A DNA stretch of 32,848 bases. It comes from a virus. The notes below the pieces were generated by a model. That model was not told the DNA's origin. It was given only the letters and a program-made list of their open reading frames with translations, and did no database searches. The DNA lies in the IMG/VR virus record IMGVR_UViG_3300022686_000019, positions 1-32,848 of that record. One strand, written 5' to 3'. Position 1 is the first letter of the stretch. Each line of letters begins with the position of its first letter. This document shows, in pieces, positions 1 through 32,848 of the stretch. The position numbers were made by a program, and so were the translations under genes.

Positions 1-528
1 TGGGAGCGTATACGATCAATTGACTTTGGTGCTGATAAACCTTTCTGCTGTGCTTGGTGGGCGTTTGACTATGATCGGCGGATGTATTGCTATAGGTACA
101 TTTATATGACCATGCGCACGGTGAGGGCGCACTCCAAGCAAATAAACGAATTATCTAAGGGTGAGTACATCCTTACAACAGTGTGCGACCATGACCTTGA
201 GGACAGGATGACACTTGAAGAGAATGGTATACCGAACGAAGCAGCATATAAGCCGATATTGTATGGTATCAATAAGTGCAATGAACGGTTTGCTGTGTCT
301 GAAATTGACGATTTGCCAAGAATCTTTATAGTGGAAGATTCCTTGGTGGAAATAGACGAACGTTTGCAAAGGAATAAGCAGCCATATAGGGGTGAGCAGG
401 AGTTTGATCTATATGTCTGGAGTAATAAGGCCAAAGAAGCACCAGTTGACGCTCACAACCACTTTATAGATCAATTGCGTTATGCGGTGGTGTGGGAAGA
501 TGGTAATACGTTTAGATGGGTAGGATAG
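1..528 (+). CDS. Terminase large subunit, C-terminal nuclease domain (5' end outside window)
   Basis: The reading frame is open from the first base and ends at TAG 526-528, so the ATPase domain lies upstream of the window. The visible 175 residues look like the RNase H-like nuclease of TerL, which cuts concatemeric DNA during packaging. An early SIDFG strand carries the first acidic metal ligand. A CDHDLEDR segment followed by a G-I-P turn fits the second acidic site, and the terminal DAHNHFIDQLRYAV motif carries the conserved Asp near the C-terminus. A portal gene follows shortly downstream, as expected. Family assignment is by motif reading; the packaging type (cos, pac) cannot be told from this fragment. 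Confidence 0.85.
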   Translation, partial: WERIRSIDFGADKPFCCAWWAFDYDRRMYCYRYIYMTMRTVRAHSKQINELSKGEYILTTVCDHDLEDRMTLEENGIPNEAAYKPILYGINKCNERFAVSEIDDLPRIFIVEDSLVEIDERLQRNKQPYRGEQEFDLYVWSNKAKEAPVDAHNHFIDQLRYAVVWEDGNTFRWVG

Positions 529-539
529 GAGAAAAAACT

Positions 540-587
540 ATGGGAATTAGTGCCGAGGTGTTAACTGATGCTGAAATTGGCTTTTGA
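540..587 (+). CDS. Possible 15-aa leader ORF, or 5' part of a frameshifted gene
   Basis: An AGGAG at 527-531, overlapping the terminase stop, lies 8 nt before ATG 540. This is the best ribosome binding site in the interval. The frame reads MGISAEVLTDAEIGF and stops at TGA 585-587. The stop is preceded by TTT within a TTTT run, so a +1 slip of the Phe-tRNA would re-pair perfectly and join the frame of the next Cys-rich protein. It may therefore be a leader peptide, a programmed frameshift, or a single-base assembly error in the T run. The sequence alone cannot decide. Confidence 0.35.
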   Translation: MGISAEVLTDAEIGF

Positions 588-798
588 GGGAATTATGGGA
601 ATTATGGATGTAACCGCTCAAGGTTTGATTAAAACGTTGGATGTGGAAAATTGCTCATCTTGTGGAGGTGCTCATATAGGTATGCTATTCTACGCAACCG
701 ACAATGCGCCTAAAGGTTATACGCATAAAGGCATGTGTCCAATTACGCAAAGAACTATATGGCAGTGTGAGGTCAAAGATGAGTCAGCCAGCAAATAA
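568..798 (+). CDS. Small Cys-rich protein, possible zinc-binding
   Basis: This frame encodes up to 76 residues with a CSSCGG pair followed by two later cysteines (KGMCPIT and WQCEV). The CxxC...C...C spacing suggests a small zinc ribbon. The start is uncertain. ATG 568 has GAGGTG at 555-560; ATG 595 has GAGGG four bases upstream; ATG 604 is also in frame. A frameshifted start from ATG 540 is possible as well (see the leader ORF). It lies between terminase and portal and overlaps the portal start by 20 nt, so it is co-translated with the virion genes. Its function is not recognised. Confidence 0.6.
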   Translation: MLKLAFEGIMGIMDVTAQGLIKTLDVENCSSCGGAHIGMLFYATDNAPKGYTHKGMCPITQRTIWQCEVKDESASK

Positions 799-2593
799 TA
801 TGGTTTTTGCCAACGGCACTGTGCCTATATACTCCAAGTACACCCCAGTGAAGCGTGCTATGCAAAAGTTGGAAATTGGTCCAAATTCTGCGTTTTCTCC
901 GTTGTATAGGGATAGCCAGAACTTGATGCCTGGTGGAGATGTTACTGTCAGTCTACATAGGTGGATTAGGGAAGTTGTTGACAGGACTCCGCCATATAGA
1001 CCAGACAATCGCACACGTGATTTATGGTTACAAGCTTGGCGTTATAGGGAATCCCACATAGCATCGGCATTGAATCAAATCTGTATGTTGTATGCTAATC
1101 GTGGTTGGACACTTGTTGGTGGTCGTAACCAGGTGCGCAAATTTGTGGGTAGGCTGCATGATAGTGCTTGGAGTAAGGGTTGGCGCCATATGACCAAGGT
1201 AGCAGCCCTATCGTTCTTGACTACTGACATGTGCTCAGTATTGGAAGTGGAACGCGAGCAGGACGTGACATATGATCCTGAAGGTAATGTGTTGGTTGCC
1301 CCTATGGTGCGTTTGAACCCTATTGATCCTGCTCGCTGCCGGCTGATAAAGCAACCGTACATGTTACCTGGTACGGATAGACAGTGGTGGAGTAGTTTGA
1401 ATTACAACGGGCATAATTTGTTTGACTGGGACTATATACGCACATCCTCAATGCCAACTGATATGGATGGTTACATGGGGTTGGGCTTTTGCGCACTATC
1501 GCGTGCCATTGAAGTTGTTAAGCTGCTAGAATACCTCGTGCGTCACGATCAAGAAGAAATGGATTCCGAGATGCCTGACGGTTTGCTGATACTCACAAAC
1601 ATAGCGGAGCATCAGTGGCGCTCGGTTATGAAAGTGCGTAAAGAGGAAATGTCAGCAAAAGAGCGCAAACGCTATGGTGGCCTGGAGGTACTAGCAGGTG
1701 GTGGTCAATTCGGCGCAGCTGACGCCAAATTATTGGCTTTAAGCCAGTTACCTGTAGGCATGAACAGAAGGGAATTTATTGATGCGTGCATGTATGCTAT
1801 ATGTGCTGCACTAGGATTTGACCCGGCAGAGATTTGGCCTATAAATGCTGGGGTGTTGGGCAGAGGTAATGAAACCAAGATACAGCACGAAAAGACAATG
1901 GGCAAAGGTGTTGAAGACTTCCCATTATCCCTACAAGAGCGAATTCAAAGAGAGATGCCTGACAATATTCATTATGAAATGGAAGAGCGTGACGAGCAAG
2001 GTGAAGCTACTGTATTGGAGAATTTGAAATTAGCTGCTGAAATTATACAGATAATGGCTAATACTAAAGCACCATCAAGTGTTGGGAATGAAGCACCGCC
2101 ACAATTGGAACAATTTGTTCAACGTGCGCAATTCTGGGGTGCTATGAAGCGTGCGTTGGATGGTGAGGATGGTGAGGATGGTGACATCACCAACCCACTC
2201 AACCTACCACCTGCTGAGCCTAAAGAGCCACCGTTATTAACTAGGGATGAAATAAGGATGCTTTGGGCTGATAAGGGGTTGATACCTACGGAGTGGACTG
2301 AGCAAGAAGAAGATATGCTTGCTACTGATGAGGCAATATTACGTCATACACGCCAACGGGTGCTATCTCTGCCGGCAGTGCGCAGATCGTGCGAAACATT
2401 CTGGAATGAACCCATTATAATGCATCGTTATAGGGGAGTATTGGGTGATACTGAACAGATGTTATGGGAATCCGGTCACGATGCCATGAAGCGTCAAACC
2501 TGGCAGCTAAATAGGGTGATGTATAAAGATAAGCACGTGACATTATCTACAGATGATATGGTGCAATACGGCAAGGAATATCTGCGTGATTGA
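779..2593 (+). CDS. Portal protein
   Basis: This 604-residue protein follows the terminase and precedes head genes, the usual place of the portal: the dodecameric ring at the capsid vertex through which DNA passes. Fitting portal-family features are the N-terminal helical and wing region (RTRDLWLQAWRYRESHIAS) and a stretch near residues 365-400 with lGFDPAEIWP, a Gly-rich turn and ETKIQHEK, then helices rich in charged residues. Start choice: ATG 779 has GAGG at 768-771, whereas an upstream in-frame ATG at 704 lies inside the previous gene and lacks an SD. The C-terminal 100 residues are acidic and Trp-rich. The gene overlaps the next one by 8 nt. Confidence 0.85.
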   Translation: MSQPANNMVFANGTVPIYSKYTPVKRAMQKLEIGPNSAFSPLYRDSQNLMPGGDVTVSLHRWIREVVDRTPPYRPDNRTRDLWLQAWRYRESHIASALNQICMLYANRGWTLVGGRNQVRKFVGRLHDSAWSKGWRHMTKVAALSFLTTDMCSVLEVEREQDVTYDPEGNVLVAPMVRLNPIDPARCRLIKQPYMLPGTDRQWWSSLNYNGHNLFDWDYIRTSSMPTDMDGYMGLGFCALSRAIEVVKLLEYLVRHDQEEMDSEMPDGLLILTNIAEHQWRSVMKVRKEEMSAKERKRYGGLEVLAGGGQFGAADAKLLALSQLPVGMNRREFIDACMYAICAALGFDPAEIWPINAGVLGRGNETKIQHEKTMGKGVEDFPLSLQERIQREMPDNIHYEMEERDEQGEATVLENLKLAAEIIQIMANTKAPSSVGNEAPPQLEQFVQRAQFWGAMKRALDGEDGEDGDITNPLNLPPAEPKEPPLLTRDEIRMLWADKGLIPTEWTEQEEDMLATDEAILRHTRQRVLSLPAVRRSCETFWNEPIIMHRYRGVLGDTEQMLWESGHDAMKRQTWQLNRVMYKDKHVTLSTDDMVQYGKEYLRD

Positions 2594-3395
2594 TATACTG
2601 ATGACACAATACGCGAATCAGGGTGGTGTGCTGCGAACGAATATGGACGCTTATTCTGTTGGGCGTATGCTTAGCTGGCGTAATAAGCTTTATGCTCAGT
2701 TATTGCCGCAAGATAAGTCATTGGCTTACAGTATGTTTATAGCCAGAGCCATAGAATCTGATTTGGACTCATTCCAAAATGCTATGGAAAATATCATAGT
2801 TGCTAGATTGGGCAACATAATGGACCAGACAGAATTTACCCAACGCCTCATCAACTTAACACTGGCGGCACATATTAAAGCCATCACAGAAGGTTCTGAA
2901 TTAGGGTTGAATGAGTCGTATGCTGCACTGGTGGATCATAGTTTGGAATCTGGTGGGGATGCGGATATAATAGGATTGGATTTATATGACGCGATACCGC
3001 TATTCGACTTAGCCGATGCTCTGACCAAGTCCATTGATGCCATGATAACAAACCCAGCGCAAGAATTGGCCTCAATAATCCAAAAGCTGGCATTTGGTGA
3101 ACGTGCCAAGAGGATTGTGATGTGGATTACATCTGTGTTGGGGTCATACACGTTAGGGCAGTTATACCTTCCCGATGATGTATTACTACAGTGGTTAGCA
3201 TCTATACTGAAGCAAAATTGTAGACTGTGCCAACTACTAGATGGTCAAGTGCATTATGTGGTGGATTGGAGAAATTGGTATAAGTCAACGAACTTGAAAC
3301 CGCAAAGTCACGATCTCGATTGTGGTGGATGGCAATGTGGCTGTATATACATCAAAACATTAGATAATCCAAGTGGGTTACTGCCTCTTGGGTAG
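2586..3395 (+). CDS. MuF-like minor head (head morphogenesis) protein
   Basis: A 269-residue protein directly after the portal. GTG 2586 is chosen because AAGGA (2573-2577) lies exactly 8 nt upstream; the ATG at 2601 has no SD. Most of the protein is helical. The C-terminus, about residues 211-254, has the arrangement seen at the end of many phage minor head proteins: NCRLCQLLDGQVHY, then a histidine segment, then DCGGWQCGC. This looks like a metal-binding cluster. Minor head proteins of this class are packaged in the head next to the portal. The assignment rests on position and the Cys/His pattern, not on full-length similarity. Confidence 0.6.
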   Translation: MIDILMTQYANQGGVLRTNMDAYSVGRMLSWRNKLYAQLLPQDKSLAYSMFIARAIESDLDSFQNAMENIIVARLGNIMDQTEFTQRLINLTLAAHIKAITEGSELGLNESYAALVDHSLESGGDADIIGLDLYDAIPLFDLADALTKSIDAMITNPAQELASIIQKLAFGERAKRIVMWITSVLGSYTLGQLYLPDDVLLQWLASILKQNCRLCQLLDGQVHYVVDWRNWYKSTNLKPQSHDLDCGGWQCGCIYIKTLDNPSGLLPLG

Positions 3396-3410
3396 ATTGG
3401 AGAGTGGTAT

Positions 3411-4913
3411 ATGAGTTTTAGTGATTTTAAGGAATTTCTATTTGGGAAATCCCAAAAGCGTGCGCTGAATTTGGATGATTTGTTTTGGGATGTATACGAC
3501 CAAATGGAAGTTTCCTATCCAGGATTGTGGCTTATCAACCTTTTTGTGGACCAAGCAGGTGACGTATTTGCATTGGCTAGTAATGGCAGCAACAAGCTTA
3601 AGCTCAGTGTGACATTAGGTACTGGTGATACGGTCATGCTAGGTGAGCCAATGGAAGTAGTTCAAGAATTCCTGCCGGTCCAACGTAATAATATGGTTGC
3701 TAAGACCAACACACAAATTTTGCGCACAAAGGGTGATTTAGCCGGTTGGTTATCGGTGTCTGCTACGGCACTAGTGAATCGTGATGGGGCAATAGATAGT
3801 CGTGACCTATTTGACTCATTCGTGAATTTTGCCGATAAGACTGGATTCTACCCAATCAGAACGTTTTATCATATGTATGACGAGTCCATATACTCTGGCC
3901 AGAGTCATGTACTGCTACGTGTAGGTAATTGTTACGTGACGGCTGGTACATATTTTGGGGATTCAGACTTTGCCCAAGCTGAAATTCGTGCGTTCTCCAA
4001 AAATCCAGATATGTGGGGAGAATCTATTGGATTTTTGCCAACGGCCAGACCGCAGACCTTGGCGACTCGTGATTGGGTTATTCCTGTATACACTGAAGGA
4101 ATTAACTTTGAAATTTCAACATTACCCGAACCAGAGGCAAGTAGCTGGTTCACTAGCCCAAGTATAATGGAGGTAAGAACTATGGGACAGCAAGACATGG
4201 ATGCAATGCTAGTACGTCAAAAAAAGGCAATGGCCCAACTTTTCGAGATTGATGAGGCAGCAGTTGAAGAACGCTTGCAACGCACAGCAGGCGTGGTTAA
4301 TGGTATTATAGAGCAAAATGGGTTAATGACCCGTAGCGACGCCAATACTCAGCCGGCAGATGGGCAACCGCAGGCTCAAACCCAGCCTCAAGGCCAAACA
4401 CCGCAAAGTGTTGCCCAAGAAGTAGTGGCTACAACTCAAGATTTGCTAAATGGTGATAATACGGTTGGTCAATTGGCCGTTGCTGTTGAGAATCGCATGC
4501 AGCAGTTGGCTGATGCATTTCAAAGCAATATGGCAGAATTTAGAACGGCCAATCAGGCCACCAATGTGCAAATTGTGGAGGCATTGGAAGGTATTACCCA
4601 ACGTGTTACTGCCATAGAGCAAAATCTCACCACACGTCAACAGTTTGCACAAAGTCAGCCGCGTGCGTATGCTAATGGTGGCGGTGGAGGATTCTCCCCA
4701 GTGCGTCAGCGTGCCGGTTTGCAAGCAGGTACTGCAATCCCGACATTGGCCCAAACTTTGGATACTAGTGGGGTGAAGATTCCCGATAACATCCAACCTG
4801 TCACGCACGTTAATGCTACTGCTCCAGGGCAACCTGTTGATGCAACTGCTAGTTTGTTACAGGCCGATTTAAGTGCAAATAAACTTGATGCTTGGAATCC
4901 TGTAGGTAAATAA
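3411..4913 (+). CDS. Prohead maturation protease with C-terminal scaffold region
   Basis: 500 residues. An N-terminal domain (about 20-95) is followed by a protease-like domain (about 110-250). SVSATALVNRDG begins it, TFYHMYD gives a candidate catalytic His154, and WGESIGF gives a candidate nucleophile Ser205, resembling the H...GxSxGF layout of HK97/U35-type prohead proteases. The domain closes with INFEISTLPEPEASS, like the EiS-x-P-A ending of that family. From residue 258 the protein becomes scaffold-like: charged helices, a Gln/Pro-rich linker (about 305-330), a probable coiled coil (about 357-407) and a Gly-rich tail. It lies just before the capsid gene. GGAG lies 8-9 nt before ATG 3411. 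The protease would act inside the prohead on scaffold and capsid. Confidence 0.75.
   Translation: MSFSDFKEFLFGKSQKRALNLDDLFWDVYDQMEVSYPGLWLINLFVDQAGDVFALASNGSNKLKLSVTLGTGDTVMLGEPMEVVQEFLPVQRNNMVAKTNTQILRTKGDLAGWLSVSATALVNRDGAIDSRDLFDSFVNFADKTGFYPIRTFYHMYDESIYSGQSHVLLRVGNCYVTAGTYFGDSDFAQAEIRAFSKNPDMWGESIGFLPTARPQTLATRDWVIPVYTEGINFEISTLPEPEASSWFTSPSIMEVRTMGQQDMDAMLVRQKKAMAQLFEIDEAAVEERLQRTAGVVNGIIEQNGLMTRSDANTQPADGQPQAQTQPQGQTPQSVAQEVVATTQDLLNGDNTVGQLAVAVENRMQQLADAFQSNMAEFRTANQATNVQIVEALEGITQRVTAIEQNLTTRQQFAQSQPRAYANGGGGGFSPVRQRAGLQAGTAIPTLAQTLDTSGVKIPDNIQPVTHVNATAPGQPVDATASLLQADLSANKLDAWNPVGK
4169..4174 (+). promoter_or_regulatory. Internal ribosome binding site inside the protease gene
   Basis: GGAGGT lies 7 nt before ATG 4182, which is in frame with the protease ORF (codon 258). 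It is the strongest SD-ATG pair in the head block and sits exactly at the border between protease-like and scaffold-like sequence. Confidence 0.65.
4182..4913 (+). CDS. Scaffolding protein from internal in-frame start
   Basis: A 243-residue product beginning MGQQDMDAML is predicted from ATG 4182, in the same frame and with the same stop as the protease-scaffold protein. The internal start has a consensus SD and good spacing. The sequence is acidic-helical, then Gln/Pro-rich, then a predicted coiled coil and a disordered Gly-rich tail, all typical of scaffolds. This mirrors lambda C/Nu3, where the scaffold is translated from within the protease gene. The separate product is inferred from the RBS, not demonstrated. 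Confidence 0.65.
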   Translation: MGQQDMDAMLVRQKKAMAQLFEIDEAAVEERLQRTAGVVNGIIEQNGLMTRSDANTQPADGQPQAQTQPQGQTPQSVAQEVVATTQDLLNGDNTVGQLAVAVENRMQQLADAFQSNMAEFRTANQATNVQIVEALEGITQRVTAIEQNLTTRQQFAQSQPRAYANGGGGGFSPVRQRAGLQAGTAIPTLAQTLDTSGVKIPDNIQPVTHVNATAPGQPVDATASLLQADLSANKLDAWNPVGK

Positions 4914-4951
4914 ATACTGACTTATTTTATGTAGAAATGGAGAGAATCACT

Positions 4952-6544
4952 ATGTATCTAAGACCAAGAACACCAGGTGGACTCCCACCAGGTATGCTAC
5001 CAAGATATAATCATTTGGGTGGTGTACCGTATATGCCTGGTGGGGTTGCCGCAGTGCAACAAGCTTATGCCGGTTATGGCATGAATCAACAGCAGGCAGG
5101 ATTCATGCCTAATCCCATGATGTATCAGCAGGGTGCGTTACCGGATCATCAATTTACTGTGTCGCCTCAACAGCAGGCAGCCTTACAAATGCAACAAATT
5201 CAGGCCCAACAGCAGCAAATGGGTTTGGGAGCAGTCCAACGTCATGCTGATCTATCTGTATCGGCGGCAGCCAGTCCGTTCGGCTGTTGTAATTATTTTG
5301 ATTTGTGCACGGAGGACATTTTTGCCCTCACGTTCGCAGGTCAATTAGGGTTATTGGATGCTATGGGTTTTGAACCTACAGATAATTGTTATGAATCTGT
5401 GGAATTCTTGACCTATAATCGTCCAGCGTTTGTTGATGGTAGCGCCACTGTAGGACACCTCAGCAATCCTTGTTTACCGCCAGCCGGTATTGACTATGGC
5501 CTTGGGAAAATCAGTGTTGAGGATTTTGGCCTTTATGGTCGAACGTCCAAAACCAGAAACATTCTCAAGCCAGAACGTCGTTGCCAAAGCCAGCCGTTGT
5601 ATCGTCTCAACGGCCAACGCATCATGTCGGAAAATGAATGGGACATGATTCTGACTATGGGTGTCTTGCTTGATGACATCCGCCGTGACCTGATTACTGG
5701 CGATGCCACCACACCAGGTCAATTTGATGGCCTGGAAAGGTGGGTGACTAATACATATACGGATGAGATTCTCAACAGTTTGGTGGTAGATTGGAACGGC
5801 AACGATATGAATGGGACAGGTGGTGGAGCCATTACCTGGAACGGCAACCCTATGGTAGGTAGCCCCAATTTGGTTGATTTGCTGTTGGACGCTAATACAC
5901 AAATCAACCAACGAATCTCCTGGTCACCGGCATTGCAATCGCAGAATTTGCGTTTAGGGCAGAAATTCCTTCTGATGCCTTACAATGCAATTCGTTGCCT
6001 GTTGGACTTCTACACTTGCTGGAGCGTTTGTGGATCAGGCCAAACGGTTGATAGTGTTGATTTACGCTCTTTAGAGGCCAGACAGTTTCGACAAGACCTT
6101 AACGGTGGCTTGTTTGGTTTTGGCTTCATCGAGCTGGATGGGGAGGTCATTCCCATCCTACCTTACGACTGGTCATTGATTAAAGGTCCAACGACCTTTG
6201 ACATGTATTTGATCACTGTTGGTGTTGGTGCCATGCGCTTTTGGCGTGGTCAATTTCTTAGTGCTGAAGCTGCTTTGCAACGGTATTTATCAGATGACAG
6301 TGCTGGTCTACAAGAATTCATGCCTATGGACCAGGGACGTGTGCTGGTGAAGAAAGTCACTGATGAACTATGCCGTGCTATGCACTTGTGGATGAGTTTG
6401 CGCTTGTTTTGTACTGCACCTTGGGCGCAGGTGCGAATTGCGGATGCAGTTTGTAGACGGCCACTTGGCTTCATCAGCCCTGATCCGTTGCAGACTTCGT
6501 ATTACCCGCAAAAAACCTTCAATAGTGCTACGTGCCCGGCATAA
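4952..6544 (+). CDS. Major capsid protein (HK97-type)
   Basis: 530 residues, placed directly after the protease/scaffold gene. ATG 4952 is chosen because GGAGAG lies 7-8 nt upstream; an in-frame ATG at 4937 overlaps this SD. Residues 1 to about 100 are low-complexity, rich in Pro, Gln, Met and Gly, and look like a removable N-terminal (delta-like) region. The body contains segments expected of HK97-fold coats: a helical region with NGQRIMSENEWDMILTMG, the LITGDATTPGQFDGLERW loop, and a C-terminal half ending in LGFISPDPLQT. High Cys content (for example FGCCNYFDLC) is unusual. Identification is mainly positional plus the GD...qfdGL motif. Confidence 0.8.
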   Translation: MYLRPRTPGGLPPGMLPRYNHLGGVPYMPGGVAAVQQAYAGYGMNQQQAGFMPNPMMYQQGALPDHQFTVSPQQQAALQMQQIQAQQQQMGLGAVQRHADLSVSAAASPFGCCNYFDLCTEDIFALTFAGQLGLLDAMGFEPTDNCYESVEFLTYNRPAFVDGSATVGHLSNPCLPPAGIDYGLGKISVEDFGLYGRTSKTRNILKPERRCQSQPLYRLNGQRIMSENEWDMILTMGVLLDDIRRDLITGDATTPGQFDGLERWVTNTYTDEILNSLVVDWNGNDMNGTGGGAITWNGNPMVGSPNLVDLLLDANTQINQRISWSPALQSQNLRLGQKFLLMPYNAIRCLLDFYTCWSVCGSGQTVDSVDLRSLEARQFRQDLNGGLFGFGFIELDGEVIPILPYDWSLIKGPTTFDMYLITVGVGAMRFWRGQFLSAEAALQRYLSDDSAGLQEFMPMDQGRVLVKKVTDELCRAMHLWMSLRLFCTAPWAQVRIADAVCRRPLGFISPDPLQTSYYPQKTFNSATCPA

Positions 6545-6571
6545 CACTGTAGTGCTGATATAGGAGATGTG

Positions 6572-7750
6572 ATGAATATTGCTGTGGTGGGGTTAGGTAA
6601 TTTAGGTTGGCAAGTTGCACAATTCTATGCCCAGGCATCGGTTAACTATAACGTGTATGGTTATGATGTTGACCAGGACAGGTTGGCAAGCCTCAGAGCG
6701 CAAGCAAGTCCGGTGCATATATGTGACTCACTGGAGGATTGCGTTGGCGTTTGCTCTGTTATAGTCATACTCGTTCCAGTCAAAATGTTGGGTGAGGATC
6801 AACCTGACTTGACTAAGCTGTATGCGGCAGTTGATGCTTTAGCGTTGTGCATGCCTGATGGCGCACTTGTTATCCTAGAATCCACCGTGCCCGTAGGCAC
6901 CACAGCAAATGTTCACCTAAGATTCAGAGAGTTAGGGGTTAACAAATTTAATCTGGCGTATAGCCCAGAGCGTGTTTCAGTTGATCGGGTCAAGCAGGGT
7001 ATGTTGGGGTGGCCAAAAGTCATCTCAGCAATATCCTTGCTTGGCCTAGATCGAGTAGAGCAGTTTTATACTGCATTGGGGTGTAATACACTGCGTATGA
7101 CATCTCCAGAGGCAGCCGAATTGGTGAAGATTGCTGAGGGAGTGTATAGGCAGGTGAATATAGGTATAGCATCAGAACTATCTGCGCTGGCCTATAAATT
7201 GCGCCTTAATTTTGATGAGATAAGAGCAGCGGCAAATAGTCAGCCTTATTGCAAGTTATTGACTCCAACGTTGGGTATAGATGGCTATTGCATACCGCTT
7301 TATTATAAATTCATAAATTCGCAACTAGGTTGGATGAGTCAAGAAGTAATATTGTTGAATAGGTCAGTAAGACTGTCTGACCTTTACACAGCATTGAGTG
7401 GATTTCAGGATAAGACGATTCTATTGCTGGGTATGGCTTATAGACCTAATGTGGCAGTTGTAGGTCAAAGCATAAGGGAAATTGCCGACATGTTGGCCTT
7501 GAATTGCAAGGAAATATTGGTTTGCGATCCGTTATTCTCTACGGAGGCGCGTGCTGAATTAGGCACTCCAATTAGACGTAAGGATTTACCCAAAACTGTT
7601 GATGCTATAATCATAGGTAGTTGGCACGATGTGTTCAAAGATGTCAAATTACCTGAGACACAAGCAGTATTGGACTGTCGATCAGCATTGACTGAAGACG
7701 CTAATTGGGCTAAAATCTTTGGGTCTAATGTGGTATACATACCAGCATAA
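6572..7750 (+). CDS. UDP-sugar (UDP-glucose/UDP-ManNAc type) dehydrogenase homologue
   Basis: 392 residues. The N-terminal Rossmann fold starts NIAVVGLGNLGW. Further family marks are LVILVPVKM-like strands, ILESTVPVGTT, NLAYSPERV and LLGMAYRPNVA. These enzymes oxidise the C6 hydroxyl of a nucleotide sugar to a uronate with two NAD+. Lys186 (ELVKI) and the thiohemiacetal Cys240 (GYCIP) are present. The position four after the Lys, normally Asn, is Gly190, and the position four after the Cys, normally Asp, is Tyr244. The usual GGHC is DGYC. Activity or substrate may therefore differ. AGGAG lies 5 nt before ATG 6572. A sugar dehydrogenase between capsid and connector genes is out of place and links to the glycosyltransferases that follow. 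Confidence 0.85.
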   Translation: MNIAVVGLGNLGWQVAQFYAQASVNYNVYGYDVDQDRLASLRAQASPVHICDSLEDCVGVCSVIVILVPVKMLGEDQPDLTKLYAAVDALALCMPDGALVILESTVPVGTTANVHLRFRELGVNKFNLAYSPERVSVDRVKQGMLGWPKVISAISLLGLDRVEQFYTALGCNTLRMTSPEAAELVKIAEGVYRQVNIGIASELSALAYKLRLNFDEIRAAANSQPYCKLLTPTLGIDGYCIPLYYKFINSQLGWMSQEVILLNRSVRLSDLYTALSGFQDKTILLLGMAYRPNVAVVGQSIREIADMLALNCKEILVCDPLFSTEARAELGTPIRRKDLPKTVDAIIIGSWHDVFKDVKLPETQAVLDCRSALTEDANWAKIFGSNVVYIPA

Positions 7751-7762
7751 TAGGAGTTATTT

Positions 7763-9736
7763 GTGGATTACACTGTAATTATACCATATTATAATGGTTA
7801 TGATACATTACCTAAATTAGTGGAAACATTACCAACTAATGTCCCTATTGTGGTGGTTAACGATAAGAGCGAGCAACCAGTGCCTGATAGTGTGGTTGAT
7901 GACGAACGAGTCAAGATTCTGGACATACCGGAAAAAGGATATTTCACAGGTGCGGTGAATTGGGGTATGCGCAATACCACTACTGATGTATTGATCCTTA
8001 ACCAGGATGTTTGGTTTGAATCTGATGTATGGCAAACTACGTTGGTAGAATCTCTAGCACTTGGCAGCCCTATGATTGGAGAAGGTATAATGGGCACGCA
8101 CCCAGCTTGGCCAAAAGGTTACATTCAAGGTACGTTCATGTATGTGACCCGTAAAGCCATTGAAGGTGCTGGTTATATGGATGCTGGTTTGTACCCTCTT
8201 TGGGGAAGTACATGCGATTACCAATTAAGGGTTTGCCGTAGCAGCAAGATTAGTGGACTACCTACAGTCTTGGACGTTATACCAGGTATGAAGCATAGAG
8301 ATGGTATAGGGCAACGATATGGTGATGCTATTAATAGCATATTGCGTAAAGAACCAAAACGCAGACGGGAATTCATACGCACACCACCCGAAATATCCAT
8401 AATAGTGCCTTGTCGTAATTATGGACGCTATTTATACGAGTGCCTAAATAGCATATTCGATCAAACCCTACAATCAACTGAGGTTATTGTAGTGGATGAT
8501 TATTCTGAAGATGAAACACCGCAAATTATGAATGACCAGAACTGGTCTTGGTTAGGCGTGAAGTACCATAGAACGCCTAACCAACTTGGAACGGCTGCTG
8601 CCATAAATATAGGCATTAAGGCATCGCATGGGCGCATAATCACCATTCTGTCGGCTGACGATAAGATGGAGTCAAGGCGATTGTATAGGATGTATGATGC
8701 GTTGCAAATAGCACCCCCAAAAACGTTCGTATATGATGACATCATTGTGTTTGGGTCACGAGCATTATTAGACTTTCCCAATGATCCATTATATGGTAGC
8801 GATATGCGTATTCACACTATGCGAGATTGGAGTGTGCGCGATTTTTTGTATAAGAATGGCGCACATGCTGGTATAATGTATCCTAAGCAAGCTTGGGTGG
8901 ATGCTGGTGGCTATCCTGAAGAATTTAATAATGGTCGTGAAGATTGGGCGTTCAACATAGCATTGATAAATGCAGAGTGGAGAGGATTCCACATTAATGA
9001 GCCTGGTTATATGTATAGGCGGGATGGGCAAAATAGGTCATTGTCCAATTCAACTAAAGTCACCAGGCAAGAATATTTGAGAAAATTATATAGACGGTTT
9101 CCCAATTTATATGCAATAGGAGATGTAAACATGGCTGGATGTAATGGATGCGGTGATAGTTCACCGCAATTACTTAGTAATAACAAATGGATAGGCGGCA
9201 TTAAGACTCTTGATGTGCCTGATGGTGATTGGGTGGAGTTGGAATACATCGGCCCATCTGCATTACCTCAAACCTATCAAGGTTTACGCACCTCGTATTA
9301 TTTTGGTGGTAAACGTGTATTTGGATTTGTCCAAGCAGAAGATGTCAAAGCATTATTGAGCAAACGCAGTAAAAATAATGAGTTATTATTTAGAATGCCA
9401 CAGCACCCTGGATCATCGCCAGCCGTTGAAGCTATTGACGATGAGTATGCAGACGATGCGTTGATGGATGAATTGGCTGATGATGCACTATTGGATGAAT
9501 CGGAATCTGATAGTGAGTTAGCTCCAATCATCCTAACAGATTCAGTTGATGAACCGGAAAAAGGTACACTAGGACACCAGGTGATGTTTCCTTGGGAATA
9601 TACGGTTAAGGATTTGCGTGCGGTATACCCGCAACTTACTCCTGAGCAGGCGCAAGTTATGAGGTCACGGGAAAGTGATTCCAACCCGTTTAATTCCAGA
9701 GTTACTTTATTGGATGAGTTGAACCGTATAAAATAA
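7763..9736 (+). CDS. Two-domain family 2 glycosyltransferase fused to a C-terminal virion-type domain
   Basis: 657 residues from GTG 7763 (AGGAG 6 nt upstream). Domain 1 (about 1-205) is GT-A/GT2-like: VIIPYYNGYDTL, VVVNDKSEQ and LILNQDVWF as the metal/nucleotide site. Domain 2 (about 208-450) is a second GT2: ISIIVPCRNYGRYL, VIVVDDYSEDE, LSADD, and GGYPEEF-x3-GREDWAF with the catalytic-type ED. From residue 457 the protein changes character: a CNGCG pair, then DWVELEYIGP-x-TYQGLRT-x-YYFGG, an acidic linker, and a tail. This part looks like small stand-alone virion proteins and has its own SD and ATG (9131). It would transfer sugars in the infected cell; the acceptor (capsid, tail or host glycan) is unknown. 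The stop overlaps the next start (TAATG). Confidence 0.8.
   Translation: MDYTVIIPYYNGYDTLPKLVETLPTNVPIVVVNDKSEQPVPDSVVDDERVKILDIPEKGYFTGAVNWGMRNTTTDVLILNQDVWFESDVWQTTLVESLALGSPMIGEGIMGTHPAWPKGYIQGTFMYVTRKAIEGAGYMDAGLYPLWGSTCDYQLRVCRSSKISGLPTVLDVIPGMKHRDGIGQRYGDAINSILRKEPKRRREFIRTPPEISIIVPCRNYGRYLYECLNSIFDQTLQSTEVIVVDDYSEDETPQIMNDQNWSWLGVKYHRTPNQLGTAAAINIGIKASHGRIITILSADDKMESRRLYRMYDALQIAPPKTFVYDDIIVFGSRALLDFPNDPLYGSDMRIHTMRDWSVRDFLYKNGAHAGIMYPKQAWVDAGGYPEEFNNGREDWAFNIALINAEWRGFHINEPGYMYRRDGQNRSLSNSTKVTRQEYLRKLYRRFPNLYAIGDVNMAGCNGCGDSSPQLLSNNKWIGGIKTLDVPDGDWVELEYIGPSALPQTYQGLRTSYYFGGKRVFGFVQAEDVKALLSKRSKNNELLFRMPQHPGSSPAVEAIDDEYADDALMDELADDALLDESESDSELAPIILTDSVDEPEKGTLGHQVMFPWEYTVKDLRAVYPQLTPEQAQVMRSRESDSNPFNSRVTLLDELNRIK
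9118..9122 (+). promoter_or_regulatory. Internal ribosome binding site inside the glycosyltransferase gene
   Basis: AGGAG lies 8 nt before ATG 9131, which is in frame (codon 457) and falls precisely at the boundary between the second GT2 domain and the CNGCG domain. Confidence 0.6.
9131..9736 (+). CDS. Nested small protein (CNGCG / YIGP domain) from internal start
   Basis: The predicted 201-residue product starts MAGCNGCGDSSPQLL. It has a CxxC pair at its N-terminus, a compact beta-rich segment (DWVELEYIGPSALP, TYQGLRTSYYFGG, FGFVQAEDVKALL), an acidic low-complexity linker with a 9-residue repeat, and a C-terminal helix-rich tail. Small proteins with the Y-x-G-P...G...Y-x-F-G pattern occur as independent genes in phage head regions as far as I recall; the function is unknown to me. 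It could be made both as a fusion with the transferase and alone. That dual expression is inferred from the SD. Confidence 0.5.
   Translation: MAGCNGCGDSSPQLLSNNKWIGGIKTLDVPDGDWVELEYIGPSALPQTYQGLRTSYYFGGKRVFGFVQAEDVKALLSKRSKNNELLFRMPQHPGSSPAVEAIDDEYADDALMDELADDALLDESESDSELAPIILTDSVDEPEKGTLGHQVMFPWEYTVKDLRAVYPQLTPEQAQVMRSRESDSNPFNSRVTLLDELNRIK
9452..9505 (+). repeat. 27-bp imperfect tandem repeat in acidic linker
   Basis: Two 27-nt units (from 9452 and 9479) encode DDALMDELA and DDALLDESE. They lie in the acidic linker of the nested protein and suggest recent slippage or duplication. Confidence 0.55.
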
Positions 9737-10476
9737 TGGAACTTGATGTGACTGTTGTAATTCCCTGCTATAACTATGGACGCTATGTTGCTGATGCTGT
9801 TGCTAGTGTCTTACATCAGCCGGATGTGCCCAAGAGTGTTGTCATTGTTAATGATGGTTCAACTGATGATAATACTTGGAAGGTTTTGATTGACATAGCA
9901 AACACAATGAATCGAGTCACGGTCATTAGCTATCTCAACAGCAAAGGTACGGCATCAGCATTAAATTTGGGGATTGATTATGCTAAGACTGAGTACATAG
10001 CCATACTATCTGCTGATGACATGTTTGCGGATAGTAGGCTAACTACATTGCTGAGTTTCATGTCCACATTGTACCCTAAGCACTTTGTGTATGACGATCT
10101 CTGGATATTTGGTGGAGCAGCCGATACATACAAACTGGCTAGAATGGAACGCGATGGTGATGAGGACAAATTAGTGGCTAGATTACCTGTTTGGGATAGA
10201 TTATTGGTGATAGAAAAGCAATGCATACATGCAGGCTTGGTATACCCTAAGCAAGCTTGGACAGATGTTGGTGGTTATCCTGAAGAATTTGGAGATGGAC
10301 GTGAAGATTGGGCTTATGCGGTGGCATTGGGGGAAGCTGGCTGGATAGGTAGGAAATATCCAAGAGCGTTGTATAAATACCGTAGGCACGGTGCGAATAG
10401 GTCAGCATCCAATGTTGATCCACAATCAAAATTGAAATTCAGATTGAAAATAGCTAAGAGGTTTTCAAATGTATAA
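9736..10476 (+). CDS. Family 2 glycosyltransferase (paralogue of the preceding domain 2)
   Basis: 246 residues forming a single GT2 domain: VTVVIPCYNYGRYV, VIVNDGSTDDN, a DxD-type LSADD, and YPKQAW-x2-VGGYPEEF-x-DGREDWAYA. The C-terminus ends ALYKYRRHGANRSASN. The GGYPEEF/GREDWA block and its surrounding DNA closely match the second domain of the preceding protein (around 8878-8960 versus 10242-10320), so the two arose by tandem duplication. The start overlaps the previous stop by one base and has no separate SD, implying translational coupling. It presumably adds a further sugar to the same acceptor. Confidence 0.85.
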   Translation: MELDVTVVIPCYNYGRYVADAVASVLHQPDVPKSVVIVNDGSTDDNTWKVLIDIANTMNRVTVISYLNSKGTASALNLGIDYAKTEYIAILSADDMFADSRLTTLLSFMSTLYPKHFVYDDLWIFGGAADTYKLARMERDGDEDKLVARLPVWDRLLVIEKQCIHAGLVYPKQAWTDVGGYPEEFGDGREDWAYAVALGEAGWIGRKYPRALYKYRRHGANRSASNVDPQSKLKFRLKIAKRFSNV

Positions 10477-10786
10477 TAGCGATTTGGCTGAATTCATTAT
10501 GGTACTTCTAATTGTGTACCGTGTGACACGTTTCATTGTTGTGGATAATGGTCCATTTGATGTGTTCTTGCATATACGTTTATTTATGGGTGTATACGAC
10601 CATGATGAAAACGGTAAACGCCCTATGTTGGGTATATTGTTCGGATGTGGTTATTGCATGAGCACTTGGATTAGCGCATTTATGGCTGTACTTTTGGTAT
10701 TACTGCACAATGAATCTTTATTGATGATGATACCTGTTTGGTTGACGTTGTCGGGTGCTGTTACGTTATTATGGAGTGATGACTGA
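10469..10786 (+). CDS. Small membrane protein, DUF1360-like
   Basis: 105 residues. A hydrophobic N-terminal segment contains LIVYRVTRFIVVDNGPFD, followed by an FGCGYCMSTWISA motif and two C-terminal hydrophobic stretches (about 62-80 and 82-100). The YR-x-TR-x(2-4)-D ... C-x-YC-x-S-W pattern is that of the DUF1360 family of phage and bacterial membrane proteins, whose function is unknown. GAGG lies 7 nt before ATG 10469, and the gene overlaps the glycosyltransferase by 8 nt. Its place at the end of the sugar block could mean that it anchors those enzymes at the membrane, but that is only an inference. Confidence 0.65.
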   Translation: MYNSDLAEFIMVLLIVYRVTRFIVVDNGPFDVFLHIRLFMGVYDHDENGKRPMLGILFGCGYCMSTWISAFMAVLLVLLHNESLLMMIPVWLTLSGAVTLLWSDD

Positions 10787-11880
10787 TGGCAATAATACCA
10801 GTGCAGACTACGCTGAAAGAAGAATATAATAATTTGGCCGTACCATTACCTACTTATGCTGGTATAGTCCAAATATCCGAGTGCATGATTTGGGGCGTCA
10901 ACAATACCACTGATCCTGATCCAGGTTGCCGGCAACCGTGGTCTAAAATTAGTGTGGATTGGATGCAACGTTATTTAGGTGAGGCGCAACTTGAGATTGA
11001 AGATGTTATTGAGTTTCCATTAGTCGAGCGTTATTTTGATAATGAACAATACGTCATAGACCCAGACAAACCCAACAATAGAGTTATAGGCAATAGAGGG
11101 AAGATTCTACAAGTTGGTGTATTATCGACATCTGACGTGGCCATAAATTCAGCAGTTAACCATGCCAGCGATCCGGCAGTTATTGGTCCAGTAGCCACTA
11201 CTGTAACCGATATAAATGAGATTAGAGTGTATCATCCAGGCACTAATGTGGAAATTATACCATCAGAAGTGTCGATTGTTGGAGGCGCGGTCACTATATA
11301 CGTGCCTAGATGCCGTATGGTGACGGCAGCTGCGTATGCTACACAGCCCAAGGCTGGTATAGTATATGCTGCTATTTCTAATTTTGAATCTCAGGTTGAT
11401 ATCAAACGTGTGTATCACGATAATTCTACGAACGCCACACTGGTTTGGAGGCACCCTTGTAATACTTCGTGCTTAGCTAATGGGTGTAAGGAGTATACAC
11501 AATCAGCGTGCCTATACGTTCGTGACAATGAAAGTGGGACATTTGAGTGGGAACCCGCAACATACGTTGATGGTAATTGGGTGGGTGCTAATTATAAGTA
11601 TGATGATACACCTCAGTGGGTGCGCATAAACTACAGTGCAGGATTGGCAATGGCAAATTTCCAAGTTCAAGAGACAATAATCAGATTGGCTCACTCCAAG
11701 ATACCTGACGAATTTTGCTCTGCTTGCAGCACATGGGCCAACTACCACAAGCGTGATAATTTTAGGCCCAAGGTGATGACGCGTGAACGTTATAATTGCC
11801 CATTTGGGATGGTAGATGGTGCTTGGACTGCATGGATGTTTGCTCAGCGTATTAAGCAAGTAAGAGGTTATTCGTGGTAA
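10786..11880 (+). CDS. Putative head-tail connector (adaptor) protein
   Basis: 364 residues with an ATG overlapping the preceding stop (TGATG) and GGAG 9 nt upstream. Position suggests an adaptor that docks on the portal: it follows the capsid and sugar block and precedes a gp10-like protein. The N-terminal 75 residues are helix-prone, the middle is beta-rich, and a cluster of cysteines (CNTSCLANGCKEYTQSAC, about 226-243) and the ending ERYNCPFGMVDGAWTAWMFAQ are distinctive. I do not recognise a named family, so the role is inferred from gene order. Confidence 0.5.
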   Translation: MAIIPVQTTLKEEYNNLAVPLPTYAGIVQISECMIWGVNNTTDPDPGCRQPWSKISVDWMQRYLGEAQLEIEDVIEFPLVERYFDNEQYVIDPDKPNNRVIGNRGKILQVGVLSTSDVAINSAVNHASDPAVIGPVATTVTDINEIRVYHPGTNVEIIPSEVSIVGGAVTIYVPRCRMVTAAAYATQPKAGIVYAAISNFESQVDIKRVYHDNSTNATLVWRHPCNTSCLANGCKEYTQSACLYVRDNESGTFEWEPATYVDGNWVGANYKYDDTPQWVRINYSAGLAMANFQVQETIIRLAHSKIPDEFCSACSTWANYHKRDNFRPKVMTRERYNCPFGMVDGAWTAWMFAQRIKQVRGYSW

Positions 11881-12377
11881 CTAAATTCAGACCAATTAAA
11901 GCCAAGCCATTCAAGGCTGATGCTTTCAAAAGAGTGATGAGACCAAAAGCCCAAAAGATTAAAAACGGCATAAAGGCTGATTTTAATAGGGGCACCAGTA
12001 GTTGGGAGCATAAAGTCAAGTGGCGTGCTACAGTTAGCTTTGCTGCCAATGGTGGATTCACAATCATAGTCGATACTGATGATGAAATATACGGCTATGT
12101 GCATGATGGTACACCGCCACATGAGATTGCCCCAGTCAATTCTCCATATCTAATCTACTTGGAAGGGTACAATACCAAGACTGAGCCAGGTATAATAGAC
12201 TCAAGGTCAGGTGGTGCTTATGGTGATGAGATACGCAACCCTTACCCAGTTCAACACCCAGGTACAGAGGGAAGATTCTTCAACATATTGGTTAAAGAAC
12301 TTTGGGAATTACCATTTTATGATGAATTGAGGCAAGCTATGGATGAAGCAATCAGACAATCAGGCCACGAGTTTTAA
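11874..12377 (+). CDS. HK97 gp10-like neck/tail-completion protein
   Basis: 167 residues from GTG 11874 (GAGG 6 nt upstream), overlapping the preceding gene by 7 nt. The motif YVHDGTPPHEIAP, then YLIYL, then VQHPGTEGRFF near the C-terminus fits the G-T-x-P-H-x-I ... H-P-G-T pattern of the HK97 gp10 family, which joins head and tail. The N-terminus is very basic (KFRPIKAKPFKADAFKR). Gene order, between the connector and the tail-tube protein, agrees. Confidence 0.75.
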   Translation: MVTKFRPIKAKPFKADAFKRVMRPKAQKIKNGIKADFNRGTSSWEHKVKWRATVSFAANGGFTIIVDTDDEIYGYVHDGTPPHEIAPVNSPYLIYLEGYNTKTEPGIIDSRSGGAYGDEIRNPYPVQHPGTEGRFFNILVKELWELPFYDELRQAMDEAIRQSGHEF

Positions 12378-12391
12378 TTTGGAGGATATTT

Positions 12392-12526
12392 ATGAATAAC
12401 AAACCTGTGCAGATTACAGCCAATGGGCGTCCAGTCAGCTATATCAGACGCAACAGTAGATTCACCCTCATCAAATTGATAGATCGCATTATTGATTTCA
12501 TACGTTGGGTGGTGGCGGGGTTATGA
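12392..12526 (+). CDS. 44-aa conserved-looking small protein
   Basis: A short ORF with an excellent SD (GGAGG at 12381-12385) before ATG 12392, ending in an ATGA overlap with the next gene (12523-12526). The sequence opens MNNKPVQITANGRPVSYIRR and continues with a basic/aromatic segment ending FIRWVVAGL. The G-R-P...F/Y-x-R-x2-R pattern faintly recalls DUF6504-type small proteins, but at this length that is weak. It fills what would otherwise be a gap in a tightly packed operon, which supports its being a gene. Confidence 0.6.
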   Translation: MNNKPVQITANGRPVSYIRRNSRFTLIKLIDRIIDFIRWVVAGL

Positions 12527-12810
12527 AACTTAAGGTGCTACTTGAGCAAGGTCACACTAAGCTGGTCAAAGCCGGTAAGCGATTCTATTGGTTGCCTTTA
12601 TGGTCAGATGATATATCCAAGGGTGTGCCGTATAGTTTGCCTTGGAGTGATATAGTGCCGCAAAGTCTGGCTGACATCTTAATGAAGCGTGAGATATACA
12701 CTCTTGACGACCTTATTAGTCAACCAAAATTGGCCAACGTGACTATGAGTCAAGGGGTGGATTATTTTGGCCTTATATTAACAATCAAGGAGAGATACAA
12801 TGGCGAATGA
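12523..12810 (+). CDS. Hypothetical protein upstream of the tail-tube gene
   Basis: 95 residues starting MKLKVLLEQGHTKLVK, with its ATG overlapping the preceding stop (ATGA), so probably translationally coupled. It has a basic N-terminus, Trp-rich middle (FYWLPLWSDD) and helical C-terminus. Its position is that of a tail terminator, but it is shorter than usual for that role and no motif supports it. The end overlaps the tail-tube start by 11 nt. Confidence 0.6.
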   Translation: MKLKVLLEQGHTKLVKAGKRFYWLPLWSDDISKGVPYSLPWSDIVPQSLADILMKREIYTLDDLISQPKLANVTMSQGVDYFGLILTIKERYNGE

Positions 12811-14308
12811 AGAACTTATTACGCTGGACTCTGATGATTGGGTTGCGTTTGCCCAACCTGGCGGTCCAAACACTGCTGTGACTTACCTACGTTGCCATGA
12901 TGTGGGCGATATTAGCGAAACTTTGGGTGAGTTGAAGCTCAAGTTCAGGCCTGATCCCAATACACCAAAGCGTTACTTGAAAACAGGTATTGTGCGTGGT
13001 GAGCCTGGACTTGCTGAGGTAGAAATTACGGCATCAGTACGCAAAACTCGTGATATTCTTGAAGAGTATCTTAAGTGTGGTGGCCCACTATACTTCCACG
13101 ATGTGTGCGGAAAAAAGCAAATATTTGAAGAGTGGGATAGCCAAGCCATAATTTTGGATTATGCCATCCCCACAGAGCAAACAGCATCAAATATTGCCAA
13201 GAAAGTGCCCGGTGATAACGATGAATCTATGAACGCCTATTCGTTCGGGTCGCCAAACAAGTATTGGCCCTATAAACCCAAGGCAAGTAGGCTGACGGGT
13301 ATCACTGAAACGGCTGCTTTGAATGGTATTGACAATTGTAGCACGCAACGTTGCGCTGGTTATTGTGGCGGTGGTATTGACTTGGGTCAAGATTTGGTGG
13401 TTGCGGGTGATGCGGATGCGGCCAGCCCTGCTGATGTGGCTATTCCTTGGGACACTGCAGACGCAGGAGTCACATTCACGGAAGAATCCACCGCCCCATT
13501 TGGTGCTGGGGAGGATATTGCTGCCATTATCTGCTTAGATTTAGGTGGAGGTACTAAACGGCGCATTGCATTCAATGGTACATCTCAAGTTGGAGTGCCC
13601 GCCGAATCTGCGTATTCAGACGATGGTGGTGTGACCTGGACATCCGTTTCAATTGGGTCAACTAGTGCGCAATATGTGCTATCTGGTAAAGCTGTGACCT
13701 ACTTGGATGATGGTTCGGTCATTTGGGTTGTGACTACTGGTGGGTATGTTTATAAATCCACCAATAAGGGTGTATCCTACACCACGTTACATGCAGGCAC
13801 TTTGACTACTCAGAATCTATTCTCTATTAGTCGATACGGTCAAAATTTGCTCGTGGCCAGCGGTGCTGCTGATGCCTCTATTAAATCAACCGATGGGGGT
13901 AGATCGTGGAGTGCTATGTCTGCCACGGGTGGCGGTGGTACTCTCAACAGGATGTATGCTGTCACCAAGTTGCGTTACTTTGTGGGTGATAGTGCTGGCA
14001 ACCTGTATTTCACAGAAGATGGTGGCACTACGTGGTCCCTACGGCAAGCCTATGGTGGGTCCATTGCTGACGTAGTATTCACTACAGAATTGTTTGGCAT
14101 TATGTTACACAATAGTGCTGATCCTATTGGCACTGTGTACTATACTCGTAATGGTGGCTATTCTTGGTTAGGTCTAAATACTGACCCAAACGAAGGGTTG
14201 AACATGATTCTTATGCTCAGCCCAGATGAGGCTGTGGTAGTCGGTGAACCTATTACGGGTGGGTATGCTGTAATTTTGTTGGTTGCCCCTGATCCGTCTA
14301 TTGGGTAA
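12800..14308 (+). CDS. Major tail (tube) protein with C-terminal Asp-box beta-propeller
   Basis: 502 residues; AAGGAG lies 7 nt before ATG 12800. Residues 1 to about 190 are proposed as the tube domain: just upstream of chaperone and tape measure genes, with beta-rich sequence such as AEVEITASVRKTRDILEEYL. From about 200 onward the protein is a repeat domain with five Asp-box motifs (S/T-x-D/N-x-G-x-S/T-W/Y) at residues 273-280, 320-327, 363-370, 405-412 and 449-456. The spacing of 42-47 residues is that of sialidase/sortilin-type propeller blades. Such domains bind ligands or serve as structural scaffolds. In a tail-tube subunit the propellers would decorate the tail surface in many copies. 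Asp-box reading is strong; the tube assignment is from position. Confidence 0.7.
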   Translation: MANEELITLDSDDWVAFAQPGGPNTAVTYLRCHDVGDISETLGELKLKFRPDPNTPKRYLKTGIVRGEPGLAEVEITASVRKTRDILEEYLKCGGPLYFHDVCGKKQIFEEWDSQAIILDYAIPTEQTASNIAKKVPGDNDESMNAYSFGSPNKYWPYKPKASRLTGITETAALNGIDNCSTQRCAGYCGGGIDLGQDLVVAGDADAASPADVAIPWDTADAGVTFTEESTAPFGAGEDIAAIICLDLGGGTKRRIAFNGTSQVGVPAESAYSDDGGVTWTSVSIGSTSAQYVLSGKAVTYLDDGSVIWVVTTGGYVYKSTNKGVSYTTLHAGTLTTQNLFSISRYGQNLLVASGAADASIKSTDGGRSWSAMSATGGGGTLNRMYAVTKLRYFVGDSAGNLYFTEDGGTTWSLRQAYGGSIADVVFTTELFGIMLHNSADPIGTVYYTRNGGYSWLGLNTDPNEGLNMILMLSPDEAVVVGEPITGGYAVILLVAPDPSIG

Positions 14309-14316
14309 TGTAGCAT

Positions 14317-14363
14317 GCAGCAAATTAGTGTGTACTTTTACAAGGGACACACTAATTTGCTGC
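14317..14363 (+). terminator. Perfect 17-bp hairpin after the tail-tube gene
   Basis: Arms 14317-14333 and 14347-14363 are perfectly complementary over 17 bp (GCAGCAAATTAGTGTGT on the left) with a 13-nt loop. No U-run follows, so a classical intrinsic terminator is doubtful. It may terminate partially, block RNA decay or lower expression of downstream genes relative to the abundant tail-tube protein. Confidence 0.6.
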
Positions 14364-14379
14364 TAAATTTAGCAAATTA
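14353..14379 (+). promoter_or_regulatory. Alternative hairpin competing with the 17-bp hairpin
   Basis: TAATTTGCT (14353-14361) can pair with AGCAAATTA at 14371-14379 (9 bp, 9-nt loop). The same AGCAAATTA occurs at 14319-14327 in the left arm of the large hairpin. The central segment can therefore pair upstream or downstream, an attenuator-like layout just before the chaperone gene's SD (GAGGT). Confidence 0.45.
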
Positions 14380-14400
14380 AAACGTTTAAGTGAGGTAACT

Positions 14401-15294
14401 ATGTCCTACGCGACGAAGGCCAAAAACGGCAAAACTAAAAAAGAAGTAACACAGAGCATGGAAGCTAGTATCATTGAAGCCAAGCAGGAGTTGGATACTA
14501 AAAAACCATATTCCATTACTGCTATAGCTCAAATACCAGAATGGATTGATTTGCCTGGTGGTGGCAGTTTGCACATGTTACCTGTACGTCAAGAAGATCA
14601 AGCAGTAATGGCTGCTAAAGTCAAAATGCAATTTGAGGCATCTGATGAATACGTGGAACGTCCTTGGTATTGGACTGTTGAGCCCAATCCTGATGAGAAT
14701 GAAGAAGGTGAACGTGCATGGTGGGATGCTCGCTCACTAAAAAGGAGTGGTACTGACGAAGAAAAAGAATGGATGAAGAATTATATCACCAGTCAACAAG
14801 TATTGGCTGCTAAAACGGAAGATGCTGTACTGTTCATGATATTTGTGGATGGTACTTCTGAATATAAAACACCCAAAGGTGACATAGTGAACCTGGTTAT
14901 TGATGAGATAAATCCAGAATTCTCCCCACCTAAAGGATGGTTATTACGTTATGAGCATTTGCACTTGCAAGTGCCTACTAACCCATACGAGTTAAAAAAT
15001 GAGTATGTCAGCAGTCTACTACCAGATAGGACGTTGGTGCAGACTGCTATTATGCGATGTGTTGAACTATCGCTAAAGGGGGGATTGACTGAAGAAGCGT
15101 TGGCCAGGTTTCGACTCCAAATTCAGCGTGAAATGGAGTCGAACGCGCAAAGGGCGTCAGCAATCCTTGCCAAAATTACGTCAAATCCTGAAACGTCGCC
15201 CGAATCCAACTGGATATTGGACGCACAGCTTCAGATTTTTGGAGTTGAAGGTAGCGAAGATGGCGGGATTGTGGCCACCGAGTCTGTGGGATAG
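14401..15294 (+). CDS. Tail assembly chaperone, gpG-like part
   Basis: 297 residues, between the tail-tube and tape measure genes, which is where the G/GT chaperone pair of long-tailed phages lies. GAGGT lies 4 nt before ATG 14401. The sequence has a charged N-terminus, a globular acidic middle (LPGGGSLHMLPVRQED; PWYWTVEPNPDENEEGE), and a helical C-terminus. Its 3' end overlaps a second open frame (to 15400) that lacks its own SD, as expected if a fraction of ribosomes shift frame to give a longer fusion. Chaperones of this type coat the tape measure before tube assembly. Assignment rests on position and the overlap architecture. Confidence 0.65.
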   Translation: MSYATKAKNGKTKKEVTQSMEASIIEAKQELDTKKPYSITAIAQIPEWIDLPGGGSLHMLPVRQEDQAVMAAKVKMQFEASDEYVERPWYWTVEPNPDENEEGERAWWDARSLKRSGTDEEKEWMKNYITSQQVLAAKTEDAVLFMIFVDGTSEYKTPKGDIVNLVIDEINPEFSPPKGWLLRYEHLHLQVPTNPYELKNEYVSSLLPDRTLVQTAIMRCVELSLKGGLTEEALARFRLQIQREMESNAQRASAILAKITSNPETSPESNWILDAQLQIFGVEGSEDGGIVATESVG

Positions 15295-15400
15295 TATGAG
15301 TGTTGAGGATAGAGAAGAAATGCTGGCTCACACTATGACTGAATTGGATATTGCAGAATGGGATTCTTATCAACAATGGAAGGTGCTGAAGGCTAAATAA
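15089..15400 (+). CDS. Tail assembly chaperone, gpT-like extension reached by frameshift
   Basis: The +1 frame relative to the preceding gene is open from 15089 (after a stop at 15086-15088) to TAA 15398-15400. Its last part, GLWPPSLWDSMSVEDREEML followed by an acidic helix, looks like the P-P-x-L-W/D-S-x-S-x-E-D-R-E ending of tail chaperone extensions. There is no convincing SD for an independent start; ATG 15297 lies 3 nt after the first frame's stop. The frame change must be +1 (or -2). The best candidate is GGC-GGG-A at 15262-15268, where a Gly-tRNA on GGG can re-pair with GGA. CCC-G at 15199-15202 and ATT-TTT at 15235-15240 (-2) are alternatives. The stop overlaps the tape measure ATG by one base. 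Confidence 0.6.
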   Translation: MKKRWPGFDSKFSVKWSRTRKGRQQSLPKLRQILKRRPNPTGYWTHSFRFLELKVAKMAGLWPPSLWDSMSVEDREEMLAHTMTELDIAEWDSYQQWKVLKAK

Positions 15401-18400
15401 TGGCACGCGAACGTATTGGGCTTGAAGCCATATTAGACATGAATAACTTCCAATTAGGTCAGGCTGCTTACACGTCTGGCCTTGGACTCATGAATAGTGT
15501 CACATCCACTGTATCCAGTGCCATATCCAATCTATTGGGTCAAACCACGAGAGCAGTACTAGGATTTGGCAGTAGTGTAGTTAGTGAGGGTATGAATTAT
15601 ACTGCTGCTATGTCAAACGTTGCTGCCGTGACGGGTGCGGTTGGCCCGGCATTTGATGCGCTATCAGCCAAAGCAGAAGCATTAGGACGTAGCACGAAAT
15701 TTACAGCCACAGAAGCAGCCGAAGGTATGGGCTTTTTGGCTATGGCTGGATTTCAAGTTACTGACATACTAGATGCTATGCCAGGTGTGCTAAATTTGGC
15801 CGCAGCTGGCAATCTTGATTTGGGCCGGTCTGCTGATATAGTCAGCAATATCCTTACAGGGATGCGTATGTCAGCAGACCAAACTGGAATGGCTGTGGAC
15901 GTATTAGCACGAACAGTCACCACCAGTAATACGAATATTCAACAACTAGGGGATGGATTCAAACAAGTTGCCCCATTAGCATCCTCATTAGGCTACGACG
16001 TTCAACAAGTGTCTGCTGCTTTAGGTAAGTTAGGCGATGCCGGTATACAAGGTTATAAGGCAGGCACTGCACTTAACTCGGTATTGGCTAGATTATCAGC
16101 ACCAACTAAGGCGGCATCCGCAACAATGGATGAATTAGGTATCAATATATATGATGTCGCAACTGGAGAATTTCTTGACTTACCTGCTATTATAGATCAA
16201 TTCAACTCAGCCACAGCAAGCATGTCTCTGGAACAAAGGCAAGCAGCACTATCATCTATATTCAATCAAAAGCAATTATCCACTATGAGTATTTTGATGG
16301 ATAAAGGTGGGGATTCCATGCGTGCGTATGAAGAACAATTACGCAGCGGAGTAACTACGGCTGCTGATATTGCTGCTAAGCAAATAGACAATCTTTCAGG
16401 AGATTTGTCTATATTCCAAAGTGCTTTATCAGGAATTAAGATTGATATATTTAAGCGATTGGAGCCAGTACTGCGTGCTGTAGTTCAGGCTGGTATTGCC
16501 TTAATAGATAATTTTGGTGGGCCTATGATTGCTGTATTTGACCTTATAAGTCCAGCAATAACATCGGTTATAACTTCTATTACTGGCTTGATATCAGGAT
16601 TTCAAACCTCAGCGTCTGAAGCAGGCACATGGGGTTATAATGTGGCGGCATTTTTCGCCGATGGTATAGCATCTGGTATAGGTCTAATCACCAGTGTGAT
16701 GGATTCTATATCCGATATGCTATCGTATTGGTTATCTCCAGGTTCACCCCCACGAGTGGCACCGCACTTGGATCGTTGGGGTGCTGATGCTATGTCAGAA
16801 TACCTGTCTGGTTGGGGTGATGCAGATTTCAAGGTGTTTGATGATATATCGGATGGTATAGAAAATGCTTTGAAGTCAGCAGTATCTTCTGGGGACATGA
16901 GCCAATCTGATCTCATACCCACATTGCTAGGTTCACGAGATGCTATAGCAGCAGCAATAAACGAGTTAAATGCAACTGGTCAAGTTAGTCCTGATACGTT
17001 TGATGCGATTATTGCTGCGGCAGGTCCAGCTGGTGAATCTGTGCGAGGTTTGGTTGAAAGTTATTTGGCCCTGACCATAGCATCGCAAGATGTAGAGACT
17101 GCACAGAGTAATTTGGATAATGCTATAAGCAACGTGGATGATGCCTATAAACAGCTTGCCAATGCTACTAATGAGGCAGAGGAAAAAGCAGCGTTGGCTG
17201 CTATCTCTACAGCAGAAGCAAATCGAGACAAGGCACGCTCTGCGTTGGATGCCGCTAAAACGTCTGAAATCGCCGCCAAAAGACAACTTGCATTTGATGA
17301 GAAGATACAAAAGATTCAAGAAGAAAATGCAAAATTAAAGGCAGAGGCAGCAAAAGCATCAGGAGAATCGGGTGGTGAATCTACTGCCGAAAAAGAAGCA
17401 AAGGCCAGAGCCAAGGCAGAACGCGATTACAAGTATGAAGTGGCTGATACGGCTGGTAGAATCGCTATGCTTAGGGATGAATTGGCCAATACTGAAGAGG
17501 GTAGTGTTGAATACTATGACATACTAGGCCAATTGCATAGGCTGGAAGAGCAACGCATGAATGAAGAGGCAAGGACAGCAGAGCAAGCCGAACGTGACCG
17601 CGCCTCCAGTGCGTCTGGTAGCTCAAGAAGTATAAGCAGGGCACGAGGTGCTCAAGCAAGGTCTGCCCGCACGACCATGACTGAAGAAGAAAGGGCAGCC
17701 GAGCAGGCAAGGGCAGCAGAATTACAATACCAACTATCTATAGCAGATACTGAGGGCAAGCTTAAAATACTTCGTGGACAATTAGCCAACACTGAAGAAG
17801 GGAGTGCTGACTATTATCGCATACTTACCCAAATAGCCCAACTGGAAAAGCAGCAGAAGAAAGAGGCAGAATCTGGTGGAGGTATGTTTGGAGGTATGAC
17901 GGGCGGTTTGGCTGATGTTAGTGATGAAGTGGATAACTTCTTTGGTGGATTGGATACTAATTTTGATGCTTTAGGTGATACCATTGATGGTGTTGGTGAC
18001 AAATTCAGTTCAATTAAAGCAGTGTTTGCCCCAACCCTAACATCAGTCACGGCATCATTTACCCGATTCAAGACTACAGTGGTTGGATATGCAAACGAGA
18101 TATATGGTGCATATTCCAGAGGTGGTGTACCAGCTGTATTAGAGACACTAGGCATCACCCCAGTGGCCTTACAACTAACCCAGAAGATTCGTGACTTTTT
18201 ATTTGAAGTAGCAGGTGCTGTGACGAGTGTGGCCGGTGCTGCTGGAACGGCGGCAGTTAGTTTCAATTGGTTAGGTGCATTAAATCAAACCATAATTTTC
18301 CTTAATGATAATTTCCAGGCAATAAAAGGTGCGCTGATAGGTATAGGTGTGGCAATAGCAGCAATAGGCGTGGTTGGGGTGATAGCAGGTATAGTGGCTG

Positions 18401-20031
18401 CTATCAATCCTCTGACACTAGCTATTGGCGGTATTATCCTGGTGGCAGGGTTGCTTGGTGCTGCTTGGGCAACCAATTTCTTGGGTATACGAGACATAAC
18501 CACCCAGGTATTTGGTGTTATCAGTGCTGTGGTGGGGCAATTTGTTTCTGTATTCACCGATGTAGTGTGGCCTGCCATATCCGAAGCGTTCGCCAACTTG
18601 ACGGCTGCCTTAAACAGCATGGGCATACAATGGTCTGATATTTGGACTGCGTTAGGTACTGCGGTTGGGATCGTGGCTGGTGTTATAGGCGTGGCTGTGC
18701 TGACCATGATAGGCTTTGGTTTGGCACTAGTGGCAGGTATAGCCAGCGCAGTGGCTGCCGCAACCTCATACTGGACGCAATACTCGCAGGGTATACTATC
18801 CATCTTTGAAGGCATAGGCACATATTTAGGTGGATGGTGGAATATTATAGTTGGTTTGTTCACACTTAATATGGATCAAATCGTTACCGGATTCGACATG
18901 CTTGGTCAGGGTTTGATCATGATTGTCACCGGTGCGTGGGAAGCGATTAAGGCAGTATTTCAGGGTGGAATTGATGCCGTTATTGCGTTTGTTTCCACCT
19001 TTAGCGAAACTATAATTGGATTCTTTGATGCCATGTATACGGCCATTGTGGGTGGCTCCATAGTACCTGATCTGGTGAATGGGGTCATAGAATGGTTTGG
19101 TAATCTTACTGCTCCCATAACTGCGGTGGTTACAGGTTTGACTGAAACGGTCAAAGGTCTATTCACCTCCATATTTGGATTCTTCTCAGGTTCAAACTCC
19201 ATAGAACTAGATTTCAATCAGTTGATTGAGAATTTCACTGTGACGCTACCAAATTCAGTTAAGCAATTCACACTTATAGTCCAGCAAGCGTTCGGATATA
19301 TGCAAGAAGCTACCACACTATATGCTACTTTCTTACTCCAAACCCTAGTACAGCAAGCCTTACCTGCGGCAACAAGAGCGCACCAAACTATGGGTTCAAC
19401 CATATCGCGTATATGGAACACATTATCAGGTCAAGCAGATGGGTACAGTTCAAAGATACGTGATATAACTCTTATCCACGTGCCTGATATGGCTAAAGCA
19501 TTTACAACAGCGGCAAGCACGATAAGTACTGATATCAACACTATGGTGGCAGCTATTGGAAGTATAAAAACCAAATTGATTCAGGACACTCCTCAAATAG
19601 TATCAAAATTTGGTGAGATAGTCACAGCAATTACTGGGGTGGCAACTGCCATCACAGGTGCGAATGGGCCGATTGTAGGTATATCGCAATTTCAAACCAA
19701 GATTGATGGCTTATCAACATCAAAGATTAATGCTATAAAGGATGCATTTGGTGGTGTGGTAAGTAAGATGGATGAGGCGATAGTAAAAGCCAGAGAATTA
19801 ACAGAAGCCATAAACAACATACCTCAACCACCAAGTAACATCCAGACGTCCAGCAACAATTTGCAATCCGTAACTGTACCGGCTAATAACTCCCAATTGA
19901 ATAGTTCATCATCATCGACTACGAACAATAATTCACCAACAGTGAATATATATTTGACGGTGGATAGTACGCAACGTATGCGTGACACCGTGACTTTAAT
20001 TAAGCGAACAGTAGCAGGAGATTTGACATGA
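15400..20031 (+). CDS. Tail tape measure protein
   Basis: 1543 residues, the longest gene here. The N-terminal 400 residues match the TP901-type tape measure core: MNYTAAMSNVAAVTG, then KFTATEAAEGMGFLAMAGF, ALGKLGDAGIQGYKAGTALN and SIFNQKQLSTM. A middle coiled-coil region (about 560-830) is rich in Ala, Glu and Lys and contains two repeated segments. Strongly hydrophobic stretches at about 977-1022 and 1085-1123 could insert in the host membrane during DNA ejection. The C-terminal Ser/Asn-rich end precedes the distal tail protein. At about 0.15 nm per residue the tail would be about 230 nm long. The protein acts inside the tube and sets its length. GAAGG lies 7 nt before ATG 15400. Confidence 0.92.
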   Translation: MARERIGLEAILDMNNFQLGQAAYTSGLGLMNSVTSTVSSAISNLLGQTTRAVLGFGSSVVSEGMNYTAAMSNVAAVTGAVGPAFDALSAKAEALGRSTKFTATEAAEGMGFLAMAGFQVTDILDAMPGVLNLAAAGNLDLGRSADIVSNILTGMRMSADQTGMAVDVLARTVTTSNTNIQQLGDGFKQVAPLASSLGYDVQQVSAALGKLGDAGIQGYKAGTALNSVLARLSAPTKAASATMDELGINIYDVATGEFLDLPAIIDQFNSATASMSLEQRQAALSSIFNQKQLSTMSILMDKGGDSMRAYEEQLRSGVTTAADIAAKQIDNLSGDLSIFQSALSGIKIDIFKRLEPVLRAVVQAGIALIDNFGGPMIAVFDLISPAITSVITSITGLISGFQTSASEAGTWGYNVAAFFADGIASGIGLITSVMDSISDMLSYWLSPGSPPRVAPHLDRWGADAMSEYLSGWGDADFKVFDDISDGIENALKSAVSSGDMSQSDLIPTLLGSRDAIAAAINELNATGQVSPDTFDAIIAAAGPAGESVRGLVESYLALTIASQDVETAQSNLDNAISNVDDAYKQLANATNEAEEKAALAAISTAEANRDKARSALDAAKTSEIAAKRQLAFDEKIQKIQEENAKLKAEAAKASGESGGESTAEKEAKARAKAERDYKYEVADTAGRIAMLRDELANTEEGSVEYYDILGQLHRLEEQRMNEEARTAEQAERDRASSASGSSRSISRARGAQARSARTTMTEEERAAEQARAAELQYQLSIADTEGKLKILRGQLANTEEGSADYYRILTQIAQLEKQQKKEAESGGGMFGGMTGGLADVSDEVDNFFGGLDTNFDALGDTIDGVGDKFSSIKAVFAPTLTSVTASFTRFKTTVVGYANEIYGAYSRGGVPAVLETLGITPVALQLTQKIRDFLFEVAGAVTSVAGAAGTAAVSFNWLGALNQTIIFLNDNFQAIKGALIGIGVAIAAIGVVGVIAGIVAAINPLTLAIGGIILVAGLLGAAWATNFLGIRDITTQVFGVISAVVGQFVSVFTDVVWPAISEAFANLTAALNSMGIQWSDIWTALGTAVGIVAGVIGVAVLTMIGFGLALVAGIASAVAAATSYWTQYSQGILSIFEGIGTYLGGWWNIIVGLFTLNMDQIVTGFDMLGQGLIMIVTGAWEAIKAVFQGGIDAVIAFVSTFSETIIGFFDAMYTAIVGGSIVPDLVNGVIEWFGNLTAPITAVVTGLTETVKGLFTSIFGFFSGSNSIELDFNQLIENFTVTLPNSVKQFTLIVQQAFGYMQEATTLYATFLLQTLVQQALPAATRAHQTMGSTISRIWNTLSGQADGYSSKIRDITLIHVPDMAKAFTTAASTISTDINTMVAAIGSIKTKLIQDTPQIVSKFGEIVTAITGVATAITGANGPIVGISQFQTKIDGLSTSKINAIKDAFGGVVSKMDEAIVKARELTEAINNIPQPPSNIQTSSNNLQSVTVPANNSQLNSSSSSTTNNNSPTVNIYLTVDSTQRMRDTVTLIKRTVAGDLT
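17425..17870 (+). repeat. Duplicated segment in the tape measure coiled coil
   Basis: Residues from about 677 (YKYEVADTAGRIAMLRDEL) and about 776 (YQLSIADTEGKLKILRGQL) repeat the same approx. 45-residue unit, including ANTEEGS-x2-YY-x-IL. The units are about 300 nt apart and separated by a charged Ala/Glu/Arg linker. It is an internal duplication that would lengthen the tail. Confidence 0.7.
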
Positions 20032-22991
20032 GTAATACGCTGGAAATTAACTACCCAATTTGGAATGTTTCAACGAAGTCTTACGAGTATGCCGCAATAA
20101 ATTTATTACCCTGGGCTGATGTAGAAGGTATGGCAGTTATATCATGGGACGCAACAGTGCAGGCATATAAAGAAGGTGGTATATTTTTATCAAGTCCATT
20201 GAGTCCAGGCAGAGAACTTATATTTGGCCAATTGGCCAATGCAATCGAGAATATACCGCTCAGCATCACCGGAGCAGATCAGCAAGATGTGTTCATTGAG
20301 TTGGATAAATTCTTCGATGCTTGGCGCAATGTAGGTATCTTTTGGACTGACCGCATAAGGGGTGTACCTCCAACTTACATCAAAGTTCAGGCCCAAGATG
20401 AGATATACCCACGGTATGCTGTAATAGTCAACACGTTCTTGACTAATTTTGGTCAGGTATTACAGCAGCCGTTTTTTGATATAACTGATGTGTCGCTAGA
20501 TAACATTGCCCTGGTTATAGAACGCACGTCTTGGGCAAGCACTGTCCCCAATACTAGCGATTGCGCCGATCAAAGCAATGAATTTAATTGGTATAGGGAA
20601 GCGTTGGCTGTTGAAGCCACTACTGGATCAGCCACTGGTGGTACGCATAATACTGTATACCGTGAGGTAATAGGTGGGAATTTAATTGCTGCTAATGATA
20701 CAGATATAACAGTCAGTGCAGATAATGGTGAGAATTGGACTGAAAACTATTCAGAAGTTGCTGGGAATCACCACCGTGTTGCTGAAATACCTGGAGTGGG
20801 TATATATGTTAATGATTTAGGTCGTGGTGAAATTGTAGAGTCTACTGATCAAGGTGCGAATTGGTCTGCATTTTCCATATCCTCGGAAATAGGATATGCA
20901 CCATTGTCTGTCCATTATGGGCAATATAGTGGTAGATTTTATGCTGGATTGGAATTGAATACTTTGCTATTCTATTCAGTTGGTGCTCCAGCAGAAGATG
21001 CCATGTCAAGTATTACTCTACCAAATATATTATCGGTATTTGATATACTTGAACCTGCTACCAATACCTTATTGTTGGCTACTAGTGGTGGTGTTTTGGC
21101 CTCATTTAATAATGGAGCCACTTGGTCTTATGTTTTCGTGTCGCCACATACAAATCAAGATATACCACGCTTGAGGAAACTAAATGATGGTCGCATCATA
21201 GTTTGTACTTATGGTGGTGTTGGTGTGTCGGAAGATAATGGAGCCACTTGGGTGTATAAGGCAGCCGCAACCGGATTCACATCAGCTGATTTGGTATCTG
21301 ATGTTGTGGAGTATGGAGATTTTGTATATGCATGCCTTGACGATATTGAGGTATATGTATCCTATAAGGATGACTTACTTAGCTGGGTGAGTATATCCAT
21401 AGGCTGGAGTGGTAGCGGTACGGCAGTGTTGTGTGGCACTTATACCGATAATGGTTGGCTAGTATTTGGAAGTTCTGCCGATGCAAATAGCCAATGGTTT
21501 CTGTATAAGGTTGATGAGTATATAACGCTAGGGGAAAATCAATGTGGGCCAGTATTCGTAGGTAATCACCAAGCACTGGCCAATCTTACGCACATTAAAT
21601 TGTTTGACGCTACATTGGCATCATATACAGATTTATTCCCAGCCTCATCCTTTCCATTAGCACTATTCCCAACTGCTTTTGATACTCACATATTATATTT
21701 CATCATAGATTCCACGCTTGATAATTCAGGACGTTTTTGTTGTATAGCATTCAACCTAACTGCACCAATGTTGGACATTACCGGCAGCGTTTGGGAATAT
21801 TACAATGGCAGCATATGGGTCACTCTCACTGTATCTGACACCACCAGAGGTGGATTAAGTCCCTTGCAACGAACGGGTCAACAAGCAGTTACATTCATAC
21901 CACCATCGAACTGGGCCACCACAACTATAGACGGCATCACAGGTTGGATGATACGTTTACGCTTGACGGCTAACGGTGGAACGATATTTAATGAACCTAA
22001 ACAAGCAACCTGGGATATTTTTGCTGTTAATAGGGCATATTTTGACATTACCAATATATTGGGTGATATCAACGCTGCTACCTATGTCAAAATAACAAAC
22101 AAAAGTGACGTGGATGGGCGTGACGGCACTGCTCCTGACTTATTCACCAATCGTATAGTTATGGGTAGTAAGAGATTGTCTGAAGGTGAGAATTTTAATG
22201 CTTATCTTAACGCTAGTGATGAGCAAATACCACTGAATATAACGGTAACACTTGGAAATAACTGCACATTTATTAGCTATCCTTCTGCCCCAACTGGACG
22301 TGCGGTGCTATACAATCCAACCACTAGCTCAGAGGCCATGTTAGATAGGGCAGTTTGGGATATTTTTGGATTACTCGGCAAACAGTATTCAGGAGTGTAT
22401 CATGCTTATGCTAGGGTATACCAGTCAACAGGATCGCCGGGGGATTTTGTAACACAATTACAACTCACGTTTGGTACTGGTGGATTATATTATACATCCG
22501 ATAGGGTGCTGACACTCTCCACTGACGAATTTGAAGTGCTGGATTTTGGTAGTGTGGTTATACCTAAATTTAAGTACATTACTGACACCATGCAAATAGG
22601 ATTCCAAAGCAGTTCCAGCAATGCTTCTGCTAACTTGAATATAATTGATGTTATTTTAATACCTGTGGGGGCGTGGGCAGGTGATTACTCTGATGTGGCT
22701 GATACTAATGCTAGTTTGATAATTCGTAATGAATCGTTAGTAATAGATGGGCTATTACCACTTGATACTCCTGCGTTAGTACTTACTGAAGCAGGTGCCG
22801 TCAAGGCCCAATATGAAATATCTGGCCAGCCTATGAATTTAGAGCCAACTGATGATGATACACATCGGATTTGGTGCTTGGCTATGCACACTAACGCTGA
22901 TGACGGGGTTTGGTTATCCCCACCACAAATATGTCATTTAGTAGAAGTCCAAAAAAGCGAGCAATTTATGGGTTTTAGGAGTGGATCATGA
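20028..22991 (+). CDS. Distal tail (Dit-like) protein with Asp-box beta-propeller insertion
   Basis: 987 residues directly after the tape measure (ATGA overlap; AGGAG 7 nt upstream), the position of the distal tail protein that caps the tube. The N-terminal 190 residues could be the Dit core (GRELIFGQLANAIENIPLS; IKVQAQDEIYPRYAV). Residues about 200-500 hold Asp-box motifs at 230-237, 272-279, 359-366 and 401-408. The 42- and 87-residue spacing shows a blade with a lost box near 315. A following segment (WEYYNGSIWVTLTVSDTT ... GWMIRLRLT) is the W-x-Y-Y-N-G...G-W-x-R-x-R module seen in baseplate proteins, and the C-terminal 350 residues are beta-rich. It may have an adhesive role at the tail tip in addition to a structural one. 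Confidence 0.7.
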   Translation: MSNTLEINYPIWNVSTKSYEYAAINLLPWADVEGMAVISWDATVQAYKEGGIFLSSPLSPGRELIFGQLANAIENIPLSITGADQQDVFIELDKFFDAWRNVGIFWTDRIRGVPPTYIKVQAQDEIYPRYAVIVNTFLTNFGQVLQQPFFDITDVSLDNIALVIERTSWASTVPNTSDCADQSNEFNWYREALAVEATTGSATGGTHNTVYREVIGGNLIAANDTDITVSADNGENWTENYSEVAGNHHRVAEIPGVGIYVNDLGRGEIVESTDQGANWSAFSISSEIGYAPLSVHYGQYSGRFYAGLELNTLLFYSVGAPAEDAMSSITLPNILSVFDILEPATNTLLLATSGGVLASFNNGATWSYVFVSPHTNQDIPRLRKLNDGRIIVCTYGGVGVSEDNGATWVYKAAATGFTSADLVSDVVEYGDFVYACLDDIEVYVSYKDDLLSWVSISIGWSGSGTAVLCGTYTDNGWLVFGSSADANSQWFLYKVDEYITLGENQCGPVFVGNHQALANLTHIKLFDATLASYTDLFPASSFPLALFPTAFDTHILYFIIDSTLDNSGRFCCIAFNLTAPMLDITGSVWEYYNGSIWVTLTVSDTTRGGLSPLQRTGQQAVTFIPPSNWATTTIDGITGWMIRLRLTANGGTIFNEPKQATWDIFAVNRAYFDITNILGDINAATYVKITNKSDVDGRDGTAPDLFTNRIVMGSKRLSEGENFNAYLNASDEQIPLNITVTLGNNCTFISYPSAPTGRAVLYNPTTSSEAMLDRAVWDIFGLLGKQYSGVYHAYARVYQSTGSPGDFVTQLQLTFGTGGLYYTSDRVLTLSTDEFEVLDFGSVVIPKFKYITDTMQIGFQSSSSNASANLNIIDVILIPVGAWAGDYSDVADTNASLIIRNESLVIDGLLPLDTPALVLTEAGAVKAQYEISGQPMNLEPTDDDTHRIWCLAMHTNADDGVWLSPPQICHLVEVQKSEQFMGFRSGS
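21109..21251 (+). repeat. 17-nt direct repeat marking adjacent propeller blades
   Basis: ATAATGGAGCCACTTGG occurs at 21109-21125 and 21235-21251, exactly 126 nt (42 codons, one blade) apart. Each copy encodes NGATW of an Asp box. The perfect nucleotide identity points to recent blade duplication or gene conversion. Confidence 0.75.
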
Positions 22992-24157
22992 CACTTTTCA
23001 AAAATACTTCATTGAGTATTGGCGTATTCACCCCAGTGGTGCAAGGTGCCAGATATATAAATTCGCATGTAGTTAATATAGCTGACTATAAATCTAGCAA
23101 GCGGGCACTCGGCGGATATTATGATATGGAGACATCATTTTTTGATTCTCCGTCAACATTAAGTGCGTGGCTTCAGCAAGGTTTGGGGCGTCACATAGTT
23201 GTGAAATCTCACCGTATGAAACCAGTTTGGGAAGGACTGGTGAACGAGATAACCATCACATTGGGTGCTATGGAGTATAAATTAGGTCCATATTTGGATA
23301 TTGTAACCAAAGCACGTGTGGCCTATAATCCCTTAGATTCGTCAGTTCAACCCCCAGCGTCTGGTTCCAGAACGTCAACAGCCTTCACCACCAATTCCAC
23401 CGCATCTACTAAGTATGGCGTGTTGGAGTATATCGTCAGTCTGCCTAATGCAACAACAGCGAACACTGCTTTGCAGGTACGCACCAAAGTGCTTGCTGAG
23501 AAGTCAAAACCACCAACCAGCCGTAACAGCTCACTATCAAGAACGGCAAACTTGATGGTGTTTTTGAAATGTGTAGGCTATTGGCATACACTTGGTACTT
23601 ACACGTATAACAACACAGCTATAGTTGGTGATACGTCCTATAGGGCCAAGATAATTGCTGTGTTAGGGTCAAACCCCAATTCAGGATTGTACTCAGCCGA
23701 TTATTCACATATTGACGATCCATCTGTGACTATATCAGCACAGGAAACACAAGACAGAACTGCGATGGAGATATTAACAGAGATTGTAGGGCTGGGTGAC
23801 GATACAGGCACCAGATACACTATGGGATTTTATAACGATAGGCGGCTGGTGTATACAGCACGTCCAACTACATTTGAATATAGACAGTTGATAACCCAAA
23901 CCCCTAACATCCGACATGCGGCATATCAATACATTGACTTGATGGACATTAATCCAGGCAAGTGGCTATACTATCCCGATCTGAACATAGGCACTTACCC
24001 ACCCAACACATTTGCTAAATTATCGGTTGACCCGCGAGCAGGATTTGTGGAGACAGTTGAATATCAGGCACCGAACGAATTAAGCATTGATGGTGTTAAG
24101 ATAGGTACTCTTGACCAATTTATGGCAAAAATAGGTCTCAGACCGCAAGGAGCATGA
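22988..24157 (+). CDS. Tail protein, Tal/baseplate hub-like
   Basis: 389 residues, overlapping the Dit-like gene by ATGA with AGGAG 6 nt upstream. Gene order (tape measure, Dit, then this) and size suggest the tail-associated hub that closes the tail end. Visible segments include LGRHIVVKSHRMKPVWEGLV and ITITLGAMEYKLGPYLD, followed by a Ser/Thr-rich linker and a second domain beginning near residue 180. No peptidase or lysozyme motif is seen, so there is no evidence for a cell-wall-degrading activity here. Assignment is positional. Confidence 0.55.
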   Translation: MTLFKNTSLSIGVFTPVVQGARYINSHVVNIADYKSSKRALGGYYDMETSFFDSPSTLSAWLQQGLGRHIVVKSHRMKPVWEGLVNEITITLGAMEYKLGPYLDIVTKARVAYNPLDSSVQPPASGSRTSTAFTTNSTASTKYGVLEYIVSLPNATTANTALQVRTKVLAEKSKPPTSRNSSLSRTANLMVFLKCVGYWHTLGTYTYNNTAIVGDTSYRAKIIAVLGSNPNSGLYSADYSHIDDPSVTISAQETQDRTAMEILTEIVGLGDDTGTRYTMGFYNDRRLVYTARPTTFEYRQLITQTPNIRHAAYQYIDLMDINPGKWLYYPDLNIGTYPPNTFAKLSVDPRAGFVETVEYQAPNELSIDGVKIGTLDQFMAKIGLRPQGA

Positions 24158-24161
24158 CATT

Positions 24162-24929
24162 ATGCCTGCAACAATGAATCAGCAAGTTATAACATCACTA
24201 ACACCTGGGATTTTAGAACGTAATGATGTATACATCAGACTGAGTAGTGTTATCTCACTGTATCAAATCATACCAGGGCTGCGCGGCTTCTGGCCTATGG
24301 CTGCAATCGGTACATCCAACCAAGCACAGGACTACAGCACTCTTGGCGTACATCTGACGAACGTTGGAGGTATTCAACAAATTCAAGAGGGAGACAAGTT
24401 GATGCCTTTATCCAGGTTCAACGGTTCGACCCAATATTTTACAACTGCAGGGGATGTGCACGACATCACAAATGACCTATCGTTCGGCTGTTGGGTCAAG
24501 TTTGACGGTATTGGCTCGACTGAGCAGCTTATTGCAAAGTGGGACGGAACGGCGAACGACAGGTCATACACCGCAAGCAAGAGTACCGGAGATGTGATAA
24601 GCTTTTTCACCTCTAGTACCGGGACAAACATATTTAGCGTATCATCGTCAGTAACGGTTGAAGCAGAAGTTTGGTACTTCGTGGGAGCTAGATACACCCC
24701 TTCAACTGAGCTGGCTGTGTTCGTATCTCAAAACGGATTGCTGGTTAAAGACACGAACACAACGTCAATACCTGCGGCACTGCATAACTCGTCAGATTCG
24801 TTCATACTGGGAAGTAATAACGCCAACTTCCCCCTAGACGGAGACATGAGACTGGCGTGGCTATCTACTCGTGCAGTGTCAGACTCATGGTTTAATGCCT
24901 TATACGAGCATGTGCGACCTCTGATATAA
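24162..24929 (+). CDS. LamG/concanavalin A-like tail protein, candidate receptor-binding protein
   Basis: 255 residues; AAGGAG lies 9 nt before ATG 24162. The N-terminal 60 residues (SLYQIIPGLRGFWPMAA) look like an attachment or linker part. The rest fits a laminin-G/ConA-like jelly roll: LSRFNGSTQYFTTAG, then LSFGCWVKFDGIGSTEQLIAKWDG, VWYFVGARYTPSTELAVFVSQNG, and the final SFILGSNNANFPLDGDMRLAWLS. Such domains bind carbohydrate or protein. As the last large virion gene it is a good candidate for host recognition. GC (about 50% by eye) is higher than its neighbours (about 40%), suggesting separate acquisition. Confidence 0.7.
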   Translation: MPATMNQQVITSLTPGILERNDVYIRLSSVISLYQIIPGLRGFWPMAAIGTSNQAQDYSTLGVHLTNVGGIQQIQEGDKLMPLSRFNGSTQYFTTAGDVHDITNDLSFGCWVKFDGIGSTEQLIAKWDGTANDRSYTASKSTGDVISFFTSSTGTNIFSVSSSVTVEAEVWYFVGARYTPSTELAVFVSQNGLLVKDTNTTSIPAALHNSSDSFILGSNNANFPLDGDMRLAWLSTRAVSDSWFNALYEHVRPLI

Positions 24930-24932
24930 GCA

Positions 24933-25262
24933 ATGGACACTATATTACAGAATCCTTGGTTACAAGGCACAGCCATAGGTTTGCTGCTATTAGCGTGCGG
25001 TGTGGCCTTGAAGATTCTATACCATGAGTTAAAGCGGTGGCAAGATAGCTACATTGCGTTGGTCAAGACTACACTAGATCAAAATTCGCAGTTAGTAGCA
25101 TCCATAAGGCAGCAAACTGAGGTGGTGGAGAATTTAGGTGAGATATTGCAAGCGCACACCAAAATTTTGGAGACTAATGAAGATTCTATCCGGCAGTTGA
25201 CTAAGCATTTTGATATAAAATCCCTAGTGATAGAGGCACTACGTGATGCATCAAATAAGTAA
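24933..25262 (+). CDS. Single-pass membrane protein with coiled coil (holin-like?)
   Basis: 109 residues with one clear transmembrane helix near the N-terminus (about 10-30, WLQGTAIGLLLLACGVALKI), followed by a long amphipathic, probably coiled-coil region to the end. The start is 3 nt after the previous stop and has no strong SD, so translation is probably coupled. Position after the tail genes is where lysis genes often lie, and the topology would suit a holin-associated or anti-holin protein. No lysin is next to it, so lysis remains a guess. Confidence 0.6.
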   Translation: MDTILQNPWLQGTAIGLLLLACGVALKILYHELKRWQDSYIALVKTTLDQNSQLVASIRQQTEVVENLGEILQAHTKILETNEDSIRQLTKHFDIKSLVIEALRDASNK

Positions 25263-25428
25263 ATTTATTCGTGATGTTATACTTAGACGTAAGGCAGCAA
25301 GCCTACAATCATTAAAGACTACAGTGGATGAATCTACAGAAGAAACAAGCCAAACCATCACCTTGTCTGCGCAACAAGTTGAGAGAGTTAAGGCACAGTT
25401 AAAGGCATATAAGGTTCACTCAAAATGA
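25243..25428 (+). CDS. Small hypothetical protein, last gene of the plus-strand operon
   Basis: 61 residues (60 if started at ATG 25246), with AGAGG 6 nt before GTG 25243 and a 20-nt overlap with the previous gene. The sequence is basic at the N-terminus (MMHQISKFIRDVILRRKAA) and then Ser/Thr/Gln-rich and helical. It is not recognised. The overlap and the SD support it as a gene. Confidence 0.5.
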   Translation: MMHQISKFIRDVILRRKAASLQSLKTTVDESTEETSQTITLSAQQVERVKAQLKAYKVHSK

Positions 25429-25665
25429 TACCTAACAATTTAAGTAGTTGAGGCTGATCCCAATTGTTAGTAAACTCTACCCACTATTTTACACTGAATC
25501 GTGGTAAGTTATTACCTGTAATAGAAGTATTTTTCAGCATTTATCCACATGGCAAACCGCAGGGTGAGGCAATTAGGTGGGTTACAGCGCAAAATAAAAA
25601 TGCCCAGGCCGATTATCAGGGCGGTTCAAATACATCAAAATCTACTGGTTAATTTTTGGTGGTTG
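25429..25665. other. Convergent intergenic region between virion and replication transcripts
   Basis: About 240 bp where the rightward and leftward operons meet. Apart from the inverted repeat at 25432-25470 I see no clear gene. A plus-strand open frame from TTG 25464 to 25652 (62 codons) has GAGG about 10 nt upstream, but its sequence is unremarkable. A GCCC/GGGC pair followed by a T-run (25600-25660) might help to stop transcription. Confidence 0.5.
25432..25470. terminator. Inverted repeat in the convergent junction
   Basis: CTAACAATT (25432-25440) and AATTGTTAG (25462-25470) form a 9-bp stem with a 21-nt loop, directly after the last plus-strand gene. There is no U-run and the stem is AT-rich, so it is at best a weak terminator. 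Confidence 0.3.
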
Positions 25666-25974
25666 TTATGTAGAGTCGGGTGGTAAATGGCCTATCAATT
25701 TAAGGTAATATTCATCACCACTATGAGTCTCCTGTAAGTGCTCTAACTCGTCATAATAGCGTTGCATACCTTCTCTTGTTTTCCCAGAAATTGCATATGA
25801 CTCTTTAACATAATACGCATGCAATACAAGTGTTACTGCATCAAGCATGGCCTCACTAAGTGTAACAAATGCGGCATTAACTCCAGCAACTTGCTGAGCA
25901 AGTTCTTGCATTGACTCGGCAATATCTTTAAGCCTTTGCTCATATCCCTCAGTTTTTGTATCATAGTCACTCAT
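25666..25974 (-). CDS. Hypothetical coiled-coil protein
   Basis: 102 residues on the minus strand. GGAGG lies 9 nt before the ATG at 25974, and the start overlaps the previous gene's stop by 8 nt. The N-terminal half is helical and Gln/Glu-rich (YEQRLKDIAESMQELAQQVA), then a hydrophobic helix, then a charged C-terminus. No family is recognised. It is the last gene of the leftward transcript. Confidence 0.6.
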   Translation of the reverse strand: MSDYDTKTEGYEQRLKDIAESMQELAQQVAGVNAAFVTLSEAMLDAVTLVLHAYYVKESYAISGKTREGMQRYYDELEHLQETHSGDEYYLKLIGHLPPDST

Positions 25975-26197
25975 TATTTAGCACCTCCACTGATCTGATA
26001 TTATTCCTTTCACCTTTGTGAAGTTGTTTGAGTAATTTCTCTGATTCGGCCAACTTTTGTATCAACGGAGTTAATACGTCAGATTGTATAGTGCTCCACC
26101 CATCAGTTGTCTGATGTATACTCTCTGTTAATACCACATTCACATAGTGAATATCCCCATAAATTTTTGATATACCATCCAATAAATCATTAGACAT
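25967..26197 (-). CDS. Hypothetical small helical protein
   Basis: 76 residues starting MSNDLLDGISKIYGDIHYVN at ATG 26197, chosen because AAGGA lies 7-8 nt upstream; a longer open frame upstream has no SD and overlaps the 49-aa membrane protein gene. Mostly amphipathic helix (LIQKLAESEKLLKQLHKGE). Its end overlaps the next gene by 8 nt. Function unknown. Confidence 0.6.
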   Translation of the reverse strand: MSNDLLDGISKIYGDIHYVNVVLTESIHQTTDGWSTIQSDVLTPLIQKLAESEKLLKQLHKGERNNIRSVEVLNNE

Positions 26198-26229
26198 GTG
26201 CTTTTCCTTTTTATTACGTATAATAGCCA

Positions 26230-26379
26230 TTATGCGAAATAAAAATTGCAACCTATGGCGTGACAAATCAAACCACCATAAATTATAGCAACTATGATCA
26301 ATGCTACCAACAACAGGATACAAGATATGATGTCCTCCATAGTTATGCCCGCTATAATGCGCTTAAATAGTCCCTTCAT
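26230..26379 (-). CDS. 49-aa single-pass membrane protein
   Basis: The short ORF starts at ATG 26379, overlapping the methyltransferase stop (TAATG), with AGGA 7 nt upstream. It opens MKGLFKRIIAGITMED and has a strong hydrophobic helix at about 17-39 (IISCILLLVALIIVAIIYGG). The basic N-terminus suggests an N-in, C-out topology. Tight coupling and the SD support it. Its function is unknown. Confidence 0.6.
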   Translation of the reverse strand: MKGLFKRIIAGITMEDIISCILLLVALIIVAIIYGGLICHAIGCNFYFA

Positions 26380-27029
26380 TATATTTTCCTAAAGTGCATC
26401 ATGTGTTGGCCGTGAGGGTGTCCAAACTCACCTATATAGGTGATATTAAATTGGGGTAACACCAAATTACACGTTTGGATTAACATCTCAGGAGGATAGT
26501 GGACAGAATAATCGTATGCAAATTGGGTGGTGACTATAGGAACTTGCATACTGGACAAACCACCCATATGAATTACAGCTTGGAAATATTCAACTGCGGC
26601 GCATGGGAAGAAAGTGGCGCAAAGTAAGGCACCAGAATTCAGCACCTTGACCGCATTGTTCAAGCATAGCAATATGTCAACTATGTCTATATGCGTAAAT
26701 ACAGACTGGGCCAGTGCGAAGTCAAACTTTGCGCTGAATCTATCGAATTGGAACACATCGTTGACCATTATGTTGACACGCTTCTCAGCCAATCCATTTT
26801 GCCTCACTGCTTGCAATCCTTGGGTAATGTACTGTTCATTCTTGTCTATGCCGTAATAATTGCCCCGGTTAAGATAGCCAATAAACCGTATACCCCCACG
26901 CAACCAGCCACAACCTATATCTAGCATCTTGTGGCTAGAGTCCAAGCCTTGGCCAATCATGTACTCGAATTGCAATTTGCCTATTATCTCAGACATTTGA
27001 ATGTTCATTTCTTTGGTTACTTTTGTCAT
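26379..27029 (-). CDS. Class I SAM-dependent methyltransferase
   Basis: 216 residues. SAM-binding motif I is MLDIGCGWLRGG (35-46); the acidic end of the second strand is YYGID (58-62); motif IV-like sequence is FDFALAQSVFTHI. The C-terminal third has aromatic/His-rich sequence (YDYSVHYPPEM; GHPHGQHMMHF), not typical of DNA methyltransferases; there is no NPPY/DPPY. A small-molecule, sugar or lipid acceptor is more likely. It lies next to the sulfotransferase-like gene, which also points to glycan or metabolite modification. AAGGA lies 10 nt upstream of ATG 27029. Acceptor unknown. Confidence 0.8.
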   Translation of the reverse strand: MTKVTKEMNIQMSEIIGKLQFEYMIGQGLDSSHKMLDIGCGWLRGGIRFIGYLNRGNYYGIDKNEQYITQGLQAVRQNGLAEKRVNIMVNDVFQFDRFSAKFDFALAQSVFTHIDIVDILLCLNNAVKVLNSGALLCATFFPCAAVEYFQAVIHMGGLSSMQVPIVTTQFAYDYSVHYPPEMLIQTCNLVLPQFNITYIGEFGHPHGQHMMHFRKI

Positions 27030-27032
27030 AGC

Positions 27033-27743
27033 TTATACATCCTTCTGCCAGGGCAATACCATACTATTTACAGTATCTTCAATTGGAGTATATACCCCCA
27101 GAAAATTCTGCAACATTTTGAATTCAGTAATTGCAGTTGCTTCTGAGTATTGTATCATATCAAAATCCACTTTATGCACCTTATCACTCTCGGTGAACAT
27201 TGCTATTTCATGCATGTAATCGTGATAGGCCAAAACGCAATCGTATAACTCGGCCCAACCAGTCTTAACGTCATCTGGTATCCTGTGCGTCACCCTATCA
27301 CCCCTACGCCATAAGGAATCTGTATTATTAGCCGCATTACGCCAAACCATAACGATTTTATAATTATCACCCAATAACCGTCGCCACACACTCCAGATTA
27401 AGCATGTTCGTGGGTCTTTGAATCCCCATATGTCATTTTGATATTCACGTTGCTTGATTAACTGGGTCATGTCGTCAAGCCAACGTTCGGCATATTTTTC
27501 AACCCATTTCAATCCGAACGATGCAGGCATTTTGGGGTGTAACCAATCTGAAACAGCTTCGTTCAATATGGCTTTGTTGTAGTCTTTGAACGCCCTATCT
27601 TCCCATTGGCCTTGTGGGTGATACGGTTGCTTCTGCTGTAATACCGCAAGATCAGTGCCCATAGGAATATCCCACCAATGTAATGCTTTGGCTATAACAG
27701 AAGTACCACCAGCATGCATACCTAATACTGCTATACAAGTCAT
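27033..27743 (-). CDS. Sulfotransferase-like protein
   Basis: 236 residues. The P-loop-like 5'-phosphosulfate binding loop is LGMHAGGTSVIAKAL (residues 7-21), close to the G-M-H-R-S-G-T-S form of the sulfotransferase family 3 group, with Ala in place of the usual Arg. GFKDPRT (107-113) and VWRNAANNTDSLWRR (133-147, the 3'-phosphate loop with the Ser) complete the family signature. It would move sulfate from PAPS to a hydroxyl or amine acceptor in the host cytoplasm. AGGAG lies upstream of ATG 27743, overlapping the previous gene's end by 4 nt. Acceptor unknown; glycans made by the plus-strand sugar genes are one possibility. Confidence 0.8.
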   Translation of the reverse strand: MTCIAVLGMHAGGTSVIAKALHWWDIPMGTDLAVLQQKQPYHPQGQWEDRAFKDYNKAILNEAVSDWLHPKMPASFGLKWVEKYAERWLDDMTQLIKQREYQNDIWGFKDPRTCLIWSVWRRLLGDNYKIVMVWRNAANNTDSLWRRGDRVTHRIPDDVKTGWAELYDCVLAYHDYMHEIAMFTESDKVHKVDFDMIQYSEATAITEFKMLQNFLGVYTPIEDTVNSMVLPWQKDV

Positions 27744-27961
27744 ATTATAATCTCCTGAGTATCTCCACTATCATCCTCAATTGGATTTGCATTTATAATT
27801 TGCAGCAATTTAATGCTAGGCCATCCATCTATAGATTCGGCTATAATTAAGTCATAGCCTATACTACGTAATAGCATTTTGATTTTTTCTATACTACAGT
27901 TTGGTGCTACCTTGTGCAAGTCCAAGATGTCATTGTGAATCAATACGAGTGGGGGAATCAT
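27740..27961 (-). CDS. Hypothetical protein
   Basis: 73 residues starting MIPPLVLIHNDILDLHKVAP with GGAG 8 nt upstream of ATG 27961. It has a helix (IEKIKMLLRSIGYDLII) and an acidic C-terminus. The L...H-x(2)-D ... L-R-S-x-G-Y-D-L pattern resembles the last strand-helix unit of FkbM-type methyltransferases, but it is too short to be an enzyme. It is the first gene after a 95-bp gap that may hold a promoter. Confidence 0.55.
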   Translation of the reverse strand: MIPPLVLIHNDILDLHKVAPNCSIEKIKMLLRSIGYDLIIAESIDGWPSIKLLQIINANPIEDDSGDTQEIII

Positions 27962-27980
27962 GTAATAATCTCCTATAGGT

Positions 27981-28010
27981 ATAATGTGTTGATTTATTTT
28001 ATAGCGTCAA
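27981..28010 (-). promoter_or_regulatory. Candidate sigma70-type promoter for the sulfotransferase/methyltransferase cassette
   Basis: On the minus strand TTGACG (28010-28005) and CATTAT (27986-27981) are separated by 18 bp, just upstream of the 73-aa gene. It is a modest match in the longest gap of this transcript and would allow separate expression of the modification cassette. Low confidence. Confidence 0.25.
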
Positions 28011-28056
28011 AATCTCGCCAAATTTACTGGGGTAGAATCAAAAATTTTTACGCTGT

Positions 28057-28182
28057 TTACCTCGCATGAAATCTTACAGACGGGCAACGCTTGGTATACA
28101 TCTGTAGCTTGCTATAACCTGCCTGCTCCAAAAATTGCCAAAGTGTCATGTTGAAGTTGCCATCGTAATAGGCAAATACCAT
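28057..28182 (-). CDS. 41-aa basic, aromatic small protein
   Basis: The short ORF has AAGGA 5 nt before ATG 28182 and ends at TAA 28059-28057. It opens MVFAYYDGNFNMTLWQFLEQ and ends with a basic RCPSVRFHAR tail; the composition looks protein-like rather than random. It fills the gap after the adenine methyltransferase. An overlapping 32-codon frame starting at 28210 lacks an SD. Function unknown. Confidence 0.5.
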   Translation of the reverse strand: MVFAYYDGNFNMTLWQFLEQAGYSKLQMYTKRCPSVRFHAR

Positions 28183-28202
28183 TCGTTTCCTTACGCATAT
28201 TT

Positions 28203-28778
28203 TTATTCATGCGCTGCCCAATCTGATTCTTCAGTGATGTATACTCGGCCAATCTTCCTGAAAACTTTTCTGAAAGTGCGAGGATCATATTTGCTATCAT
28301 TTGCAAAGTAGAAGAAAGTCGTGCCGGCTTTGGATGGAGAACGTTTAGTTGGTTGTCTGGGGTTGATGAATGATATAGGCAGTCTGACAAGGCACTGTGC
28401 GTCGCTACAATCCCAAATCTGTTCATACCAAGAGTAACCAGGTACTGATTTACATAATGCTATGGCTACAGTAGTGTGACCTAACGTCAATTGATTCACC
28501 AGGTACTCAGTCCATATCCTTTGATTACCTATATTGCCTGTTTTACCGTATGGTGGATTTATAAATACTGTACCATGCCAATCGTGCTTTAATCCATCAG
28601 TATCTTTTGTGTAATAGGTGGTTGCTCTGATATAACGTTGGGCTGACTCGCTGGTGCATGGATCGCAGTCTATACCGCCCAAGACTTTCTTCACCATCAT
28701 TATGTACTTCATGGGTGTGTACCATTCAGTAGTTTTTGAACTTACCAGTAGTGCCATCTCTTGAGATTGCCTAGTCAT
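28203..28778 (-). CDS. Phage DNA N6-adenine methyltransferase (Dam-like)
   Basis: 191 residues. EWYTP (18-22), IDCDPCTSES, and the catalytic NPPYGKTG (74-81) follow the order of the phage Dam family (PF05869: EW-x-TP ... D-x-D-x-C ... W-x-G-x-x-x-x-NPPY). These enzymes methylate adenine in phage DNA, usually as protection from restriction or to mark DNA. The start overlaps the helicase stop by 8 nt. No partner nuclease is seen, so it is an orphan enzyme here. The target sequence cannot be read from the protein. Confidence 0.85.
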   Translation of the reverse strand: MTRQSQEMALLVSSKTTEWYTPMKYIMMVKKVLGGIDCDPCTSESAQRYIRATTYYTKDTDGLKHDWHGTVFINPPYGKTGNIGNQRIWTEYLVNQLTLGHTTVAIALCKSVPGYSWYEQIWDCSDAQCLVRLPISFINPRQPTKRSPSKAGTTFFYFANDSKYDPRTFRKVFRKIGRVYITEESDWAAHE

Positions 28779-30090
28779 AACGGTTAGTTTTCTCCCTTAT
28801 TAAGTCACTACCCCATAGAATTTCTTGTGTAGTTAACGCATGTGCGTAGTCATGTACTTTACAGCGCACATACCAATGTTTGAATCCATCTCTATTTTTG
28901 GCACAGAACCATCTCATCATTCCATCATCCTCTTCTTCAGGAGTCTGACACCAAGCCAGTACTATATCCGCACGCGCTGCCTTTTGAAACGATTCTGCCA
29001 TGTCATCCAGGTCAATGGTCAACTTGCGTAGGGAGGCGCGATTGCTCTGTGAAGCAGTCCATATCAGTATGTTATAGTCTATAGCCAACGTTTTGAGCAT
29101 ACGATAATTCTCACCATGCCGCTCAAAACTGTTATCACCACGAGGTAATTTCATTTCATCGGCATAATCGACTATAAGGCAATCCGGCAAAAAACCGTCA
29201 CGCCCTAATCTATCCAAATGCCGTCTAAGATCGTTAACTGACACCACACCAGGAGCAGCACCCATGATGTCTATGTCACCACGGATTCGCATATCTGCCG
29301 CGCGCAAAAATTTGGCTTTATAATCTTCAACATTTAATTTCTTAGTGTACCACTGAAATGTAGTTCTGGCAGCATATCGTTTTGATATCTTCTCTTTGGA
29401 TACTTCTAAAGTCACATGCGCCACATTTGCGTTTGAGCCAAAGCCTGATGCCCCAAATCCTATATTCACCAATGACATAGTTTTACCGACATTAGGTGGG
29501 GACACTATAACACCCACCTCTCCACGTCCACCACCACCTTCCAACATAGCATCACAGTGGAATAATCCTGTTGGTATCTTATCTTCAGTGGCTAGTCTAT
29601 ATAACCAAGTGTTGACATCAGCCTTAAGACGTATAGACTCAAACTGCTCCTGACCTACAAGTAAGGCACGCGATATATCAGAATCTATATCATCAATATC
29701 ACCATCTTCAATCTTGTCAATTGCCTGTAAAAATGCAACCTTTAGTGCTTGGATACGGGCAAACTCGATTACATTATCACGAGCATAGTCCAAATCCCAA
29801 GAATCTGCACCAGCATACACTTGGCTGGATACGTCTAAAACTTCTTGGATTACAGCCTCACTTAAACGCTGCTTGGTAAAGTGCGGATTAGCGTAGGTTT
29901 CAAATTCATCTTGGTCTGGCGGTCGATTATACTCATCATAGAATGTTAAGAATAAATCGGCAACCACCATCTCAGCTTCATTCTCAAAAAACTGTGGCTT
30001 TATAACGTCATGGTGTCTATTCCACCATGCGCGTTCCAGCATTAAAGCTAATATGCGCAGCCTAAATTGCTGATTCCATACGTTTGACAT
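28771..30090 (-). CDS. Replicative DNA helicase, DnaB-type
   Basis: 439 residues. The N-terminal 170 residues are helical with no recognisable primase zinc motif. The RecA-like core has Walker A SPPNVGKT (197-204), VTLEVSKEKISKRYAAR (227-243), Walker B CLIVDYAD (304-311) and WTASQSNR (344-351), as in DnaB/T4 gp41-type hexameric helicases. It unwinds the phage fork. AGGA lies 9 nt before ATG 30090, and the first 29 nt overlap the preceding gene, indicating coupled translation. It works with the adjacent UvsW-like helicase in replication and recombination. Confidence 0.85.
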   Translation of the reverse strand: MSNVWNQQFRLRILALMLERAWWNRHHDVIKPQFFENEAEMVVADLFLTFYDEYNRPPDQDEFETYANPHFTKQRLSEAVIQEVLDVSSQVYAGADSWDLDYARDNVIEFARIQALKVAFLQAIDKIEDGDIDDIDSDISRALLVGQEQFESIRLKADVNTWLYRLATEDKIPTGLFHCDAMLEGGGGRGEVGVIVSPPNVGKTMSLVNIGFGASGFGSNANVAHVTLEVSKEKISKRYAARTTFQWYTKKLNVEDYKAKFLRAADMRIRGDIDIMGAAPGVVSVNDLRRHLDRLGRDGFLPDCLIVDYADEMKLPRGDNSFERHGENYRMLKTLAIDYNILIWTASQSNRASLRKLTIDLDDMAESFQKAARADIVLAWCQTPEEEDDGMMRWFCAKNRDGFKHWYVRCKVHDYAHALTTQEILWGSDLIREKTNRYD

Positions 30091-30598
30091 TTTGTAGTAT
30101 CCTGTAGTGAGCTATTTGCTTGTAAGTGCCTATAGGAGTTTGATAAACGTTCGATAGTATGAATTCAGCCTGGGCAATAGGTCTATCCAACAACTTAAGA
30201 TAACCAGGCTTCACTCCTGCCAAATATTCCAGAGTACCGTCATCAAACGGTATATTGTCAAGCATTAGACTGATAGTTATATTGCCTATGTCTAATTCCA
30301 TTGGCAGCAAGTCACGTTCTGGATGCGCCGTCACTTCTGCACAGTGCTTCAACCTGTCTATATATTTATTCAAACTGGATTTTGATAGGAACACATTGGC
30401 AGGTAAAAAGCCAACTTTTTGTGCTACGTAGATTCTATCAGCAAAGGTAGTTAGGGCATAATCTTCATTGGTTATACCGGCTGCTTGTAATATAGACTCA
30501 ACCTGGTAGAATTTTGGCCGTTGAGTCTTTTTGATGTGTATATAAGTACCATAAATTTGTTCGTTGTACGTGCTGAATAATAAGGCTAGTGATGTCAT
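30062..30598 (-). CDS. Hypothetical protein between two helicase genes (possible helicase partner)
   Basis: 178 residues; GAGG lies 7 nt before ATG 30598, and the gene overlaps both neighbours (4 nt and 29 nt). It is helical with motifs SLALLFSTYNEQIYGTY, YQVESILQAAGITNEDYAL and LEYLAGVKPGYLKLL. No family is recognised. Its place directly upstream of the replicative helicase is common for loaders or accessory factors, so such a role is possible but unproven. Confidence 0.6.
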   Translation of the reverse strand: MTSLALLFSTYNEQIYGTYIHIKKTQRPKFYQVESILQAAGITNEDYALTTFADRIYVAQKVGFLPANVFLSKSSLNKYIDRLKHCAEVTAHPERDLLPMELDIGNITISLMLDNIPFDDGTLEYLAGVKPGYLKLLDRPIAQAEFILSNVYQTPIGTYKQIAHYRILQNVKRMESAI

Positions 30599-31938
30599 TC
30601 CAAATCCTCTGCTAGTATGACCTCAAATTTTTCTTTTTCATATGTGGTTAGACGTTCGCCACTTAGATTCAATAAGTACTTAGAGCAATTATCTATAAAA
30701 TCATGCACGGTTACACCACGTTTACCGCTGCCTTTGCGTAAGCCACGACCTATATATTGGAGCAATCTGATGTGACTTTTTCCAACTGATGCTAATATGA
30801 CATGGTTAATACCACCAACATCAATACCCTCACCTAACACCCCAGCGGTGGTTATAACGGTGCTGACATTACCCTTACGCATGTCACGAAGTGTAGACAG
30901 ATTGTCACGACCACCTATTGCTATATGCGCTGTTGGTAATAACTTGTGTAACCTTTCCACATGCTCTAATCTCTCAACGAGTATCAGCGTGGTGCCCTCA
31001 CTACTGCTCTTTGCAATATTGGCTATTATGTTATTACGGGTATCATTTTCCACTATCCCTAATTTATAGGCTTTTTGATAGTTGTGACGTTTTGGCAATA
31101 CTGGTTCGTCTATGGTATGAAATACGATGATTGGCTTTGCTGAATATCCTCTACGTATAAGATCGTCATTAGTCACCTCTATCAATACTGGTCCGGTTAT
31201 GCCTATTAAGGTCAGATCGTTGAGGCGATTATAGGATAGTGGGGTGCCACTGCAACCTATTCTATAGGGTGCTTCTATTGTGTTGGATACTTCTTGGATG
31301 GTGGTGGATTTGGTGTGGTGACATTCATCAATTATTAGTGCATTAAATTGACGTCCTATCAATTTAGGGCTGCTTTGCATAGTCGATACCAAGATTGATC
31401 TATCATCCTCAAATAGTCCATCGCCTATCTTCCCAACATCAACTGATAATACATCACTCAGGTATTCTGCGGTTTGGTGCATGAGCAGTTTGCCTGGTAC
31501 TATGCAAAGAGCATTCAAACCTGTGGAATTGATTATAAGCGATAGTACCAACGTTTTGCCGGCATTGGTGGCTAGTTTTAATACACCACGCATGTATTCT
31601 AGTGAAAGTGTGGCAGCCTCAATTTGATAATCTCTAAACTCCAAATCAGTATTCAAGTCCAAGTCCAATTTATACTCAACCTTGGGCCGGTTGTCTATGA
31701 TGTTAAATTCCACACCATAATCCATTAAGACTTCTACGGCATTATATACCAACCCAGTAGGGAATATCATAGCATCGGTCATTAAGCATATATTACCATC
31801 CCAATAACCTGCTTTATAGGCAGGCATGAATTGATAACCTTTTGGTTTACCGCTTAATACTGCTCGAATGTCTTTGAGTGCTCGGCCATGCAATCCAGAT
31901 ACTTTTGTGCTCACAGTGCCTAATTCAAATGTAACCAT
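30595..31938 (-). CDS. UvsW-like SF2 DNA helicase
   Basis: 447 residues. An N-terminal region with PAYKAGYWDGNICLM (about 39-53) resembles the UvsW-type DNA-binding head. The helicase core has FRDYQ (Q motif, 101-105), Walker A ATNAGKT (123-129), DECH (204-207), SGTPL, and motif VI QYIGRGLRKGSGKRG. The P-loop has Asn in place of the common Gly/Ser. T4 UvsW moves branched DNA and helps switch from origin- to recombination-dependent replication. AAGGAG lies 11 nt upstream of ATG 31938, directly after a hairpin. The stop overlaps the next gene's ATG (ATGA). Confidence 0.85.
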   Translation of the reverse strand: MVTFELGTVSTKVSGLHGRALKDIRAVLSGKPKGYQFMPAYKAGYWDGNICLMTDAMIFPTGLVYNAVEVLMDYGVEFNIIDNRPKVEYKLDLDLNTDLEFRDYQIEAATLSLEYMRGVLKLATNAGKTLVLSLIINSTGLNALCIVPGKLLMHQTAEYLSDVLSVDVGKIGDGLFEDDRSILVSTMQSSPKLIGRQFNALIIDECHHTKSTTIQEVSNTIEAPYRIGCSGTPLSYNRLNDLTLIGITGPVLIEVTNDDLIRRGYSAKPIIVFHTIDEPVLPKRHNYQKAYKLGIVENDTRNNIIANIAKSSSEGTTLILVERLEHVERLHKLLPTAHIAIGGRDNLSTLRDMRKGNVSTVITTAGVLGEGIDVGGINHVILASVGKSHIRLLQYIGRGLRKGSGKRGVTVHDFIDNCSKYLLNLSGERLTTYEKEKFEVILAEDLE

Positions 31939-31960
31939 AGCGTGGTGAACTCCTTCCTAA

Positions 31961-31991
31961 AGGCTGGTGGTAATACAGACGCCACCAGCCT
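31961..31991 (-). terminator. 10-bp GC-rich hairpin upstream of the UvsW-like gene
   Basis: AGGCTGGTGG and CCACCAGCCT form a perfect 10-bp stem with an 11-nt loop between two minus-strand genes. On the minus strand it is followed by TTTAGGAAGGAG, so the stem abuts the SD of the helicase gene. It could be a weak terminator or a translation-control element. Confidence 0.5.
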
Positions 31992-31996
31992 CACAT

Positions 31997-32470
31997 TTAA
32001 TCTTCCGTGCTGGACATACGCAACTGCATGTATGTTGTGTCCAATTCTTGGCGCACTTTAGCACCAAGTGATATAAGTTGCCCACCTCTTTCACGCATAC
32101 CATACTCAAGTGCTTTGCATATTTTGTATGACTTATACGCTAAAATCTCTGCCTCGCTGACATCATGATACCTATGATCAGCATGAATCCAAGCAGATAC
32201 CATAGCTTCAGTGAATTTACCACTTTTGAACAACGTATGACGTGCTATAGTGTCCAACTCGGCCACCAACTCTTCAGTCGCTAATTTGGCCACCTTCCAC
32301 TCTGCCTCTGCCTCTGCAGCCAACACCCCGACATACGTCAACCATGCAGCATGATGAGCATATTCATCTGATAGATTCTCCTCATCAATTACAGTTAACG
32401 ATGCCATAGACAGTTTTTTACCATCAGGCAGTTCTAATTCTTCGTCTAATATCGGATCATAACCAGACAT
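31997..32470 (-). CDS. Hypothetical helical protein (recombination-mediator-like?)
   Basis: 157 residues starting MSGYDPILDEELELPDGKKL. ATG 32470 overlaps the previous stop (TAATG) and has GGAG 10 nt upstream; a longer frame begins inside the previous gene without an SD. Residues about 50-150 are one long run of Ala/Glu-rich helices (VGVLAAEAEAEWKVAKLATE; KICKALEYGMRERGGQLISL). Helical proteins of this size beside recombination helicases include UvsY-type mediators; that is a weak analogy. Function unassigned. Confidence 0.6.
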   Translation of the reverse strand: MSGYDPILDEELELPDGKKLSMASLTVIDEENLSDEYAHHAAWLTYVGVLAAEAEAEWKVAKLATEELVAELDTIARHTLFKSGKFTEAMVSAWIHADHRYHDVSEAEILAYKSYKICKALEYGMRERGGQLISLGAKVRQELDTTYMQLRMSSTED

Positions 32471-32848
32471 TAGTAAATATCTCCACTTTCCACTGATCGG
32501 TGCCATTGTTTCCAAGACACTTCCCAGTAATTATCATTCATATAACGATTGGCTATAGATAACGCCAAATCACTTCTATCGCTCTTTTTGCGAGTAGCTT
32601 CAGCAGCCAACATCCCCATCAGCACCTTGTAACTGTAGGGGATGTCCAATGCATCAACAACTTTAGCTTCATCACCCAAAGGCACTTGAGTCAACTCCCA
32701 CGCAGCTGGTATCATTTGCCTAAATGCATCCCTCCACTGCCCGAACGGTAAACCGTAAGAGTGGGGGCAACGTAATGAACGCATATTTTTTGGTGTGTTC
32801 AAGATTTTGGACAGATTAGGCCAATGTCTTTCATACACATGATATGAA
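32470..32848 (-). CDS. Hypothetical protein, 5' end outside window
   Basis: The frame is open to the window edge, so the start is probably upstream of it; GTG 32838 is the first candidate start inside. About 125 residues are visible, including MRSLRCPHSYGLPFGQWRDA, LDIPYSYKVLMGMLAAEATR and NDNYWEVSWKQWHRSVESGD. It is Trp-rich and helical with no family recognised. The stop overlaps the next gene's ATG, so both belong to the same leftward operon. Confidence 0.6.
   Translation of the reverse strand, partial: SYHVYERHWPNLSKILNTPKNMRSLRCPHSYGLPFGQWRDAFRQMIPAAWELTQVPLGDEAKVVDALDIPYSYKVLMGMLAAEATRKKSDRSDLALSIANRYMNDNYWEVSWKQWHRSVESGDIY

Follow-up and report, generated by a model that had tools for sequence, protein, structure and literature searches.

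Only a handful of systems are known in which phage virions are glycosylated, and to our knowledge there is no explanation of how the enzymes recognise their target. The structural operon of the mycobacteriophage Corndog (cluster O) includes, between portal and protease, glycosyltransferase (GT) and methyltransferase genes that were proposed to modify the capsid (PMC4351075). For Che8 (cluster F1) and Rita, glycans on the major capsid proteins are reported (PMC11256854, citing Freeman et al. 2023). Apart from glycosylation, a single ORF can encode a full-length protein together with a C-terminal product that is translated from a start of its own inside the frame, as in Rpn long/short and Cas10d/Cas11d (PMC10327210). 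Here we describe a viral locus in which a GT gene beside the capsid gene carries a conserved internal start signal.

Organization of the cassette and its relatives

The window, i.e. the whole stretch of DNA analysed, is a 32.8 kb virus record (32,848 nt, IMGVR_UViG_3300022686_000019). A sequence-only reading had placed a glycosylation module of four ORFs between the major capsid protein (MCP) gene and a head-tail connector gene. All four are present and agree with that description: the dehydrogenase homologue comes first, then the two-domain GT2, the third GT2 and a small membrane protein of DUF1360. Neighbouring genes overlap or stand at most 24 nt apart. Residues 457–657 of the long GT, missed in that reading, are a separate non-GT domain with its own start (CTD). 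The features are as follows.

4937..6544, plus strand: MCP, HK97 fold, Cys-rich (GCCxxFDxC motif); AlphaFold model with Foldseek matches to phage capsids and encapsulins, family alignment
6572..7750, plus strand: nucleotide-sugar dehydrogenase homologue, nearest UDP-ManNAc dehydrogenase (WecC-like), window-specific; Pfam, PDB 4r16 (E 8.3e-32), NCBIfam TIGR03026 just under cutoff
7763..9736, plus strand: long product GT2 + GT2 + CTD, 657 aa; Pfam, alignments with invariant GT motifs
7763..8362, plus strand: first GT2 domain, about residues 1–200, LNQD and PLWGxTxxxQ motifs; invariant alignment columns
8387..9112, plus strand: second GT2 domain, about residues 209–450, VDDxS, SADD and GREDW motifs; PF00535 at 212–318, alignment
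9118..9122, plus strand: internal Shine-Dalgarno (SD) sequence AGGAG, 8 nt before the internal ATG; sequence, SD kept in 32/32 distinct fusions
9131..9736, plus strand: short nested product of 201 aa, the CTD (MAGCNGCG...), with predicted separate translation from ATG 9131; internal-start analysis, stand-alone homologues in two relatives (L041, L062)
9221..9400, plus strand: small beta domain of the CTD, residues 31–90 of the short product; AlphaFold, block pLDDT 93–97
9736..10476, plus strand: third GT2, 38% identical to the second GT2 domain and its paralogue, ending where a CTD would begin, window-specific; Pfam, comparison with relatives
10469..10786, plus strand: small membrane protein of DUF1360 / phrog_781, 105 aa; Pfam, PHROG
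10786..11880, plus strand: conserved virion-operon protein, putative connector; position only

The long GT and third GT2 genes meet in a TAATG overlap at 9736, and the DUF1360 and downstream genes in a TGATG overlap at 10786; for the dehydrogenase homologue a GTG lies at 6569, and the ATG at 6572 is better spaced. The capsid call for 4937..6544 is backed by an AlphaFold model (pLDDT 69, pTM 0.68) with 141 PDB matches at E<=1e-3; the matches listed are HK97-fold phage capsids and encapsulins. The name "head-tail connector" for the product of 10786..11880 is a positional label and the assignment putative; Pfam, PHROG and PDB, the profile search included, gave no significant match to it. Elsewhere in the window, a tail-region protein (12800–14308) has BNR/YCF48-like repeats in its C-terminal half and is conserved in relatives. 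Away from the virion operon, at 27033–27743 and 26379–27029 on the minus strand, a sulfotransferase-like protein stands beside a methyltransferase; the former is 28% to the gene of relative L003 and has no Pfam match of its own.

The dehydrogenase homologue carries the three-domain NDP-sugar dehydrogenase fold with its NAD motif, since PF03721 (E 1.5e-16), PF00984 (E 3.8e-12) and PF03720 (E 2.6e-8) all score above cutoffs, and to this extent the earlier assignment to UDP-sugar dehydrogenases stands. The catalytic set of the family, Lys, Asn, Cys and Asp of the central domain, is incomplete. By comparison with 4r16, the Lys and Cys are retained, but Gly replaces the Asn of the MEN/AEN motif and no counterpart is seen for the Asp that follows CxP; the score on TIGR03026 is 173.9 against a cutoff of 189.8. 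With changed active-site residues and a sub-cutoff score, a role in sugar supply is not to be assumed, and the protein may be inactive or altered. As a query by itself it found no relatives in viral contigs.

The three GT2 domains of the cassette are borne out by Pfam, where Glycos_transf_2 (PF00535) matches two stretches of the long GT (E 4.1e-36) and one of the third GT2 (E 5.3e-24). VDDxS, SADD and GREDW are invariant or near-invariant in 17 aligned relatives, as expected of GT2 members. The profile of the long GT also aligns with the chondroitin synthase K4CP (PDB 2z86) across the domain junction (E 1.7e-34), and this two-domain layout makes a short polymer a possible, unproven, product.

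Relatives were found by scans with the MCP and with alignments of long GTs and of MCPs, which together recovered about 35 distinct viral contigs. A scan of bacterial genomes added two contigs, both from Chloroflexota MAGs. Some 30 uncultured relatives keep the long GT, or at least the CTD, beside the MCP gene. In the complete relatives examined the GT-CTD fusion lies between the MCP gene and the conserved downstream gene, its start usually within 100 nt of the MCP stop, and the two-domain GT adjoins the MCP gene down to about 40% MCP identity. Across the family, then, GT genes lie within or next to virion genes. Most relatives have a DUF1360-like gene, with CPxCxGxW, 3′ of the CTD, and methyltransferases are nearby in two (L005, L016). 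Sulfotransferase-like genes, often in tandem with GT2, were observed in or near the virion operon of L003, L006, L011, L014 and L015. A recognisable CTD was not seen in four of the most divergent MCP contigs (L063, L065, L068 and L069, the last a fragment).

The proposed link of the module to virion production is supported in that GT2-GT2-CTD stands beside the MCP gene in relatives, with methyltransferase or sulfotransferase-like genes in the same operons; the conserved core differs from the cassette first described. What keeps its position is the GT2-GT2-CTD fusion with its internal start, followed by DUF1360, whereas the dehydrogenase and the separate third GT2 are absent from every other family locus examined.

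Searches by tblastn of 50,697 phage records gave no relative of the MCP families, no match to a stand-alone CTD and only generic GT2 matches to the long GT, and no isolate of the family was found there. One relative, the 101.6 kb contig C7 of an Anaerolineae MAG (G001; locus L072), is a virus genome, with the capsid genes towards one end and the terminase and portal genes at the other. As this larger of the two MAG contigs is a whole virus contig, the link to Chloroflexota, the suggested host, has binning as its basis.

The GTs might instead act late on the host surface or a wall polymer, to mask receptors or for superinfection exclusion, their place in the late operon being incidental. Such a role is compatible with the top PHROG match of the GT2 domains, the GtrB-like O-antigen conversion family phrog_841 (E 1.9e-14), with the neighbouring membrane protein DUF1360, and with a two-domain arrangement like that of polymer synthases. 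The GT part of the long protein, however, has no TM helix, C-terminal ones of the GtrB type included, and its neighbour is DUF1360 and not a GtrA-type flippase, which makes host conversion of the O-antigen type less favoured. Moreover, the GTs are fused in frame to a capsid-adjacent protein across the family, and host-modifying phage genes are typically early or lysogenic. We therefore regard late modification of the host surface as unlikely, though by no means far-fetched.

A conserved internal start signal within the GT gene

An in-frame internal ATG opens the CTD in all 32 distinct GT-CTD fusions, at 9131 with MAGCNGCG in the window and with MxCCG elsewhere. Before it lies an SD sequence, AGGAG, GGAGG, GGGG or similar, at a spacing of 6–13 nt, mostly 8. 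The conserved start codon with ribosome binding site that is expected of a gene within a gene is accordingly found in every fusion. The SD energy of the internal ATG has a median of -8.45 kcal/mol versus a mean of -2.5 among 294 further in-frame ATGs (P 1e-19 by Mann-Whitney, an indicative value as the loci are related), and anti-SD pairing energies of -6 kcal/mol or lower occur in 32/32 internal starts versus 10% of these others. The MCP start, at -9.5, is close to this median, and the best upstream GT start is weaker, at -6.2. In every fusion GT and CTD are joined in one frame, with neither a stop nor a frameshift between them.

If the CTD were just the C-terminal domain of the GT in an ordinary fusion, the internal ATG and SD would be a by-product of the conserved peptide G-E-R-P-M-x-C-C-G. 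GERP-like peptides do occur in about one third of the loci, with codons tending to GGAGAG. A recoding control was therefore used, in which seven upstream codons were swapped for synonymous ones at the codon usage of the locus itself. Synonymous recoding seldom yields an equally strong SD (combined P ~6e-10, an indicative value, as combination overstates independence among related loci). Individual P values reach up to 0.65, and in some loci the SD signal is due in part to conserved Gly-Glu-Arg-Pro-like residues at the junction. The SD nevertheless sits on 28 different five-residue contexts (GERP, DRRNE, AGGCT, SGRFP, DGGDS and others) and is also retained on the differing peptide EGRTE, indicating that the motif is more than a conserved peptide. 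Two natural stand-alone CTD genes carry their own starts as well. An ordinary fusion hence appears very improbable. The GERP peptide was likewise considered as a sufficient cause of the SD and rejected by the recoding control.

The conserved internal ATG and SD, the recoding control and the stand-alone CTDs together argue for a gene within a gene, and the CTD is very probably also translated alone. With less confidence, the strength of the internal site suggests that free CTD would be made in excess of the long form.

The CTD and a possible role at the capsid

Across relatives the CTD comprises the C-terminal 90–225 residues of the long GT protein. An alignment of 34 members has a CC or CxxC pair directly after the Met, the beta domain, a low-complexity linker and a variable C-terminal end, which is E3-binding in 4 members and helix-hairpin-helix in 6. 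These last 40–60 residues were observed to swap among an E3-binding domain, a helix-hairpin-helix and an unnamed helical end (L003, L005, L006; L039, L051, L052). The CTD core has no PHROG or Pfam match, matches to E3_binding or helix-hairpin-helix being confined to the variable ends, and its model found no significant match by Foldseek in PDB or viral models. With a beta domain that has no fold, PHROG or Pfam match, a head role of the CTD is argued from its position and its stand-alone forms.

Near-invariant cysteines are also numerous in the MCP (4937–6544) and downstream (10786–11880) families, as in GCCxxFDxC, TCWSVC and ECxFxG. Together with the CC/CxxC start of the CTD and the CPxCxGxW of DUF1360, they suggest metal binding or disulfides in the virion.

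In L041 a stand-alone CTD gene immediately follows the MCP gene, and in L062 two such genes stand in tandem beside it, in both cases without a fused GT and with no GT homologue detected nearby; seven other relatives have only one GT2 domain fused to the CTD. L041 and L062 sit in different parts of the MCP tree, and this scatter points to probable repeated loss or gain of the GT part, with the CTD staying in place. A domain that persists without GTs, adjoins the capsid gene and is expected at a high level is most simply capsid-associated.

These observations lead to the explanation we favor, in which the CTD is a capsid-associated protein and the nested gene tethers the GTs to the assembling head for virion glycosylation; we give it about an even chance, the virion role being inferred. 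Translation from 7763 would yield a soluble enzyme with two GT2 domains and the CTD, and translation from ATG 9131 the CTD alone. The CTD, which stays with the capsid gene, is probably a decorating or minor protein of the head. Owing to the strong internal ribosome site, free CTD would be the major product and the long form a minor one that carries the GTs. The GTs would be brought to the assembling capsid via the common CTD and there assemble a glycan on virion proteins, the capsid or others. Tailoring of the sugar would fall to variable neighbors, such as methyltransferase and sulfotransferase-like genes or, here, the dehydrogenase homologue and third GT2. Alternatively, a host polymer may be the acceptor.

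A nested gene may also serve another end, with the short CTD regulating the GT or assembling with it instead of serving as a virion protein, in the manner of Rpn long/short and Cas10d/Cas11d. There are precedents for intragenic C-terminal products that bind the full-length protein or block it (PMC10327210), and the CTD has no known structural homologue. A regulator is, however, hard to reconcile with L041 and L062, where the CTD lies beside the capsid gene in a locus with neither a fused GT nor a detected GT homologue, and with an internal start as strong as capsid-level starts. We consider a regulatory CTD rather unlikely.

Tethering of the GTs to the head can be carried further. The head may build its own glycan coat through a minority head protein bearing an N-terminal two-domain GT, the coat being anionic, possibly polymeric, and tailored by sulfotransferase-like, methyltransferase or uronate-forming neighbors. 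This extension is speculative and has perhaps one chance in a handful.

Comparison with known systems

Phage glycosylation modules and genes within genes are each known; their combination, in which the enzyme is fused to a capsid-adjacent protein and the gene has a conserved start inside it, is new as far as could be found. The sequence proposes a rule of targeting, in which the enzyme and a capsid-adjacent protein have a domain in common and a conserved internal start would set their ratio. Being hidden inside an annotated "glycosyltransferase", the CTD family would be missed by ordinary gene callers. Our study uncovers a small virion-operon gene family in a viral lineage for which the 50,697 phage records held no isolate.

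The family resembles the mycobacteriophage modules of Corndog and Che8 in having glycosyltransferase and methyltransferase genes. In those phages the GTs are described as separate genes, and neither fusion to a capsid-adjacent protein nor an internal start is described in PMC4351075 or PMC11256854. In the present family the GT adjoins the MCP gene, no relationship appears by MCP search, and two GT2 domains share one chain. Among in-frame internal-start pairs, to which C/Nu3 of phage lambda also belongs, Rpn, Cas10d/Cas11d and C/Nu3 concern defence, CRISPR or protease and scaffold, and none couples a GT to a capsid-adjacent protein. Two GT2 domains per chain are found in K4CP (PDB 2z86) and heparosan synthase as well, yet the phage protein carries the CTD, and the likeness is at superfamily level. 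With GtrB (phrog_841) the match is again that of the GT2 superfamily, and the phage GT differs from it in its lack of a TM helix, in a cassette free of a GtrA partner, and in its position within the virion operon.
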